64,000 nt of DNA from assembly GCA_913057235.1 (NCBI GenBank), contig CAJXNI010000016.1:1-64000 (forward strand). The letters run 5' to 3'. This document shows positions 1 to 64,000 of the stretch, piece by piece (positions within the stretch are counted from its first letter, which is position 1; every line of letters starts with the position of its first letter). The translations under genes were made by a program, and so were the position numbers. The stretch is from an uncultured Bacteroidota bacterium (GTDB lineage Bacteria > Bacteroidota > Bacteroidia > Flavobacteriales > Schleiferiaceae). The notes under the pieces are model-generated. The model was not told where the DNA came from and made no database searches. It saw nothing but the letters and a program-made list of their open reading frames with translations.

Positions 1-486
1 CCTACGGCCCAAGAACTAGAAACTGAGAAGCAGGATTCTGGAATGAGTCAGGAGGAAATACGCGCCTACGTAGAGGCCATGGAAGATACCCTAGCAATGG
101 CCTATAACCAGCAGAGCGTAGAACTTTTTGAGAAATTTTATGGCGAGGGAGCCGTAACTTACGGTGAGGGCCGTGAACAGTTGTTTGGAAAAACGGCCAT
201 TGTGAACCACTTTCGCAAGAATGTGGCTCAAAATGAAGACTACTCCTACACTTTTGAATACCACACCATTGATGTATTTGCCGAAAATGACCACGCCCTG
301 GAAACCGGTAAATGGGTTGAAAAAGACAGCACTGGTAAAGAGCTCAGCCATGGCTTTTACATGGTGCTTTTTCAAAAGCAGGACGGCCGTTACGTGAGTA
401 TCCGGGACATTTGGAATTCCGCTACCGCTGAAGAGCCGAACGAAATGAAAAAAGAACTGGAGGCCGATGGCCTTGTGGTAGAATAA
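1..486 (+). CDS. SnoaL/NTF2-like domain protein, 5' end cut by window edge
   Basis: A small alpha+beta protein of the SnoaL/NTF2-like fold (pattern: N-terminal helix, then FYGEGAVTYGEG, a conserved W in GKWVEKDSTG and a C-terminal IRDIWNSA strand). The reading frame is open to base 1 with no stop upstream of the ATG at 43; the residues before it (PTAQELETEKQDSG) resemble the polar linker that follows a lipoprotein signal, so the gene probably starts outside the window and the ATG at 43 is internal. From the ATG it would be 147 aa. Family members range from enzymes to binding proteins, so no reaction can be assigned. A strong hairpin terminator follows 29 bases after the stop. Confidence 0.7.
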   Translation, partial: PTAQELETEKQDSGMSQEEIRAYVEAMEDTLAMAYNQQSVELFEKFYGEGAVTYGEGREQLFGKTAIVNHFRKNVAQNEDYSYTFEYHTIDVFAENDHALETGKWVEKDSTGKELSHGFYMVLFQKQDGRYVSIRDIWNSATAEEPNEMKKELEADGLVVE

Positions 487-514
487 AGAAATTGCTTAAT
501 GCCGACTGACTGCC

Positions 515-551
515 AAAAAAATCCGCCTTCCTTAATGGAGGCGGATTTTTT
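515..551 (+). terminator. Rho-independent terminator
   Basis: Inverted repeat AAAAAAATCCGCCT / AGGCGGATTTTTT around a short loop, ending in a T run. It ends the SnoaL-like gene and, being A/T-flanked on both sides, can also serve the converging CBS remnant. Confidence 0.85.
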
Positions 552-571
552 GTTCCTCATAAATTTAGCGC

Positions 572-915
572 TCAACTAGACCAACTTTCACTTTTCAACT
601 CATAGGTAGCGCGCATGATGTCACTTTGGCTGAGTAGCCCCAGCAATTTACCGTTCTCAACAATGGGGAACCTTCCTTTTTTACGCGCCAAAAATAATTG
701 AGCCGCTTCCAATAAGGGAGTATCAGGCGGTAAATTAATTACTTCAGCAGTCATGTAATCTTTAACCAAGCCCGTTTTATTTGGGCTGTCTAGGTATTTC
801 CCCTTAACTACCTCTTGAGGCAATCACTCTCAGATAGTATTCCCACTAATTGTCCCTTTTCATCGGTTAAGGAGCTCTCTAAATCCAGAGCCACCAATAT
901 ATTTTGTATCCTGGT
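572..915 (-). pseudogene. CBS-domain protein, frameshifted and N-terminally truncated
   Basis: The downstream part (823 to 572) encodes a complete CBS motif: VKDYMTAEVINLPPDTPL, then GRFPIVENGKLLGLLSQSDIM. Immediately upstream, in another frame, positions 915-808 encode the end of a preceding CBS motif (DEKGQLVGILSESDCL) before running into TAG at 808-810. Adding one base at about 813-817 would join the two as DCLKEVVKGKY, so a one-base deletion is the simplest reading. Further upstream the frame closes at 916-918 and the first half of the expected N-terminal CBS motif is not recognisable. Intact relatives are paired-CBS proteins of about 140-150 aa that bind adenine nucleotides. Either a decayed gene or a sequence error on top of a truncation. 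Confidence 0.75.
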
Positions 916-1156
916 TTACCCAAAGTTTTGCATAGATTTAAAAAATAGTTCTTTTAAGGTTAGACTAAAAGGAGAAGCTACACTCCCCATTGGCATGCAT
1001 CGTTTTACCGGTTTTAGGCCAAATTCACTGGTTAACAGATTGAAAGAAAGAGTATGAGGCTCCTTAAAAGATGGTCCGCAGCCTGCTTGTGAAAGTGTAC
1101 AAAACCAGTGTGGACGCTTAACCTAGGCTTAAGATAAAATTAATAGTATCCCATGG
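916..1156. other. Intergenic stretch without recognisable gene
   Basis: Between the CBS remnant and the cold-shock promoter. Short open frames exist on both strands (for example 815-1057 on the plus strand) but their translations show no motif, no good start context and overlap the CBS remnant. I see nothing assignable here apart from possible eroded sequence upstream of the CBS gene. Confidence 0.5.
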
Positions 1157-1186
1157 TTAGAGCAGCATTTATTAAGCCTACCTTTG
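1157..1186 (+). promoter_or_regulatory. Bacteroidota-type promoter for cold-shock gene
   Basis: TACCTTTG at 1179-1186 matches the TAnnTTTG -7 consensus of Bacteroidota, with TTA (1157-1159) 19 bases upstream as a degenerate -33 element. It would start a leader of roughly 20 bases before the ATG at 1214. Confidence 0.5.
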
Positions 1187-1213
1187 GGGCTTAGAATTTA
1201 TATTTTTATTACC

Positions 1214-1402
1214 ATGAATGGAACAGTAAAGTTCTTTAATGAAACCAAAGGTTTCGGTTTTATTACAGAAGAAGGATCAGACAAAGAATACTTTGTACAC
1301 GCCACCGGATTAGTAGATCAAGTGGATCAAGGCGACAACGTAGAGTTTGACCTTACCGAAGGAAGAAAAGGAATGAATGCCATAAATGTTAAGGTTATCT
1401 AA
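1214..1402 (+). CDS. Cold-shock protein, CspA family
   Basis: 62-aa single cold-shock domain (OB fold) that binds single-stranded RNA/DNA and melts RNA structure in the cytoplasm. RNP1 is KGFGFITEE; the RNP2-like segment is YFVHATGL, a little different from the usual VFVHFS. GTVKFFNETKGFGFI at the N-terminus is diagnostic. The ATG at 1214 is chosen over an upstream non-ATG start at 1184 because the family begins MxGTVKFF and the upstream start lies inside the promoter. It has its own terminator and is followed by a DEAD-box helicase gene, a functional pairing known in cold adaptation. Confidence 0.92.
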   Translation: MNGTVKFFNETKGFGFITEEGSDKEYFVHATGLVDQVDQGDNVEFDLTEGRKGMNAINVKVI

Positions 1403-1430
1403 TTTCAACTGCATTTTATTTATTTTCGAA

Positions 1431-1454
1431 AGCCCCGCAATTGCGGGGTTTTTT
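1431..1454 (+). terminator. Rho-independent terminator
   Basis: Perfect palindrome CCCCGCAATTGCGGGG (1433-1448) followed by six T residues, 29 bases after the cold-shock stop codon. Confidence 0.9.
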
Positions 1455-1517
1455 CTTTCTATACCATTAACCAAAAATTAGCTGCACCTTTGCACTCAAT
1501 TTTAATTACCATTTTTT

Positions 1518-2963
1518 TTGAATTCTTTTTCTGATTTAGGGCTCTCTACTCCCATCCTTAAAGCCCTGCAAGACCTTGGTTTTGAAAAACCAAGTGAAAT
1601 ACAAGACCAGGCCATTCCTCAACTATTAGATAAAGCGCAAGATTTTATTGGTTTAGCCCAAACTGGCACCGGTAAAACAGCCGCTTTTGGACTACCGCTT
1701 TTGCAGCGCATAGATTCACAAAATAAAAGTACGCAGGCCCTTATTTTGGCGCCCACCCGTGAGCTAGGCCAGCAAATAGCCGAGCAGTTAGCACTGTACA
1801 GCAGGTATCTTGATAAAATAAACGTACTGCCCGTGTATGGAGGGGCCGCCATAAGCAATCAAATAAAAGACTTGAAGAAACCGCAGCAGGTAGTAATTGC
1901 TACCCCAGGCCGTTTGATTGATTTGTTAAACCGCAAAGCCATTAAGCTCAATGATTTGCGCCTTTTAGTTTTAGATGAGGCGGATGAAATGCTGAACATG
2001 GGTTTTAAAGATGAGCTCAACGAAATTTTAAGCCATACCCCTGAAGAAAAAATGACCTGGCTTTTTTCGGCTACCATGCCTAAAGAAATTCAACGCATTG
2101 TAAATAGCTACATGCATGAACCGGCCGAGGTAAAAATCAACCCTAAAAATCAGGTGAATACCAGTATTGATCACCAATTCTGCCAAACCCGCCAAGGCGA
2201 TAAAAATGCTGCACTCATGCGGTTTTTAGACTTGGAACCTGAGCTTAGGGGCGTGGTATTTTGCCGTACCAAGCGCGATACGCAAAACCTGGCCGAAGAA
2301 CTTTTAAAAGAAGGCTACCAAGCCGATGCCTTGCATGGCGATCTTTCACAACCGCAGCGCGACCGCGTAATGAAACGGTTTAAAAACAAAGAATTACAGG
2401 TTTTAATTGCTACCGATGTGGCGGCCCGTGGTATTGATGTGAATGATCTTACCCATGTTTTTCACATGGCTTTACCAGATGATGATGCTTACTATACGCA
2501 CCGCAGCGGACGAACTGCCCGTGCCGGTAAAAAAGGTATTTCTATGGTGTTTACCAATAATCGGGAGCAAGGTCATTTGAAACGCTTAATGCGAGCCCTG
2601 GGCATTGAGTTTACCAAAGTTGAAGTGCCCGGTTTTGAAGCCATTGCTCAAAAGCGATTAGAAAACTGGTGCCATACTGTGGCAAAAACCGACATAAAAT
2701 CGGGAATAGACAATGACCTTTACGCTATAGCAAAAGAGGCTTTTGCCGAGCTCACCAAAGAGCAGCTCATGGCTAAATTATTAACGCTAGAGTTACGAAA
2801 CCTCACAGCGCAACAGGGCCGAGACTTAAATGACCATAGCAAGGCGCAGTTTAAAAAAGGCGGTCGTTCGGGAGGCGGCAGAGGCCGCGGTGGTTACAAG
2901 GGAAAAAAAGGCGGCAGAGGAAACTCAAAAGGGAATTTTAAACGCAGATTTGAAAAACGCTAG
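1518..2963 (+). CDS. DEAD-box ATP-dependent RNA helicase (CsdA/RhlE-like)
   Basis: 481-aa superfamily 2 RNA helicase that uses ATP to unwind short duplexes during ribosome assembly or mRNA decay. All motifs are present in order: Q motif (GFEKPSEIQ), I AQTGTGKT, Ia PTRELG, Ib TPGR, II DEAD, III SAT, IV VVFCRTKR, V ATDVAARGID, VI HRSGRTARAG. The last ~35 residues are Gly/Arg/Lys-rich (GGRSGGGRGRGG), an RNA-binding tail. No ATG fits: the frame is closed by TAA at 1503, so TTG at 1518 (leading to NSFSDLGL) is the best start. The neighbouring cold-shock gene suggests a role at low temperature. The exact subfamily is uncertain. Confidence 0.93.
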   Translation: MNSFSDLGLSTPILKALQDLGFEKPSEIQDQAIPQLLDKAQDFIGLAQTGTGKTAAFGLPLLQRIDSQNKSTQALILAPTRELGQQIAEQLALYSRYLDKINVLPVYGGAAISNQIKDLKKPQQVVIATPGRLIDLLNRKAIKLNDLRLLVLDEADEMLNMGFKDELNEILSHTPEEKMTWLFSATMPKEIQRIVNSYMHEPAEVKINPKNQVNTSIDHQFCQTRQGDKNAALMRFLDLEPELRGVVFCRTKRDTQNLAEELLKEGYQADALHGDLSQPQRDRVMKRFKNKELQVLIATDVAARGIDVNDLTHVFHMALPDDDAYYTHRSGRTARAGKKGISMVFTNNREQGHLKRLMRALGIEFTKVEVPGFEAIAQKRLENWCHTVAKTDIKSGIDNDLYAIAKEAFAELTKEQLMAKLLTLELRNLTAQQGRDLNDHSKAQFKKGGRSGGGRGRGGYKGKKGGRGNSKGNFKRRFEKR

Positions 2964-2984
2964 TCTTCTCTGAATCAATTTTGC

Positions 2985-3016
2985 AAACCCGGTTCTGCTT
3001 GCAGAGGCCGGGTTTT
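2985..3016. terminator. Bidirectional terminator between converging genes
   Basis: AAACCCGG (2985-2992) pairs with CCGGGTTTT (3008-3016), with T-rich ends on both sides. It lies between the stop of the helicase gene and the stop of the converging cvfB-like gene. Confidence 0.75.
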
Positions 3017-3848
3017 ATTTTAGTTGAATACCTTTTCCGTTCTTAATTTCAATGAGCTTCTGCTTGTACAAGGTGCCCACTGCCTTTTTAAAAGTCTTTT
3101 TACTCATGCCCAGAGCGGCACTTATTGCTTCGGGCTCACTCTTGTCGTGCAGGGGTAAAAAGCCTTGAGGCGATGCTTTTAAAGCTTCCAAAATTTTTGC
3201 GGCATTGGGTTCAATGTTGGCCACCCCCGGTTTTTGTAAACGCAAATCCAATTTACCGTCTGCGCGGATGTTACTGATGTAGGCCATACGCTGTTGACCG
3301 ATATTTAAAGGCTCAAAAAGCTCATTGTGGTACAAAAGACCGGCAAAGCTATTTTCTACCACCGCTTGCACGCCTAGTTCACTTTTATTCCAAACTAAAA
3401 TGCTCACTTCTTGGTGCTTCTCTAAATCTTCTGTATTGGTTTTGAAAAATCGCTTTAAGCGTGAAGAGGCCACCACCCGGTTGGTTTTAGCGTCTAAATA
3501 CAGAGCCATCGGATAGCTGCGGCCTGCTTCCATGGGCACCTCCATCTCGGAAAAGGGCACCAAAAGATCTTTCTCTAAACCCCATTCTAAAAACGCCCCG
3601 AAACTGGTTACTTGCCTCACCTTTAAATGCGCAAAATCGCCCACGGTGGCCAATGGCTTTTGGGTAGTAGCAATGGGCCGTTCTTCAGAATCCAGATACA
3701 CAAACACCTTCAGTTTGGCGCCTTCGCTAATTTGGGGGGGTGCCCACTTATTGGGAAGCAACACCTCCTCCCCTTCATCATCCTTGAGAAACCATCCTAC
3801 GGAAGTAGCTCTTTCTACCCTTAAATAATTATAGGCGCCAATGTCCAT
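3015..3848 (-). CDS. cvfB: S1-like RNA-binding protein, CvfB family
   Basis: 277-aa cytoplasmic RNA-binding protein. The N-terminus (YNYLRVERATSVGWFL ... VLLPNKWAP) and a second repeat (DFAHLKVRQVTSFGAFLEWG, then LLVPFSEM) are tandem S1/OB modules typical of CvfB/YitL; a third OB-like stretch lies around residues 125-200, and the C-terminus (ALGMSKKTFKKAVGTLYKQKLI) is the winged-helix domain of the family. In Firmicutes CvfB influences virulence and RNA turnover; in Bacteroidota its role is unproven. ATG at 3848. It converges on the RNA helicase. Confidence 0.85.
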   Translation of the reverse strand: MDIGAYNYLRVERATSVGWFLKDDEGEEVLLPNKWAPPQISEGAKLKVFVYLDSEERPIATTQKPLATVGDFAHLKVRQVTSFGAFLEWGLEKDLLVPFSEMEVPMEAGRSYPMALYLDAKTNRVVASSRLKRFFKTNTEDLEKHQEVSILVWNKSELGVQAVVENSFAGLLYHNELFEPLNIGQQRMAYISNIRADGKLDLRLQKPGVANIEPNAAKILEALKASPQGFLPLHDKSEPEAISAALGMSKKTFKKAVGTLYKQKLIEIKNGKGIQLK

Positions 3849-3939
3849 TTTGCAATTTTACCAAATGAACGGCAAAGGTAGTGCTTTGGGTCAGCCCATT
3901 GGTGGGGGGCAATTTGTAAATTAGCTGCAAACGCTTCGC

Positions 3940-4641
3940 ATGGCAATCACCAATTTAATTCACAAACTACCCTGGAACCCAAACCGCAAGTGGAATACCC
4001 GGGCGGTAGACCGCATTTCAAAAATTATTGTGCACCAAACGCTCAGTGAAGCCAGTCTGGAAAATGTGAACAATTAGCATATTAATCCCAAGCATATTTC
4101 AGACCGAGGCTGCCCGCATATTTGTTACCACTATGGCATTCGGAAAAATGGTGAAGTTGCCCAAATGAATGCCCATAACCATTTAACCTGGCATTGCCGG
4201 GGGCAAAACACTGTCTCTATTGGTGTGGTGCTTTGTGGCAACTTTAATGGAACGGGCTTTAACTTAGGTACTAGTGAGCCTACCAACGCACAGCTTAAGA
4301 GTCTCAAAGCACTTTTCAACCATTTGTGTCAAAAACTAGATTTACAGCCTGGTGATGTTTATGGGCATTATCATTTCGGTAAACCCGCTTGCCCGGGTCA
4401 TACTGTGCAAAACCTCATTGAAGGGTTTCGCGGTGAAGTTCCCACACAAAAGGAAGTAGCTAAAACCACACGCGAAATTCAAAAAAGGTTAGCCGCACAA
4501 GGCTTTGACCCGGGTCCGGTTGACGGAATACACGGCATTAAAACCGCTGCCGCCATACGCAGATTTCAAAAAAGCAGCGGCTTAACCGTTGATGGCATTG
4601 TAGGCCCCAACACCTGGGCTGCCCTGCTTAAGGTGAGCTAG
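3940..4641 (+). pseudogene. N-acetylmuramoyl-L-alanine amidase (Amidase_2) with in-frame TAG
   Basis: One frame from ATG 3940 to 4641 encodes an Amidase_2/PGRP-type zinc amidase followed by a peptidoglycan-binding domain (IQKRLAAQGFDPGPVDG ... IRRFQKSSGLTVDGIVGPNTW). The zinc-ligand regions are visible: IIVHQT near the N-terminus and YGHYHFGKPACPG, where His and Cys are spaced by eight. The frame is broken once, by TAG at 4075-4077 after LENVNN; the sequence then continues without a shift as HINPKHISDRGCPH. A single substitution (probably from a Tyr codon) would explain it. The piece after the next ATG (4165) lacks the first zinc His, so it would not be catalytic alone. Intact relatives cleave the amide between MurNAc and the stem peptide. 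Confidence 0.82.
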
Positions 4642-4680
4642 CACTTGCCTACCCCACTAGGTAATTCTAAATCTTTGTTG

Positions 4681-4688
4681 TAATTTTG
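4681..4688 (+). promoter_or_regulatory. Candidate -7 promoter box
   Basis: TAATTTTG matches the Bacteroidota TAnnTTTG -7 element 18 bases before the pirin ATG. The best upstream TTG (4655-4657) is 23 bases away, slightly too far, so support is modest. Confidence 0.35.
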
Positions 4689-4706
4689 ATGTTTAAACAT
4701 TGAAAC

Positions 4707-5582
4707 ATGAACCGGAAGTCATTCATCAAAAAAAGTGTTTTGGGTTTGTTCGGCCTTTCGGCTGCTCAAATTTCTAGCCCCCATGAATTAGCAACTGAAT
4801 CCACGCAGGCACTGGCGCCCGTAGGATTCAATCATCTTCCTCCTAAAAAAACATACCCCATGAAAACCGTTTTCCATCCGGCCAATAGCCGAGGCCATGC
4901 CAATCATGGCTGGCTCAATTCTCACCACAGCTTTAGTTTTGCCAATTACTACAATCCAGAGCGTATGCACTTTGGCGTTTTACGGGTGCTCAATGATGAT
5001 GAGGTAGCGCCCGGTCAGGGTTTTGGCACCCATCCCCATGAAAATATGGAAATTATTTCCATCCCCCTGGAGGGGAACTTAGAACACAAAGACAGTATGG
5101 GCAGCAAGGCTCTTATTAAGCAAGGTGATGTACAAGTAATGAGTGCCGGCACGGGAGTGTACCACAGTGAGTACAATGCCAGCAAGCAAGAGCCGGTGAA
5201 ATTCTTGCAAATTTGGGTTTTCCCAAAAACCCAGGGCGTGGAGCCACGCTATGATCAGATTACGCTAGACCCAGACAAAATGCGGAATCAATTGCACCAG
5301 GTACTCTCGCCAGACCCTGATGATGAGGGCGTTTGGATTCACCAAGACGCCTGGTTTTACCTCGGTAATTTTGAGGCTGGTCAGCAAGCAACACAGGCAC
5401 TAAAGCAAAAAGGCAATGGTTTTTACCTTTTCTTGCTGGAAGGAGCCATTCAAGTGGGCGACCAGAAGCTGAATAGCCGTGATGCCTTGGGCATTTGGGA
5501 AACCGATAAGCTAGAGTTCTCGGCTTTAAGCGCCAGTAGAGTTTTGCTTATGGAAGTACCTATGGAACTACCGCGTGCTTAG
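4707..5582 (+). CDS. Pirin-family protein with Tat-like N-terminal extension
   Basis: 291-aa bicupin of the pirin family (YhhW/quercetinase-like). The metal site is intact in the first cupin: THPHEN supplies two His and YHSEYN supplies His and Glu. The conserved pirin opening (MKTVFHPANSRGHANHGWL) begins only at Met52 (4860). Upstream lies a 51-residue extension, MNRKSFIKKSVLGLFGLSA, which reads like a twin-arginine leader with the second Arg replaced by Lys, then a hydrophobic stretch and a linker. The ATG at 4707 is preferred because the extension is so leader-like and a -7 box precedes it; starting at 4860 would give an ordinary cytoplasmic pirin. Substrate unknown; some relatives oxidise quercetin. 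Confidence 0.85.
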   Translation: MNRKSFIKKSVLGLFGLSAAQISSPHELATESTQALAPVGFNHLPPKKTYPMKTVFHPANSRGHANHGWLNSHHSFSFANYYNPERMHFGVLRVLNDDEVAPGQGFGTHPHENMEIISIPLEGNLEHKDSMGSKALIKQGDVQVMSAGTGVYHSEYNASKQEPVKFLQIWVFPKTQGVEPRYDQITLDPDKMRNQLHQVLSPDPDDEGVWIHQDAWFYLGNFEAGQQATQALKQKGNGFYLFLLEGAIQVGDQKLNSRDALGIWETDKLEFSALSASRVLLMEVPMELPRA

Positions 5583-6253
5583 GCTTCCACGTTTGAAACC
5601 GCAAACTGCCGCTTGCCTTGGGGCTTAAAACCACTATAAATAATCAGCAAAAATAGCCCGTAAAAAAAGGTAACAGCCCAAGCCAGTTTATGCTGGCTTG
5701 GGTTTAGCACTATTTGGGCCATTTCATAAAATAAACTGAGTGGGCTGCTCAGAATATCCCAGCTATTGAAGCGTAAATAACGCCCCAGGTAAATTCCAAA
5801 GCCACTTAAAAAGCAAATGCCGAGGCTAAATAACCGAACCCCGAAAGGTTTTAAGTACAGTTTTAAAAAGCGCTCAATATTCTGCAAGCTGTAAAAATAG
5901 AAGAGTAAGCCGGTCCAGGCGAAACTGCCAATGAGCAAGGTATCTAACCAAAGCAGGTTGGTAAAGCCTGCCTTCAGGTGAAATAAATCGGTAACTATGT
6001 AAGGAGCATTGGGCAAGAATAACAGGCACAGTGCCAACTTAGCCCCATTTAAAACAGCGGGCCGGTGGGCTTTAAGCCGAAAGCTGAATACAAAGGGTAA
6101 TGCGGCCAGGAATAGGTTCCAACTTAAAAACGTGAAGACCATACTTTGAGTGTGAAAAAGACGGTACATCAGTACCCCGGTGGCAAAAAAAGTAGCTAAA
6201 ATGAGGGGTTTGTACAGCTTGTAAAATTGAAGCAGTCTTGGATTTTTGCGCAT
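5579..6253 (-). CDS. DUF1361 integral membrane protein
   Basis: About 225 aa with six to seven hydrophobic segments. Family signatures seen: LSWNLFLAALPF, the FLPNAPYIVTDL motif between helices, and GIYLGRYLRFNSWD near residue 165. ATG at 6253 (MRKNPRLLQF) is preferred over a TTG at 6274. It is the last gene of a minus-strand run (hotdog thioesterase, TRIC channel, this gene) and its 3' end overlaps the pirin gene by four bases. The family has no established function; location is the inner membrane. Confidence 0.82.
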   Translation of the reverse strand: MRKNPRLLQFYKLYKPLILATFFATGVLMYRLFHTQSMVFTFLSWNLFLAALPFVFSFRLKAHRPAVLNGAKLALCLLFLPNAPYIVTDLFHLKAGFTNLLWLDTLLIGSFAWTGLLFYFYSLQNIERFLKLYLKPFGVRLFSLGICFLSGFGIYLGRYLRFNSWDILSSPLSLFYEMAQIVLNPSQHKLAWAVTFFYGLFLLIIYSGFKPQGKRQFAVSNVEA

Positions 6254-6346
6254 GTAAATTTCTTTTGTGAGCAATAACGCGAAGGGCCTGTAAGATTACG
6301 CTTGTTCAATCGATTTAAGAAACTCTTAACACAGCGCAAATACCCC

Positions 6347-6991
6347 CTACTCTGCCCCGCTTCTATCAAAACTGGGCAAGGTCCACTCAAAGCGCACGGC
6401 CAGCAAGCGAAGGGCTACAATTAGCAGAATACCCAATAAGGCAGACACATCCCGGTCAACGGACGTGTAACTGAGCACCACAAAAAGCAAAGCACCCGAT
6501 AAACAAGGGCTGGCATAAATTTCTTTTCGAAAAAGTACCGGTGTCCGATTAGTAAGCGTATCGCGGATTACGCCTCCCATGATTGCTGAAAACATCCCCA
6601 TAATAATGGCAATAAAGGGCGATACTCCAAGGGTGAGGGCTTTTTCGGTGCCCAGCACCGTAAAGAGGCCAATGCCTATGGTGTCAAAAAGCACCAAGGT
6701 TTTGCTCAATTTTTCCAGAGTTGGGTAAAAAGCAAAGGTGAGCACCAAGCCCACCAAAACGGCCCAAAGAATATTGCCGTCATTAATCCAGGCCAAGGGG
6801 TAGGCATTCAGCAATACATCACGTAAAGTACCTCCGCCAATAGCGGTAACAAAACCCGTAAAGGCCGCCCCTAACCAATCTACATTCATCTTTCTAACCG
6901 CCAGCGCGCCCGAAATGGCAAAAACCGTGGTTCCTAAAAGCTCTACCCAATACAGAAACTTTAAGTCAGTTTGGTTTTTACTTTTTGCCAA
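6347..6991 (-). CDS. TRIC-type cation channel / UPF0126 membrane protein
   Basis: 214 aa, seven predicted membrane helices in two homologous halves, as in the prokaryotic TRIC trimeric cation channels (YicG). The repeated signature is visible twice: AIGGGTLRDVLL and AIMGGVIRDTL, each with the Gly-rich kink and the Arg-Asp pair. No ATG lies near the expected start; TTG at 6991 gives a length normal for the family and overlaps the upstream gene by 31 bases, which suggests translational coupling. Bacterial members conduct monovalent cations in vitro; a physiological role is not settled. Confidence 0.85.
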   Translation of the reverse strand: MAKSKNQTDLKFLYWVELLGTTVFAISGALAVRKMNVDWLGAAFTGFVTAIGGGTLRDVLLNAYPLAWINDGNILWAVLVGLVLTFAFYPTLEKLSKTLVLFDTIGIGLFTVLGTEKALTLGVSPFIAIIMGMFSAIMGGVIRDTLTNRTPVLFRKEIYASPCLSGALLFVVLSYTSVDRDVSALLGILLIVALRLLAVRFEWTLPSFDRSGAE

Positions 6992-7470
6992 TCTTTAATT
7001 TGCCAGTGGGCTGTGCCCGTGGCCAAATGATTATTTTCTACATCGTAGATTTTAACCTCACAGGGCAAACTTAGCTTTTCATGCGTTTTAAGCGGACTAA
7101 AAACATTATGGTTCAAAAACTCTTCGGTTAAATTAAAGCGAGCCACGGCTGCCATTTTTCCCTGATAATGGTAATCCATTTCCAGGCGCTCTAAAATCAA
7201 GCGGTACTTTTTGGGGTTTAAATTGAGAATCAGCAAAAAGCCAGAGCTCACCTCGGCCAAAGTGGCCAAGGCACAGGCATGTAGACCTTTCACGTGATTC
7301 CAGTTTCGTTTCTTGTAGGGCAGTTCAACGGTAAGTTCGTGCAAAGAAATGGCCGTAATTTTAAATCCATGGGGTTTGTTAAAAGGCACCACCCTATTCA
7401 GCTGAAAGCTAAGCAACCAGCGGTAAAAAGAATGATGTTGGGCTTTTTGGGCCAGTGTTTTCAAGTTCAT
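6961..7470 (-). CDS. DUF4442 hotdog-fold protein (putative thioesterase)
   Basis: 169 aa from ATG 7470 (MNLKTLAQ). The central segment NWNHVKGLHACALATLAEVSSG matches the helix and turn of PaaI/DUF4442 hotdog proteins, where residues of this helix line the acyl-CoA pocket. It has no signal peptide and is presumably cytoplasmic. First gene of a three-gene operon with TRIC and DUF1361. Substrate unknown. Confidence 0.78.
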   Translation of the reverse strand: MNLKTLAQKAQHHSFYRWLLSFQLNRVVPFNKPHGFKITAISLHELTVELPYKKRNWNHVKGLHACALATLAEVSSGFLLILNLNPKKYRLILERLEMDYHYQGKMAAVARFNLTEEFLNHNVFSPLKTHEKLSLPCEVKIYDVENNHLATGTAHWQIKDWQKVKTKLT

Positions 7471-7526
7471 AATATCCAATAAAACCTCTAATTTAGGCGC
7501 TTTCTGTAGAACACCTTACCCTACTC

Positions 7527-8189
7527 ATGAAACGATTTTTGAATTTTAAATGGCTGTCAATTTCGGCATTGTTCCTTGGCACTTTAGGCGTGGCAGCTGC
7601 TTTGGCTGCTGACTGGTGGGTAGTTCAAAAAGCCCAAGACCGCCTTTATGATCAAGTGGAGCAAGTTCCCGCTCGCAAAGTGGGTTTGGTTTTGGGCACC
7701 TCAAAATATGTAACCACCGGGCGCGAAAACCTTTACTACCGCTATCGCATTGAAGCGGCCATTAAACTTTACAAAGCCGGTAAAGTGCAATATTTACTTT
7801 TAAGTGGTGATAACGGCCAGGTAAGCTACAATGAGCCCAACACCATGAAAGCCGATTTGATGAAAGCCGGCATTCCAGAAGAAAAAATTTACCTGGACTA
7901 CGCAGGTTTTAGAACGCTGGATTCTATGGTGCGCTGCCGCGAAGTGTTCCAGGAAGATGAAATTATTACCATCTCGCAAAAGTTTCATAATGAGCGGGCC
8001 GTTTGCATTGGTCTGAAAAAAGGCGTGGACGCCATAGGTTACAATGCACATGACGTTAGTAATGCTTATGGTTTTAAAACACGCGTACGCGAGAAATTAG
8101 CCCGGGCTAAAATGGTGGTAGACCTTTGGCTGAACGTGCAACCAAAATTTGGCGGTCCTAAAATTACTATTGGCCAAGACCTAAGCTAG
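7527..8189 (+). CDS. sanA: SanA/YdcF-like DUF218 envelope protein
   Basis: 220 aa. One N-terminal membrane anchor (about residues 10-32) is followed by a DUF218 domain: VGLVLGTSKYVTTGREN, the YRYRIEAAIKLYKAGKV helix, YLLLSGDNG, and DYAGFRTLDSMVRCREVF with the invariant acidic/Arg residues. This arrangement matches SanA, an inner-membrane protein needed in Enterobacteria for the envelope barrier to vancomycin at high temperature. The family's molecular activity is unknown. Its stop overlaps the converging gene by four bases. Confidence 0.85.
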   Translation: MKRFLNFKWLSISALFLGTLGVAAALAADWWVVQKAQDRLYDQVEQVPARKVGLVLGTSKYVTTGRENLYYRYRIEAAIKLYKAGKVQYLLLSGDNGQVSYNEPNTMKADLMKAGIPEEKIYLDYAGFRTLDSMVRCREVFQEDEIITISQKFHNERAVCIGLKKGVDAIGYNAHDVSNAYGFKTRVREKLARAKMVVDLWLNVQPKFGGPKITIGQDLS

Positions 8190-8704
8190 TCTTCCTGGTG
8201 CTGTAAGGGTCTTTGCAAGGCTCCCTCTAAAAATTCTTTTAGCTGCTGGGTTTGGGCTTCCGCCTGATGCCTGCCAAAGTGGGAGGCAAAGAGCAAAATA
8301 ATCACCAAAACTGCTCCAGCGGGAATAAGCGCAAAAAGCCAAACTTCATGGCCTAAAATGTATTGAGAGTAGCCCAATATTAAACCCGCAATAATTAATA
8401 AGCCCGCCACGGAATACCCAAACATGAAAAAGGTCCAAATAGCCGGAGCGGGGCCAAACAATACCCGCACACGGGTCTGCTTATCCCCTTCTTCGTGAAA
8501 ATTCAAGTCTATGGTAGGGCTCCAAAAATGACGGTGCGCTTTGGGAAATGAAATTACAAAATGGTTGGCCACAGCCCGGTGCTCTAAGGCATAGGGATTG
8601 GCGGTCTTACTGCTACTGGCCATTTTAATAAGCGCCCATAATTCCAGCGGTTTTTCGGACGCCATAAAGCGATATCTGGAACGGAGTGCCGTTTGAGCCA
8701 TCAT
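8186..8704 (-). CDS. Hypothetical membrane protein
   Basis: 172 aa. Residues 1-85 are soluble and polar with a pattern (YRFMASEKPLELW near the start, WSPTIDLNFHEE later) that resembles a small lipid-binding-like alpha/beta region; two hydrophobic helices follow (about 88-112 and 118-140), then a charged Gln/Glu-rich tail. I do not recognise a named family. It converges on sanA with a four-base overlap and has no obvious operon partner. Confidence 0.65.
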   Translation of the reverse strand: MMAQTALRSRYRFMASEKPLELWALIKMASSSKTANPYALEHRAVANHFVISFPKAHRHFWSPTIDLNFHEEGDKQTRVRVLFGPAPAIWTFFMFGYSVAGLLIIAGLILGYSQYILGHEVWLFALIPAGAVLVIILLFASHFGRHQAEAQTQQLKEFLEGALQRPLQHQED

Positions 8705-8729
8705 TTGGTAATTGATGCACGGAAATTAG

Positions 8730-10460
<1,731 letters not shown>

Positions 10461-10468
10461 CCGATAAA

Positions 10469-10951
10469 TTACACGGGTTTGCGCCAGCGGTAGAAAGCCG
10501 CTAAAAAAAAATAGAGGCCATAGCACATGGCACCCAAGGCTATGAAGCTTAAAAGGGCTTTGCCAAAAGGCTGAATAATCAAAAAATAGAAAAGACTGTC
10601 ATGCTCCTGCGCAAAGCGGGCATCGCCAAGGAGCAAAGAAAGCGTGAATAAGCCTCCTAAAATCAAGGGGGCTAAACCATAGCCAGTGTACCCCCAAAAG
10701 CCCGCCAGACTGGCCAGCTTAGGGTTTTCTTCAAAAAACTCCTTGACACTCATGAGTAGCTTGTATTTCACGCTAAAAGCGAGATAAAACAAGGTGCCTG
10801 CATTTATAAGCAGCGCCAAGGCTATGAATATGGTACTGTAAAAACCAAAGGAAGATTCAGTAAAACCAATGAGGGTGGCTCCCTCGCTGCCTACAACTTC
10901 AAAATCTTTAAAATACCAATTGTAAAGCTGTACAAATTGGAGTAGTGCCAT
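10469..10951 (-). CDS. Hypothetical four-helix membrane protein
   Basis: 160 aa with four hydrophobic segments (about residues 35-58, 85-108, 120-140 and a final one near 140-155) and a Tyr/Phe-rich composition. No family recognised. Its start overlaps the end of the broken oxidoreductase gene upstream by 44 bases, so the two probably formed one transcript. Confidence 0.65.
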   Translation of the reverse strand: MALLQFVQLYNWYFKDFEVVGSEGATLIGFTESSFGFYSTIFIALALLINAGTLFYLAFSVKYKLLMSVKEFFEENPKLASLAGFWGYTGYGLAPLILGGLFTLSLLLGDARFAQEHDSLFYFLIIQPFGKALLSFIALGAMCYGLYFFLAAFYRWRKPV

Positions 10952-11555
10952 CTAACATTTCAATCACCTTTTGGTACGTGTTTTCCTGGTCAATAATTTG
11001 CACGATAAAATTGGCCACATTAGCACGACTAATCATGGGTTTATCCCAGTCTGTTAGTTCTTCTGAGGCTTGCAGCGCACCACTCCCGTTTTCATCGGTA
11101 AGCTGGCCTGGACGCAAAATGGTATAGTCTAAATTACTCTACACCAAATATTGATCGGCTTCGCTTTTAGCTTGCATGTAGTACTCTAAACCCTCCGGTG
11201 CCTGCTCTGCTTTGTTGGCTCCCAAGGCCGATACCATAATAAAGCGTTCTACACCCTGCGATTTGGCTTCATCAATGGCCTTCTGGGCACCTTTAAGATC
11301 TATTTTTTGGGTTTTATCGTTGCCAGTATGGCCGCCACTGCCAGCCGTAAAAACCACTACATCAGGTTTAGATTCAAAAGCTTTGGAGATATCTCCTTCT
11401 AAATCCGCTAGCACCGGTGTTCCACCTAAAGCTTGTAGTTCTACTTTCTGCTCTTCTTTACGAATCATGGCTAAAGGCTCATGATTGGCATCGGCCAAAG
11501 CCTTTACCAAGAGTTTGCCAATTTTACCGTTTGAACCTATTACTAATACTTTCAT
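10908..11555 (-). pseudogene. NAD(P)-binding oxidoreductase (YhfK/YwnB-like) with in-frame TAG
   Basis: Atypical short-chain dehydrogenase of the NAD(P)H-binding YhfK/YwnB type. The Rossmann motif is at the N-terminus (MKVLVIGSNGKIGKLLVKAL; ATG at 11555) and ERFIMVSALGA in the middle. After KSEADQYLV the frame meets TAG (11139-11141) and then continues in the same frame as SNLDYTILRPGQLTDE, the normal following strand of the family, ending at 10908. A single substitution (AAG or GAG to TAG) is the simplest cause. The N-terminal piece alone (138 aa) keeps the nucleotide-binding fold but loses the C-terminal substrate half. Confidence 0.85.
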
Positions 11556-11645
11556 TGAATTACATCTTTTTAAAGGCAAAAGCTTAGCGGGTGCTCTGTT
11601 CAAAAAGAGACTAAAACTGTTTAAGATATTCTATGTTCTTACAAC

Positions 11646-12077
11646 ATGTTTGAAAATTTTATGCAGGCGGCCGTGGAGGTAGCCCAAGAAGCTCGCACGC
11701 CATTTGGGGCAACCTTGGTTAATGCCGATGGGCAAGTGTTGACCGCTGCCAATGATGTAGGAAAAAGTGCCAATGCTTTGCGCCATGCGGAAATGAATGT
11801 GCTGCATTTAGCTTTCCAATCACCTGAATTTAAGATGAAAGGACTGTCACTCTACAGCACTGGTGAACCTTGCCCCATGTGCGCGGGAGCAGCGGCATGG
11901 GCGGGTGTAGAAAAGGTGTACTGGGGCCTTTCTATTGCTGAAATTAGTCAGTATTTTAAACAACTTACTGTTACCAGCAGTACTATATTTGAATCGGCTT
12001 GGCGCCCTATGAAAAGCCAGGGCGGAATTTTACGGGAACCCTGCCTAAAATTATTTGAAGACTTTACGCATGACTGA
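11646..12077 (+). CDS. Nucleoside/guanine deaminase-like zinc enzyme
   Basis: 143-aa cytidine-deaminase-fold protein. Zinc motif: RHAEMNVL (His ligand and catalytic Glu) and EPCPMCAGA (two Cys ligands). The PFGATLV segment and the length resemble bacterial guanine deaminase (GuaD-like) and TadA; it lacks the C-terminal Arg/Lys-rich helix of a typical TadA, so a free-base or nucleoside substrate is more likely. Its stop overlaps the start of the FAD oxidoreductase by eight bases, implying one transcript. Confidence 0.82.
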   Translation: MFENFMQAAVEVAQEARTPFGATLVNADGQVLTAANDVGKSANALRHAEMNVLHLAFQSPEFKMKGLSLYSTGEPCPMCAGAAAWAGVEKVYWGLSIAEISQYFKQLTVTSSTIFESAWRPMKSQGGILREPCLKLFEDFTHD

Positions 12078-13332
12078 GACTAAATATGACGCCTTAATTG
12101 TGGGAGCGGGTGTAGCCGGCCTCACCGCTGCTTTACATCTAGAAGAATACAACTTAAACACCTTAGTGATTGATGCCCAAGATCGCGCGGGCGGCAGGGT
12201 GCGCACTTCTGAGCACGATGGCTTTAAGTTAGATCATGGCTTTCAGATACTATTAAGCAGCTACCCCATGGCTCAAAAATACTTGAACCTGGAGGCATTG
12301 AATACGGCCGCTTTTAAGGCTGGTGCGCTTTGCTTTAATGGTGAGCAAAGATTTAAGGTTTTAGATACCACCCGAAATAAATCGGCCTTACTGCCCATGG
12401 CTTTTAGCCCGGTGGGCAGCTTTATGGATAAAATTAGAGTGGGTAATTTGGCCGCCCGGCTTAAAAAGAAATCTTTGGAAGATATTTTTAACGGTCCTAA
12501 TATTTCAACACAGCAGTATCTAGAAGACCTGGGCTTTAGCTCAAAGATTATTACCCGCTTTTTTAGGCCTTTTTATACAGGTATTTTTTTGGAACCCGAT
12601 TTAAAAACCAGCGCCCGCATTTTTGAATTTACCTTTAAAATGTTTGCAGAAGGTCAGGCGCTCATTCCTAAAGGGGGCATTGAGGAAATACCCAAACAGA
12701 TGAAATCGCGCTTAAAGCGCACCCAATTTAAATTTAATGCTAAAGTAGCGGCAGTAAAGCCAGGCGAGGTGCATTTGCAAGATGGTGAGATTTTAAAGGC
12801 GCAGCAAATAATTGTAGCCTGCCCACTGGAGCAGGTAAGTGACCAAGTGCAAGATGAGCAAGTTTGGAATAGCACTGAGCAATTCTATTTTGCGGCTCCT
12901 CATAAACCCTTTAAGGACAATTTAATTGCCATCAATTCTAGTGAGCACGCCAAAGTGAATAACCTGGCGGTGCTTAGTAATTTGAGTCCCGACTTTAAAT
13001 CAAATCAAAAAGAATTAATACAAGTGAGCGTGCAGCCCGGCCTAAAATTTAGCAGCCAAAAGGAGGCAATACGCAATATTAAAGATGAGCTGGCTACCAG
13101 CTTTGGGGTGGCCGTGCAAGACTGGGAATTTTTACAGTCGTATAAAATTCATAAAGCCTTGCCGCAGGTATTAGATCCGGCTAACGAACAGCCTTTTGAG
13201 CAAAGCCTGGTGAAAGAAGGAATATACAATGCAGGCGATCAGTTACTAAATCCCAGTTTAAATGGTGCTATGTTGAGTGGTGAAATGGCGGCCAAAGCAC
13301 TAGTATTAAATCATGTAAATCATCAGGCATGA
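12070..13332 (+). CDS. FAD-dependent amine-oxidase-like oxidoreductase
   Basis: 420 aa. Dinucleotide-binding motif YDALIVGAGVAGLTAALHL at the N-terminus followed by VIDAQDRAGGRVRT, the GG-doublet of the flavin-containing amine oxidase/phytoene desaturase superfamily; the C-terminus GIYNAGDQLLNPSLNGAMLSG is the second FAD contact. ATG at 12070 gives the family-like start MTETKYDALIVG and overlaps the deaminase stop. Members include protoporphyrinogen oxidase and carotenoid desaturases; nothing nearby fixes the substrate. The next small gene overlaps its stop by four bases. Confidence 0.85.
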   Translation: MTETKYDALIVGAGVAGLTAALHLEEYNLNTLVIDAQDRAGGRVRTSEHDGFKLDHGFQILLSSYPMAQKYLNLEALNTAAFKAGALCFNGEQRFKVLDTTRNKSALLPMAFSPVGSFMDKIRVGNLAARLKKKSLEDIFNGPNISTQQYLEDLGFSSKIITRFFRPFYTGIFLEPDLKTSARIFEFTFKMFAEGQALIPKGGIEEIPKQMKSRLKRTQFKFNAKVAAVKPGEVHLQDGEILKAQQIIVACPLEQVSDQVQDEQVWNSTEQFYFAAPHKPFKDNLIAINSSEHAKVNNLAVLSNLSPDFKSNQKELIQVSVQPGLKFSSQKEAIRNIKDELATSFGVAVQDWEFLQSYKIHKALPQVLDPANEQPFEQSLVKEGIYNAGDQLLNPSLNGAMLSGEMAAKALVLNHVNHQA

Positions 13333-13568
13333 GACAAGTAGGAACCATTCCTCACAAAGATTTTAAAATTATTGTGTACGGTGCTGAGCAGTACTTTTAT
13401 GTAGAGATTGAAGCCGGTCCCATGAAACAATGCTACAAGTTTAAAAAGGAACTGGTACCTAATCTCACGGAACTGGAAAAAGTGTTTACACCAGAGTTTA
13501 AGGCGCAAATTCACAGCGTTTTTAATACCATGTTTGTGAATTACAAAGAAGCGCTGCCCCTTCCCTAG
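13329..13568 (+). CDS. Small conserved-looking hypothetical protein
   Basis: 79 aa, basic and aromatic-rich (HKDFKIIVYGAEQYFYVEIE), no signal peptide, membrane segment or Cys motif. The ATG overlaps the stop of the FAD oxidoreductase (ATGA), which supports real translation as the last gene of this three-gene operon. Family not recognised. Confidence 0.6.
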   Translation: MRQVGTIPHKDFKIIVYGAEQYFYVEIEAGPMKQCYKFKKELVPNLTELEKVFTPEFKAQIHSVFNTMFVNYKEALPLP

Positions 13569-13576
13569 CCTAGTGA

Positions 13577-14164
13577 TTAAATGCCTAGAAGCTCATCGGC
13601 TATAGCCAAACCGCGATTGCGTGCGTACCAAATTTGCAAGGCCTTGTTTATTTCGGCTTTGTCTTCGCCATCTTGCTTCATTTGGAGCATTAAATTCTGA
13701 GCTTCTGCAGGCCTTGGGCCAAAAGTACCCAGCACCTCCCATTGCGTATTTATGCGAATGAGCTTAGGGATGCTTCGGCCACCGTTGGTTAAAAATTGGT
13801 CCATCAGTTCTAAATTTTCATCGCGCAGTACCAAACCAAGTTCCACCATCTCGGCTGCATTAGCCAGTTTAGCTAAAATGGGAATCACGTGCGCAGCATC
13901 GCCACACCAGGCTTCGGTTAAAACTAACCAGCGTTCCGGCTGAGAAATACGGGTTAAAGCCTCTTGGTGGGCCGGGCTTAGGCTAAAATGTTTATCCCAT
14001 TTATTCATGCGCCCAATGTTTAAATCAGTGTAGCGCAAAAAGTCATCACTCTGGTTAGGGCCCGTAGTTTTATCTTGACTGCGTAATTCGGTAATCAAGT
14101 TGCGATAGGCGGCATAACTCATGCCTTGTTGCCAGGCTTTTTCTAAAATTGTTGGTAGCTCCAT
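13577..14164 (-). CDS. Thioredoxin-family protein lacking CxxC
   Basis: 195 aa. The thioredoxin-like core is marked by RWLVLTEAWCGDAAHVIPIL, where the usual WCxxC becomes WCGDA, so only one Cys remains, and by GGRSIPKLIRI, the cis-Pro strand. Bacteroidota have many such proteins with an unproven role; one active Cys rules out the normal disulfide exchange. ATG at 14164 is chosen because the sequence further upstream is the terminator hairpin of the preceding gene. Converges on the small gene at 13329. Confidence 0.78.
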   Translation of the reverse strand: MELPTILEKAWQQGMSYAAYRNLITELRSQDKTTGPNQSDDFLRYTDLNIGRMNKWDKHFSLSPAHQEALTRISQPERWLVLTEAWCGDAAHVIPILAKLANAAEMVELGLVLRDENLELMDQFLTNGGRSIPKLIRINTQWEVLGTFGPRPAEAQNLMLQMKQDGEDKAEINKALQIWYARNRGLAIADELLGI

Positions 14165-14167
14165 ACT

Positions 14168-14198
14168 AAAAAAGCCATCCGGAGGATTTCCGGATGGC
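14168..14198 (-). terminator. Rho-independent terminator
   Basis: GCCATCCGGA (14174-14183) pairs with TCCGGATGGC (14189-14198); on the minus strand it ends in a T run. It terminates the 3-hydroxybutyryl-CoA dehydrogenase gene. Confidence 0.88.
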
Positions 14199-14222
14199 AC
14201 TGCAATAATTTAAAATTTAACT

Positions 14223-15110
14223 TCAGGCAAACTGTCCTGATACAGGTGCATTTTTAGGGCCTTCTGCGTAATCGTAAAACCCTTCACCTGATTTCACCCC
14301 TAGTTTACCTGCGGTCACCATGTTTACCAGTAAAGGACAGGGCGCGTATTTATCGTCTCCCAGACCTTCATAAAGCACGTTCAGGATTGATAAGCAAACG
14401 TCCAGGCCAATAAAGTCTGCTAGCTGCAGGGGCCCCATAGGATGTGCCATGCCTAATTTCATGATGGTGTCAATTTCTTTAACCCCGGCCACCCCTTCAA
14501 AAAGGCTAATAATGGCCTCATTAATCATGGGCATTAAAATGCGGTTGGCTACAAAGCCCGGGTAGTCATTGCAGGCCACGGGTACTTTACCCAGGTTTTC
14601 CGATAGTTTAACGGTAGCATCCAGTGTTTCATCAGAGGTTGCGTAACCTTTAATAATCTCCACCAGTTTCATTACCGGTACTGGATTCATGAAATGCATG
14701 CCAATCACCTTGTCAGGGCGTTGGGTGGCCGCAGCAATTTTAGTGATGGAGATTGAAGAAGTATTGGTGGCTAAAATCGCCTCAGGCTTGGTAAAGCTGT
14801 CAATATCCTTAAAAATACTCAGCTTAATATTTACATTTTCAGAGGCCGCCTCCACCACTAAATCGGCATTTTGCACCCCCGTTTTCAAGTCGGTATGGGT
14901 ACTGATGTTATTAAGCGTAGACTCTTTGGTGTCTTGGTCAATCACCTCTTTCTTTACCTGGCGGTCTAAGTTTTTCTCAATGGTAGCCATCCCTTTATTC
15001 AGGCTTTCGCTGGAAATATCTACCAAACTAACTTTATAACCGTTCTGAGCAAAAACGTGAGCAATACCGTTGCCCATGGTTCCGGCTCCTATTACACTAA
15101 TGTTCTTCAT
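14223..15110 (-). CDS. 3-hydroxybutyryl-CoA dehydrogenase
   Basis: 295-aa cytoplasmic NAD(P)-dependent enzyme that interconverts 3-hydroxybutyryl-CoA and acetoacetyl-CoA. N-terminal Rossmann motif ISVIGAGTMGNGIAHVFA; ATNTSSISI; catalytic His in GMHFMNPVPVMKLVE; the C-terminal helical domain contains GFVANRILMPMINEA and HPMGPLQLADFIGLD. Length is that of a stand-alone HBD rather than a FadB fusion. ATG at 15110 is preferred to TTG at 15119. It may act with the CoA-transferase at 21 kb in short-chain acyl-CoA metabolism, though they are not linked in an operon. Confidence 0.92.
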   Translation of the reverse strand: MKNISVIGAGTMGNGIAHVFAQNGYKVSLVDISSESLNKGMATIEKNLDRQVKKEVIDQDTKESTLNNISTHTDLKTGVQNADLVVEAASENVNIKLSIFKDIDSFTKPEAILATNTSSISITKIAAATQRPDKVIGMHFMNPVPVMKLVEIIKGYATSDETLDATVKLSENLGKVPVACNDYPGFVANRILMPMINEAIISLFEGVAGVKEIDTIMKLGMAHPMGPLQLADFIGLDVCLSILNVLYEGLGDDKYAPCPLLVNMVTAGKLGVKSGEGFYDYAEGPKNAPVSGQFA

Positions 15111-15121
15111 AAGAGACAATT

Positions 15122-16393
15122 CTAATTTTTAGCGTTTATTAATTTTTCAATGAAAAGTGTGTTGATTTCTACAAAGCTTTCATACACGGGAGTACCCGGT
15201 CCAGAAAAACCCGTATGAATTTTTTGCACCTGATGATTGGCGTCTAGATAAATGGTGGTTGGGTAGCTCATAATGTGGTTGAGCATGGGTAGGGCTTCTG
15301 CTGCTTTATCTTCGCGCGTGTAACCGGCCATTAATACCGGGTAGGGTATTTCTAAATCGGTTATCATTTTTTGGGCGCGCTTTTCAGCGGATGATTGATC
15401 GCGAGCCCTCTCAAAAGTAAGGCCTACAACCTCCAAACCCTGTGATTTGTACTGACGGTACACTTCAGTGAGGTAGCGGGTTTCGTCCATACAATTGGGG
15501 CACCAACTGCCCATAATTTGAATGATTACCGGTTTGTTGTTAAAGCGCTCATCGTCTAGGCTAAGCGTATCTCCTTTTAAGGTAGGAAAGGCAAAAGCCA
15601 TTTCTGAATAACCGGCTTTTAAATAGGTCAGCGTATCAGGGTCTGCCAACTCAAAATCGTCATCGCGAAAGGCTTGCCAAGTGGTGTGGTACGAACGGCC
15701 GCTGTAAAAATGCCCTTCCATTTGCTGGCTGCTTTGCACCTGGGCTGAAAAGAAAAAAAGATGCGCTCCGTCAAAAGCACTCAATTGCAATTGGTTGCCA
15801 CTAAAGGACCCTTCCAGGTAACGGTAATCGCCCGTTTCCGTTAAAAAGGTGCCAGTCACCTTCTCACCCGTTTGTTCAAAGTAGGCAATGGCCGGGTCTT
15901 CGCCTTCTGTATTGGGCGAAAGCCGCACCCGCCACTTTTCATTAATGGAGCAGCAGGCCGGTGAGTCTAGCGGGTAGCGGGCAGCCTCTGTAAAACTTGC
16001 TGTGAAGGGTAGTTGGTAATTCTCGGCATCAGGGTTGTGATAGTGACCTTGCAAAGTTTCGCCATCCCAGTAAGCCAAAAGGTAGTTGGCAAAAACCGGT
16101 AAGGTAATCTTCACGCTGTCGGTACTAATGAAACGAGCCTCTGCCGCCACGCGCTCTGCCGCATTTTTAATAACAAAGGGCTGAGCCCCATCTTTTAAGG
16201 AGTCAACCGTAAAGGTAAAGGCCAAGGGTGTACTGTCATTGAGCATGATGGTAGCCCGGCCGCTTTTCAGCGGAAGCTGCGACTTCACTGCAGAGCCCTC
16301 GGAGTCCTCAACACTGGATTTACAGGCTGTTAAAACAGCTAAAAAACTGATAAAGAATAATTTAACCCAGGTTAAGTGCTTTAGTAATTTCAT
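15122..16393 (-). CDS. TlpA-like thioredoxin lipoprotein
   Basis: 423 aa from ATG 16393. A lipoprotein signal (FFISFLAVLTAC, lipobox LTAC) is followed by a long beta-rich region (about 25-280) and a C-terminal redoxin/TlpA domain with the redox pair in GSWCPNCMDETRYL and the cis-Pro in MSYPTTIY. Such proteins act at the membrane or in the periplasm in disulfide reduction. Its start overlaps the end of pgm by 32 bases, so it is the distal gene of that transcript. Confidence 0.85.
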   Translation of the reverse strand: MKLLKHLTWVKLFFISFLAVLTACKSSVEDSEGSAVKSQLPLKSGRATIMLNDSTPLAFTFTVDSLKDGAQPFVIKNAAERVAAEARFISTDSVKITLPVFANYLLAYWDGETLQGHYHNPDAENYQLPFTASFTEAARYPLDSPACCSINEKWRVRLSPNTEGEDPAIAYFEQTGEKVTGTFLTETGDYRYLEGSFSGNQLQLSAFDGAHLFFFSAQVQSSQQMEGHFYSGRSYHTTWQAFRDDDFELADPDTLTYLKAGYSEMAFAFPTLKGDTLSLDDERFNNKPVIIQIMGSWCPNCMDETRYLTEVYRQYKSQGLEVVGLTFERARDQSSAEKRAQKMITDLEIPYPVLMAGYTREDKAAEALPMLNHIMSYPTTIYLDANHQVQKIHTGFSGPGTPVYESFVEINTLFIEKLINAKN

Positions 16394-18077
16394 CAATTTT
16401 AGCGTTGAGTTTCTGCTTAACCTGAATAAACTGGTCTTTGTTGTCAAGGGCGGCATTTACACTAATGTAAAATTTGATTTTGGGCTCGGTGCCGCTTGGG
16501 CGAGCGGTAATTTTAGTACCCCTTTCCGTAACCATTTGCACTACGTTACTGGCCGGCAGGTCAATGGCATCGGTTTCACCGTTCAGCAAATTTTTTCGGG
16601 CGCCTTGTTGGTAATCATACACATAAGTCACTGGCTCACCGGCAATTTGGGCTGGGGTATTAGAACGAAAATCTTCCATCATTTGGGCGATCTCCTCTGC
16701 CCCTTTTTTGCCTTCGCGCTTTAGCGAAATAAGTTTTTCTTGATAAAAACCAAATTTGTGGTAGACCTCAATGAGCTTCTTGTAAAAAGAAGATCCCTCA
16801 CTTTTAGCGTGGGCGGCCGCCTCAGCCAGCATTACTGCGCTGGTAACCGCATCTTTATCGCGCACAAAATGTGAAACCATATAGCCATAGCTTTCTTCAC
16901 CACCTCCAATAAATTTCTCCTTGCCTTCTAGTTTACGAATCATATCGGCAATCCATTTAAAGCCGGTAAGGCATTCATAACAAGGCACTTTGTAGCCTTC
17001 GGCAATTTTGGCCAGCAGATCTGTAGTAACAATAGTCTTACCTATAAACTCTTTACCGGTAAGTAAGCCTTTTTCACGCCATTGCTCCAGTAAGTAGTAA
17101 ATTAGGACCGAGGCGGCCTGATTCCCGTTGAGCAACTCCAGTTGGTTATCCAGGTTGCGCACGGCAATTCCTACGCGGTCTGCATCCGGATCGGTGCCTA
17201 TCACCATGTCGGCTTGTTTTTCATCGGCTAAAGCCAGCGCCATGCTTAGGGCTTCTCCTTCTTCAGGATTGGGAGACTCTACGGTGGGGAAGTCGCCATT
17301 AGGCTCACTTTGCTCTTCTACCAGGTGCACCTGGGTAAAGCCTGCATTTTTCATGGCAGGCGGTACTAAAGTGATACTGGTGCCGTGAATGCTGGTAAAA
17401 ACAACCGAGAGGTCTTCTTTGCCAAGGTTTGAGAAACTTTGCCTCTGTACTTCGGCCAGGTAGGCTTCATCCAGCTCCTTCCCCACTGATTCTATCAAAG
17501 GTGACTCGCTGGCAAAGCGTACGTCTTTAGGTTGTACTTTACGTACTTCTTCAATTACCTTCTTATCGTGAGGAGGCACCAACTGACCGCCATCATTCCA
17601 ATACACCTTGTAGCCATTGTACTCCGGTGGATTGTGCGAGGCGGTAATTACAATGCCGCTTTGGCAATTTAAATGACGTATGGCAAAGGAGAGGGCCGGT
17701 GTAGGACGCAACTCCTCGTACAAAAACACCTTTACCTCATTGGCCGCAAATACCTGCGCTACCTGATGGGCAAAGGCTTTGGAGTTGTGTCTTGAGTCAT
17801 GGGCAATGGCCACTTTCAACTCTTCATTGGGAAAGGTTTGGTGCAAATAATTGCACAGGCCCTGCGTAGCAGCCCCCAGCGTGTACTTATTCACCCGATT
17901 GGTGCCCGGGCCCATTTTACCGCGCATACCTCCGGTGCCAAAATCCAAATCTTTGTAAAAAGCATCGGTAAGGTTATCGCCACCTGCGTCAATCAGGGCT
18001 TGAGTTTCCTGGCGAGTATGCTGGTCGTAAGGTTCTTGCAGCCACTTTTTAGCGCGCTCTAAAATAGTTTGGTCCAT
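16362..18077 (-). CDS. pgm: Phospho-sugar mutase (phosphoglucomutase/phosphomannomutase)
   Basis: 571-aa alpha-D-phosphohexomutase. Phosphoserine loop IVITASHNPPEYNGYKVYW, metal-binding loop IGTDPDADRVGIAV, sugar-binding loop GGGEESYGYM, and phosphate-binding loop RPSGTEPKIKFYI, in the normal order and at the family's length. It interconverts hexose-1- and hexose-6-phosphates for glycogen, capsule or nucleotide-sugar synthesis. It sits 23 bases after the GIN-domain gene and overlaps the TlpA-like gene. Confidence 0.93.
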   Translation of the reverse strand: MDQTILERAKKWLQEPYDQHTRQETQALIDAGGDNLTDAFYKDLDFGTGGMRGKMGPGTNRVNKYTLGAATQGLCNYLHQTFPNEELKVAIAHDSRHNSKAFAHQVAQVFAANEVKVFLYEELRPTPALSFAIRHLNCQSGIVITASHNPPEYNGYKVYWNDGGQLVPPHDKKVIEEVRKVQPKDVRFASESPLIESVGKELDEAYLAEVQRQSFSNLGKEDLSVVFTSIHGTSITLVPPAMKNAGFTQVHLVEEQSEPNGDFPTVESPNPEEGEALSMALALADEKQADMVIGTDPDADRVGIAVRNLDNQLELLNGNQAASVLIYYLLEQWREKGLLTGKEFIGKTIVTTDLLAKIAEGYKVPCYECLTGFKWIADMIRKLEGKEKFIGGGEESYGYMVSHFVRDKDAVTSAVMLAEAAAHAKSEGSSFYKKLIEVYHKFGFYQEKLISLKREGKKGAEEIAQMMEDFRSNTPAQIAGEPVTYVYDYQQGARKNLLNGETDAIDLPASNVVQMVTERGTKITARPSGTEPKIKFYISVNAALDNKDQFIQVKQKLNAKIDEITKALNLG

Positions 18078-18100
18078 GAGTAAAGTTTTAGCTGGATTGT

Positions 18101-18802
18101 CTAGTCTATGTTTTCTATGCTGGAAGCGCCTGAAATAGCCGATTTTTCAAGCTTTGGCTGGCCTTTGTATTCCAATTCACTGGCTCCTGAAAGCTCAACC
18201 TTCAATGATTTGGTGACAAAAACCTCTGCGTCACACGCTCCGCTGGCTTCCAGGCTTAGCTCCTCAATCTCAAATTCAAACCACTCCAATTCACTGGCTC
18301 CTGAAGCCTGAATATCTACTTCTTTGGCCATCCCCTTTAAGGTAATTTGGCTGGCGCCCGATAAGGAGCTTCGTAAATCTTCTACCTCCAGTTCCAGATC
18401 CAACTCAGAGGCTCCGCTGCATTCTAGTTTTAATTTATTGGCCTTTAAAGTACCTACGCTTTTCACCTCTGTAGCGCCCGAAAGGTCAATGTCTTCCAAA
18501 TCACCTACACTTAGGTAAACTTCCTTAGCCCTTGCATTCCGAATGTTGCGGGTGGTGTTTAAATGCAGCGTACCATTACGCACGTACACCTCTATGTATT
18601 CATGCAGGTTTTCATCGGCTTTGACCATGGCTTTATAGTTGCCATCTTGCCGGATGATAATATCCAATGCTCCGCTAGCCTTAATGGCGTTAAATTCTTC
18701 TACTGGCCAGGCTTTTTCTTTAACCTTACCGTTACCGCTGATGCCAATGTCGCAGCCATGTAAAAGCATTACAGCACTAAAGAGAACTAAAAACTTTTTC
18801 AC
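18101..18802 (-). CDS. GIN-domain (DUF2807) lipoprotein
   Basis: 233 aa. Start is GTG at 18802. Lipobox in LLHGCD, so membrane-anchored. The body is a GIN domain, a right-handed beta-helix built of short repeats: SGATEV, SGASELD, SGASQI, SGASELEW, SGACDAE, SGASELEY and SGASSIEN recur about every 20 residues. The family is common in Bacteroidota and has no known activity. First gene of the transcript that continues into pgm. Confidence 0.88.
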   Translation of the reverse strand: MKKFLVLFSAVMLLHGCDIGISGNGKVKEKAWPVEEFNAIKASGALDIIIRQDGNYKAMVKADENLHEYIEVYVRNGTLHLNTTRNIRNARAKEVYLSVGDLEDIDLSGATEVKSVGTLKANKLKLECSGASELDLELEVEDLRSSLSGASQITLKGMAKEVDIQASGASELEWFEFEIEELSLEASGACDAEVFVTKSLKVELSGASELEYKGQPKLEKSAISGASSIENID

Positions 18803-18864
18803 GTTGAATTTTTAAGAGGGCCTAAATTAGAAAATATGTAACAGGCTATTGGCGCAAAAGGGCA

Positions 18865-18896
18865 TAAAAAAAGGGAGGCTGGAGCCTCCCTTTTTT
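18865..18896 (-). terminator. Rho-independent terminator
   Basis: AGGGAGGCT pairs with AGCCTCCCT around a two-base loop, flanked by A and T runs on either side. It separates htpG from the GIN-domain gene and works best as the htpG terminator on the minus strand. Confidence 0.88.
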
Positions 18897-18898
18897 GT

Positions 18899-20782
18899 TT
18901 ACAAACGATTAAACTGATTTTCTACAAAATTGGTGAGGGCCTCTCCATGGAGAAGATTTTGGGAAAGCAGGGCCAGGTTTTTAGCCTCGGTTACCATTTG
19001 CTTCTGTTTTTCCCCATCCTTCTCATCTAAAATTTTGGAAACCAGCGGGTGGTTGGTATTCACCACTAAATTGTACATATCAGGCATGTCTCCCATACCC
19101 ATCATTCCACCACCACCGGTCATACTCATTTCTTTCATTCTGCGCATGAACTCTGGTACCGTTACCGTAAAAGGACTTTCAGAAGAATCTAAACTCTCCA
19201 TTTGCACAGTAAACTTCTCCTTTTCAATGTTTTCCTCAATAATGGGCTTTAGCTTTTCTTTCTGCTCATCGCTTAGCTTGGAAACTACCTCGTCATCTTT
19301 CTTGATTAGTTTGTCAATAGAATCGGAATCTACCCGGGCAAATTTCACCTTGTCATGCTCACCTTCTAACTTCTGCATGAGGTGACTTACAATGGGGCTA
19401 TCTAACAGCAGCACGTCATAGCCTTTATTTTCAGCCTTTTTAATGAAGCTGTGCTGGCCGTCTTTATTGGCTGCGTAAAGCACAATCAGGTTACCGTCTT
19501 TATCGGTTTGCTGGTCTTTAATCTTGTCTTTGTATTCATCAAAAGTGAAATGCTGTTCTTGTACGTTTTGGTACAAAGCAAACTTCTGCGCTTTTTCAAA
19601 GAATTTATCATCGCTCAGCATTCCGTACTCAATAATCACCTTAATGTCATTCCATTTGGCTTCAAAATCTTCCCGATCTTTCTTGAAGATGGAGTTCAGC
19701 TTATCGGCTACTTTTTTGGTGATGTGGTTGCTGATTTTCTTAACGGCACCATCAGCCTGTAGGTAAGAACGTGACACGTTCAGCGGGATATCCTTAGAGT
19801 CAATCACCCCGTGCAGCAAGGTTAAGAAATCAGGCACAATACCTTCCAAATTGTCGGTAACAAAAACCTGGTTTTGGTACAACTGAATTTTGTTTTTCTG
19901 CAGCTCCATATTGGGCTTAATGCGTGGGAAAAACAGAATGCCATTGAGGTTAAAAGGGTAATCTACATTCAGGTGAATGTGAAATAAGGGGTCCTCAAAA
20001 GTATAGGGATATAGCTGCTTGTAGAACTCTTTGTAATCCTCATCTTTTAAATCTGCAGGAGCTTTGGTCCAGGCCGGATTAGTTACGTTTACAATATCCG
20101 GCACCTTCTTTTTGGTTTCCTTTTTATCGCCTCCTTCGCCTTGGGTCTCGGTTATTTCTTTTTCACCAAACTGAATAGGCACGGGTAAAAAGCGGCAGTA
20201 TTTTTTTAACAGCTCAGAAATGCGTGCCTCTTCTAAAAATTCATCCGCGTCTTTATTTAGGTGCAGTACAATGTCGGTTCCCCGGTCTTTCTTTTTGGTA
20301 GTTTCTTCCAAAGTAAACTCAGGGTCGCCCTCACAGCTCCAATAGGCGGCCTTAGAACCACTTACGTGCGATAGTGAGAAAATCTCTACTTTTTTGGCCA
20401 CCATAAATGAAGAGTAAAAGCCCAAACCAAAGTGCCCAATAATGTCAGCACCCTCGGCTTTGTCTTCGTATTTCTTTACAAATTCTTCAGCACCCGAAAA
20501 AGCCAGTTGATTGATGTATTTATCTACTTCATCAGTAGTCATGCCCACCCCGCGGTCTCTGATGGTGAGCGTTTTTTTCTTTTTATCCACCTTCACTTGA
20601 ATGGTGGTGTCACCCAAGGTGGCATCGCTCTCTCCAATACGGGTAAGGGTTTTTAGTTTCTGGGTGGCGTCTACTGCGTTTGAAACCAGCTCTCTTAAAA
20701 AGATTTCATGATCGCTGTAGAGAAATTTCTTGATGATGGGGAAAATGTTATCGGCCGTAACATTAATTTTTCCTGTGCTCAT
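18899..20782 (-). CDS. htpG: Molecular chaperone HtpG (Hsp90)
   Basis: 627-aa cytoplasmic ATP-dependent chaperone dimer. N-terminal GHKL ATPase: LRELVSNAVDA (catalytic Glu and Asn), TIRDRGVGMT, GHFGLGFYSSFMVA. The middle domain carries the conserved Arg in NVSRSYLQ. A charged, glycine-rich insert (MTGGGGMMGMGD) lies in the C-terminal domain, as in other Bacteroidota HtpG. Monocistronic with a strong terminator; the 268-base upstream region has no clear CIRCE or sigma-32 site. Confidence 0.96.
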   Translation of the reverse strand: MSTGKINVTADNIFPIIKKFLYSDHEIFLRELVSNAVDATQKLKTLTRIGESDATLGDTTIQVKVDKKKKTLTIRDRGVGMTTDEVDKYINQLAFSGAEEFVKKYEDKAEGADIIGHFGLGFYSSFMVAKKVEIFSLSHVSGSKAAYWSCEGDPEFTLEETTKKKDRGTDIVLHLNKDADEFLEEARISELLKKYCRFLPVPIQFGEKEITETQGEGGDKKETKKKVPDIVNVTNPAWTKAPADLKDEDYKEFYKQLYPYTFEDPLFHIHLNVDYPFNLNGILFFPRIKPNMELQKNKIQLYQNQVFVTDNLEGIVPDFLTLLHGVIDSKDIPLNVSRSYLQADGAVKKISNHITKKVADKLNSIFKKDREDFEAKWNDIKVIIEYGMLSDDKFFEKAQKFALYQNVQEQHFTFDEYKDKIKDQQTDKDGNLIVLYAANKDGQHSFIKKAENKGYDVLLLDSPIVSHLMQKLEGEHDKVKFARVDSDSIDKLIKKDDEVVSKLSDEQKEKLKPIIEENIEKEKFTVQMESLDSSESPFTVTVPEFMRRMKEMSMTGGGGMMGMGDMPDMYNLVVNTNHPLVSKILDEKDGEKQKQMVTEAKNLALLSQNLLHGEALTNFVENQFNRL

Positions 20783-21024
20783 ATTTTTTTGAATTTTATC
20801 TCAGTTTGCGCCTGTAAAGCAAGGGCTGTGCCTGTTTAAGCTTTGTGACAATGTGGCGGCTAAGTAAATGCCTGCCCTGCCACAAGGGCCATTCCGTCAT
20901 TTAAAACGGCAGCGTCCACTATGGGGTGGGGACACAAAATTATCGGCTTTAAGCCTTGGTGTTTTCTTAATGATTTCTAAACTTAAAAATGATAAGAATC
21001 ATAATGGTGAACTAAAGGGCTCCT

Positions 21025-21032
21025 TAGATTTG
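21025..21032 (+). promoter_or_regulatory. Candidate -7 promoter box
   Basis: TAGATTTG fits TAnnTTTG, 18 bases before the CoA-transferase ATG, with no clear -33 element. The rest of the 268-base space between the divergent htpG and CoA-transferase genes shows only a short TGTGGC/GCCACA inverted repeat. Confidence 0.35.
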
Positions 21033-21050
21033 CCGCTTAAATAAGAAAGC

Positions 21051-22316
21051 ATGAAGTACTGCTCTGCTCAAGAAGCCGTTCAAAATATAAGCAATAACAA
21101 CCGGGTGTTTATTCACTCTGTTTCCATGGCACCGCAACAACTTATTAAGGCGCTTACCGCGCGAGCACCTGAACTGAAGAATGTAGAAATCTGCCATTTG
21201 CACACCGAGGGAGAAGCCCCTTACGCCAACCCTGAGCTGGCCGACTCCTTTCATGTAAACTCCCTTTTTATTGGAGCCAACGTGCGCCACACCCTAAAAG
21301 CCGGCAATGGCTCCTACACCCCCGTATTTCTAAGCGAAATTCCTTACCTCTTCCGTAAGGGTATTATTGAGCTAGACGTGGCACTCATGCAAGTATCTCC
21401 GCCCGATGGCCATGGCTTTTGCTCTTTAGGCACTTCTGTGGATGCCAGTTTGGCCGCAGCGCAAAGCGCCAAGCACGTCATTGCGCAAGTAAATCCCAAT
21501 GTGCCCCGCAGCCATGGCGATGGACTTATTCACATGAACAAGTTTGATAGCCTGGTGGAAGTGAACGAAGTCATTCCCACGCACGAACCCTCTACCCCTA
21601 CCGATACCGAAATGGAAATTGGGAAGCACGTAGCCGGATTAATTGAGGATGGCAGTTGTTTACAAATGGGCATCGGGGCCATTCCTAATGCTGCCTTAAG
21701 CCAAATGACCAATCACCAAAACCTGGGCATTCACACCGAGATGTTTTCAGATGGCGTATTGGACCTTATTGAAAAAGGTGTAATTAATGGCAGTAACAAA
21801 AAAGTACATCCTGGAAAAATTATTTCAGGCTTTGCCATGGGTAGCCAAAAGCTTTACGACTTTATTGATGATAACCCGCTGGTGAACTTGCTAGACATTG
21901 CCTACGTGAATGACACCGCAGTAATCCGTAAAAATGAAAAAGCCGTGAGCATAAATTCAGCGGTTGAGATTGACCTTACCGGACAGGTTTGTGCCGATAG
22001 TATTGGCGCACGCATGTACAGCGGAGTGGGCGGACAAATGGACTTTATGCGTGGTGCCATGCTCTCAAAAGGTGGCAAACCCATAATTGCCCTACCTAGT
22101 ACTACCCGCAGAGGAGAAACCCGTATTGTGCCCTTCTTGAAAAGAGGGGCGGGTGTAGTTACTACCCGCTCGCATGTACATTATGTGGTTACCGAGTATG
22201 GCGTGGCAGACCTCTACGGCAAAACTCTTAAACAAAGAGCCCAGGCACTTACAGATATTGCCCACCCCAGTCATCGCGAAAGCATAGCGCAAGAATACTA
22301 CGATGCTTTAAAATAA
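21051..22316 (+). CDS. Acetyl-CoA hydrolase/transferase family (4-hydroxybutyrate CoA-transferase-like)
   Basis: 421-aa class I CoA-transferase. Two NagB-like domains; the catalytic Glu lies in GIHTEMFSDG, the N-terminal oxyanion region in QVSPPDGHGFCSLG, and the C-terminal signature in TEYGVADLYGKT. It moves CoA between acetyl-CoA and another carboxylate, for example 4-hydroxybutyrate or butyrate; the exact acceptor cannot be read from sequence. A FabH-like gene follows 82 bases downstream with its own -7 box. Confidence 0.9.
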   Translation: MKYCSAQEAVQNISNNNRVFIHSVSMAPQQLIKALTARAPELKNVEICHLHTEGEAPYANPELADSFHVNSLFIGANVRHTLKAGNGSYTPVFLSEIPYLFRKGIIELDVALMQVSPPDGHGFCSLGTSVDASLAAAQSAKHVIAQVNPNVPRSHGDGLIHMNKFDSLVEVNEVIPTHEPSTPTDTEMEIGKHVAGLIEDGSCLQMGIGAIPNAALSQMTNHQNLGIHTEMFSDGVLDLIEKGVINGSNKKVHPGKIISGFAMGSQKLYDFIDDNPLVNLLDIAYVNDTAVIRKNEKAVSINSAVEIDLTGQVCADSIGARMYSGVGGQMDFMRGAMLSKGGKPIIALPSTTRRGETRIVPFLKRGAGVVTTRSHVHYVVTEYGVADLYGKTLKQRAQALTDIAHPSHRESIAQEYYDALK

Positions 22317-22373
22317 ACTAATCTGTTATTCAGCTATTTACCTCACAACTGGGATTACTCAGTAACTATGCCT

Positions 22374-22381
22374 TATTTTTG
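22374..22381 (+). promoter_or_regulatory. Candidate -7 promoter box
   Basis: TATTTTTG fits TAnnTTTG, 17 bases upstream of the ketosynthase ATG. No convincing -33 box. Confidence 0.3.
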
Positions 22382-22398
22382 GCTTAGAAAATTGAACT

Positions 22399-23406
22399 AT
22401 GCATACCACTAAAATTGCCGGTGTTGGGCATTACGTGCCTGAAAACATTGTTAAAAATGCTGATCTGGAAATGATCATGGAAACCTCTGATGCCTGGATT
22501 CAGGAGCGCACAGGTATTAAGGAAAGAAGATGGGTGCCGCAAGACAGTGATGACACTCCTTCCGTAATGGGTACCAAGGCGGCCCGTAAGGCTATTGCCG
22601 ATGCCGGTCTGGAAGTTACCGATATTGACTTTATTGTTTTTGCCACCCTTTCACCAGACTATTACTTTCCCGGTCCGGGGGTAATGGTGCAGGAGCAATT
22701 GGGTTTACCTGAAATTGGCGCTCTGGATGTCCGCAACCAGTGCTCTGGTTTCATATACGGGCTCTCCGTAGCTGATCAGTTTATAAAAACGGGTATGTAT
22801 AAAAACATCCTTCTGATTGGTTCTGAGTTACACAGCGGAGGTTTGGATAAAACCACACGCGGCCGGGGCGTTTCGGTAATATTTGGCGATGGTGCCGGTG
22901 CAGTGGTACTAAGCCGGGCCCAAGAAGGTGAAGGAAAAATACACACCACCAAACTGCATTCAGAAGGCAAACACGCCAAAGAATTGGCCTTACTGGGGCC
23001 CAGCACTACCAATTGGGTAGATGCCATGATTGAAGCTCAAGACCCTGAAGATTTAAGTTACTACCCCTACATGAACGGTAACTTTGTTTTTAAGCATGCC
23101 GTTACCCGCTTTCAAGAGGTAATTCATGAGGCGCTGGCCGAATTGGACAAGAAACCCGAAGACATTGACTTGCTTATTCCTCATCAGGCCAACCTACGGA
23201 TCAGTCAGTTTATTCAGCAGAAAATGGGCTTACGTAACGATCAGGTTTTTAATAATATTCAAAAATACGGCAATACCACCGCTGCGTCTATTCCCATCGC
23301 GTTAAGCGAGGCTAAAGCCGAAGGGCGCATTAAGCCCGGCCAACTTCTTTGTTTGGCCGCTTTTGGAAGTGGATTTACCTGGGGCAGTTCGCTTATTCAG
23401 TTTTAA
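22399..23406 (+). CDS. 3-oxoacyl-ACP synthase III (FabH-like ketosynthase)
   Basis: 335-aa thiolase-fold enzyme that condenses an acyl-CoA primer with malonyl-ACP. The Cys-His-Asn triad is intact: NQCSGF, IPHQAN and YGNTTAAS; ERTGIKERR, near residue 40, is the CoA-binding motif. The insert between about residues 195 and 225 is longer than in E. coli FabH. The neighbouring CoA-transferase hints at an acyl-CoA-linked role, but this may simply be the housekeeping initiator. A hairpin terminator follows. Confidence 0.9.
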   Translation: MHTTKIAGVGHYVPENIVKNADLEMIMETSDAWIQERTGIKERRWVPQDSDDTPSVMGTKAARKAIADAGLEVTDIDFIVFATLSPDYYFPGPGVMVQEQLGLPEIGALDVRNQCSGFIYGLSVADQFIKTGMYKNILLIGSELHSGGLDKTTRGRGVSVIFGDGAGAVVLSRAQEGEGKIHTTKLHSEGKHAKELALLGPSTTNWVDAMIEAQDPEDLSYYPYMNGNFVFKHAVTRFQEVIHEALAELDKKPEDIDLLIPHQANLRISQFIQQKMGLRNDQVFNNIQKYGNTTAASIPIALSEAKAEGRIKPGQLLCLAAFGSGFTWGSSLIQF

Positions 23407-23425
23407 GTTAATACTCTTCTATTAT

Positions 23426-23457
23426 TTTTAAAAAGCTGCCACAGAGCGGCTTTTTTT
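23426..23457 (+). terminator. Rho-independent terminator
   Basis: AAAAAGCTGC pairs with GCGGCTTTTT (one G-U pair) around a six-base loop, ending in seven T. Ends the ketosynthase gene. Confidence 0.75.
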
Positions 23458-23475
23458 ATGGCATTTAAGGTTCAT

Positions 23476-23512
23476 AAAAAAGCCCCGCTACTCTTGCGAA
23501 TATCGGGGCTTT
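23476..23512 (-). terminator. Rho-independent terminator
   Basis: AAAGCCCCG (23479-23487) pairs with CGGGGCTTT (23504-23512); the minus-strand transcript ends in a T run. Ends the large T9SS adhesin gene. Confidence 0.85.
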
Positions 23513-23534
23513 CAGCTATAAGGCAAAGTGCGTA

Positions 23535-26500
23535 TTACTTCACGCGTAAGCGGTACACTTCTTCTTTTCCTTCACTTTTCACTTTTACCAGGTAAATACC
23601 TTGAGCCACATTAGGCAAGTTTAAAGTGTGGGAGTGATTGGGTTGTAAATCTTCTTTTCTAAAGATGGTCTTTCCAGCCAAATCTGTAATGCGTACCGTA
23701 AACAAATCACCGGCCTGAGGCAGGTCTATGTTTACCACGCCATTACTTGGGTTGGGATACAAGGCTACCTGACCATTCCAGGCATTTTCCTCAATTGAGA
23801 TACCTTCCACAACTACTGCAATGGTAGTGTAATCAGTAGCTACACAACGGTCGGTTACCGTAAGTTCTACATTGTAGGTTCCGTTGCTGTTAAAGGTTTC
23901 GCTAGGGTTAGCACCGGTTCCGGTATTGCCGTTATCAAAATCCCAGCTATAGCTTACCGCATTGGTAGAAGCCGTAGCATCAAAGTTAATAAGGGCGCTG
24001 GTAGCGGTTACCGAACTTTCCGTGCTGGTAAAGCTGCCTAAAAGCGGTCCTACAGAATCTGTAGAAACAGTAATAGGTCCGGCAAAAGCACTGGTATCAC
24101 CAGTACACGTATCTGCTACCCAGATGTCGTAATCAGTGTTGAGCGCCAGACCGGTTAAATCATAGGGAGCGGTAACCACGCCAGTAAAGGTTCCCTGGCC
24201 AGGTGTGAAACCTGTAGGTCCGTATTGAATGATAGAACCGCCTGAGTTACTGGTCCAGTTGAGGCTCAGTGTATCGCAATTAGCCCCTGTACTGGCTAAG
24301 GCAGTGGGTTGGGTACAGCTTGGAGCACCTATAGCCTCGTACTTGAAGTTATCAATGTATACCTCGTAAATATCCGTACCGTGCACAAAAGCTATGTTCT
24401 GAGCTGCGCCTACCAGGGCAGGATCATCAAAATCATAGGTATAGGTTTGATACACATCTACCGTGGAGGTAGTGATGGTATCAATAATGCGCAAGGTAGA
24501 TGCGTCATTTGGATCATCCAACAAGCCAATAAACAACTGCTCCACGGTATTTTCAAAAGCCGCTTCAAACTCAATTCGGTTTAAGCCTGAATTAAGATCA
24601 CTAAAAGTAGGCGACACCAAAATGGCCGTATCACCTGTGCTAAAGTTTCCATCGTTCAACTCAACGGAATTGGGCGCACTGGGTGCTGGGTCTACACCCG
24701 GGTCTGGGCTGTCATTCAGCTCAATGTCGTTGGCTCCTGGGCCGATGACATTCCAGCAGGCAATGCCCGCAAAAGGATCTACCGCTGGGGCAGCATCAAA
24801 ATTTTGGGTGTAGGGTGCTGTAAAAGGCACACATTGCGTGGTAAAGCACTCTGGGCCTATGGTGTCTGAAAAGCCATTGGCACACTGCTCAATTACGTAG
24901 AAGCAATAAGTTGTTGAGGCATTTAAACCGGTTAAAGCCAAAGAATCAATAGCCGTTGGGGTTAAGGATTGTCCGGCCGAGGCTGGCTGCCCACCGCTGG
25001 TCAACAATACTTCCCAACCTAAGGCCGCTGTATCACCAGGCGTCCATCGCGCTACAGCGCTGGAAGTAGTGATATTAGAAGCTGCTAAGTTGCTTGGGTT
25101 GGTGCAAGCTCTGGGCGTACGCACCTCAAAATTATCTACGTACCAATCATTATCCTCAGGATCATCAATGGTAGAACCCGCATAGATACCAAAGCGCACG
25201 TACCCGCTGTAACCCGCTAAAGAAACCACAAAGTGCTCTCCAGAAGCATCAATAGTATCTCCGCTGGTTCTAGACCAAAGAATATTAGCGATATCCCAGG
25301 TTTGACCATTATCGGTAGAAATTACAATGGCCAGAGAGTCATCTGAACCAAAGAATCCTTGATTGGTGTTGGCAAAATCAGTGATAGCCGCATCAAATTC
25401 TACCTGAAGATTGGTGATGGCCGGATCCAGAAAAATAGAAAGGGAAATTAACCACTCATACTGGTTGCCCAGCCACATGTTTACCCCTGCGGCAGATGTG
25501 TTGGCGGTATTGTTGCCAAAATCATCAAAGCCCCAGGAAGAGAAGGTGCTGGTGAAAACCGTGTTAGAGGTAAGTTGACCATCGGCTTCAAACCATCCAC
25601 TATTGGTGAACGCATTATTATCAAACTCTTCTAAAAAGTTGGTGGTATACGCAGTGTTAAAGCTGTAAGGGCCTACCCATACACTTACATCACCCGGGCC
25701 ACAGCTATCACGCACATAAACGTCATAAGTAGTACTAGGGCTTAAACCGCTAAGACTTAAGGTATCATTAGCGCTGTTTACCAAGGTACCGTTACCTTGG
25801 CTAAAGCCTTTTACCCCATATTCAACGTTAAAGTTATTTGCTCCACCTGTTGTCCAGTAAACTTCTGCCGTGGTAAGCTGCTCATCAAAAGAGCCAATGG
25901 CGGAAGGTGCAGGACAGCTGGGTGGGGTGCAGAATGACTGAGGGCCAACCCAGGCGCTGGTGTCACCTGGAGCGCAAATGGTGCGCACTAAGAATTCATA
26001 ACAGGTCAAGTCCCGTAAGGTGTCTACGCGCAAGCTATCGGCTGTAGCCAATACCTGTACGCCACCAGTGGTTTGTGTGCCTTGGTAAAAGCCCTGAGGG
26101 CCAAACCACACCTGAGTACTCTGGCTGCTAGTGGCATTGGTAGTCCACTGTAAGGTAGCCGCGGTGTCTATCACATTGGTGGCGGCTAAATTTAGCGGAT
26201 CTGCGCAGGATGGAGCCTCAATAATACTCACATCATCAATGGCCATATCTCCCGAGCAGCAGCCCTCACTAATGGCTAAAAAGCGTACTTGCAAGAGCGG
26301 GCCGTAGGCTGAAATATTAATTCCCCTTTCCACAAAGGCATCGCTGCTGCCCGTTTGCTCTGGCCCGGTAAAACTGGCTAAAGTAACCCAGCCATTACCG
26401 TCATTTACCTGTACTTCAAAATCAGGAATATCTGATCCATAACGGTGGTAATAGAAACTTAAAAAAGGCGTGGTTAAACTTGAAACATCCACTAATGGAC

Positions 26501-28490
26501 TGGTAAACAGAGCGGTATCACCCGAAGAACCGTTAGAGGCTTCGGTGTAGATGAAATTGCCCGTTCCGCTATTGTCCGTATCGGGTCCGGTAGAACCTGA
26601 TCCGGTGGAGGTGTTTCGAACATTCCAGGCATAGTCACCAGGTGCAGGATTTCTTGACCAACAAGACCCAATGGTATCTCCAGTATTTCCAAAGCCGGTG
26701 CCACTAATCCAGTCACTTCCATCAAAGGTTTGAGTGTAAGGCGCGGTAGCCGGCAAACAAAGCGTGCGAACTGTAAGCGGCCCTGCGGGGGTGCTATTGT
26801 TTGATGTACAGGAGTCAATCACATAAAAATCATAAGCAGTGTTGGGCAATAGATTGTTAGCGGTAAAGAAGGTATCTACCGTACTCGCCAGGGTACCGGT
26901 ACCGGGAGTAAATCCGGATGTACCGTATTCTATCCCAAAGTTACTGCCAGAACCAGGCTGCCAATTGAAAGAAACACTATCAGTGGCAATGGTGGTGGCT
27001 GCCAAATTAGTACTGCTGTTGCAAAGCACCTCTGCCACACTAAAATTATCTATGGCCCAGTACCAGGCCCAGTTGGCATTGTAATAGTGAAAGCGCACTT
27101 GGAAATTAGCATTGGCGTACTGGGTTACGTCTATAGACTGCTGGTCAGGAGCGCCCCAATCGCCAATGTCAGCGGTTTGGGCCAACACGGTTACCCAATT
27201 GGTACGATCGTAAACTTCAACGTCTGCATTGTCACCAAGCGCGTTGTAATACTGGTCAAACTCAAGAATAAGCGAACCGGCTAAACCACTGGCGTCAATC
27301 ACCGGAGAAACTAAATACTCATTCATATCCACTCCGGAGCCTGCACCATCGCTATCTGCAAAAGCAAAGCCTGGGTTTCCATCCAGAGTTTGAGTCCCTG
27401 AAAAGTTACTGTAGTCTTGCACTTGGTTCCAAGTGTCATTGGTAGAACCACTGTCTATGACTGAAAAACAGCCTAAATTGGCGCTAAAATCTTCTTGATA
27501 GGGCAGGCTTTGAGCTACACACTGCGTTCTTACCACAATGGGCCCCAACCACGGGCTAAATGAACCGTTGCAATCTCTGCGCAAATACACATCGTAAAAG
27601 GTGCCTGCGGCCAAACCTGTAATTTGATTAAAGCCGTTATCGGAAGTATCAAATTGAGCTGCGGTAGATGTTCCTTGGTTGAAACCTGCTGGCCCCCAGT
27701 TAATGAGAACAGTATCGCTGCCGGTATTACTCCAGTACAGGTCTACACTGCTAGAAGTTATGTTAACTACAGAATCTAAATTTGGAGCCGGACAAGCCGG
27801 AAGGGTGAAGGTGAATACCTGATCGGTTACCACGGTATCAATACTGGCGTCTTCGGTTTGGTTTGAAACCGATGGTGCACCAGAACCTAAGCCGGTTACC
27901 GATAAAAAGCTGCTAGCACCGGAAAGACCAATGGAGGCATCAGGACCAGTTATACAGGAATCGCATTCCCAACGGTAAGTGAACTCCACCACGTTGGAAG
28001 TTTCATACAATTTAGCCTGAAATGAAACTACAGAATCCGTAGCATTCCAGCTCCATTCCCAATCGCGCCACTCAAAAGTAAACACCCGGTTGGGAGCGGT
28101 TCCGGTTACCTCATAGGCGGCCTGTGAACTGGACGCACGGCCATCATGGTCGTCCCATAAGGGAGCCACTAAAGGCCTGCGAGCCGCTGAACCGTTATCC
28201 AAATCATTTCCGGCCGTAGAGGTGCCCCCTTTAACAAAGGACAAGAAGCCATCTGAAGTTGCGCTTACGGTGTCATAGGTTACTCCTTCAAATTCAAAAT
28301 TAAAGCCAATTGGCACATCTTCTTCTCCTCCATCGGCCGCTAAGGCACTTACCACGGTAGCTCCACTACCCAGAGGGGTGTAGCCAGCGTTAGATGAAGA
28401 AAAGGAATAATTACCGGCCTGCTGTGCTCACAGACCGCTGGATAACGCCAATATTATAGCGCTCCAGAAAGATCGATAAATATTCATCAT
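23535..28490 (-). CDS. Giant T9SS-secreted MAM/fibronectin-III/PKD protein; TGA inside signal peptide
   Basis: From ATG 28490 the frame encodes 1,651 residues apart from one TGA at 28428-28430 (codon 21). The start MMNIYRSFWSAIILALSSGL is a signal peptide; TGA stands where Trp is expected before AQQAGNYSF. Downstream are at least six fibronectin-III-like modules, each ending in variants of TxYDVYVRDSC; MAM/jelly-roll-like domains between them; a PKD domain near the end (VSYSWDFDNGNTGTG); and a type A T9SS sorting domain (ALYPNPSNGVVNIDLP ... GIYLVKVKS). Expected role: surface-attached or released adhesin. If the TGA is real and not read through, the next start (28355) gives 1,606 aa without an export signal, so the product would be stranded. 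Confidence 0.85.
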
Positions 28491-28660
28491 TTCTAGAAAT
28501 TGGGTAGTAAATGCCAAAGAAAGTATAATCTTACACAGAATCAATAAAATTAACAGATACTTCTTACATTTTTTTAACAAGCAGAATGTTAGGAGGGAGT
28601 AAATTCTACTGAGGCTGGGTGAATTTTCGGAAGACAAGACCTGTATTTATGACCTTGATG

Positions 28661-29725
28661 CTAGGCCATTTCCCCTTGTGCGTGGCCGTGCAGACCCTGA
28701 ATTCGTCTGTTCATTAGTGCAAACCATAAAGGAGGCACAAAGGCCAAGATAATCATACCCGGGTAACCGGTGGGAAGCTGCGGGCTGTGCAAATAGCTTT
28801 GGAGGGTTTGGTATTTTTTGTGGGGATTTGCGTGGTGGTCGCTATGCCGGCTCAACTCAAACAATACCAAGCGACCAATTAGATGATTGGAGTTCCAACT
28901 GTGTACCGGGGTAGTATTTTCATAGCGCTTAGCCGATACTTTTTTTCGTGCTAAACCATAATGCTCAATGTAATTTACGCTTTCTAAAAGCACTATTCCT
29001 ATTAAGGCCGCTATAAGGTATCCCGCCAAGGCAAAGCTCCCAAAAGTTACTACTAATGCCAATAGTAAAAATAGGTGGCCCACATGAAACAGGAGCATGT
29101 GATTTTTGAGGCTAAAGAAGCGTACTTTTTTGCCGAGAAGCATTTTACGCTGAATCTGCCAGGCATGGCGGTAGGAGTTCACGATAGAACGCCACCAAAA
29201 AGCATAAAGCGTCTCATTGTAACGGGCCGTGGCCGGATCTTCAGGCGTGGCCACATTGCGGTGGTGGCCATAGTTGTGCTCAATAAAAAAATGGGTGTAC
29301 AAAGAGCTGGTCAGTAAAATTTTGGCCAAGCGCTGCTCCCAGCCAGTGGTACGGTGGCCCAATTCATGCCCTACGTTTATTCCAATTACCCCACAAAGCA
29401 AACCCAAACCCAAGGTGCGCCCCCAAAAAGTAGAATCTGTGAAAGCCAGCGACTGAACCGCCTGGCCGTACCAGAAAATGAAGATGAACATGAGGGGCGC
29501 CATGAGATAAAGCAGCCAATCGTAGAGACGGTCTTCTTTAGCGAGAGCTTTTTGGGCAGGGCTTAACTGACTAAGCTGAGGGCCAACCGCCAGCTCTAGA
29601 AGGGGGATAAAGCCAAAGCTATACAGGAGAGGTAAAAAACTAAGCCAGCCCTCACTTGTAAGTGAAATGGCTACCGTTAGAGGTAGCAGGTAGGCAGTTA
29701 AATATTTTAAGGCTTGCCAGTTCAT
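28661..29725 (-). CDS. alkB: Alkane 1-monooxygenase, AlkB family
   Basis: 354-aa integral membrane non-haem di-iron hydroxylase that converts alkanes to 1-alkanols, using electrons from rubredoxin. All signature boxes are present: HELGH (120-124), EHNYGHH (149-155), NYIEHYG (251-257) and LSRHSDHHA (291-299; LQRHSDHHA in most members). About six hydrophobic helices. No rubredoxin, rubredoxin reductase or regulator lies in the window. It is nine bases downstream of a glycosyltransferase gene on the same strand, which suggests cotranscription without an obvious link in function. Confidence 0.92.
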   Translation of the reverse strand: MNWQALKYLTAYLLPLTVAISLTSEGWLSFLPLLYSFGFIPLLELAVGPQLSQLSPAQKALAKEDRLYDWLLYLMAPLMFIFIFWYGQAVQSLAFTDSTFWGRTLGLGLLCGVIGINVGHELGHRTTGWEQRLAKILLTSSLYTHFFIEHNYGHHRNVATPEDPATARYNETLYAFWWRSIVNSYRHAWQIQRKMLLGKKVRFFSLKNHMLLFHVGHLFLLLALVVTFGSFALAGYLIAALIGIVLLESVNYIEHYGLARKKVSAKRYENTTPVHSWNSNHLIGRLVLFELSRHSDHHANPHKKYQTLQSYLHSPQLPTGYPGMIILAFVPPLWFALMNRRIQGLHGHAQGEMA

Positions 29726-29734
29726 AGGTTAAAA

Positions 29735-30955
29735 TTACGGAGTACTTCGCTCTATGTCAAGCGCGCGCATTTTATCAAGCAATTCTAATTCTGTGCCGGT
29801 TATCTTAAAAAGCTTCATTAAAGCCTGGTTGCGCGGCACGTCTTTCCAAAATTTCTGGCGGGCGTGTACAAACTTCAGCAGTCTAAAGCCGTCCCACCAA
29901 AACCAAAAATTAGCCAGCCATTGTTTCTGATTTTTAGAGCGTTGCAATAGTTTATTAAAGCTTTGGTTTAACTTAGGGTGCGCCTGCAGGAAGTTTTTCC
30001 AAAAATCAGGAGCTACGCTGCTGCTTCTAAAAGCATGATGCTGCACCCACTGGTGAAAGCTGTAAAGCTCTTGAAAAATCTCGGGAGCGTACAAATAGGT
30101 AAAATCTTTTTGCCCCCGCTCCTGCTCTAGCATGGCACGTCCAGTGCCAAAGGGCACTCGTACCGAAACACGAGGTGAAGGGTAAACACAAACTTGATTC
30201 AGCTGACCAAAATGGCCGTGCGGCATTACTTTGTGTAAAAAGTAGAAATCTTCACCCGCTTTACGCTGATTCATGCCGCCCACCTTGGCATAAACACTGG
30301 CTCGTACGGCCATACTACTGCCCACCGTTGCATAATAATGGCGGTAACCACTCCATTGCAAGGCCAAATGGTAATAACGCAACCAAATTTCATAATTCAC
30401 TATTCGCCTTAGGTTTTGGGGGTCTAAGCCCGATGTGGGATGGGCATACCGCAAACTCAGTCCGTTCCATTTTGCTGCCTCGGCCTTAAGAAGCTCGGTC
30501 AAGTAATTTTTTGAAACTGTGCAATCGGCATCCAGACAAACAATTAAACCATCTCTACCAACCAGGGCCAAGCGCGCCAAGGCCTTATCCATGCCTATTT
30601 TGCGAGCCAAGCCTACTCCGGACGTTTTGACCGGCATTTCCAATGCACCTAGTACCCTAACTACTACCTTGTTTTCAAGGCTCCTACCCTGCCAGTAGGC
30701 AATCTGCTCTTCATGCTTTAAGCGCCATTCTTCCGTTTCAACCGACTGATTGACCACTAAAATAATTTCCACCGCCTCTGGCTCATGGATGCTACAATTG
30801 CCTAAGCTTTGGAAGGTGGTTCGTAAATTTTCCTGGTGAGCTGGAATAACCACGCACAGGCGCAAACTGTGGTGAGGCGCACGCAGTACAAAGGAAGAAC
30901 TGAAGTCTTGGAAACGTTGGGTGTATTGCTGGCTTAGCGCGCTGATTGATTTCAT
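29735..30955 (-). CDS. Family 2 glycosyltransferase
   Basis: 406 aa. GT-A core: RLCVVIPAHQEN at the N-terminus, then LIVCLDADCTVSKNYL, where DAD is the metal/nucleotide-sugar motif, and KAGEDFYFLHK, the acceptor-side ED motif. No long membrane segment, so probably a peripheral cytoplasmic enzyme; about 150 residues of C-terminal helical sequence follow. Sugar and acceptor unknown. Divergent from miaE. Confidence 0.82.
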   Translation of the reverse strand: MKSISALSQQYTQRFQDFSSSFVLRAPHHSLRLCVVIPAHQENLRTTFQSLGNCSIHEPEAVEIILVVNQSVETEEWRLKHEEQIAYWQGRSLENKVVVRVLGALEMPVKTSGVGLARKIGMDKALARLALVGRDGLIVCLDADCTVSKNYLTELLKAEAAKWNGLSLRYAHPTSGLDPQNLRRIVNYEIWLRYYHLALQWSGYRHYYATVGSSMAVRASVYAKVGGMNQRKAGEDFYFLHKVMPHGHFGQLNQVCVYPSPRVSVRVPFGTGRAMLEQERGQKDFTYLYAPEIFQELYSFHQWVQHHAFRSSSVAPDFWKNFLQAHPKLNQSFNKLLQRSKNQKQWLANFWFWWDGFRLLKFVHARQKFWKDVPRNQALMKLFKITGTELELLDKMRALDIERSTP

Positions 30956-30971
30956 GGCCGCCCAAAATAGC

Positions 30972-30979
30972 TACTTTTG
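30972..30979 (+). promoter_or_regulatory. -7 promoter box for miaE
   Basis: TACTTTTG matches TAnnTTTG, 18 bases before the ATG at 30998. It also argues against a non-ATG start at 30977, which would lie within the promoter. Confidence 0.45.
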
Positions 30980-30997
30980 CGCAAAATTTTTTGGAGA

Positions 30998-31585
30998 ATG
31001 ACGGTAGATATGCTTCGCTTGAAAGTTGCCAGTAGTCAAGAATGGGTGCAAACGGTACTCAATGATTTTGACACTTTTTTAAAAGACCATGCCGATTGTG
31101 AGCGAAAGGCCAGCAGTATGGCCATGAGTTTTGTGGCCAAATACCCAGACCGTACCGAAATTATCCCAGAGCTTATTCACACCGGCATTGAGGAATTGGA
31201 GCACTTTAGACTGGTGTATAAAATTATGGAGAAACGCGGTCTCACCTTAAACCACAGCATTGGCGAAGATTTGTACGTAAAACAACTGCTTAAAAATTGC
31301 CACTCCGATCGTGAAAAGCGTTTCCGCGACCGCCTGATAGTTGCCTCATTGGTTGAAAACCGTGGTTTTGAGCGCTTTAAGCTCATCAGTGAAAACGTGA
31401 CAGACCCAGAACTGTCCAAATTCTATTACATGATTTACGAAAGCGAGGCCAAACACGGCAATAGCTTTGTAAAAATGGCTTGTTTGTACTTTGATGAAAT
31501 TGAAGTGTTTGACAGATGGGAAGAACTAGCAGAAAAAGAAGCCGATATTTTGAAAGGTCTAGAGTTGAAGGCAGCCTTGCATTAA
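30998..31585 (+). CDS. miaE: tRNA-(ms[2]io[6]A)-hydroxylase MiaE
   Basis: 195-aa (or 191-aa from ATG 31010) ferritin-like di-iron monooxygenase that hydroxylates the isopentenyl group of ms2i6A37 in tRNA. Ligand motifs are visible: DCERKASS (Glu), GIEELEHFRLV (ExxH), VENRGFERF (Glu), and YESEAKHGNSF (ExxH). The family usually opens MLxLKxATxxxW, here MLRLKVASSQEW, so ATG 31010 is the classical start; 30998 adds MTVD. Another tRNA-modifying enzyme, MnmE, is encoded at 34.8 kb. Confidence 0.9.
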   Translation: MTVDMLRLKVASSQEWVQTVLNDFDTFLKDHADCERKASSMAMSFVAKYPDRTEIIPELIHTGIEELEHFRLVYKIMEKRGLTLNHSIGEDLYVKQLLKNCHSDREKRFRDRLIVASLVENRGFERFKLISENVTDPELSKFYYMIYESEAKHGNSFVKMACLYFDEIEVFDRWEELAEKEADILKGLELKAALH

Positions 31586-31594
31586 GCTTTTAAA

Positions 31595-32263
31595 TTAATT
31601 TAAAGAAGTAATCGGCACCCGCTCCTCCAAACGACCTTGCAAAAAGGCACGCTGTAAAATGGTTTCTATAAGCTTGTCTTCTTCATCTTCCTCCGGTTTG
31701 TAAGGGGTTTTTAAACTTATTTTATTAAAGTTGGCCACCACATTCCACCAGAAGGCATTCCAGCCACTGCGGTATTCATCAATTAATTCATAAGTAGTTA
31801 AACCGGTTTCCCGGTACACCAGCTTGCTCAAAAGTTGCCCCTCACTGTGGGTTAATTTTACAATTTCGGCTTCAAAGCGGTTTTCCAAATACTCTTGAAA
31901 ATCTTTCACCAGGCGCTTTCGCGCGAAGAATCCGCTGGTTTGCTCTAATAAAAGGTTTAGGCTATCTAGCTTATTACCTGCAATAACTGCGTAGGGATAA
32001 ACCTTAATGACCTTGCGTTTCAATTGATAATAACGCTTGCGGGCCTGACGGCTGCCAAAGGTAGGCTTGTCTACCAGCAGAACCTCATCCATTACCACCA
32101 AAGGAATGGTATCTCCATCTACCACTATAGCATCCATGATGTTATCTCGGTATTGGCTGGCGTAATCTACCAGTGAGTCTTTCAGGCTTCGGGAGGTATC
32201 GGCCTGGGCGAAGCCCTGAGCCATAAATGCCAGAGCCAAAACTAGAAATCCTGCTTTTTTCAT
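31595..32263 (-). CDS. DUF4294 secreted protein
   Basis: 222 aa with an N-terminal signal peptide (MKKAGFLVLALAFMAQGFAQ) and a DUF4294 domain: VVDGDTIPLVVMDEVLL, RKRYYQLKRKVIKVYPYA, and SGWNAFWWNVVANFN. A Bacteroidota-specific family with no known function, probably periplasmic. Its ATG overlaps the accC stop by four bases, so it is translationally coupled to biotin carboxylase; the link in function is unclear. Confidence 0.85.
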   Translation of the reverse strand: MKKAGFLVLALAFMAQGFAQADTSRSLKDSLVDYASQYRDNIMDAIVVDGDTIPLVVMDEVLLVDKPTFGSRQARKRYYQLKRKVIKVYPYAVIAGNKLDSLNLLLEQTSGFFARKRLVKDFQEYLENRFEAEIVKLTHSEGQLLSKLVYRETGLTTYELIDEYRSGWNAFWWNVVANFNKISLKTPYKPEEDEEDKLIETILQRAFLQGRLEERVPITSLN

Positions 32264-33747
32264 TGGCGGTTATACTTCCAGGCACTGCGTTTTGAACCAT
32301 GACTTTCTGCGGCAGATACCTCACTTTGTTTACGTTTCTCTAGCAAATAGGCTGCCATAAGCGCGGCAACCTCCTCACTGTTGCCAGCGGTTTGTCTGTC
32401 TAACAAGTCTGGAGAAAAATGCTTTTGCACAAAATGCGTGTCAAAATCACCTGAGATAAAGGCCGGGTGTTGCATCACAAATTTGCCGAAGTCAAGCGTA
32501 GTAGTGAGCCCCACAATTTGGTAGTCTTCACAGGCCCTAATCATACGCATGCGGGCCTCTTCCCTATTCTTGCCGTAGGTCACCAACTTAGAAATCATAG
32601 GGTCATAGTGAATGGGAATGTCCATGCCTTGCTCAAAGCCATCATCTACCCTTACACCTGGACCATGGGGCCTTTTGTAAACGCGCAGTTTGCCAATGTC
32701 AGGCATGAAATTTTCCCTAGCATTTTCGGCATACACGCGCACCTCAAAGGCATGCCCCTCAATTTTAAGGTCATTCTGGCTAAAGCTTAGTTTCTCACCA
32801 CGGGCTACTTTAATTTGTTCTTTCACCAAATCAATACCGGTAATCATTTCCGTTACCGGATGTTCCACCTGCAGACGGGTATTCATTTCCATGAAGTAAA
32901 AGTTGTGGTCTTCGTCCATAATAAACTCAACGGTACCTGCCCCTTCATAATCACAACTGCGCGCTACATCCACAGCCTTTTGACCCATTTGCGCGCGCAA
33001 CTCCCCACTTAAAATGGCCGAAGGTGCTTCTTCTACTACCTTTTGATGTCTGCGCTGTACCGAACAATCACGCTCAAAAAGGTGCACGCGATTGCCATGC
33101 TTATCACAGAGTACCTGCACCTCAATATGACGCGGTGAGGCCACATATTTTTCAATAAATACCGCTCCGTTTCCAAAAGCCGATTTAGCCTCTGAGATGG
33201 CGCTGTGTATTTGTTCTTCTAATTCTTCTTCTTTCTCTACTATGCGCATGCCTTTACCCCCGCCCCCTGCAGAAGCTTTAATTAAAACCGGAAAACCAAT
33301 TTCCTGACAGATGGCCTTGGCTTTTTCCGGGTCTTCTATGGCGCCCTCTGTGCCTGGAACCAAGGGAATATCAAAAGCCTTAGCCGCTTCTTTAGCAGAG
33401 AGCTTATCGCCCATAATTTGCATGCTTTTAGCTTTAGGGCCAATAAAAGTGATGCCTGCCTTTTCTACTGCCTCAGCAAAGTCTCCGTTTTCGCTTAAAA
33501 AGCCATAGCCCGGGTGAATGCCATCTACCCCTAAATCCTGGCACACCTTAATAATTTTATCGCCCAAGAGGTAGCTTTGGTTAGAAGGGGGCGGCCCCAG
33601 ACACACGGCTTCATCGGCATATTTTACATGGGGAGAGTTCCGATCTGCATCAGAATAAACAGCCACGGTTTTAATATTCATTTCACGGGCCGACTTCATG
33701 ATTCTCAAGGCAATTTCGCCACGGTTGGCAACTAAAATTTTTTTCAT
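32260..33747 (-). CDS. accC: Biotin carboxylase (AccC-type)
   Basis: 495-aa ATP-grasp enzyme that carboxylates biotin on BCCP for acetyl-CoA (or acyl-CoA) carboxylase. N-terminal KKILVANRGEIALRI; Gly-rich loop KASAGGGGKGMRIV; catalytic FIEKYVASPRHIEVQV; EMNTRLQVEHPVTE. About 45 residues longer than E. coli AccC at the C-terminus, as in some acyl-CoA carboxylases. No BCCP or carboxyltransferase gene is adjacent. Confidence 0.93.
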   Translation of the reverse strand: MKKILVANRGEIALRIMKSAREMNIKTVAVYSDADRNSPHVKYADEAVCLGPPPSNQSYLLGDKIIKVCQDLGVDGIHPGYGFLSENGDFAEAVEKAGITFIGPKAKSMQIMGDKLSAKEAAKAFDIPLVPGTEGAIEDPEKAKAICQEIGFPVLIKASAGGGGKGMRIVEKEEELEEQIHSAISEAKSAFGNGAVFIEKYVASPRHIEVQVLCDKHGNRVHLFERDCSVQRRHQKVVEEAPSAILSGELRAQMGQKAVDVARSCDYEGAGTVEFIMDEDHNFYFMEMNTRLQVEHPVTEMITGIDLVKEQIKVARGEKLSFSQNDLKIEGHAFEVRVYAENARENFMPDIGKLRVYKRPHGPGVRVDDGFEQGMDIPIHYDPMISKLVTYGKNREEARMRMIRACEDYQIVGLTTTLDFGKFVMQHPAFISGDFDTHFVQKHFSPDLLDRQTAGNSEEVAALMAAYLLEKRKQSEVSAAESHGSKRSAWKYNRQ

Positions 33748-33811
33748 ACCAGGGGATTAATGGGGCGAATATAAAAATAAGCCGGCTCGGAATAAGACCG
33801 AATGGATTCAA

Positions 33812-33846
33812 AAAAAAAAGCCCCCTTGCTTTCAGGAGGCTTTAAA
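33812..33846 (-). terminator. Rho-independent terminator
   Basis: AAAGCC(C)CC pairs with GGAGGCTTT (one mismatch), with a nine-A run on the plus strand giving a T run on the minus-strand transcript. Ends the lipoprotein gene at 33866. Confidence 0.8.
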
Positions 33847-33865
33847 ATAGAGGGCTATCTTGATT

Positions 33866-34714
33866 TTACCGCAAGATGATGGTGCGGCTTCTATTTCCTG
33901 CACTTACGGTAGCCTGATTATCGCAGACGCCTGAGCCATAATCAAGGGTACGAAGGGGTAATTGCCCTACCTGTAAATCAATAACCCCTTCAGTAATCCA
34001 ATTGCAGGCATTTTTAAGCAACAGGGGCTGGGTAATAGTAGCCGACCAATTAAAGCCTGCTGTGCTTAAAGCCGAAGCTGTACCCGTTATGGACCATTCG
34101 TTGTCATTTAAGGTAGGGGTAAAAGCACCTTGGGTAAATTCTCGGTTGCGCTGACTGTTCCAAAAAATGGTATCGCCCGTGCTTGGGTGCCTGTAGTTTA
34201 GATTACTGTTAATGTCCCAGCTCAGGTTGTTATTGGCGTTAACGCCTTGGTTGGTCGTAACCCGCTGTCCGCTAACCGCAAAATCATTTACGTGGTAGTT
34301 GATGGGTGTAACGGTAATTACGGTGCCTGCATTTTGATAGAGACCCGTGAAAGAAATTCGCAGTCTACCTCTGCGAAAGCGGCCATCAGGACCCTGACAA
34401 TTGGTGGGGCCAAAGTTGACCAGACAAAAGGGTGGAATAGCAGTGGTATCTAAGCTTACCGTGGCGCAATTTAAAAGACCAGCCGATTGCTTAAAGTTCA
34501 CCTGCGCATCGGTTAGGGCGTCAATGGTAATGAGGTCTAAATCAGCCAGAATAAACTCAGTTTCGGCATTAGCTTGAGCCGCGCGGGTTTCCTCTAGCGG
34601 TAAGGTATCTGTACCGGAGTTGTTGCCGTTTGAGGAATCTTCGTCATCTTGGTCACAGGCGCCCAAAAAGCCAAGCATAGCTAAAGCACTTAAAAGGAAA
34701 ATTTTGCTTTTCAT
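33866..34714 (-). CDS. Hypothetical lipoprotein
   Basis: 282 aa. Lipoprotein signal MLGFLGAC-DQDDED, then an acidic low-complexity linker (SSNGNNSG) and a beta-rich domain of about 240 residues with four or more Cys, likely disulfides. The layout resembles lipoproteins common in Flavobacteriales, but I recognise no named family. Monocistronic, ended by a clear terminator. Confidence 0.75.
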   Translation of the reverse strand: MKSKIFLLSALAMLGFLGACDQDDEDSSNGNNSGTDTLPLEETRAAQANAETEFILADLDLITIDALTDAQVNFKQSAGLLNCATVSLDTTAIPPFCLVNFGPTNCQGPDGRFRRGRLRISFTGLYQNAGTVITVTPINYHVNDFAVSGQRVTTNQGVNANNNLSWDINSNLNYRHPSTGDTIFWNSQRNREFTQGAFTPTLNDNEWSITGTASALSTAGFNWSATITQPLLLKNACNWITEGVIDLQVGQLPLRTLDYGSGVCDNQATVSAGNRSRTIILR

Positions 34715-34817
34715 AATTTTTAAAGTTTAATCCTTTGATGCATGAGCACCCTAAGAGTTTAAAAGTATTGATTATTTTTATGAGGCCAGGGTAAAAATAG
34801 CCTTGTAATTTTGCCCT

Positions 34818-36209
34818 ATGCAGTTAGAAGATACCATTTGCGCTTTATCCACCCCGCAGGGCATGGGAGCCATAGCCGTAATCAGACTTTCAGGCCCTGA
34901 GGCTTTTTCAATTCTAGAGAAGACCTTTGATCCGTTCAGTGAGCGGCATGCTTTACCATCGGCTGCAGCCTACCAAAATGTGTACGGCCGCTTAAAAGAA
35001 GGGGCGCAGGTTTTAGATGAGGTGATGATAGCGGTGTATAAAAACCCACACTCTTACACTGGTGAAGATTTGGCCGAAATAAGCTGCCACGGCAGTGTGT
35101 ACATTCAGGAGCAAATTTTAAAGCTTTTGTACAAGTTAGGCGCGCGCCCGGCTGACCCGGGTGAATTTACCCTCCGGGCCTTTTTCAACGGTAAAATGGA
35201 CTTATCGCAAGCCGAAGCCGTGGCCGATCTCATAGCCTCTGAAAACAAGGCCGCGCACCACATGGCAATGCAGCAAATGCGGGGGGGCTTTTCAGCCGAA
35301 ATACGAGCACTGCGCGAAGAGCTCATCAATTTTGCTTCCATGATTGAGTTGGAGCTGGATTTTTCAGAAGAAGACGTTGAATTTGCTAATCGTGAGGAAC
35401 TTTACGATTTGCTTAATCGCGTAAAGCGGGTGCTCACAAAACTTTTGGAGAGCTTTGACACAGGAAACGTACTAAAAAACGGACTGCCCGTGGCCATAGT
35501 AGGGGCGCCCAACGCGGGTAAGTCTACCCTTTTAAATGCCTTATTGAATGAGGAGCGGGCCATTGTCACTGAAGTGGCCGGTACCACCCGGGATGCCATT
35601 GAAGACGAACTAAATCTGGAAGGCGTAAAATTTCGGTTTATTGATACGGCCGGTATCCAGGAAACCGATGACCTGGTAGAAAGTATTGGGATTAAAAAGA
35701 CCTTTGAGAAAATTGCCGAGAGCAAGGTGGTTTTATACCTTTTTAATGCCCAGCTCTATGCTGAAAACCCCGCACTGATAAAAGCGGAAATTCAGGCTCT
35801 TCAAGAAAAAGCCGAGGATAAAACCTTGCTTGTTTTGGCTAATAAAATAGACCTGTTGGCCGAAAAAGAAATTTTCAAAGACCTGGAGTCTGAAGATTTT
35901 CTCCTGCTTTCAGCTTTGCAAAAAACGGGTTTAGAAGAGCTAAAGAAAAGGCTTTTAGCCCAGGTGAATTTAGGCGCTCTTTACCAAAATAACGTAATTG
36001 TGAGTAACGCTCGGCACGCACATGCATTGCAAGAGAGTTTGCAAGACATTCAGCGGGTAGAAGAAGGATTGAACTCAGAAGTGAGTGGAGATTTCTTAGC
36101 CATGGACATCCGCGAGGCCTTTAAGCATTTGGGCAGCATTATTGGTGAAGTAGATACTGATAAAGATATTCTTGGGAATATTTTTGGGAAGTTTTGTATC
36201 GGGAAGTGA
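34818..36209 (+). CDS. mnmE: tRNA modification GTPase MnmE (TrmE)
   Basis: 463-aa GTPase that, with MnmG, makes the cmnm5U34 modification in the tRNA wobble position. N-terminal folate-binding domain (DTICALSTPQGMGAIAVIRLSG), helical middle, and an inserted Ras-like G domain: [28 protein letters not shown]. The C-terminal catalytic motif FCIGK is intact. TAATTTTG (34806-34813) is a possible -7 box. The FCIGK-coding 3' end is a known target site for integrative elements in other bacteria. Confidence 0.96.
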   Translation: MQLEDTICALSTPQGMGAIAVIRLSGPEAFSILEKTFDPFSERHALPSAAAYQNVYGRLKEGAQVLDEVMIAVYKNPHSYTGEDLAEISCHGSVYIQEQILKLLYKLGARPADPGEFTLRAFFNGKMDLSQAEAVADLIASENKAAHHMAMQQMRGGFSAEIRALREELINFASMIELELDFSEEDVEFANREELYDLLNRVKRVLTKLLESFDTGNVLKNGLPVAIVGAPNAGKSTLLNALLNEERAIVTEVAGTTRDAIEDELNLEGVKFRFIDTAGIQETDDLVESIGIKKTFEKIAESKVVLYLFNAQLYAENPALIKAEIQALQEKAEDKTLLVLANKIDLLAEKEIFKDLESEDFLLLSALQKTGLEELKKRLLAQVNLGALYQNNVIVSNARHAHALQESLQDIQRVEEGLNSEVSGDFLAMDIREAFKHLGSIIGEVDTDKDILGNIFGKFCIGK

Positions 36210-36375
36210 CTAAAACTAAAGGGCCTTTACTTTGGATATGGCCTTGCAGGAGATCGTATACTTGGCTACAGGAAATATTGGAAAAATGGACTTTACCATT
36301 GCAAAAATGGTGTTTGACCCTTAAGCAATTAGCCATTAAATTTAAGTACTGATTGCCAGTTGAATATAAATCCCC

Positions 36376-36407
36376 GCCCTACTCAGGGGCTAGCCCCTGA
36401 GTAGGGC
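36376..36407. repeat. 32-bp perfect palindrome
   Basis: GCCCTACTCAGGGGC is followed by TA and its exact reverse complement, so 16 base pairs match without error. It is not followed by a T run, so it is not an ordinary terminator. Candidates are a protein-binding dyad, a recombination site or a mobile palindromic repeat. Confidence 0.85.
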
Positions 36408-36536
36408 TGCCATCTAAATGTACAAAGTTTAATTTACACTTATTGGAAGAAGCCAACCAACTGGAAAATCGAATTGACTTGAAAACACTCCAAAAGTATA
36501 CGGGTACCCAAAGTAGCTCAATGTAACTCAGCTTAC

Positions 36537-36566
36537 TTTCGGCCCATTTCTAAGCCTGTACCTTTG
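36537..36566 (+). promoter_or_regulatory. Bacteroidota-type promoter for thioredoxin
   Basis: TTT at 36537-36539, a 19-base spacer, then TACCTTTG at 36559-36566, an exact TAnnTTTG -7 box. The trxA ATG is 16 bases downstream. Confidence 0.55.
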
Positions 36567-36582
36567 CTAAAATTTTAAAATT

Positions 36583-36942
36583 ATGGCAACTGTACAACTC
36601 ACCGCTGAAAAATTTAAAGCGGAAGTGTTTGATTATACGCAAGGAAAAGATTGGAATTTTAAAGGCGACAAACCGGCTATCATTGACTTTTATGCCGATT
36701 GGTGCGGCCCCTGTAAAATGGTAGCTCCTATTTTTGAAGAGCTAAGCGAAGAGTACAAAAAAGATATTACCATCTACAAGGTAGACACTGAGGTAGAACA
36801 GGAATTAGCCGCTATGTTTGGCATCCAAAGCATCCCTTCTATTCTTTTCATTCCAATGGATAAAACGCCCATGATGCAACGTGGCGCTCTACCCAAAAAC
36901 AATCTTAAGCAAGTGATTGATAAGGAATTGCTCCAAAACTAA
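36583..36942 (+). CDS. trxA: Thioredoxin
   Basis: 119-aa cytoplasmic thioredoxin. Active site in DFYADWCGPCKMVAP (WCGPC), cis-Pro in FGIQSIPSILFI. It reduces protein disulfides, recycled by thioredoxin reductase (not in the window). About ten residues longer at the N-terminus than E. coli TrxA. Own promoter and a strong terminator. Confidence 0.95.
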   Translation: MATVQLTAEKFKAEVFDYTQGKDWNFKGDKPAIIDFYADWCGPCKMVAPIFEELSEEYKKDITIYKVDTEVEQELAAMFGIQSIPSILFIPMDKTPMMQRGALPKNNLKQVIDKELLQN

Positions 36943-36963
36943 AAGGAACTTAGCTTTAGTGAT

Positions 36964-36993
36964 AAAGGGTGAGTCTTTGACTCACCCTTTTTT
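36964..36993. terminator. Bidirectional terminator
   Basis: AAAGGGTGAGTC / TTT loop / GACTCACCCTTTTTT, a perfect 12-base-pair stem. It ends trxA and, from the other side, the small membrane protein gene whose last codons it includes. Confidence 0.92.
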
Positions 36994-37203
36994 ATATAGC
37001 CGTACCCGGTAAATAACTCCCTGGCCAAACAAACATAGACCGGCATTAAAAAGCACCAAACTGGCAGTTCCCCACCAAAACCAAGATCTATCGTCTAGTG
37101 GATCCATCTTAATAGCGGCCGCTTCACCAAAAACACTTAAGCCCGCCCCCGTGAGCAATAAACCAGTGACACTAAACAGCAGCCACTTTAACTTTAAACT
37201 CAT
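36982..37203 (-). CDS. Small two-helix membrane protein
   Basis: 73 aa with two hydrophobic segments (about 6-24 and 44-64) and a basic end (YRVRLYKKG). The ATG overlaps the stop of the HxlR regulator (ATGA), so it is translated from the same message. No family recognised; it may be a membrane partner of the regulator's response. Confidence 0.65.
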   Translation of the reverse strand: MSLKLKWLLFSVTGLLLTGAGLSVFGEAAAIKMDPLDDRSWFWWGTASLVLFNAGLCLFGQGVIYRVRLYKKG

Positions 37204-37529
37204 TTCGTGTGTAATTTATAGTTATCGGCAAAAGCCTTAAAAGAATCAATTAACGGCAAGGCCTGTTGGCCGTTAATAGTTAGTTTGTAGTCAATTCGGG
37301 GAGGCACTTCGCCATAATTAATACGCTCTACTAAAAAGTTATCGGTTAGCGTTTTGAGCTCCTGAATTAGCATTTTCTCACTAATATCTGGTATGCGTCT
37401 TTTAATCTCTGAGGGCCGCAATGGACCATCTTTTAACTGGAATAAGATAAGTAAACGCCACTTTCCGCCTAACAATTCTAAGGTGGTACGTATGGGGCAC
37501 CTTGCGGTGATATTAGAATTATAACTCAT
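37200..37529 (-). CDS. HxlR-family transcriptional regulator
   Basis: 109-aa winged-helix regulator. CPIRTTLELLGGKWRLLILFQL is the HxlR signature; the Cys before the first helix is the redox-sensing residue in relatives such as YodB and HypR. RPSEIKRRIPDISEKMLIQEL is the recognition region. It is divergent from a decayed NAD(P)-binding oxidoreductase at 37606, the arrangement typical when an HxlR protein controls an oxidoreductase that detoxifies electrophiles. That target is now broken. Confidence 0.9.
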   Translation of the reverse strand: MSYNSNITARCPIRTTLELLGGKWRLLILFQLKDGPLRPSEIKRRIPDISEKMLIQELKTLTDNFLVERINYGEVPPRIDYKLTINGQQALPLIDSFKAFADNYKLHTK

Positions 37530-37605
37530 ACTTACTAAAAGGTTAGTACTGTGTTTTTATTAAGTAAGGCAAATCTAGTGCACTTTTGTCAAAAAATTAA
37601 AAGAT

Positions 37606-38240
37606 ATGAAAGCGATTGCACTATTTGGCACAACAGGCGCCACCGGAATTATTTTTCTTGAAAAGGCTCTGGCCGCAAGCTACGCGGTAAAAGCCCTGGT
37701 TAGAATCCCGGGTGAAATTCAATGAAACACCCCCAGCTCACCATTCAAAAAAGTGATGTTCTGTGTGAAGAAGACGTACAAGCTACCCTTAAGGGTACAG
37801 AAGCGGTGGTGAGTCTTTTTGGCCATGTAAAAGGTTCCCCAGAGTGGCTCCAAACCAATGGGCCCCAGAATATTGTGAAGGCCATGAAAAACTAGGAATC
37901 AAAAGGCTAATTTCACTTTCGGGCGGTGGCCTGCCCTTTCCTGAAAAAAGACCAACCCAAGTTTGCTGTTAAAATGATTAGAACCATTATGAAAATTGTG
38001 CTACCCAAAGTGCTTAATGACGCCATAAAACACAACTAGGTGCTTCAAGAAAGTGACCTAAACTGTACTATTGTGCGCGGGCCACGTCTTACTAATGATC
38101 CTGAAAAAGGCGCTTACCGCGAAGGTTGGGTAGGTGTAAGCGCCAGCACAAAAATTGGCCGTGCCGATTTGGCGCACTTTATTTTAAAAGTTCTTCAATA
38201 CAATTCAAACCAGCAGCAAATACCTTCTGTTAACTACTGA
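37606..38240 (+). pseudogene. NAD(P)-binding oxidoreductase, multiply broken
   Basis: Pieces of one atypical SDR can be read across three frames: KAIALFGTTGATGIIFLEKAL (Rossmann motif) ends at TGA 37723; LTIQKSDVLCEEDVQATLKG resumes in another frame from 37722; GIKRLISLSGGGLPFPEK follows a further shift near 37890; KMIRTIMKIVLPKVLNDAIK another near 37948; TAG stops that frame at 38037-38039; and SDLNCTIVRGPRLTNDPEKG runs to the natural end at 38240. At least four lesions, too many for read errors alone, so this is a genuine pseudogene. The former product probably reduced a small electrophile under HxlR control. Confidence 0.88.
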
Positions 38241-38241
38241 G

Positions 38242-38599
38242 TCACGCATTTTTATGATTTTGAGCAAAGTCTTTAAAGCTAATGGGCGCCCTATTTAAGA
38301 TCTTACCCAGCGTGTCATCTACTTGGTACGGGGTAGAAAAGCACGGCACCACTTATCTGGAGCGGCCTAACCAAGAAAAGTACCGTACAGTCTCTTAAAG
38401 CCTCATTAAAAGTACCTGGATCTAAAAAGTCAAAATTTCTGGAAACCACACCCGTTTTCATGGGAGGTTCTTTACCCTCTCTTAAGTCGGCTACCAAACA
38501 ACCAGCCATGCCAGCAGTTTGGGCCGCAGCTAAAAGGGCGGTACCTATGTTGCCGCCCGCTCCGCTCAAAAATACTTTAATATTTTGATGGTTAGACAT
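38242..38599 (-). pseudogene. NmrA-like NAD(P)-binding protein with internal deletion
   Basis: The N-terminal part (from ATG 38599) reads IKVFLSGAGGNIGTALLAAA ... NEALRDCTVLFLVRPLQI, the start of an NmrA-like atypical SDR, and stops at 38315. Just beyond, in another frame, lies the family's C-terminal end (DTLGKILNRAPISFKDFA, stop at 38242-38244). About 150 central codons are missing, so an internal deletion joined the two ends near 38330-38345, beside a GGTA repeat. It converges on the other decayed oxidoreductase with one base between them. Confidence 0.78.
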
Positions 38600-38608
38600 T
38601 TTTAAATA

Positions 38609-39898
38609 TCACCTGTTGTAATTGAGTCCAAAATTAATAAAGGTGCCGCCACTTAAACCAGGCAGCGCAGCCCCAAAAACATTGCTCAGGCCCGTGTACA
38701 TTTCAAAGTATCCTACCCGCAAGGCATATTGTGCGTCTAACGCTAGCTCATTAAAACCACCGTAGGCCATAGCCGCCCTAAATTGATTGTTTGTATTTTC
38801 ATACACGGTAGTACCTAGTTGTGTACGTGGGAAATAACCGGGTAGGTTATGGTAATCAATCTTAGCAAAGGCGCTGCTTAACCAATTAGAGTGATTAAAC
38901 GTGTAAGTATATCCAAAACTAGCTCTGAAAGGCGCGAGGCGCCAATAGTTATCCTGATCAGGGTTGTATAACTCTCCCGTTATCCGATCGGCCTCTGCAC
39001 TAAAAAGGCTGTCTGACAGGGTAAAGACGTCATTGAGCACTACGCCATCAAAGCGGTAAGGTGTAGATCGAGAAACCTGTTCGCCCTGTGTAAAAAATAG
39101 GGTTCCAAAATCCTGAAGGGCCACGCTAATTTTACCTTTAGATAATTTAAAGCTTTGCTGAAAATCAAATGCCAGACCTATTCCGGCAACAGCCAAGTTG
39201 GCATTGCCACTGGCCTGCTCTATTTGATAACCACCGTTTATTTCAACGTAGGATCCATCGGCTGCGGTGAAAAGCTGTGTATTCTCAAATTTATAACGTG
39301 CATGACTGTGAGCAGCTAAAAAACTAGCCGCCATGTAGGCTCTGTTTTTAAGAAATGGGAACGAGAAAGAGTATTTAAATCCTGAATAATGCCAATCTTC
39401 AAAGGTACTCCCTGAAAGATCTACACTTTCACCAGCATAAGGGCTATTTCCAAACAAGGCGAGGCCCAGCGCATTTTGATTAAAATTTACGGCTGAGTAC
39501 ACTCTGGAAAAAACACTAAAACCTTGTGAATAATCGGGAGCATAAAACGCCAAAGGCGTGTGCAGGCGTTCAAAATACCCAAGCTCTAAACTTTGCCGAT
39601 ATCCCAGTACCAGTAGATTATTTACCTGTGAGAGTAAACCTGTTTTATCCTGATCATTTAGGAATTTTTGCGTCCCAATAGTAAATAAATCTTGCGTACT
39701 AAGTTGTTGACTTGCAGCACCAAGCTCGGCCTGTATTTTAAATTGATGCCTGGGGTAATAAATTGATACCTCTGCAGATGCGAAGTCAGTGCCCAGGTTA
39801 TTGGTATCCTTTTGGCCAATGAGGCCAGACGATATAACCTGGCTGAATAGAAGAGCTAGTTGTAAAGAACGAGCGCCAAAACCTTTTGAGTAGATCAT
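38609..39898 (-). CDS. DUF5723 outer-membrane beta-barrel protein
   Basis: 429 aa with a hydrophobic N-terminus, then alternating aromatic/polar strands throughout (YMAASFLAAHSHARYKF, FRASFGYTYTFNHSNWLSS) and a terminal strand FINFGLNYNR ending near an aromatic/Arg pair, as in porin-like barrels. Matches the DUF5723 pattern of Bacteroidota. Its ATG overlaps the stop of the upstream 690-aa lipoprotein by four bases, so the pair probably works together at the outer membrane. Confidence 0.78.
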   Translation of the reverse strand: MIYSKGFGARSLQLALLFSQVISSGLIGQKDTNNLGTDFASAEVSIYYPRHQFKIQAELGAASQQLSTQDLFTIGTQKFLNDQDKTGLLSQVNNLLVLGYRQSLELGYFERLHTPLAFYAPDYSQGFSVFSRVYSAVNFNQNALGLALFGNSPYAGESVDLSGSTFEDWHYSGFKYSFSFPFLKNRAYMAASFLAAHSHARYKFENTQLFTAADGSYVEINGGYQIEQASGNANLAVAGIGLAFDFQQSFKLSKGKISVALQDFGTLFFTQGEQVSRSTPYRFDGVVLNDVFTLSDSLFSAEADRITGELYNPDQDNYWRLAPFRASFGYTYTFNHSNWLSSAFAKIDYHNLPGYFPRTQLGTTVYENTNNQFRAAMAYGGFNELALDAQYALRVGYFEMYTGLSNVFGAALPGLSGGTFINFGLNYNR

Positions 39899-41967
39899 TT
39901 AGTATTGATTGAAAGGTGTCCCACCAATTGAATATCCAAGTAATTATCAGAATAAAATTTAACCGCTTGAGCCTGAGGCGGTGTATTAAAGCTTACTCTA
40001 AAAACTAAATCAGTGGTGATTTTAAGACGGACAATCTTAGCTTGGTCTAATGGAAATTCCAATTCACTTTCAGTAGCTTCATAAGCCCTCCCATTCTCGT
40101 CTACCTTTGCCGCCTGCAAAGTTTCCATAGACTGCAAAGTGTCCAGCACCTGGCCCTGTTCATTGAGCAATAAAATGTCAATTTCAGCCGCAAAAGGATA
40201 GAAGTTTTCAGCCAAAATTTTGAAGCTACCTCCTTCGAGCCTGGCTTTAGGGTCAAAATCAATGTACCTGAAATCCTGAGTGTCTGAAATGCTCACATTC
40301 TCCAAGGACAAATTCAACGGAATTTCCGCATTTAAAAAAGCGTCTATCCCGTATTCAGTATATAAAAACTGCGTAAGATCAGGTGCGGTAACGCCATTAT
40401 TCATGTAAGCCTCCAAGTCTACCTTAAAGGTTTCAGGCCCAAGGGAAAGGAGTTCATTTACGTTGCTATTATTTTGGTTAAGATTAAAAACGGTGCGCTG
40501 GGGCTGAGGCCGGGTACCCGGTGTATTTTCCGTAGCGCGGCCAAGGGTTAAAACCTCGCCCAAGTCATCCCAAACCAGCTGTTCCTTTGTATTTTCACTT
40601 TGGGCTTCAGCCGATAGAAGCCTTAGATCCATATTAGCTCCAATATAATTATCAATCTCTAGCTGCAGACTAGCGGCTTCTAAACTTAGCGTGCCTCCTT
40701 GCAAATTAGAGAATTCATTAATGGCCGTGGTTTCAGTAGTTTTAATAGAGTCATACCCCAAAAAACCATAACCGCGATTGGCTATCAGCTCATCAATGCC
40801 GGTTTCAATGTATACACTATCTGTTAAAGACAAATTTATGAGCCGTCCACTGCTGTCTACGCGGGTTACAAACACCGTGTAGAACTCATTAAAAACATTG
40901 GTGCTTCCCGGTACACCGGTAAGATCAATATCATAATTTAAAACGGGGACTTCTATCCTTCTTTGAGAACTACCCCCGAGTGGGGCGGCTGGAATCACTT
41001 CGGTGAAAGCCAAGGGCACCCCATTTTTAATGGCACCCGGTATTTTATATTGTAGGTTAATAGCGTCATCAATAGTACTGGTAGCATCCATAAAAATTTG
41101 TCCTTCTTGTACATGCACCTTGGTCAGTAAGGCCGAGGGTGGTTCAATAGAGGCCGTAGCAGTATCTTCTACCAGATTTTGGGCGGGAAAAACGGCCGTT
41201 GCAGATACAGGATCTAGTTTATCAATAGTAAAAAGTAAGTCAATTGCATCGGTGGTGTCTATAAGTACAGGGTTGCCATTGCTACCCGGGGAGTCTAAAG
41301 ATATTAGGGTGGCCACCAATTGGCCCGTAATGGTAACGTTATTTTGTAAGCGCACCGAATCATAGTGCACGCCATTGGGACTAAGGCTTAAAATGGTGTT
41401 TTGCAAAATAGGCGTGCTGCCAGAGTTGCCAATTTCATATTGCACGTTTTGCAATTCTATAGGCAAGCCATTTTCCATGCGCAAGACCATCCAGCCATCG
41501 CGGAGTGTCATACTTTGAAAAAACTGGGTGGCGTCTACGTTAAAAGAATTAGGTCCCAGGCCAGTGAGCGGTGGGATGATTTGATTATTACCGTGGTTGG
41601 ATAAAATCAGTTGCCCCAAAATTCCAGCATTAGCCGCCATTTGAGCCAGGGTAACCTGTTCACTAATAGTACGGCTACCTAAATCAATGGATTTAATATT
41701 GGCAGTATTTTTAAAAACCTCGTTAAACGGAGGGGCTATTTCACCGGGTTTTAAGCTGGCTATTTTATTTCTAAAAACCACGCTCACCAGACCCTCTGGG
41801 TCTACCTTAACGGTAGAGTCTGCTACCAAATCATTTATATTAATGCGCGCCTTAGCTATGGGCACCAAAGTGTCTACATTCCAAGTGGCCACATCCACAT
41901 CGGGCCGGCAGGCCACCAAAAAGAGGAATCCAAATAGCAACAGGTTATTACAGAGTTTCCGACACAT
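39895..41967 (-). CDS. Large hypothetical lipoprotein
   Basis: 690 aa. Lipoprotein signal LLLFGFLFLVAC-RPDVD, then WNVDTLVPIAKARININDL, a start motif that recurs in large Bacteroidota surface lipoproteins, followed by about 650 residues of beta-rich repeats with TLxSLxxx patterns. No catalytic motif. Translationally coupled to a DUF5723 barrel, a pairing seen repeatedly in this phylum; a structural or transport-plug role is possible but unproven. Confidence 0.75.
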   Translation of the reverse strand: MCRKLCNNLLLFGFLFLVACRPDVDVATWNVDTLVPIAKARININDLVADSTVKVDPEGLVSVVFRNKIASLKPGEIAPPFNEVFKNTANIKSIDLGSRTISEQVTLAQMAANAGILGQLILSNHGNNQIIPPLTGLGPNSFNVDATQFFQSMTLRDGWMVLRMENGLPIELQNVQYEIGNSGSTPILQNTILSLSPNGVHYDSVRLQNNVTITGQLVATLISLDSPGSNGNPVLIDTTDAIDLLFTIDKLDPVSATAVFPAQNLVEDTATASIEPPSALLTKVHVQEGQIFMDATSTIDDAINLQYKIPGAIKNGVPLAFTEVIPAAPLGGSSQRRIEVPVLNYDIDLTGVPGSTNVFNEFYTVFVTRVDSSGRLINLSLTDSVYIETGIDELIANRGYGFLGYDSIKTTETTAINEFSNLQGGTLSLEAASLQLEIDNYIGANMDLRLLSAEAQSENTKEQLVWDDLGEVLTLGRATENTPGTRPQPQRTVFNLNQNNSNVNELLSLGPETFKVDLEAYMNNGVTAPDLTQFLYTEYGIDAFLNAEIPLNLSLENVSISDTQDFRYIDFDPKARLEGGSFKILAENFYPFAAEIDILLLNEQGQVLDTLQSMETLQAAKVDENGRAYEATESELEFPLDQAKIVRLKITTDLVFRVSFNTPPQAQAVKFYSDNYLDIQLVGHLSINTK

Positions 41968-42033
41968 AAGATGAATTTGCAGGCAAGGTACTAAAGTTAG
42001 GGCAGGTATTTAGATGGTTGCCTTAGCTCCATT

Positions 42034-42064
42034 AAAAAAGCCGCCCTATCAGGAGCGGCTTTTA
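42034..42064 (-). terminator. Rho-independent terminator
   Basis: AAAAAGCCGC pairs with GCGGCTTTT; the minus-strand transcript ends in a T run. Ends the TM2-domain gene. Confidence 0.85.
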
Positions 42065-42084
42065 AAATAACTTAATTGGTTGAT

Positions 42085-42468
42085 TTAGAAATCTTGAGTA
42101 AGAATGTTAATCAAGTCTACTACAGCCCATACACCGCAACCTCCTAAAGTGAGAATGTAAAGAATGTTCCAACCCACAGGTTTTTTTGCATACCAGCGGT
42201 GAAACGCCAATGGAAGAACAAAAAATCCAAGGGCCCACAATCCTACTAAAATCCAGTCTTTCTCGCCTAGTTTCTCTGCTTTTTCTTCGACATCAGGAGT
42301 TGAATCAGAAGTATTTACTGAAGTAGTCTCAGTAATTTGAGCCTCTGATTTTAGGTTGGTTGATTCAACCTTTTGGGTTTGTGCTTCTTTTTGAACTGGG
42401 AAAGAAGCATTTAAGCTACCTAAAGCAATCACTAAGCAGGCGCTTACTGTTAATAGAATTTTTTTCAT
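42085..42468 (-). CDS. TM2-domain membrane protein
   Basis: 127 aa from ATG 42468 (MKKILLTVSACLVIALG, a signal peptide or first helix). A polar Glu/Thr-rich segment of about 60 residues leads into a TM2 domain: PLAFHRWYAKKPVGWNILY, then LGGCGVWAVVDLINIL, with the conserved Arg-Tyr/Trp and Asp. TM2 proteins have two helices linked by a short turn; bacterial members are mostly uncharacterised. Divergent from a secreted protein and close to a DUF2752 gene. Confidence 0.82.
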   Translation of the reverse strand: MKKILLTVSACLVIALGSLNASFPVQKEAQTQKVESTNLKSEAQITETTSVNTSDSTPDVEEKAEKLGEKDWILVGLWALGFFVLPLAFHRWYAKKPVGWNILYILTLGGCGVWAVVDLINILTQDF

Positions 42469-42521
42469 TTTTAAATAATTAAGATTAAGATCCAAATGTA
42501 AAAAATAAGACCTTTGATTTA

Positions 42522-43421
42522 ATGAAGCGAAATATTTTTTTGAGTCTTATTGGACTCTTGTTTTTTTACAACGGCTCTTCCCAGGCAGACACCTTTGAGT
42601 TAATAGGAACACTGGAGATAGAAAACCTAAACACCATAACCTTAAAATTAAGTTTTACCGCTGATAAAAATGGTAAAGTTAAAGGCATCTCCATCACTGA
42701 CTTTTACGGAGAAGACCGCACCCTTTCCAAAATTAAAGGCACACTTGATTACCAAAATCAACTTTTGAGCTTTAAGGAGATTGCAAATATATCTACCAAG
42801 TCAACCGCACCCGATAGCACCTTTTGCTTTATTGAAGTTAAAGACCTACCACTCTCAATCAAAGATGAACGGAATGTGGCCAGAGGCAACTTTACGGGGA
42901 GATATAAAAGCGGAGAAAAATGCGCAACCGGAACTCTAAGTCTGGTGGGCGCCAATTTTTTAGAAGGGCTTATTGCCGAGGTTTCTACTGAAAGTGATGG
43001 AGAATCGCAAGAAGAGAGAACCCAAGTAATTCCCGCCAGCTTTGCCCAGAACATCATTACTCAATTAAACCCAAATACAAAATTAGAAGACGGTACTTTG
43101 GTACAGCTCAACCATTGGATGAGTGATACGGTAAAAATTGAATTGTGGGATAGTTATGAAGAAGATAATGATCAGGTGAATATTTACATTAACGGAGCCC
43201 TTACCTACCCTCTAGTAGTAGCTAAAGAACGTAAGCAATACTTTAAATTTGCTTTGGAAGGTTCTACTACACTTTTAAAAATTGAAGCCCTTAATGAGGG
43301 TACCAACCCACCCAACACGGTTAATGCGCACTTAATAGATAACGGACACGTAATTCCCCTGGTAACTAAATTACTTAAGGGCCAAGCCGTTATGGTAGAA
43401 ATAAATCGTAATGTTCACTAA
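42522..43421 (+). CDS. Hypothetical secreted protein
   Basis: 299 aa with a signal peptide (IFLSLIGLLFFYNGSSQA). N-terminal half: a beta-rich domain with ITLKLSFTADKNGKVKG, resembling lipid-sandwich lipoproteins; C-terminal half: VKIELWDSYEEDNDQVNIYING, a beta-sandwich that recurs in Bacteroidota exported proteins. No catalytic motif. Its last codons overlap the start of the DUF2752 gene by 11 bases, so the two are coupled. Confidence 0.7.
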   Translation: MKRNIFLSLIGLLFFYNGSSQADTFELIGTLEIENLNTITLKLSFTADKNGKVKGISITDFYGEDRTLSKIKGTLDYQNQLLSFKEIANISTKSTAPDSTFCFIEVKDLPLSIKDERNVARGNFTGRYKSGEKCATGTLSLVGANFLEGLIAEVSTESDGESQEERTQVIPASFAQNIITQLNPNTKLEDGTLVQLNHWMSDTVKIELWDSYEEDNDQVNIYINGALTYPLVVAKERKQYFKFALEGSTTLLKIEALNEGTNPPNTVNAHLIDNGHVIPLVTKLLKGQAVMVEINRNVH

Positions 43422-43743
43422 GCTATTCCTTAAAATACCACCTAAAATACGCGCTTGGTCTGCACTGGCATTGATGATTTTTGCGGCCGCCTTACTCTTG
43501 TATTTACCCGCTGACCATTTTGACGAAGGCCAAAGCATTTGCCTTTCGGTTCTCTTGCTTGATACGGAATGTTATGCCTGCGGAATGACCCGCGGTATAC
43601 AGCACCTCATTCATTTTGAGTTTGCAGAAGCCTGGCTTTTCAATAAGCTTTCATTTGTGGTGCTACCGCTACTTATATATCTAATAAGCTCCAGCATTAT
43701 AAAGGATTTTAGGGCCAGTAATTCTTCAAAAACAAAACTTTAA
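43411..43743 (+). CDS. DUF2752 membrane protein
   Basis: 110 aa with two hydrophobic helices (about 15-32 and 80-98) around the signature ECYACGMTRGIQHL, the CxxCGMTR motif of DUF2752, plus conserved His and Asn in helix 2. The two close Cys suggest metal or redox chemistry near the membrane surface. DUF2752 and TM2 genes often lie near each other, and here a TM2 gene is the divergent neighbour one gene away. Function unknown. Confidence 0.85.
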   Translation: MFTKLFLKIPPKIRAWSALALMIFAAALLLYLPADHFDEGQSICLSVLLLDTECYACGMTRGIQHLIHFEFAEAWLFNKLSFVVLPLLIYLISSSIIKDFRASNSSKTKL

Positions 43744-43794
43744 GAAAGTTTTACTCTTTTCGGCTTACTCCGATTATTATGTACCTTGCCACTT

Positions 43795-45456
43795 ATGGTA
43801 CAAAAAACCACAAGTGACTTGCAGCTCGTTTACTTAATTAGCCTCTTCACGGGCTTTCTACTCACCTCATGGACCACTTTTGCCCAACCTTTAGAAGATG
43901 ATTTTGAGGGCAATGGCTCAATAAACAGCTGGTTTGGAGATGATTGCCAAATTAGTCATCCCTACGCGAACCCCTTTCCACAAGGAAATAATACTTCTGC
44001 CCAAGTTTTAAAGTATGAAGATGTGGGCGGTACTTTTGCCAATTTACGATTTGATGCAGGCCAAAATTTAAACCTTGCCCAATATTCGGCTTTTCGGTTT
44101 AAAATTTACGTGCCCTCTTCCAGTCTTACCGGCAATCAAAACAATCAGGTATCCTTAAAACTACAAGATAGTAGGCTTGGTGCACCCTGGTCTACCCAGT
44201 GTGAAGTAATCAAAAATATAGTTTTAGACCAGTGGCAAACCATAACTATTGATTTTGCCTCTGACCCCTACAATAACTTGGATCCGAGCTCGCTGCCTCC
44301 CACTCAGCGCAATGATTTTAATCGCGTTCTCATTCAGGTAAACGGTGAAAACAACAATGACCATGTTACAGCCTACCTAGATGATTTTTACTACCATGAT
44401 ACAGTGCAGGTAGCGCTAAGCTATAATCAATTGGTTTGGGCTGATGAGTTTAACGCAAATGGCGCACTTGACACCAGCAAATGGTTTCATCAAACGCAAT
44501 TGCCCTTGGGCAACAGTTGGTATAACGGAGAAATACAGCATTACACAGATCGTACGGTAAACGCCTCCCAGAGTAATGGCAGCCTCCACTTGGTGGCTAA
44601 GAAAGAAACCTTCACAGACCAGGGTCATACCAAGCAGTATACCTCTGCCCGCTTAAACTCAAAATTTGCCTTTACCTATGGCCGTATTGAGGTACGCGCA
44701 AAACTTCCTACAGGTGTAGGCACTTGGCCAGCCATCTGGACTCTGGGTAAAAACATTATTGAACCAGGCGCCTATTTTACCCTGCAGGGCGAAGGAAAAG
44801 TTAGTTGGCCAGCCTGCGGTGAGATGGATATTATGGAGCATTGGGGCAATAACCAAAACTATGTTTCCAGTGCTACCCACACCCCTTCAAGCTTTGGCGG
44901 AACCATCAATCATGGAGGCCAAACCATTAGCACAGTTTCTCAGCAATTTCATGTGTATGCCCTGGAGTGGACTCCTGAAAATCTAACCTTTAGTGTAGAT
45001 AGTGTAGTTCATTTTGTATACCAGCCTACCACAAAAGATGCCAATACCTGGCCTTTTGACGCAGACCATTATATTTTACTCAACATTGCCATAGAGCCTA
45101 GTATAGACCCCAACTTTACACAAGATACCCTGGAAATTGATTACGTGCGGGTATATCAAGCTGATAACGTAGGGAGCCAATTATCAAATGATTTTAACCT
45201 TGAAAAGCTAAAGCCCTATCCTAATCCCGTACGAAATCACTTTTCTTTACCTTTTTCAGGCGATGGCTTAATTAGCGGCCAAAACTTACAGGGAGAAATA
45301 TTCAACAGCAGAGGCCAAAAGGTAGCGCAAACGCTGCTTAAAGCGAAAGGTAATGAACTAAAGGTTAACGATTTGCAAAGCCTACCCTCAGGAATTTATT
45401 ACTTACAATTTAGCGTTAAGCCTAAGAACTATCAGGTAAAATTCAGTAAAATTTAG
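43795..45456 (+). CDS. GH16 beta-glucanase (laminarinase-like) with T9SS sorting domain
   Basis: 553 aa from ATG 43795. Signal peptide ending near FAQP; a carbohydrate-binding-like beta-sandwich (about 30-205); GH16 domain (about 210-465) with the catalytic motif GEMDIMEHW (Glu343 nucleophile, Asp345, Glu348 acid/base); then a type A T9SS sorting domain (LKPYPNPVRNHFSLPF ... GIYYLQFSVK). Expected to be secreted and to cleave beta-1,3-glucan such as algal laminarin. TACCTTG just upstream resembles a -7 box. No SusC/SusD pair is nearby, so this is not a classical PUL. Confidence 0.9.
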   Translation: MVQKTTSDLQLVYLISLFTGFLLTSWTTFAQPLEDDFEGNGSINSWFGDDCQISHPYANPFPQGNNTSAQVLKYEDVGGTFANLRFDAGQNLNLAQYSAFRFKIYVPSSSLTGNQNNQVSLKLQDSRLGAPWSTQCEVIKNIVLDQWQTITIDFASDPYNNLDPSSLPPTQRNDFNRVLIQVNGENNNDHVTAYLDDFYYHDTVQVALSYNQLVWADEFNANGALDTSKWFHQTQLPLGNSWYNGEIQHYTDRTVNASQSNGSLHLVAKKETFTDQGHTKQYTSARLNSKFAFTYGRIEVRAKLPTGVGTWPAIWTLGKNIIEPGAYFTLQGEGKVSWPACGEMDIMEHWGNNQNYVSSATHTPSSFGGTINHGGQTISTVSQQFHVYALEWTPENLTFSVDSVVHFVYQPTTKDANTWPFDADHYILLNIAIEPSIDPNFTQDTLEIDYVRVYQADNVGSQLSNDFNLEKLKPYPNPVRNHFSLPFSGDGLISGQNLQGEIFNSRGQKVAQTLLKAKGNELKVNDLQSLPSGIYYLQFSVKPKNYQVKFSKI

Positions 45457-45486
45457 TGGCAGTGGCTTTCGGCCAAAGATCCAGCG

Positions 45487-46401
45487 CTACAAGTGTTTTT
45501 GCAAATTTTGCGCTAGTAATTCATGGGGCTGTATGCGGCTGTGCTCTAGTTTGTGTAAGCGTAGCCAATTTAAAAAGCTCTCTAAATTGGTTAATTCCAT
45601 TTTACCCCAACTATCAGCGTCCCCAAGAGCCGGAAGAGAACGTTCTAAAGCTTCTTGTAAGTCCAGATCTTTATCGGCCTGCGGCAGCTGAGCCCTTAAA
45701 ATATCTAAAGCTTCCTGGGGATGATCAAGAGCGTGCCTAAAACCTTTTTTGGTGGCTTGCAAAAAAGCCCTGTAGCTGGCCTCTTTTTTTTGCGCACGTT
45801 CTTGCTCACAAGCCAGCACCGGAGAATAGGAATAGGGTATGCCGTAGTCATGCATTTTAAAGAGGCGTAATTCCACATTTTTTTGTTGAGCCTCTACCCC
45901 TTCCCAATTTTCAAAAATCCAGGTAGAATGTGTCTCACCTCTTAGAATGGTGTTCCAAATTCCCAATTTTTGGGGGTAGGTAATTTTCAAATCTCCCTGG
46001 CCACCATCATTTTTTATCATTTGCTTCACAATGCCATCTTCATACCGTGCCTGATAGGAAGCATAGCCCTTTCCATCTAAATCAGCCGGGCGCATAATGG
46101 TACTTTCAGCCGCTACAGCAATGGCACTGAGGTCTTTTTGAAAAATTGTGGCTGCAGCTTGCAGTTTACAAGGCTGCGTTTTAGTGCGGTAGCTAATTAC
46201 GCTTTCCAGCGGACAGAGGGCAAAATCAGCTACGCCATTTTCTACCTTTTTAGCAGGCGTTAATGCATAATGATCGTTTCCGGGATGCGTAATGCGTACC
46301 TCCAAACCAACCTCAGCATAAAAATTTAACTGTTTGGCCACCAAAAAGCCATAATGGTTAATGTTGGGAGTCCAGTCTAAAGCCAGCGTTAATTGCTTCA
46401 T
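45487..46401 (-). CDS. NMT1/THI5-like protein without export signal
   Basis: 304 aa. Start ATG 46401 (MKQLTLALDWTPNINHYGF) opens directly into the NMT1/THI5 periplasmic-binding-protein fold (LDWTPNxxHxGF, ARYEDGIVKQMI). It has no signal peptide and no ABC permease or ATPase beside it, so a transporter subunit role is doubtful. The fungal THI5 enzymes make the HMP pyrimidine of thiamine from PLP and His, using a CCCFC cluster; the equivalent place here (YSYSPVLACEQE) has only one Cys. It lies ten bases downstream of fhs, hinting at one-carbon or pyrimidine metabolism. Confidence 0.75.
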   Translation of the reverse strand: MKQLTLALDWTPNINHYGFLVAKQLNFYAEVGLEVRITHPGNDHYALTPAKKVENGVADFALCPLESVISYRTKTQPCKLQAAATIFQKDLSAIAVAAESTIMRPADLDGKGYASYQARYEDGIVKQMIKNDGGQGDLKITYPQKLGIWNTILRGETHSTWIFENWEGVEAQQKNVELRLFKMHDYGIPYSYSPVLACEQERAQKKEASYRAFLQATKKGFRHALDHPQEALDILRAQLPQADKDLDLQEALERSLPALGDADSWGKMELTNLESFLNWLRLHKLEHSRIQPHELLAQNLQKHL

Positions 46402-46410
46402 TTTCAATGT

Positions 46411-48072
46411 TTAAAAGAGTCCAGAGATTTCTCCTTTCTCATTGATATCAATCTTTTCTGCAGCAGGTTGTTTGGGCAAGCCGGGCATGCGCATAATGGC
46501 GCCAGCAATTGGCACACAAAAACCCGCTCCTGCTGCTAGCTCTACTTCCCTAATTGACAGTGTAAATTCTTGCGGTCTACCTGTCTTTTTAGGGTCATCT
46601 GAAAAAGAATATTGGGTTTTGGCTATGCAAACCGGTATTTCACCCAGGCCCAACTCTTCTATGCGCTTAAGGTCTTTTTGGGCTTTAGCCGATAGTTCAA
46701 TATTGCGTGCGCCATAAATTTCGGTTGCTACGGCTTTAATTTTAGTTTCCAAAGAATCGGTTAGACTGTAGGTAAATGCAAAATCATTTTGATCTTCTTC
46801 TATGCATTCCAACACTGCCTGGGCGAGGCGGGCCGCTCCCTTACCCCCTTGGGCCCAATGATTGGCCACGGCAAACCGCACACCCCGGGCTTGGCAGAAT
46901 TCTTTAATTACCTGAATTTCATCATCAGAATCACTGGCAAACTGGTTGACCGTTACCACTGCGGGAAGGCCAAACTTAGCTACATTATCAAGGTGTTTTT
47001 CCAGATTGGGCAGGCCTTTCTTAAGTGCCTTGGGGTCAGATTTTTGCAATTGTGAAATAGGGGCACCGCCATGGTATTTTAGCGCCCTAACGGTGGCTAC
47101 CATCACCACCAATTCGGGCGCTAGACCCGCTTCTCTGCATTTAATATTCATGAATTTTTCACCCCCCAAATCAAAACCAAAACCCGCTTCAGTAACCACA
47201 TAATCAGCCAGGTTCAGGCCTAAGTTGGTAGCTAAAACAGTGTTGGTGCCCTGTGCAATATTGGCAAAGGGCCCACCGTGTATTAAAACCGGGTTGCCTT
47301 CCAAGGTTTGCACCAAATTTGGTTTTAAGGCATCTTTTAATAAGGCGGCCATAGCGCCATGCACCTTAAAATCACGAGCGTAAAGCGGCTTTTTATCATA
47401 AGAGTAGCCTACAAAAATGCCACCCAGGCGCTTTTTTAAATCCCTAATATCGCTGGCCAGGCACAAAATGGCCATTACCTCAGAGGCAGCAGTAATATCA
47501 AAACCGGCCTCCCGTGGCACGCCCATACCAGCTCCGCCCAGGCCAGTAACCATAGCGCGCAGGCTACGGTCATTCATGTCCATCACACGTTTCCATACCA
47601 CAGTTTTGGGGTTTAAGTTGGTGGCCGGGTTTTTAAAATGGAGGTGGTTTTCAATAACAGCCGACAATAAATTATGCGCCTTTTCAATGGCTGCAAAATC
47701 ACCCGTAAAATGGAGATTGATATCCTCCATAGGCACTACCTGGGCGTAGCCGCCTCCGGTGGCTCCTCCTTTCATTCCAAACACGGGGCCAAGTGACGGC
47801 TCTCTAAGTACCGTCATGGCTTTTTTACCCAAGTGATTTAGCCCATCGGTTAAACCAATGGAGGTGGTAGTTTTACCCTCACCAGGCGGAGTAGGCGTTA
47901 TAGCCGATACCAAAATGAGTTTTCCTTTCTTTTTATTTTTCTGGAGCTCAGGTGAAAGTTTTGCTTTATAATGGCCAAAAGGTTCTAGCTCATCTGGCTT
48001 TAAAGACAGCCGCTCAGCTACCTCTGCAATAGGTTTAATTTCTTGTGTTTGCGCTATTTCCAAATCAGTCAT
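46411..48072 (-). CDS. fhs: Formate-tetrahydrofolate ligase
   Basis: 553-aa cytoplasmic ATP-dependent enzyme that makes 10-formyl-THF from formate. P-loop TPTPPGEGKTTTSIGL, EPSLGPVFGMKGGATGGGYAQ, and KFGLPAVVTVNQFASDSDDE are family signatures, and the length is normal. First gene of a two-gene transcript with the THI5-like protein. Confidence 0.95.
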   Translation of the reverse strand: MTDLEIAQTQEIKPIAEVAERLSLKPDELEPFGHYKAKLSPELQKNKKKGKLILVSAITPTPPGEGKTTTSIGLTDGLNHLGKKAMTVLREPSLGPVFGMKGGATGGGYAQVVPMEDINLHFTGDFAAIEKAHNLLSAVIENHLHFKNPATNLNPKTVVWKRVMDMNDRSLRAMVTGLGGAGMGVPREAGFDITAASEVMAILCLASDIRDLKKRLGGIFVGYSYDKKPLYARDFKVHGAMAALLKDALKPNLVQTLEGNPVLIHGGPFANIAQGTNTVLATNLGLNLADYVVTEAGFGFDLGGEKFMNIKCREAGLAPELVVMVATVRALKYHGGAPISQLQKSDPKALKKGLPNLEKHLDNVAKFGLPAVVTVNQFASDSDDEIQVIKEFCQARGVRFAVANHWAQGGKGAARLAQAVLECIEEDQNDFAFTYSLTDSLETKIKAVATEIYGARNIELSAKAQKDLKRIEELGLGEIPVCIAKTQYSFSDDPKKTGRPQEFTLSIREVELAAGAGFCVPIAGAIMRMPGLPKQPAAEKIDINEKGEISGLF

Positions 48073-48200
48073 AAAGGAATATTTAGCTAATACTATTGGT
48101 AAATCCTCAAAATTGGCAACATTTTTTGAATTAGCAGTAGCCTCACTGGCAGGGATAAGGGCATTTCATATATTGGCCCTTACTAATAGGTTTCTTAGTC

Positions 48201-49416
48201 ATGCTCGTCTCTATTCTAAATGGATTGCTAGCGGTGGTTCTAATCTACCTCTCTATCAATAGCTTTTACAATTTTATTTTTGGTTTGACATCGGCTTTAA
48301 AGCCAAAACAAGCCACAAAAATTACTGAGGGCAAGAAACATAAAATTGCAGTTATAATACCAGGCTAAAAAGAAGATGGGGTGATTGTGCCTGTGGTAGA
48401 AAAGACACTGGAACAAGATTATAATTCAAACTTTTATGAGGTAATTGTCATTGCAGATTCTTTTCAAGGTGAAACTTTAAAACTTTACGCGAACCGCCCA
48501 TTTCAACGTTGATTGTTGAATTTGAAAAAAGTACTAAGAGCAAGGCTCTCCGGGCCGGTATGAAACATATAGGTATTGGGATGTGGCCGTGGTGTTAGAC
48601 GTTGACAATGTTATGGCCACTGATTTTTCAAGTAAAATAAATGAAGCTTTTAAGCGGGGCTACCAAGTGGTGCAAGGCCACCGCGTTGCTAAAAACCTAA
48701 ATGGAGCGTTTGCTTTATTAGATGCGGCCAGTGAGGAAATAAATAACTCCATTTTCAGAAAAGGTCATCGTGCCTTGGGTTTGTCCTCAGCTTTGATTGG
48801 TTCAGGAATGGCCTTTAATTATAAACTATTTAAAGATTTTATGGCGGGTGTAAATGCAATTGGAGGTTTTGACAAGGAGCTAGAACTCAAGCTAAACCGT
48901 GAAAAAATTACCATTGAATACTTGAGTGACGCCCTGGTGTATGACGAAAAAGTTCAGGATAAACAAGTCTTTGAAAATCAGCGCAGGCGCTGGCTTAGTG
49001 CCCAGTTCATTTATTTTGGTCGCTTTATTTTTCCAGCGCTGTGGCATTTAATTACGCGTTTTAACGTAGGTTTTTTTGACAAAGCCTTTCAGCTGGCTTT
49101 GCTCCCACGCGTGCTGAACTTAGGACTTAACATCATTTTCTGGGCCTTCAGCTTAGTCTATTTTTTGCTGGACTTTGGGCAACCTCCGCTCTATTTTGCG
49201 TCATTTACGCTTTGGAGTATCAATTTGGTGGCTGTACTTTTAGCTTTGAGTTTTAGCTTACCCAAGAAAATGTACAATGCCCAAATGTTAAATGCTGTAT
49301 TAAGCCTCCCTCAAGCGGTGATTACCATGTTTACATTACTGTTCAAGTTAAAAGGGGCCAATAAAAAATTTATTCACACCCAGCATAAACACATAGAAGA
49401 AGATCTTCCCCAATGA
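48201..49416 (+). pseudogene. Membrane family 2 glycosyltransferase, stop codon and two frameshifts
   Basis: An N-terminal membrane helix (from ATG 48201), then HKIAVIIPG, are followed by TAA at 48366-48368 where Tyr is expected (PAYKEDG), after which the same frame goes on as KEDGVIVPVVEKTLEQDYNS. The frame shifts near 48487 (PPISTLIVEFEKSTKSKALR) and again near 48575 into DVAVVLDVDNVMATDF, the DxD metal motif. From there (48583) the gene is intact to 49416, with QRRRWLSAQFIYFG and three C-terminal helices. Each shift equals a one-base loss. Intact relatives are processive-type GT2 enzymes making cell-surface polysaccharide. Confidence 0.88.
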
Positions 49417-50006
49417 TGGCTTCCCCTCAAATATGGCTGGTTTTTATAGCCTATGCAGCGTCTTCATTAGGCCTATGGGCTCAAAATGTTTCGGCAGAGG
49501 AACAGTTTTTAACTCAGCTTCATGAGGGTGCACTTTTGGTGCGATTGCAGGACCGGACCCAAAGCATTCAAAAATTAGAAGAGCGCGGCTACCCCGATAG
49601 GGCAGCTGAACTTCGAGAGCAGCAATACTTAGAAAATAAAGAAACCATTTTGTCTTTCAAAAACACCTTCACCTTTGCACCGGTTTTCTTTTTTTATGCC
49701 AAAGACTCAGAGAAAGTACGGAATCAGCAATTAGAGGGAGTATTGTTTAAGGCCGATCAAACCCCGGTTCTCAGCCAGGAGATTCCAAAGACTTTTTACA
49801 CTGCTGAGTTTTCAGAAACTTCTCAACTAGGTATAACAGGTTTAATTATAATGGACCACAAACTTATTCCGCTTAAAGCGCCTCTACCCCATTTTGAGCG
49901 TAAATTTATTTTGTTAGGCCTTATATCCCGGTCTAAAGCCGAAATGGCCAAAGCCTATAATCAGGAGCTTTGGGAAAAATACCGTTTTCACTTTCCAGAT
50001 CGTTAG
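49413..50006 (+). CDS. Hypothetical secreted protein
   Basis: 197 aa. N-terminal signal peptide (WLVFIAYAASSLGLWAQ), then an alpha-helical region with many charged residues (about 25-75) and a mixed alpha/beta domain. ATGA overlap with the decayed glycosyltransferase suggests it belonged to the same polysaccharide operon. No family recognised. Its 3' end overlaps the converging gene by four bases. Confidence 0.68.
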   Translation: MMASPQIWLVFIAYAASSLGLWAQNVSAEEQFLTQLHEGALLVRLQDRTQSIQKLEERGYPDRAAELREQQYLENKETILSFKNTFTFAPVFFFYAKDSEKVRNQQLEGVLFKADQTPVLSQEIPKTFYTAEFSETSQLGITGLIIMDHKLIPLKAPLPHFERKFILLGLISRSKAEMAKAYNQELWEKYRFHFPDR

Positions 50007-51010
50007 ACCTCAGAATCAGGGTGGTAATCTTCAGGAGATTTACCAAAAGTCCAGGCCACCGCTTCCTTTATCGTTTTTATGTCAGGAGGTACGCATAAAA
50101 AATAATTGCGATGAGTAGTAGGGCATATCACTTTGGCAAATTGCAAATGGTCTTTAGCAAGCTCATCGAAATGTGCAGTTCTATACAAAGCCTGCCTGTT
50201 GCCTTGGCGGTCAGTCTCAGCATCAACCAACTGTAATTCAAAAAGAGCGGCAAAACGCTCAGCACCCAAAATTTCCTGGTAACACCTGCGCACCTCTGCG
50301 TTGCGTTCTTGCATCACCTCATGCCGGGTTATGCCCTCGGGGTTAAGTATCAAATCTTCAGGCACTTCTACCCCATGCCAGTGATATATTTTCAGGCCTT
50401 CCCAGGCTAAAGCTGGCCGACCTTCGTGGTGCAGTTGCCCCAGTTCGTCTAGATGCAAATGGCTAGGCAAAGGACACCAAATCACTGCATTTTGATAACA
50501 CTGCGCCAGCATGAGCCCTCCCTGTAAGAGGTGAAGTAAATGTTGATACCCCTCATTTGTATGTACGCTTTGGTAATGAAAGTTGGCCCACTGTTGATCA
50601 AAATAGTGCGGGTGGTGCGCCTCTAAACCTGTCTTTAAACCAGGATGATTTTTCTTTACATGTCTTTGTAAAGCCTGATGGATTACCAACTGCCTACTTT
50701 GGGCCTTTTTCATGAACGGCAAAATAGCCTCTGACGCTACAGCAGCCTCACTTAAATGCTTGGCTACCTTTTCATTTATATGCGTCCATACGCGATAATT
50801 TAAAGAAGGCCCCAAGTCAAGGGTAGCTGAATGGGCTGAGTTTAACTTTACCGTTTCCCAAGCTTCAAAATGCTGATAAAAAACTACCGGATTTTGGACA
50901 CAAATTACCTTGGGTGCAGGTAATTGCAAGGCTTCGTAAAAAAAGGAAAAGGCCTCATTCATCAAAGTATTTTGAGGCTTAGTAAAAGTCAACTGGAGAG
51001 GCAGCTCCAT
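50003..51010 (-). CDS. DUF6745-like protein, partner of RQGDVL-family gene
   Basis: 335 aa, soluble, His-rich. The C-terminal half has a strong pattern: LHHEGRPALAWEGLKIYHWHGVEVPED, then ITRHEVMQERNAEVRRCYQEIL and GNRQALYRTAHFDE, which I associate, from memory, with the DUF6745 family, often encoded with leucine-rich repeats; no such repeats are seen here. Last gene of a four-gene minus-strand run, ten bases after the RQGDVL-family gene. No reaction is known for the family. Confidence 0.7.
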   Translation of the reverse strand: MELPLQLTFTKPQNTLMNEAFSFFYEALQLPAPKVICVQNPVVFYQHFEAWETVKLNSAHSATLDLGPSLNYRVWTHINEKVAKHLSEAAVASEAILPFMKKAQSRQLVIHQALQRHVKKNHPGLKTGLEAHHPHYFDQQWANFHYQSVHTNEGYQHLLHLLQGGLMLAQCYQNAVIWCPLPSHLHLDELGQLHHEGRPALAWEGLKIYHWHGVEVPEDLILNPEGITRHEVMQERNAEVRRCYQEILGAERFAALFELQLVDAETDRQGNRQALYRTAHFDELAKDHLQFAKVICPTTHRNYFLCVPPDIKTIKEAVAWTFGKSPEDYHPDSEV

Positions 51011-51019
51011 AGCCTGTTT

Positions 51020-51364
51020 TTAGTCTCTGATTATTTCAATGGCCCGTGCATAAGGATTGAATTCCCTTTGCCGAATCACCTTGTACTTTCCAGGTTTTAA
51101 AAGCACATCTCCATGTTCTTGGGTGGGCGCTTTGGTCTCGGTGTTCAAATGTTTTAGAGTAGACTCACTTTCAATATCTAAAAAGTGCGAGATAGTATTC
51201 TCTGGCCCAAATTGTGGGTTTTCATAAATGGCCACATCACCCTCTATGAAGTGACCATGGTAGCGACCCTCTCCCCTCACCAACAGGGTCTCATGGCTAG
51301 GTTTGGCTTCTTTTTCAATTTCTATTACACGTTCAATTAAAACGTCCCCTTGTCTGTACTGCAT
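51020..51364 (-). CDS. RQGDVL-family small protein, possible metal site
   Basis: 114 aa. Opens MQYRQGDVLIERV, then YHGHFIEGDVAIYE with an HxH, later TQEHGDVLLKPGKYKVIRQREF near the C-terminus. This start, the xHGH segment, the late xEH, and the final VIRQREFxP recur in a widely distributed uncharacterised family (recalled from Actinobacteria and Cyanobacteria). The spaced His residues on a beta-rich cupin-like scaffold suggest metal binding. Encoded directly before the DUF6745-like gene, as in other phyla. Confidence 0.72.
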   Translation of the reverse strand: MQYRQGDVLIERVIEIEKEAKPSHETLLVRGEGRYHGHFIEGDVAIYENPQFGPENTISHFLDIESESTLKHLNTETKAPTQEHGDVLLKPGKYKVIRQREFNPYARAIEIIRD

Positions 51365-51749
51365 TTTTTCTTACTTCATTTTTGCCTTTAACCGCTGTGG
51401 CGGAAAGAGGTTTATTTCCAAATTTAAAAAACAAAGCACAACTAGCGGCATAGGCCACTATATCCCATAAATCTCTGTGATGACGTAAGTCGTAACTTGG
51501 ATAAATGAATTCAAAAAACAGGCTGTACCAAAGCCCAAAAAAAATGATGTATGAAACAGGAAAGGTATAGCCAGGGCTGCTTAAGAGCTTTTGAAAAAAA
51601 GCCAGGGCGGCACCCAATACTATTGGACCGCAAAGCAAGTCATCTAAATAGGCGTGGACAAAGGTAAGAGTGACGTATTGCTCAAGCACCTGATTGGCCG
51701 CGAACAAAAACAGTGAAATCCAAAACAAAAGACTGAAGCTCTTCCACAT
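51333..51749 (-). CDS. Hypothetical four-helix membrane protein
   Basis: 138 aa from ATG 51749, one base after the TAA of the zinc-ribbon gene. Four hydrophobic segments, aromatic-rich (FPVSYIIFFGLWYSLFFEF, DLWDIVAYAASCALFF). The pattern resembles short Bacteroidota proteins loosely annotated as citrate transporters, a name the size does not support. Its end overlaps the RQGDVL-family gene by 32 bases. Confidence 0.68.
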   Translation of the reverse strand: MWKSFSLLFWISLFLFAANQVLEQYVTLTFVHAYLDDLLCGPIVLGAALAFFQKLLSSPGYTFPVSYIIFFGLWYSLFFEFIYPSYDLRHHRDLWDIVAYAASCALFFKFGNKPLSATAVKGKNEVRKNAVQTRGRFN

Positions 51750-51750
51750 T

Positions 51751-52020
51751 TTAATGTACTGTTGAACTGGCCATTGCGCCAATCATGCTGATAAGCGTGG
51801 TAAAAATCAATTGCAAAAAACGTAAGGTGTGCTTAAAACCCTTTACTATAAAAGGATCATCGGGTTTAAGCTCAATAAATGGCAAACCTTTTAAAGGTTC
51901 TTTTTCCAGTTGCTCCTGCTCGGTTAAATCTCTATTATTTAAACGCTGTGCGCAGTAATGGCAATTAGCATCTTCGCCATTGGTCCAAAATCCGCAATGC
52001 TCACATTTTACCTCTTTCAC
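51751..52020 (-). CDS. Zinc-ribbon protein with C-terminal membrane helix
   Basis: 89 aa from GTG 52020. Residues 5-23 hold CEHCGFWTNGEDANCHYC, a four-Cys zinc ribbon; a charged middle leads into one hydrophobic helix (about 66-86). First gene of the run zinc ribbon, membrane protein, RQGDVL-family, DUF6745-like. Likely membrane-tethered with the ribbon in the cytoplasm. Function unknown. Confidence 0.72.
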   Translation of the reverse strand: MKEVKCEHCGFWTNGEDANCHYCAQRLNNRDLTEQEQLEKEPLKGLPFIELKPDDPFIVKGFKHTLRFLQLIFTTLISMIGAMASSTVH

Positions 52021-52100
52021 TTTTCTTTAACTAGACATGCAACAATAAGAACCGTTGAGAGTTGTTAGGGTTTATCTATTTTTGAGCTAATTCTAGAAAT

Positions 52101-53450
52101 ATGCAAAAACCCATCAAAGGCTTTTCAAAGCTAACTAAACAGGGCAAAATTGAGTGGCTAACTCATCAATTTTTTAACAGCCCTGAAGAGGCACAAACAC
52201 TGCTGAAAAGCTATTGGCACCAAGAGCCTAAAACCCAAAAACTGCACGATGAGTTTATTGAGAATACGCTCAGTAACTTCTTTACACCTTTTGGCGTAGC
52301 TCCTAATTTTAAAATAGATAATAAGGTTTACGCCCTACCCATGGCCATTGAAGAGAGTTCTGTTGTGGCTGCCGCTGCCAAAAGTGCTTCTTTTTGGTTT
52401 GCCCGTGGCGGATTCAAAACCACCATTGTTTCTACTACCAAAATTGGGCACGTACACTTTATGTACACGGGAAACTTTGATAAACTCAACCAACTTTTTG
52501 AAGCTGAGAAAGCACGCTTTCTTGCAGATACAGAATCAATTACCGCCAATATGCGCGCTCGGGGTGGCGGTATTTTAAATCTTGAGCTCAAAGACAAAAC
52601 CTCCGAGTTAGCCAACTATTATCAGCTGGAAGCCAAGTTTGAAACCTGTGATTCCATGGGAGCCAATTTTATCAATTCATGCCTGGAACAATTTGCACAA
52701 ACCTTGGAAGAGCTAGTGGCAGAATCTGAAATGCTTAGTGAAGAGGAAAAAGATCTACAGGTGGTTATGCGCATTCTTTCCAACTATACTCCTGAATGTC
52801 TGGTGCGTAGTGAGGTTACATGTAAGGTAGAAGAGCTAACAGAAGGTACGGAGATTAGTCCGGCTGAATTTGCCCACAAATTTGAACAAGCGGTAAAAAT
52901 AGCTGAAATAGAGCCTTACCGGGCTACCACCCACAACAAAGGCATTATGAATGGTATTGATGCCGTGGTAATTGCTACCGGCAATGATTTTAGAGCGGTA
53001 GAAGCTGCTTGCCATACCTACGCCAGTAGATCTGGGCAATACCGCAGTTTAACCCACTGTGAAGTAACAGACGGGATTTTCAGATTTTGGATAGAAGTGC
53101 CCTTGGCTTTAGGTACAGTGGGTGGCCTTACCAGTCTGCACCCCATGGTACGCTTTGCCCTGGATATGCTGCAGAAACCTTCGGCTGAAGAACTCATGTC
53201 TATTATTGCCAGCAGTGGTTTAGCACAAAACTTTGCCGCCTTACGTGCTTTAGTAACCACCGGCATACAAAAGGGTCACATGAAAATGCACTTACTTAAT
53301 ATTCTAAACCAATTGGAAGCTACCGAGGCAGAAAAGAAAATTATAATAGAGCATTTTAAAGATAATGTGGTTTCGCACAGTGCGGCCGTTCAAAAATTCT
53401 GCGAGGTACGCGGTATTGAAAATACGCAGCAAATTTTGAAAAACCGCTAA
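52101..53450 (+). CDS. mvaA: Hydroxymethylglutaryl-CoA reductase, class II
   Basis: 449 aa. Class II HMG-CoA reductase motifs: PMAIEESSVVAAAAKSAS (catalytic Glu), CDSMGANFIN, THNKGIMNGIDAVVIATGND (catalytic Lys), GTVGGLTSLHP (dinucleotide site), and GHMKMHL (catalytic His). In Bacteroidota lacking the MEP route it works in the biosynthetic direction, making mevalonate for isoprenoids. Three bases separate it from the GHMP kinase gene. Confidence 0.94.
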   Translation: MQKPIKGFSKLTKQGKIEWLTHQFFNSPEEAQTLLKSYWHQEPKTQKLHDEFIENTLSNFFTPFGVAPNFKIDNKVYALPMAIEESSVVAAAAKSASFWFARGGFKTTIVSTTKIGHVHFMYTGNFDKLNQLFEAEKARFLADTESITANMRARGGGILNLELKDKTSELANYYQLEAKFETCDSMGANFINSCLEQFAQTLEELVAESEMLSEEEKDLQVVMRILSNYTPECLVRSEVTCKVEELTEGTEISPAEFAHKFEQAVKIAEIEPYRATTHNKGIMNGIDAVVIATGNDFRAVEAACHTYASRSGQYRSLTHCEVTDGIFRFWIEVPLALGTVGGLTSLHPMVRFALDMLQKPSAEELMSIIASSGLAQNFAALRALVTTGIQKGHMKMHLLNILNQLEATEAEKKIIIEHFKDNVVSHSAAVQKFCEVRGIENTQQILKNR

Positions 53451-53453
53451 ACT

Positions 53454-54365
53454 TTGAAGCGATTCTTTGCGCCTGGAAAATTACTCTTAACCGGAGAGTA
53501 CGCTGTTTTACGTGGAGCGCAAGCGCTAAGTGTACCCACTTTGTTAGGACAAAGTTTGGGGATTGAAGAGCCCACGACCAATAGCTTTTTACATTGGCAG
53601 GCTTTTACAGAAAAAGGGGAGCTATGGCTAGAGGTGCATTTTAACAAAGCGCTAGAAATTATCCAATGCGCACAGCCTGAAAAAGCCCAAGACCTGCAAA
53701 AACTCCTCAGGCAAGCCCAGGCACTGGGGGGTAGAATACAAGGTCCCCTGTTAGTACAAACGCACTTGCAGTTTAATCGTAATTGGGGTTTGGGTAGTAG
53801 CAGTTCGCTTTGTGCTTTAGTGGCAGAATGGCTTCAAGTACCGGCACTTCCACTTTTTTTTAATGCCTTGGCAGGCAGCGGTTATGATGTAGCCACGGCC
53901 ACCGCCCGCAATCCCATTTTATACCAGCTTGAATCGGCCAAAAAAGGAGTTTTTGAGCCAGTTAGCCTCCCGCCTATCTTACAGAAAAGTGCTTTTTTGT
54001 ATTTAGGTCAAAAGCAAAACAGTGCCCAGGAAGTGGGGAAGTTTAAAAGTCGTAAAGCCCATACAAAAGACACAGCCGCCATATCGGCTTTAAGCCGAAG
54101 ACTTTTACAATGTACGAGCAAGGCCGAGCTTATAAACCTTTTAAAGCAGCATGAAGAGATTACCGCACGAACTGTGGGAAAAGTGCCGGTTCAAGGCACA
54201 CATTTTGCGGACTTTGAAGGTGTCGTTAAATCATTAGGAGCTTGGGGAGGCGATTTTGTTTGGATAGTTGAATCCAAACCGCAACCGCACTACTTTGAGG
54301 ATTTGGGCTATGATGAGCCCATTTCTTTTAACAAGATGATTGCAGGTTCTTATTTTAGCAACTAA
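53454..54365 (+). CDS. GHMP kinase, mevalonate-pathway type
   Basis: 303 aa. Start is TTG at 53454, as the only in-frame option directly after the HMG-CoA reductase stop: KRFFAPGKLLLTGEYAVL is the family opening. ATP loop NWGLGSSSSLCAL; GSGYDVATATA matches the GYD(I/V)-type subgroup found beside class II HMG-CoA reductase in Bacteroidota. Likely phosphorylates mevalonate or phosphomevalonate. The Asp of GYDVA is the probable catalytic base region. Confidence 0.88.
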   Translation: MKRFFAPGKLLLTGEYAVLRGAQALSVPTLLGQSLGIEEPTTNSFLHWQAFTEKGELWLEVHFNKALEIIQCAQPEKAQDLQKLLRQAQALGGRIQGPLLVQTHLQFNRNWGLGSSSSLCALVAEWLQVPALPLFFNALAGSGYDVATATARNPILYQLESAKKGVFEPVSLPPILQKSAFLYLGQKQNSAQEVGKFKSRKAHTKDTAAISALSRRLLQCTSKAELINLLKQHEEITARTVGKVPVQGTHFADFEGVVKSLGAWGGDFVWIVESKPQPHYFEDLGYDEPISFNKMIAGSYFSN

Positions 54366-54417
54366 ATCGACAAGGGCTGGGCGCCAGCTATTTTGTAATT
54401 TAGGACAAATTCTGAAA

Positions 54418-56613
54418 GTGAAAAAGTTTGCCGGCATAGTTTGCTTATTACTGGGAGTTATCATTAGCACCCAGGCCGCTCACTTAGTAGGGGGCGAAAT
54501 AAGTTACCAGTGCCTGGGCAACCAGAATTACCGCATAAAATTGGTGGTGTACAGAGACTGCGCCTCTCTGGGAGCCGCCTTTGATAATCCTGCTGCCATC
54601 ACAATTTTTAATGGCACTAGTCAGTATCTCAATCTAGATGTAAATCTTGCCGGGCGCGGCAGCTTACCAGTATCAGCACCCAATAGTTGTACAACCCTCC
54701 CCCCTTTTGTTTGCACCGAAAAAGGCGTTTACATTGATACGGTGCAGTTGCCTGCTAGCGCCTTGGGCTACACAATAAGCTACCAACGCTGTTGCCGCAA
54801 TTCCAGTATATCCAATATTCCCAACCCGGGTAACCAAGGGAACACCTTTACCATAGATGTGCCTCCTAACGATTTTAGCTGCAACAGCAGTCCTGATTTT
54901 ACCACAGACCCACCGGTAGCCCTTTGCTTGAACGTATACAGCTCCATTGATATGAGCACCAGTGAAATTGACGGAGACAGTGTGGTGTACAGTTTATGCC
55001 GTTTATACAACGGAGGAGGCCCAAATACAACCAATGTGGCTCCAGGGGCTTTAAACAGCCCAGCACCTGATCCGGCCGCTCCACCTCCCTACTCGTTCAT
55101 TCCTTTTGCCAATGGCTTTTCTCCCAACAACCCTATTAGCAGTGCTCCCGCTTTTAGCATTGACCCGCAAACAGGTATCCTTACCGGTACTCCCTCTCAG
55201 GTGGGGCAGTATGTTTTTGCTATATGTGCCACGGAATATCGCAATGGTGTGCTTTTAAGCACGGTAAGGCGCGATTTTCAATTCAACGTTACCTCCGCCT
55301 GCCGCAGAATAAGATCCATTATTTCGGGGCAAGCCGTAGACAGTAGCACGCTCTGTACCGGGCGCACTGTTACCTTTAGCCAAAATAGTCAAAATGCCAC
55401 CACCTATTTTTGGGATTTTGGAGATCCTTTGCTAAACAATGATACTAGCAACCTAGCCAACCCTACCTATACCTACCGAGATACCGGAGTGTACCAGGTT
55501 ATGTTGATTGCAGACCCGGGTCAGAGTTGCTCAGATACCTCTTACAGCCTTTACCGCATTTACAATCCCATTGATGCTAACTTCACCTTTAATGAAGAAG
55601 TTTGCTTTGAAGATCACATGTTTGATTTTAGGGTAAATGGTACTTACAGTGATAGCGCCCGTTTTTATTGGAGTTTTGGAGGTTCTACCAATTTAGGAGA
55701 CAGTTCGCGAGTAGAAGAGCCCTTAAATGTGCAGTATTTTCAGCCAGGTACATACGTGGTTTCCCTTTTTGTAGATGATTATAAATGCTTTGCCCGCCAT
55801 CAAGATACTATAAGACTTTTTCCCAGAATTGACTTGGGGCAAACCCTATCAGAAACAACTGGCTGCGCGCCACTTACAGTTACCTTTACAGATGACAGCG
55901 ATTTCTTAGGAACGGCACGGCATTACTGGGATTTTGGGGATGGTACCTTTAGCACAGATCGCTCTACGCAGCATACCTACAATGAGCCTGGGATCTACAG
56001 TATAACCCATCGTATTATCACTTCGGAGGGGTGTATTGATACCGCGGAAATAATCATGCAAAACCAAGTTGAGGTCTACCCGGTGCCACAGGCCAACTTT
56101 TCCGTAAATCCACAGGTCACCGATATTTACCATCCGCGGGTTACTTTACAAGACAGCTCCATCGGCTCTAGCCAAAGTCAAACCTTTTTACCCGGTGGTG
56201 CTGTTTTAGAAAACCTTGAAAATGACTCCTACACTTTTACAGATACCGGAAATTTTGAAATAAAACACATTGTGTATAATCAGTATGGCTGTAGCGACAC
56301 GGCCTTCTTAACCGTTCGGATAGAGCAACCCGTGAATTTCTTTATTCCCAGTGCTTTTACGCCTAATGGTGACGGTATAAATGATGTGTTTCGCTTTGTA
56401 GCCACGGGCGTAAGTCAATTGGAAATCCAAATTTTCAATCGCTGGGGCGAACGGGTATTTATTAGCAATAGTAGCCAAGCCGTTTGGGATGGAAATGACG
56501 CTGAAACCGGAGAACCTTTGCCCGGTGGCGTGTACACCTATATTTTGATAGGCCGGGTAACCGAATCAGGAGTGGATGAAAAACGAAGCGGTACTATAAA
56601 GCTTCTGCGCTAA
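54418..56613 (+). CDS. T9SS type B sorted PKD protein, gliding-motility-associated
   Basis: 731 aa from GTG 54418 (KKFAGIVCLLLGVIISTQA, signal peptide). N-terminal motif HLVGGEISYQCLGNQNYRIKL is shared by many Bacteroidota surface proteins; then a putative Ig domain (about 240-300), three PKD-like repeats (TTYFWDFGDP, ARFYWSFGG, ARHYWDFGDGTF), and a C-terminal gliding/T9SS type B domain (PSAFTPNGDGINDVFRF ... FNRWGERVF). Expected to be exported and surface-bound. TAATTTAG upstream is a poor -7 box. Converges on crcB with a 20-base overlap. Confidence 0.9.
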   Translation: MKKFAGIVCLLLGVIISTQAAHLVGGEISYQCLGNQNYRIKLVVYRDCASLGAAFDNPAAITIFNGTSQYLNLDVNLAGRGSLPVSAPNSCTTLPPFVCTEKGVYIDTVQLPASALGYTISYQRCCRNSSISNIPNPGNQGNTFTIDVPPNDFSCNSSPDFTTDPPVALCLNVYSSIDMSTSEIDGDSVVYSLCRLYNGGGPNTTNVAPGALNSPAPDPAAPPPYSFIPFANGFSPNNPISSAPAFSIDPQTGILTGTPSQVGQYVFAICATEYRNGVLLSTVRRDFQFNVTSACRRIRSIISGQAVDSSTLCTGRTVTFSQNSQNATTYFWDFGDPLLNNDTSNLANPTYTYRDTGVYQVMLIADPGQSCSDTSYSLYRIYNPIDANFTFNEEVCFEDHMFDFRVNGTYSDSARFYWSFGGSTNLGDSSRVEEPLNVQYFQPGTYVVSLFVDDYKCFARHQDTIRLFPRIDLGQTLSETTGCAPLTVTFTDDSDFLGTARHYWDFGDGTFSTDRSTQHTYNEPGIYSITHRIITSEGCIDTAEIIMQNQVEVYPVPQANFSVNPQVTDIYHPRVTLQDSSIGSSQSQTFLPGGAVLENLENDSYTFTDTGNFEIKHIVYNQYGCSDTAFLTVRIEQPVNFFIPSAFTPNGDGINDVFRFVATGVSQLEIQIFNRWGERVFISNSSQAVWDGNDAETGEPLPGGVYTYILIGRVTESGVDEKRSGTIKLLR

Positions 56614-56968
56614 GATTTTTGGCAATAAATGCAATCAAAAGAAAACTCAAAACCACGCTAATGCCTAGGTTTAGAGCTACACCTACGTATTGGGCATTTT
56701 TGAAGAGCAACCAATTTTCAAGGCTAAAGGTGGAAAAAGTACTAAAACCGCCACAAAACCCAACTACCCAAAAATAATGGCCTTGCCCTAACACTTTATC
56801 TGAAAAACGATAAAGCAATAAACCCAGCAGAACTGAAGCCAATAAATTAGCCAATACGGTGGCTAAGGGAAAAAAGTGTTCATATTTCAGCGAAAGCACC
56901 AAACGAGACACGGCAAAACGGGCTACTGAACCTAATCCCCCGCCAATAAAAACCCAAAGCCACATCAT
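56594..56968 (-). CDS. crcB: Fluoride exporter CrcB/Fluc
   Basis: 124 aa, four membrane helices. Family motifs: GGGLGSVARF, ANLLASVLLG (pore Asn), and GGFCGGFSTFSTFS-type segment (here VGFCGGFSTFSTFS) with the central sodium-site region. It forms a dual-topology dimer that releases fluoride. ATG 56968 follows the PAP2 stop by one base (TAAAATG), so it is translated from the adk-obgE-PAP2 transcript. No fluoride riboswitch seen. Confidence 0.93.
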   Translation of the reverse strand: MMWLWVFIGGGLGSVARFAVSRLVLSLKYEHFFPLATVLANLLASVLLGLLLYRFSDKVLGQGHYFWVVGFCGGFSTFSTFSLENWLLFKNAQYVGVALNLGISVVLSFLLIAFIAKNLSAEAL

Positions 56969-56969
56969 T

Positions 56970-57545
56970 TTAAGAGCGAAGTTTAGGTGTGAAATAACTA
57001 AAAAGTATGCGGTAAAAAAAGGTGCCACAAAAAGCTCCGTACAAAGCCCCAGCCAGTATATCTGCAGGATAATGCACACCTAAATAAATACGGCTGTAGC
57101 TCACTAGAGAAGCCCAAGCCACCATGATGTAAATTACCCATTTGAATTTATGCCGCATGGTGAGCCCGAAGAAAAGAGCTAAGCCAAAGGTATTACTGGC
57201 ATGGGATGATATGAAGCCATACTTACCTCCACAGCCCTTCTTTACCAATCGCATTTGGTCCTGGAGTTGCTCTACGTGGCAGGGCCGTAAGCGCATAAAT
57301 TGTTCTTTAAAAAGCTGCACGGAGCCCTGGTCTGTAGCTACCACGTTTAAAACAATGAATAACACCAATAGAAAAAAACCCTTCCACTGAAAATAGCGCC
57401 CCAATATAAAAAGCAGTAAAGCGTAAAAAGGAAACCAAATCTGCACCCCTGATATGGCCCGCCAAAAGCTATCCCATTGCGGCTGGCCTAAATTGTTGAG
57501 CACCAAAAAGAGCTGGGTATCTAAATCTATGAGAGTGTCAAGCAT
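56970..57545 (-). CDS. PAP2-family lipid phosphatase
   Basis: 191 aa, about five membrane helices. Catalytic motifs: KEQFMRLRPC (KxxxxxxRP), SSHASN (PSGH-like), and SRIYLGVHYPADILAG (SRxxxxxHxxxD). Relatives dephosphorylate undecaprenyl pyrophosphate or phosphatidic acid at the outer face of the inner membrane. Four bases separate it from obgE. Confidence 0.9.
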   Translation of the reverse strand: MLDTLIDLDTQLFLVLNNLGQPQWDSFWRAISGVQIWFPFYALLLFILGRYFQWKGFFLLVLFIVLNVVATDQGSVQLFKEQFMRLRPCHVEQLQDQMRLVKKGCGGKYGFISSHASNTFGLALFFGLTMRHKFKWVIYIMVAWASLVSYSRIYLGVHYPADILAGALYGAFCGTFFYRILFSYFTPKLRS

Positions 57546-57548
57546 GGC

Positions 57549-58553
57549 TTACTTTTTTATGTGTTTCCAAAGCTCATCTTTAAGGGGCTCTAAATTGTAA
57601 CCCGTTACACCTGAAACAAACATAAAATGAATGTTCTCACCCTGCAGATCGCGGTTTAGTTCCTCGCGTAACTCCTGCATCAGTTCCTCATCCAAGAGGT
57701 CAGCCTTGGATATTACCAAAAAGCGATCTTTATCCAGCAGCTCAGGGTTGAACTTCCGAAGTTCTTCCAAGAGAATTCGGTATTGTTGGGCCGGGTCATC
57801 AGCATCGGCAGGGACCATAAACAGTAAAGCGGCATTGCGCTCTATGTGCTTTAGAAAACGGTGGCCCAATCCTTTACCTTCACTGGCACCTTCAATAATT
57901 CCAGGAATATCGGCCACCACAAAACTTTTAAAATCACGGTAAGGTACAATACCTAATTTGGGCACTAAGGTGGTGAAGGGATAATCTGCAATTTTGGGTT
58001 TAGCTGCTGTTATGGCCGAAATAAGGGTAGATTTACCGGCATTGGGGAAGCCCACCAGACCAATATCGGCTAATACTTTGAGTTCCAAAATGGCCCAGCC
58101 TTCCTCTCCCGGTTCTCCGGGTTGGGCAAAGCGTGGCGTCTGAAAAGTGGAAGATTTGAAGTGTACATTTCCCAAACCGCCTCGGCCCCCTTTTCGTAAA
58201 ACCTTGGTTTCACCATTTTGGGTAATTTCAAAAAGGAATTCACCGGTTTCAGCCTCTTTAGCTACCGTGCCCAGAGGAACCTCCAGCACACGGTCTTGGC
58301 CTTTAGCACCAAAACGTTGATTGCTTCCGCCATTTTCACCGGCCGAAGCCTTAATGTGCTTTTGGTATTTAAGATGCAGTAAGGTCCAATACTGATCATT
58401 ACCGCGTAAAACTACACTTCCGCCTTCTCCCCCATCTCCCCCATCCGGACCGCCTTTGGCCGTTAAACGGTCTCGGTGTAAGTGCGATGAACCTGCGCCT
58501 CCTTTGCCAGATTTGCAGTAAATTTTTACGTAATCAACAAAGTTTTCTTGCAT
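57549..58553 (-). CDS. obgE: GTPase ObgE/CgtA
   Basis: 334 aa. N-terminal glycine-rich OBG fold ([32 protein letters not shown]), then the G domain: [41 protein letters not shown]. Acts in large-subunit ribosome assembly. Its ATG overlaps the adk stop by one base (TAATG), a conserved adk-obgE arrangement in Bacteroidota. No C-terminal Obg extension. Confidence 0.96.
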
Positions 58554-59128
58554 TAGGCCAGCTGATCAATCACCTGAAAAAGCCTTTGCGTAATAGCATC
58601 AATGCTACCTTCTCCATTTACTTCCTTAAGTTTGTTTTGCCCCGCGTAAAAGTCTTTTACCGGAGCGGTTTCCTTTTGGTACACATCAATTCTATTTTGT
58701 ATCACCTTGGGGTCAGCATCATCTTTTCGGCCGCTGGTTTGCGCCCTCTTGGTTAAACGATCTCGCAGCTCTTCTTCCGAAACTTCCAGCGCCAACATGG
58801 CCGATATTTGGGTGTTCTTTGCTTTCAGTAAATCGTCCAAGGCATCGGCCTGAGCCACCGTGCGTGGGAAACCATCAAATATAAAACCTGTGGCTTCCGG
58901 CCTTTTTTTGAGCTCTTGGTCTAACATTTTTATGGTTACCTCATCTGGTACCAGGTTACCCTGATCCATGTAGCTTTTGGCCAATTTGCCAAGTTCTGTT
59001 TCGCCTTTAATGTTGGCTCTAAAAATATCTCCGGTTGACAGATGAGCTAAGTTATACTTTGCTACCAGACGCTCAGACTGGGTGCCCTTTCCTGCACCAG
59101 GAGGACCAAATAATACGATATTTAACAT
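58553..59128 (-). CDS. adk: Adenylate kinase
   Basis: 191-aa short-type adenylate kinase (no long zinc-binding LID). P-loop [18 protein letters not shown]-binding HLSTGDIFR, and [10 protein letters not shown]. It balances AMP, ADP and ATP. First gene of the adk-obgE-PAP2-crcB run; divergent from manC. Confidence 0.95.
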
Positions 59129-59266
59129 AAAGAAATCAATGAAGTGGGGCTTTACAAAGCGCCTTAACTAGACATTAAGTTTACAAAACTATAAATTAAA
59201 TGATTGCCAGCTAGGTCCTGTAACGACCTTTGAAATTGTATTTTCGCAATCGCTAAATCAAATCTT

Positions 59267-60358
59267 ATGGCAAATACATATTGCGTAATTATGGCAGGCG
59301 GCATTGGTAGCCGCTTTTGGCCCATGAGTACCGCTACTTTTCCCAAACAATTTCATGATATTTTAGGTACTGGAGAAACCCTCATACAGCAAACTTTTAA
59401 GCGGTTATCTCAGGTAACCACAGCCGATAAGATTTTGGTGGTAACTCACAAAAAATACAAAAATCTGGTAGCTGAACAGCTACCCCAAATGCCCGCAGAA
59501 AATATAATACTGGAACCGGCCCGCAGAAATACAGCGCCTTGTATTACGTACGCGGCTTACCGCATCCAAAGCCAAGATCCCACGGCCAATATTTTAATAG
59601 CGCCCAGTGATCACTTAATTACAGATGGCAAGGAGTTTAACCGTATTTGTAAACTGGCCCTGCAAACTGCTGAAGACAACAGATTCTTACTCACCTTGGG
59701 CATTAAGCCTCACCGCCCTGACACTGGCTATGGTTATATACAGTTTGTAGAACAGGAAGAAACCGATTTGGATCATGAGGTGAAAATTGTAAAAACCTTT
59801 ACTGAAAAGCCCAATGCTGAATTAGCGCAACAATTTCTTGAGAGTGGCGACTTTCTCTGGAATTCGGGAATTTTCATCTGGAATTTACAGTCTTTCAAAA
59901 AAGAATTGGAAGAATATCAGCCTGAGCTTTTTGAAACTTTTGAGCAAGGAGCAAATAAGTTTGGAACGGACGCAGAGGCCGCCTTCGTAGACGAAATTTA
60001 CCCCAGTTGCAATAACGAGTCTATAGATTACGGGCTTATGGAAAAGTCAGCCAACGTGTATGTGATTCCATCAGAATTTGGCTGGAGTGATTTAGGAACT
60101 TGGGGCAGCCTCTATGAACATACCGCTAAAGACAAGGAGCAAAACGCGATAATTGGAAAAAAGGTGATTACTTACAGCAGCCAAGAAAATATAGTGCGGG
60201 TGCCCAACCATAAAATAGCCGTTTTAGAAGGCCTGCAAGATTACATTATCATTGATACGGAAGAGGCGCTTTTAGTTTGCAAGAAAAAGAATGAGCAAAT
60301 GATCAAGAGCTTTGTAAGTGATGTTAAGCTTCAGTTTGGTGACGAATCTGGCATTTAA
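59267..60358 (+). CDS. manC: Mannose-1-phosphate guanylyltransferase
   Basis: 363-aa nucleotidyltransferase that makes GDP-mannose for polysaccharide or glycoprotein synthesis. VIMAGGIGSRFWPMSTATFPKQ holds the signature Gly-rich loop and Lys; APSDHLI; TFTEKPN; WNSGIFIW. Without the C-terminal isomerase domain found in bifunctional ManC. TATTTTCG upstream is an imperfect -7 box. Converges on phrB with a four-base overlap. Confidence 0.92.
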   Translation: MANTYCVIMAGGIGSRFWPMSTATFPKQFHDILGTGETLIQQTFKRLSQVTTADKILVVTHKKYKNLVAEQLPQMPAENIILEPARRNTAPCITYAAYRIQSQDPTANILIAPSDHLITDGKEFNRICKLALQTAEDNRFLLTLGIKPHRPDTGYGYIQFVEQEETDLDHEVKIVKTFTEKPNAELAQQFLESGDFLWNSGIFIWNLQSFKKELEEYQPELFETFEQGANKFGTDAEAAFVDEIYPSCNNESIDYGLMEKSANVYVIPSEFGWSDLGTWGSLYEHTAKDKEQNAIIGKKVITYSSQENIVRVPNHKIAVLEGLQDYIIIDTEEALLVCKKKNEQMIKSFVSDVKLQFGDESGI

Positions 60359-61662
60359 GACAACGCGGCCTTAAAACGACTGAGTGCTCTTTCACGAGCG
60401 GGCTTATGCTCTACAATGGGCTTAGGGTACTGAGAAGTGCCATATTCCTTAACCCATTGTTTTACGTATTTCAAATCAGGGTCAAACTTTTTGAGCTGTA
60501 GTTCCGGATTAAAAATTCTGAAGTATGGGGCAGCATCCACACCACTGCCAGCTGCCCATTGCCAACCACCCACGTTTGAGGCAGCTTCATAATCCAGCAG
60601 CTTTTGGGCAAAGTAGGATTCTCCCCAACGCCAGTCAATTAACAAATGCTTGGTTAAAAAACTACTTACCAGCATGCGAACCCGGTTATGCATAAAACCA
60701 CTCTCATTGAGTTCGCGCATTCCTGCATCCACCAGCGGATAGCCGGTTTTTCCTTCACACCAGGCTTTAAAGTGCTCTTCATTGTTTTCCCACTCTATGT
60801 TATCATATGGCGGCTTAAAAGCCTGTTCTAAGGATTTGGGGAAATGATAAAGAATGGCTTGGTAAAAGTCTCGCCAAATGAGTTCATTAAAAAATTTAGG
60901 GTTCACCTCTTTGGCCACTTTAGCCACACTGCGCACACTAATGGTGCCAAAGCGGAGGTGCAAGCTTAGTCTACTCGTTCCTTTTATAGATGGAATATCT
61001 CTGGTCTTGTGGTAATTTTCAATAATATCACGATTAACCTCTCTACTGGGATACTCAAAATCAAAAGACTGAAATCCCATTTCTTGGAGAGGAATGCTGG
61101 GGAGCGGTTTAGTTTGCCAAAAATTCTGGGCTTTTTCTTCCACGGGATAAGCCTCCAAATCTTGCTTGCCGAGTGCGCTTTTGTAACGTTTCATAAAAGG
61201 CGTATAAACTACATAAGGATCACCATCATCTTTTACAATCTCATTTTTTTCAAAGATGACCTGATCTTTAAAACCTTTAAAATCTATGTCTTTTTCCTTG
61301 AACCAATGGTATAGCGCTCGGTCGCGCTCACGGCCGTAAGGCTCGTAATCTCGGTTGCAATACACGGTTTTCACCGGATAGTCTTCCAAAATCTCTGCCC
61401 AAACATTAGCCGGTTTGCCATACTTCACCAGCATAGAACTGCCATGCTTCTTTTCTAGCCTTTGCTTAATGGATTCTATTTCTTGATGTATGAATTGTAC
61501 CCTGGCATCTTTACTGTCTGGTAGTTCGTTAAGAATATTCCAATCAAAAATAAATAAGGGTAAAACGGGCTCTTCGGCCGATAGAGCCTGGTACAAACCG
61601 TGATTGTCTTCCAACCTTAGATCTCTTCTAAACCAAAAAACCGAAAGGGCTTGTGAACTCAT
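60355..61662 (-). CDS. phrB: Deoxyribodipyrimidine photolyase (cryptochrome/photolyase family)
   Basis: 435 aa. N-terminal antenna domain (VFWFRRDLRLEDNHGL) and C-terminal FAD domain: TSRLSLHLRFGTISVR, ELIWRDFYQ, HNRVRMLVSSFLTKHLL, and WQWAAGSGVDAAPYFRIFNP. These match class I CPD photolyases, which split UV-made pyrimidine dimers using blue light. Last gene of the pterin/flavin operon; its ATG overlaps the flavin reductase stop by four bases. The antenna cofactor may be a folate or pterin made by the upstream genes. Confidence 0.93.
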   Translation of the reverse strand: MSSQALSVFWFRRDLRLEDNHGLYQALSAEEPVLPLFIFDWNILNELPDSKDARVQFIHQEIESIKQRLEKKHGSSMLVKYGKPANVWAEILEDYPVKTVYCNRDYEPYGRERDRALYHWFKEKDIDFKGFKDQVIFEKNEIVKDDGDPYVVYTPFMKRYKSALGKQDLEAYPVEEKAQNFWQTKPLPSIPLQEMGFQSFDFEYPSREVNRDIIENYHKTRDIPSIKGTSRLSLHLRFGTISVRSVAKVAKEVNPKFFNELIWRDFYQAILYHFPKSLEQAFKPPYDNIEWENNEEHFKAWCEGKTGYPLVDAGMRELNESGFMHNRVRMLVSSFLTKHLLIDWRWGESYFAQKLLDYEAASNVGGWQWAAGSGVDAAPYFRIFNPELQLKKFDPDLKYVKQWVKEYGTSQYPKPIVEHKPARERALSRFKAALS

Positions 61663-62300
61663 TGTTTACGCTTTAATTCCTGATTTGGCCGAGGATATTC
61701 CCACTGGCTAATTTGCTCTGCACTGTAGTAGGTGTCTAAAGCATTTACACTAACCGTTTTTGCTGCCGCATGATCTACTAAGCCGTCTTCTAGCACCAGG
61801 CCTGAAGCCACAAAAACCTCTTCAATAGCTGCCACCATAAAAATGGTTTTATTTACCTCAATCTTCTTCTCCTCCACCGGAGAGCACCAAAACTTAACCT
61901 GACTTTCTTTAACAAAAGGAACCTCAATGTTGGGTTTATACTCTGCCGTAAGGCCCACTTTTTCAAATTCGTTTTCCTCAGATTGATAGTTAGCAGCAGC
62001 CTGATGGGCTTTATGATGCCAAGCTTCAGCTACCGCATTTACTGTAAAGCTTTGGGTTTCTCTAATGTTTTCTAGAGTGTGCCGGGGAACAGAGTGCGGC
62101 CTAAAAAGGAGGCCTAATAGAGGAGGATTGGCACCCACATGAATAACGGAAAAGAAAAGTCCTAGGTTTTCAATGCCCTGGGAGCTTTTGCTACCAATAA
62201 GATTACAACTTTTATACCCCCCAAGGCTATTGAAAAAGGAAGCGCGGTAAAAGCGCTCCCATTTTTTAAAATCGGTTTTAGTGTAGTGTGAATATGACAT
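61659..62300 (-). CDS. Flavin reductase-like FMN-binding protein
   Basis: 213 aa with the split-barrel fold of the flavin reductase family: SCNLIGSKSSQGIENLGLFFSV, PPLLGLLFRPH, then TLENIRETQSFTVNAV, the usual order. Likely binds FMN and uses NAD(P)H. Starts at the base directly after the SDR stop, so it is tightly coupled. It might keep flavin reduced for the photolyase or a light-linked redox step, which is inference. Confidence 0.85.
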   Translation of the reverse strand: MSYSHYTKTDFKKWERFYRASFFNSLGGYKSCNLIGSKSSQGIENLGLFFSVIHVGANPPLLGLLFRPHSVPRHTLENIRETQSFTVNAVAEAWHHKAHQAAANYQSEENEFEKVGLTAEYKPNIEVPFVKESQVKFWCSPVEEKKIEVNKTIFMVAAIEEVFVASGLVLEDGLVDHAAAKTVSVNALDTYYSAEQISQWEYPRPNQELKRKQ

Positions 62301-63002
62301 TTACAAGGGTCTTACACTGCCCATGCCTCCATCTACACCCATAATCTGTCCGGTAATCCAGGTACCCTTGTCGCCTAACAAATAGGCCGCCATTTCAGCG
62401 ATATCTTCGGGCGTACCAATTTTTTTAAGAGGGTTGCGGTCTGCGTTACTTTCGCGCTTTTTATCGTTAGAAAGTAGATTGGCCGCCAAAGGCGTATCGG
62501 TAAGCGAAGGGGCTATAGCGTTGAAGCGTACCTCTGGCGAGTATTCTGCCGCAAGGCTTCTAACTAAACCCTCAATAGCTCCTTTACTGGCACTAACTGA
62601 GGAGTGAAAGGGCAAACCCATTTGCACGGCAACAGTGCTAAAAAACACGGCACTGCCATTTTTGGATTTTTTGAGCTTGTCAATTACCTGCAAAAGCACT
62701 TTTACCGCACCTAGGTAATTAAGCTCCAAACTCTCTCTGAGTTTTTCTACTTTAAAAGATTTAAAAGGCTTTAAATTAATGGACCCTGGACAGTAAGCCA
62801 AGCCATGCAATTCATCGGGCAAATCCTCAATGGGATCATCCGATAAAACATCAAAAGTAATTTTCTTGACTCCAGAGGGTAAGTCTGCTTCATTTATACT
62901 GCGGCTGGCGGCATATACATTGTCTCCATTTTGCACTAAAATATCTACCAATGCTCGGCCTATGCCTGAGCCTCCTCCTACCACTAAGTAATTACGCGCC
63001 AT
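62301..63002 (-). CDS. SDR-fold protein with Val in place of catalytic Tyr
   Basis: 233 aa. Cofactor motif LVVGGGSGIGRALV, LNYLGAV, Ser122 in FFSTVAVQ, and the YxxxK position reads HSSVSASKGA: Val136 and Lys140. The codon is GTT, so a single error from TAT or TAC is unlikely. The end (ITGQIMGVDGG) is that of a classical SDR. Some SDR members beside photolyases in other bacteria share this change, as I recall. It may bind a pterin or have a non-redox role; normal reductase chemistry would be impaired. Confidence 0.88.
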   Translation of the reverse strand: MARNYLVVGGGSGIGRALVDILVQNGDNVYAASRSINEADLPSGVKKITFDVLSDDPIEDLPDELHGLAYCPGSINLKPFKSFKVEKLRESLELNYLGAVKVLLQVIDKLKKSKNGSAVFFSTVAVQMGLPFHSSVSASKGAIEGLVRSLAAEYSPEVRFNAIAPSLTDTPLAANLLSNDKKRESNADRNPLKKIGTPEDIAEMAAYLLGDKGTWITGQIMGVDGGMGSVRPL

Positions 63003-63008
63003 AAATCT

Positions 63009-63746
63009 TTATTTTTTAGAATTTAAATGATTAAATAATTCTGATTTATGCTCTTCATTTTGAAATTTCCCACTGTAATGGGCAGTAACAGTAGAAGAGC
63101 TGCAATCTTCAATACCCCTAGTGCTTACGCACATGTGGTCTGCGTCAATAATAACTGCTACGTCTTCTGTTTCTAATACTTTTTTGAGCTCAAAAGCAAT
63201 TTGCTCGGTAAGCCTCTCTTGCACCTGTGGTCTTTTAGCAAAGTACCGCACCACGCGATTAATTTTACTCAGGCCAATTACTTTACCTGAGGAAATGTAA
63301 GCCACGTGAGCCACTCCTGTGATGGGCACAAAATGATGCTCGCAGTAGCTTTGCACCGTTATATTGCGTTCTACCAGCATTTGGTTGTACCGGTATTTGT
63401 TTTCAAAAAGCTTAGCACTGGGCTTATTGGCAGGGTTTAGGCCCTGAAATACCTCCTGCACATACATTTTGGCCACACGTTGAGGAGTTCCTTTTAGACT
63501 GTCGTCTTTTAAATCCATACCTAAAATGTGCATGATATCCGCAAACTTTTCTGAAATAAGCTCGATCTTTTCAGCGTCCGTGATTTCAAAGGCACCGGAT
63601 CTTAGAGGGGTTTCAAGCTTCGACCAAGCATGGTCATTGCCCACGGCTTCATACTCTGTCAATACCTCATCAGCGTTTGTTTCAATACCGTTTACCTTCT
63701 TCTTTCCATTAACCTGCGTATTCAACAAAGTTTCTTGCAGTTTCAT
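63009..63746 (-). CDS. folE: GTP cyclohydrolase I
   Basis: 245 aa. About 60 residues of variable N-terminus, then the FolE domain: TPQRVAKMYVQEVFQGL, QSYCEHHFVPITGVAHVAYI (zinc Cys/His), GLSKINRVVRYFAKRPQVQERL, and ADHMCVSTRGIED (second zinc Cys). Converts GTP to 7,8-dihydroneopterin triphosphate, the first step to folate and pterins. Its start overlaps the upstream queD-like end by 38 bases. Confidence 0.94.
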   Translation of the reverse strand: MKLQETLLNTQVNGKKKVNGIETNADEVLTEYEAVGNDHAWSKLETPLRSGAFEITDAEKIELISEKFADIMHILGMDLKDDSLKGTPQRVAKMYVQEVFQGLNPANKPSAKLFENKYRYNQMLVERNITVQSYCEHHFVPITGVAHVAYISSGKVIGLSKINRVVRYFAKRPQVQERLTEQIAFELKKVLETEDVAVIIDADHMCVSTRGIEDCSSSTVTAHYSGKFQNEEHKSELFNHLNSKK

Positions 63747-64000
63747 AAAGCGTTATTTTAAGTTCCAAATCTTCTTTTAACTCTGGTTTTAAAAGATTAT
63801 AAATAACCACTGCAATATTTTCAGCCGTGGGATTCAAATCTTTAAACTCCTCAGTTTGAGTATTTAAATTTTTGTGATCAAATCTGTCTTCAATTTTGGC
63901 GGCAATTAAATCTTTAAGCCACTTCATGTCTATTACATAACCAGTTCTTTTATCAATCTCTCCGGTTACAGAAACTATAAGATCATAATTATGGCCGTGA
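63709..64000 (-). CDS. queD: 6-pyruvoyl-tetrahydropterin synthase / QueD family, cut by window edge
   Basis: C-terminal 96 residues are visible: HGHNYDLIVSVTGEIDKRTGYVIDMKWLKDLI, in parts, includes the HGHNY zinc motif; PTAENIAVVIYNLLKP holds the conserved Glu. The N-terminus lies beyond base 64000. The family makes 6-pyruvoyl-tetrahydropterin or 6-carboxy-tetrahydropterin from the FolE product; the missing N-terminal Cys would be needed to tell which. Upstream gene of the folE-SDR-flavin reductase-phrB operon. Confidence 0.85.
   Translation of the reverse strand, partial: HGHNYDLIVSVTGEIDKRTGYVIDMKWLKDLIAAKIEDRFDHKNLNTQTEEFKDLNPTAENIAVVIYNLLKPELKEDLELKITLYETARNFVEYAG

Follow-up and report, generated by a model that had tools for sequence, protein, structure and literature searches.

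The DNA analysed here (the window) is a stretch of 64,000 nucleotides from an uncultured member of the Schleiferiaceae (Bacteroidota). Its minus strand carries four same-strand open reading frames from 52020 to 50003, and a re-check of the reading frames confirmed that they are real and correctly placed:

51751..52020, minus strand: zinc-ribbon protein with a GTG start and a CxxC...CxxC pattern; partner of the membrane gene
51333..51749, minus strand: small membrane protein starting at ATG 51749; upstream of the pair and part of a separate two-gene unit
51020..51364, minus strand: RQGDVL protein of 114 aa, predicted to be all-beta and likely metal-binding; first core gene
50003..51010, minus strand: DUF6745 protein of 335 aa with a variable, mostly helical front (about residues 1-165) and a conserved PF20530 end (171-333); second core gene

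An earlier note on this DNA described these genes as a tightly packed four-gene operon, and the packing is as described. The zinc-ribbon stop codon lies 1 nt ahead of the membrane gene's ATG, the membrane gene and RQGDVL overlap by 32 nt, and 9 nt separate the RQGDVL stop from the DUF6745 start. The same four-gene order was found in 7 of the 15 related loci examined, and because of this recurrence the arrangement exceeds chance. Four of the seven belong to the same family as the window (L185, L186, L187, L189) and three to another family of the same class (L195, L196, L197); the joint arrangement is therefore not unique to this genus.

The zinc-ribbon and membrane genes are a separate unit

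Among 88 genomes of the window's family, the membrane gene was detected in 55, the ribbon gene in 33, DUF6745 in 13 and RQGDVL in 8. Among the matches listed, the ribbon and membrane genes are no more than about 1 kb apart in 19 family genomes that have no DUF6745 match; in two further genomes, G060 and G037, the RQGDVL-DUF6745 pair is present but on another contig than these two genes. Outside the class, none of 68 bacterial loci and 1 of 81 viral rows had both ribbon and membrane features before RQGDVL, counting only loci and rows that have an upstream ORF. The zinc-ribbon and membrane genes constitute a two-gene unit of their own, which in this window happens to lie ahead of the pair. We rejected them as a general partner of RQGDVL, since they form their own unit elsewhere and are exceptional before RQGDVL outside the class. 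The 19 genomes with both genes and no DUF6745, and the two with separate contigs, also speak against the suggestion that ribbon and membrane helix are a built-in tether.

RQGDVL and DUF6745 are linked across bacteria and viruses

RQGDVL loci were retrieved by motif patterns, and we studied the best 80 of at least 539 bacterial loci and the best 80 of 317 viral loci. DUF6745 lies directly downstream of RQGDVL in 78 of these best 80 bacterial loci. Of the two exceptions, L045 ends 140 nt past RQGDVL and L073 has no DUF6745. Judged by organism names, these same 80 loci span at least seven phyla, with Chloroflexota, Bacteroidota, Cyanobacteria, Deinococcota, Planctomycetota, Verrucomicrobia, Pseudomonadota and Actinomycetota among the groups represented. 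The earlier statement that the two families occur together in distant phyla was thus borne out far beyond the genus. Adjacent pairs were also seen on plasmids of Deinococcus (two), Streptomyces, Methylobacterium and Skermanella, and in one phage record.

The best 80 of the 317 viral loci contain 82 RQGDVL genes, 51 of which have an adjacent DUF6745 gene by a distance rule. For 30 of the remaining 31 the contig ends within 913 nt, and the last (L136) has a DUF6745 gene that the rule missed. In this sample nearly every viral contig that extends beyond RQGDVL has DUF6745 next, and most contigs that end early already show a DUF6745 front or array; one (L169) has an HNH-like reading frame there instead. 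RQGDVL and DUF6745 are solidly established as a genuinely linked pair, and linkage across many phyla and hundreds of viral contigs makes it very probable that the two share a specific joint job.

Contigs that end just past RQGDVL include L107, L109, L112, L114, L118, L121 and L124. Most likely they end there because the downstream array breaks the assembly, and such breaks could hide RQGDVL-DUF6745 genes in metagenomes. Duplications were also observed in viral loci: the entire pair is duplicated in L156 (9932-12923), and L105 (10362-13112) carries duplicated DUF6745 genes with LRR-like repeats of 60-nt period.

The two genes also share their history. Across 163 non-redundant loci, left from 181 once near-duplicates were taken out, pairwise distance matrices for RQGDVL and DUF6745 correlated with r 0.84, against a maximum of 0.12 in 2000 permutations; for the viral subset of 44 loci the correlation was 0.76 and the permutation maximum 0.34. 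Because these correlations lie far above the permutations, we conclude that RQGDVL and DUF6745 evolve together. Within the window's class, an N-x-E-x-R-R motif in DUF6745 is kept at 10 of 10 loci that have RQGDVL and is altered, truncated or lost at 5 of 5 that lack it (altered in L192, L193 and L194, truncated within the motif in L198, and with only the far end of the gene left in L199). Against joint decay as a general rule, cyanobacterial DUF6745 copies without RQGDVL mostly keep the motif.

Searches that started from DUF6745 showed a rare and patchy distribution. The family was found in 13 of 88 genomes of the window's family, 5 of 396 of its class, and 20 of 196, 20 of 194, 5 of 195 and 3 of 86 genomes of four other groups, all counts including the genome used as search centre. 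RQGDVL was adjacent in 50 of 76 DUF6745-first loci, namely 11 of 17 in the window's class and 39 of 59 outside it (18/24, 15/28, 3/4 and 3/3); the other 26 had no RQGDVL nearby. The cyanobacterial search yielded loci for 28 of 42 non-centre matches. With these proportions we rejected the proposition that DUF6745 always has RQGDVL. Five cyanobacterial genomes had 7, 4, 8, 3 and 2 DUF6745 matches and one RQGDVL each; in G807, G722 and G850, which have 4-8 matches, some of the copies are close together. A profile search for RQGDVL in 13 genomes gave no match in six, a short fragment in one and a copy with an internal stop in another.

Database matches

The Pfam check proposed for the fourth gene settled its family: residues 171-333 match PF20530 (DUF6745) with 91.2 bits and an E-value of 7.3e-26 over profile positions 44-204 of 206; the curated cut-off is 27 bits. 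The entry gives the family's function as unknown and is silent on the RQGDVL partner and on the exchanged fronts described below. The zinc-ribbon, membrane and RQGDVL proteins had nothing above cut-off in Pfam, none of the four window proteins had anything above cut-off in NCBIfam, and anti-phage defence models from PADLOC gave 0 families at E-values up to 1 for all four. Two phage families were matched, both annotated 'unknown function': phrog_27831 by the RQGDVL protein (1.6e-10) and phrog_31813 by the DUF6745 protein (4.5e-5). The RQGDVL match, together with the presence of all four family histidines in the window copy, places the protein in phrog_27831. Unlike these phage relatives, the window copy of the pair is chromosomal. 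In the parts of the literature available to us, we found no description of the RQGDVL-DUF6745 pair, DUF6745, STM4012 or the 'STM4015 family'. One paper was found that names STM4013. As far as that literature goes, what is new is the two-gene module, for which no described relative with a known function turned up, rather than the four-gene arrangement.

Conserved residues and predicted structures

Conservation in the main RQGDVL alignment (the window copy and 102 of 124 non-redundant copies) is partly built in because the loci were fetched by motif patterns. We therefore counted residues in 57 copies reached without the search motifs, all detected with a profile from the first motif-fetched set and left after 8 copies from search-centre genomes were dropped; the denominators are copies with a residue at that position. 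His38 is conserved in 55 of 55, His72 in 56 of 57 and His84 in 57 of 57, and His36 in 48 of 55, which makes three histidines nearly invariant and a fourth usual. Glu83 (54/57), Gln99 (56/57) and Glu101 (55/57) are also conserved. With three nearly invariant histidines and a usual fourth, this residue set has the make-up of a metal site, and RQGDVL likely binds metal. The idea of a His-rich metal module is thus supported for RQGDVL, by its conserved histidine set, and not supported for DUF6745. Across the window protein and 49 of 89 other DUF6745 copies, the histidines of the IYHWHGVEVP stretch that had suggested it are poorly kept: position 210 is His in 2 of 50, and position 212 is His in 32 of 50 and Arg in 15. 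In the same alignment Asn237, Glu239, Arg241 and Arg242 of N-x-E-x-R-R are conserved in 50, 50, 49 and 50 of 50 copies.

The AlphaFold model of RQGDVL (mean pLDDT 86) has ten strands and no helix. Foldseek found no PDB match under E 0.001 for it, and the best score in a VIA structure comparison was Z 3.0, within the range the tool calls common. The DUF6745 model has a mean pLDDT of 79, mostly above 90 in the conserved end and with weak stretches in the front. It had no significant Foldseek match in the PDB, and its best VIA score (Z 4.7, residues 258-323, a lysozyme-inhibitor chain) is again within the common range. Neither protein had a credible match when its sequence was searched against solved structures. 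Cupins are small metal-binding beta-barrels, and RQGDVL resembles them in its all-beta prediction and its set of His-x-His, Glu and a further His. However, two TM1459 cupin rows scored only Z 2.1 and 2.0 in VIA, and with no credible PDB sequence match the similarity is far too weak to place RQGDVL among them.

The front of DUF6745 is exchanged between lineages. Leucine-rich repeats are joined to PF20530 in the Chloroflexota and cyanobacterial examples scanned, a mainly helical front with a short motif was read as common to Actinomycetota, phages and this window, and in phages tandem arrays are joined to the conserved end. PF20530 scored above its cut-off in the window protein and in the array-bearing and LRR-bearing relatives tested.

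Tandem arrays in phages

With a criterion of 60 nt or more and a period divisible by 3, TRF found arrays in 66 of the best 80 of 317 viral RQGDVL loci and in 6 of the best 80 of at least 539 bacterial ones. Arrays were present in 7 of 48 DUF6745-first loci and in 0 of 10 loci of the window's class; the window's own DUF6745 gene has none. The phage arrays consist of tandem coding units of 9 or 12 nt (three or four residues). Variation was scored only within DUF6745 reading frames, which gave 47 arrays with 1409 units; 10 further reading frames had no array. Of the variable sites in the 47 arrays, 119 are nonsynonymous and 15 synonymous. The display residue of four-residue units was mostly Gly (219), Arg (215), Trp (195), Asp (94) or Glu (56). 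Constant bases inside one array are often identical even at synonymous sites, and the constant part differs between phages.

Array content differs within two pairs of contigs that are more than 99.5% identical around the gene (L115/L116 and L146/L147), and a third pair (L155/L170, 94%) differs along the entire array; these are metagenomic assemblies, in which array lengths may be partly misassembled. That arrays change between near-identical contigs, and that nearly all their variable sites alter the amino acid, points to selection for a variable surface. Diversity-generating retroelements likewise focus the diversity of phage proteins on particular residues. The DUF6745 arrays are like these in that respect, but differ, as far as repeat pattern alone goes, in that short tandem units change in number and order. 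We found nothing on the phage array repeat strings or on hypervariable tetrapeptide repeats in phages in the literature accessible to us.

Two types of array turned up in a pattern scan, one in 93 and the other in 85 viral stretches. Sufficient sequence flanked 67 of the array loci on either side; of these, 55 had DUF6745, 53 had RQGDVL and 12 had neither, so we rejected the idea that only DUF6745 carries such arrays. The proteins read among the 12 belong to a second phage protein family, unrelated to DUF6745, which carries four-residue arrays of the same kind (L293, L304, L306, L310, L315, L329, L339, L342, L346, L358); arrays are therefore not specific to the module either. Of this family, the two proteins scanned against Pfam and the two scanned against PHROGs had no match, and Pfam pentapeptide families gave none at E-values up to 0.01 for the two Pfam-scanned members and for four array-bearing DUF6745 proteins.

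A candidate two-component module

Our favoured model, to which we give a probability of roughly 40%, is that RQGDVL and DUF6745 make up one two-component module of a metal-binding subunit and specificity subunits with swappable fronts. RQGDVL would be a small beta-structured subunit that uses three or four histidines to bind a metal. The conserved end of DUF6745, with N-x-E-x-R-R, would work together with it, perhaps in a physical complex, and the exchangeable front (LRR, helical domain or phage array) would pick what the pair acts on. The window copy is a chromosomal, array-free version of this module. As its setting we favour contests between phages, other mobile elements and hosts, because the phage module tends to adjoin replication and recombination genes. 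Even the commonest neighbour PHROGs covered just 2-3 ORFs apiece among the 96 scanned (of 284 phage neighbour ORFs): Erf-like annealing proteins, HNH endonucleases, DnaB-like helicases, integrases and replication proteins. This signal is thin, and we count it against the model. Also counted against it are the DUF6745-first loci without RQGDVL, several of whose cyanobacterial copies keep N-E-R-R, the lack of a solved-fold match in these searches, and the arrays of the second phage family. A more far-reaching version, which we hold only tentatively, is an undescribed recognition system in which a metal-dependent subunit is aimed by interchangeable fronts. Phages would shuffle and expand tandem units with a display residue drawn mainly from Gly, Arg, Trp, Asp and Glu, and bacteria would use an LRR or helical domain, the window's front being a fixed helical one. 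The phage versions offer a clear test bed for what the pair binds, and knowing their binding partners would explain a large uncharacterised set of genes, including those of the window.

A further point against the model is that the neighbourhood of the bacterial loci also fits a biosynthetic role. Genes of the STM4011-STM4015 cluster, which encode two radical-SAM enzymes, a hydrolase, an ATP-grasp-like protein and an LRR protein, are frequent neighbours of the pair in several phyla, with at least one near it in 31 and at least three in 24 of the best 80 of at least 539 bacterial loci, and they occur near it in four of five plasmid loci; NCBIfam names were confirmed for one such cluster. The pair could accordingly be an accessory of this biosynthetic or peptide-modifying pathway, with RQGDVL as a metal-dependent tailoring enzyme. 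Yet the best 80 of 317 viral loci and those of the window's class, which are short (about 3.5 kb), yielded no gene of the cluster, and the cluster is absent from the cyanobacterial, Hymenobacter and Herpetosiphon pair loci examined; the pair therefore works without the cluster there, and we consider an accessory role unlikely. Less likely again, in our judgement, is that RQGDVL serves DUF6745 repeat proteins as a chaperone or assembly partner, stabilised by metal and without enzymatic activity. The single RQGDVL beside several DUF6745 copies per genome is what such a role would predict, as are repeat-like fronts in phages and many bacteria, but the very strong conservation of His, Glu, Gln and Asp seems to us to exceed what a chaperone needs.

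Two adjacent genes with a patchy distribution, found on plasmids and phages, also recall a toxin-antitoxin-like or addiction module. We regard this as improbable, given that DUF6745 or a remnant of it persists without RQGDVL in 5 loci of the window's class, that one RQGDVL accompanies up to eight DUF6745 matches, and that none of the four window proteins matches PADLOC. Most improbable of these readings is the four-gene, membrane-tethered metal complex of the earlier note: the tight spacing and the shared gene order in two families of the class agree with it, but genomes that lack the pair carry the ribbon and membrane genes as a separate unit, and outside the class these two genes rarely precede RQGDVL.

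Genes beside the cluster

On one side of the cluster, a glycosyltransferase-like gene (48192-49416) is broken by an in-frame stop near 48366 and continues from 48583 in a different frame, as a decayed gene or a sequencing error would appear. On the other side (52101-54365) lies a gene pair read as HMG-CoA-reductase-like and GHMP-kinase-like, which several relatives also have next to the cluster, including some whose DUF6745 gene is decayed.
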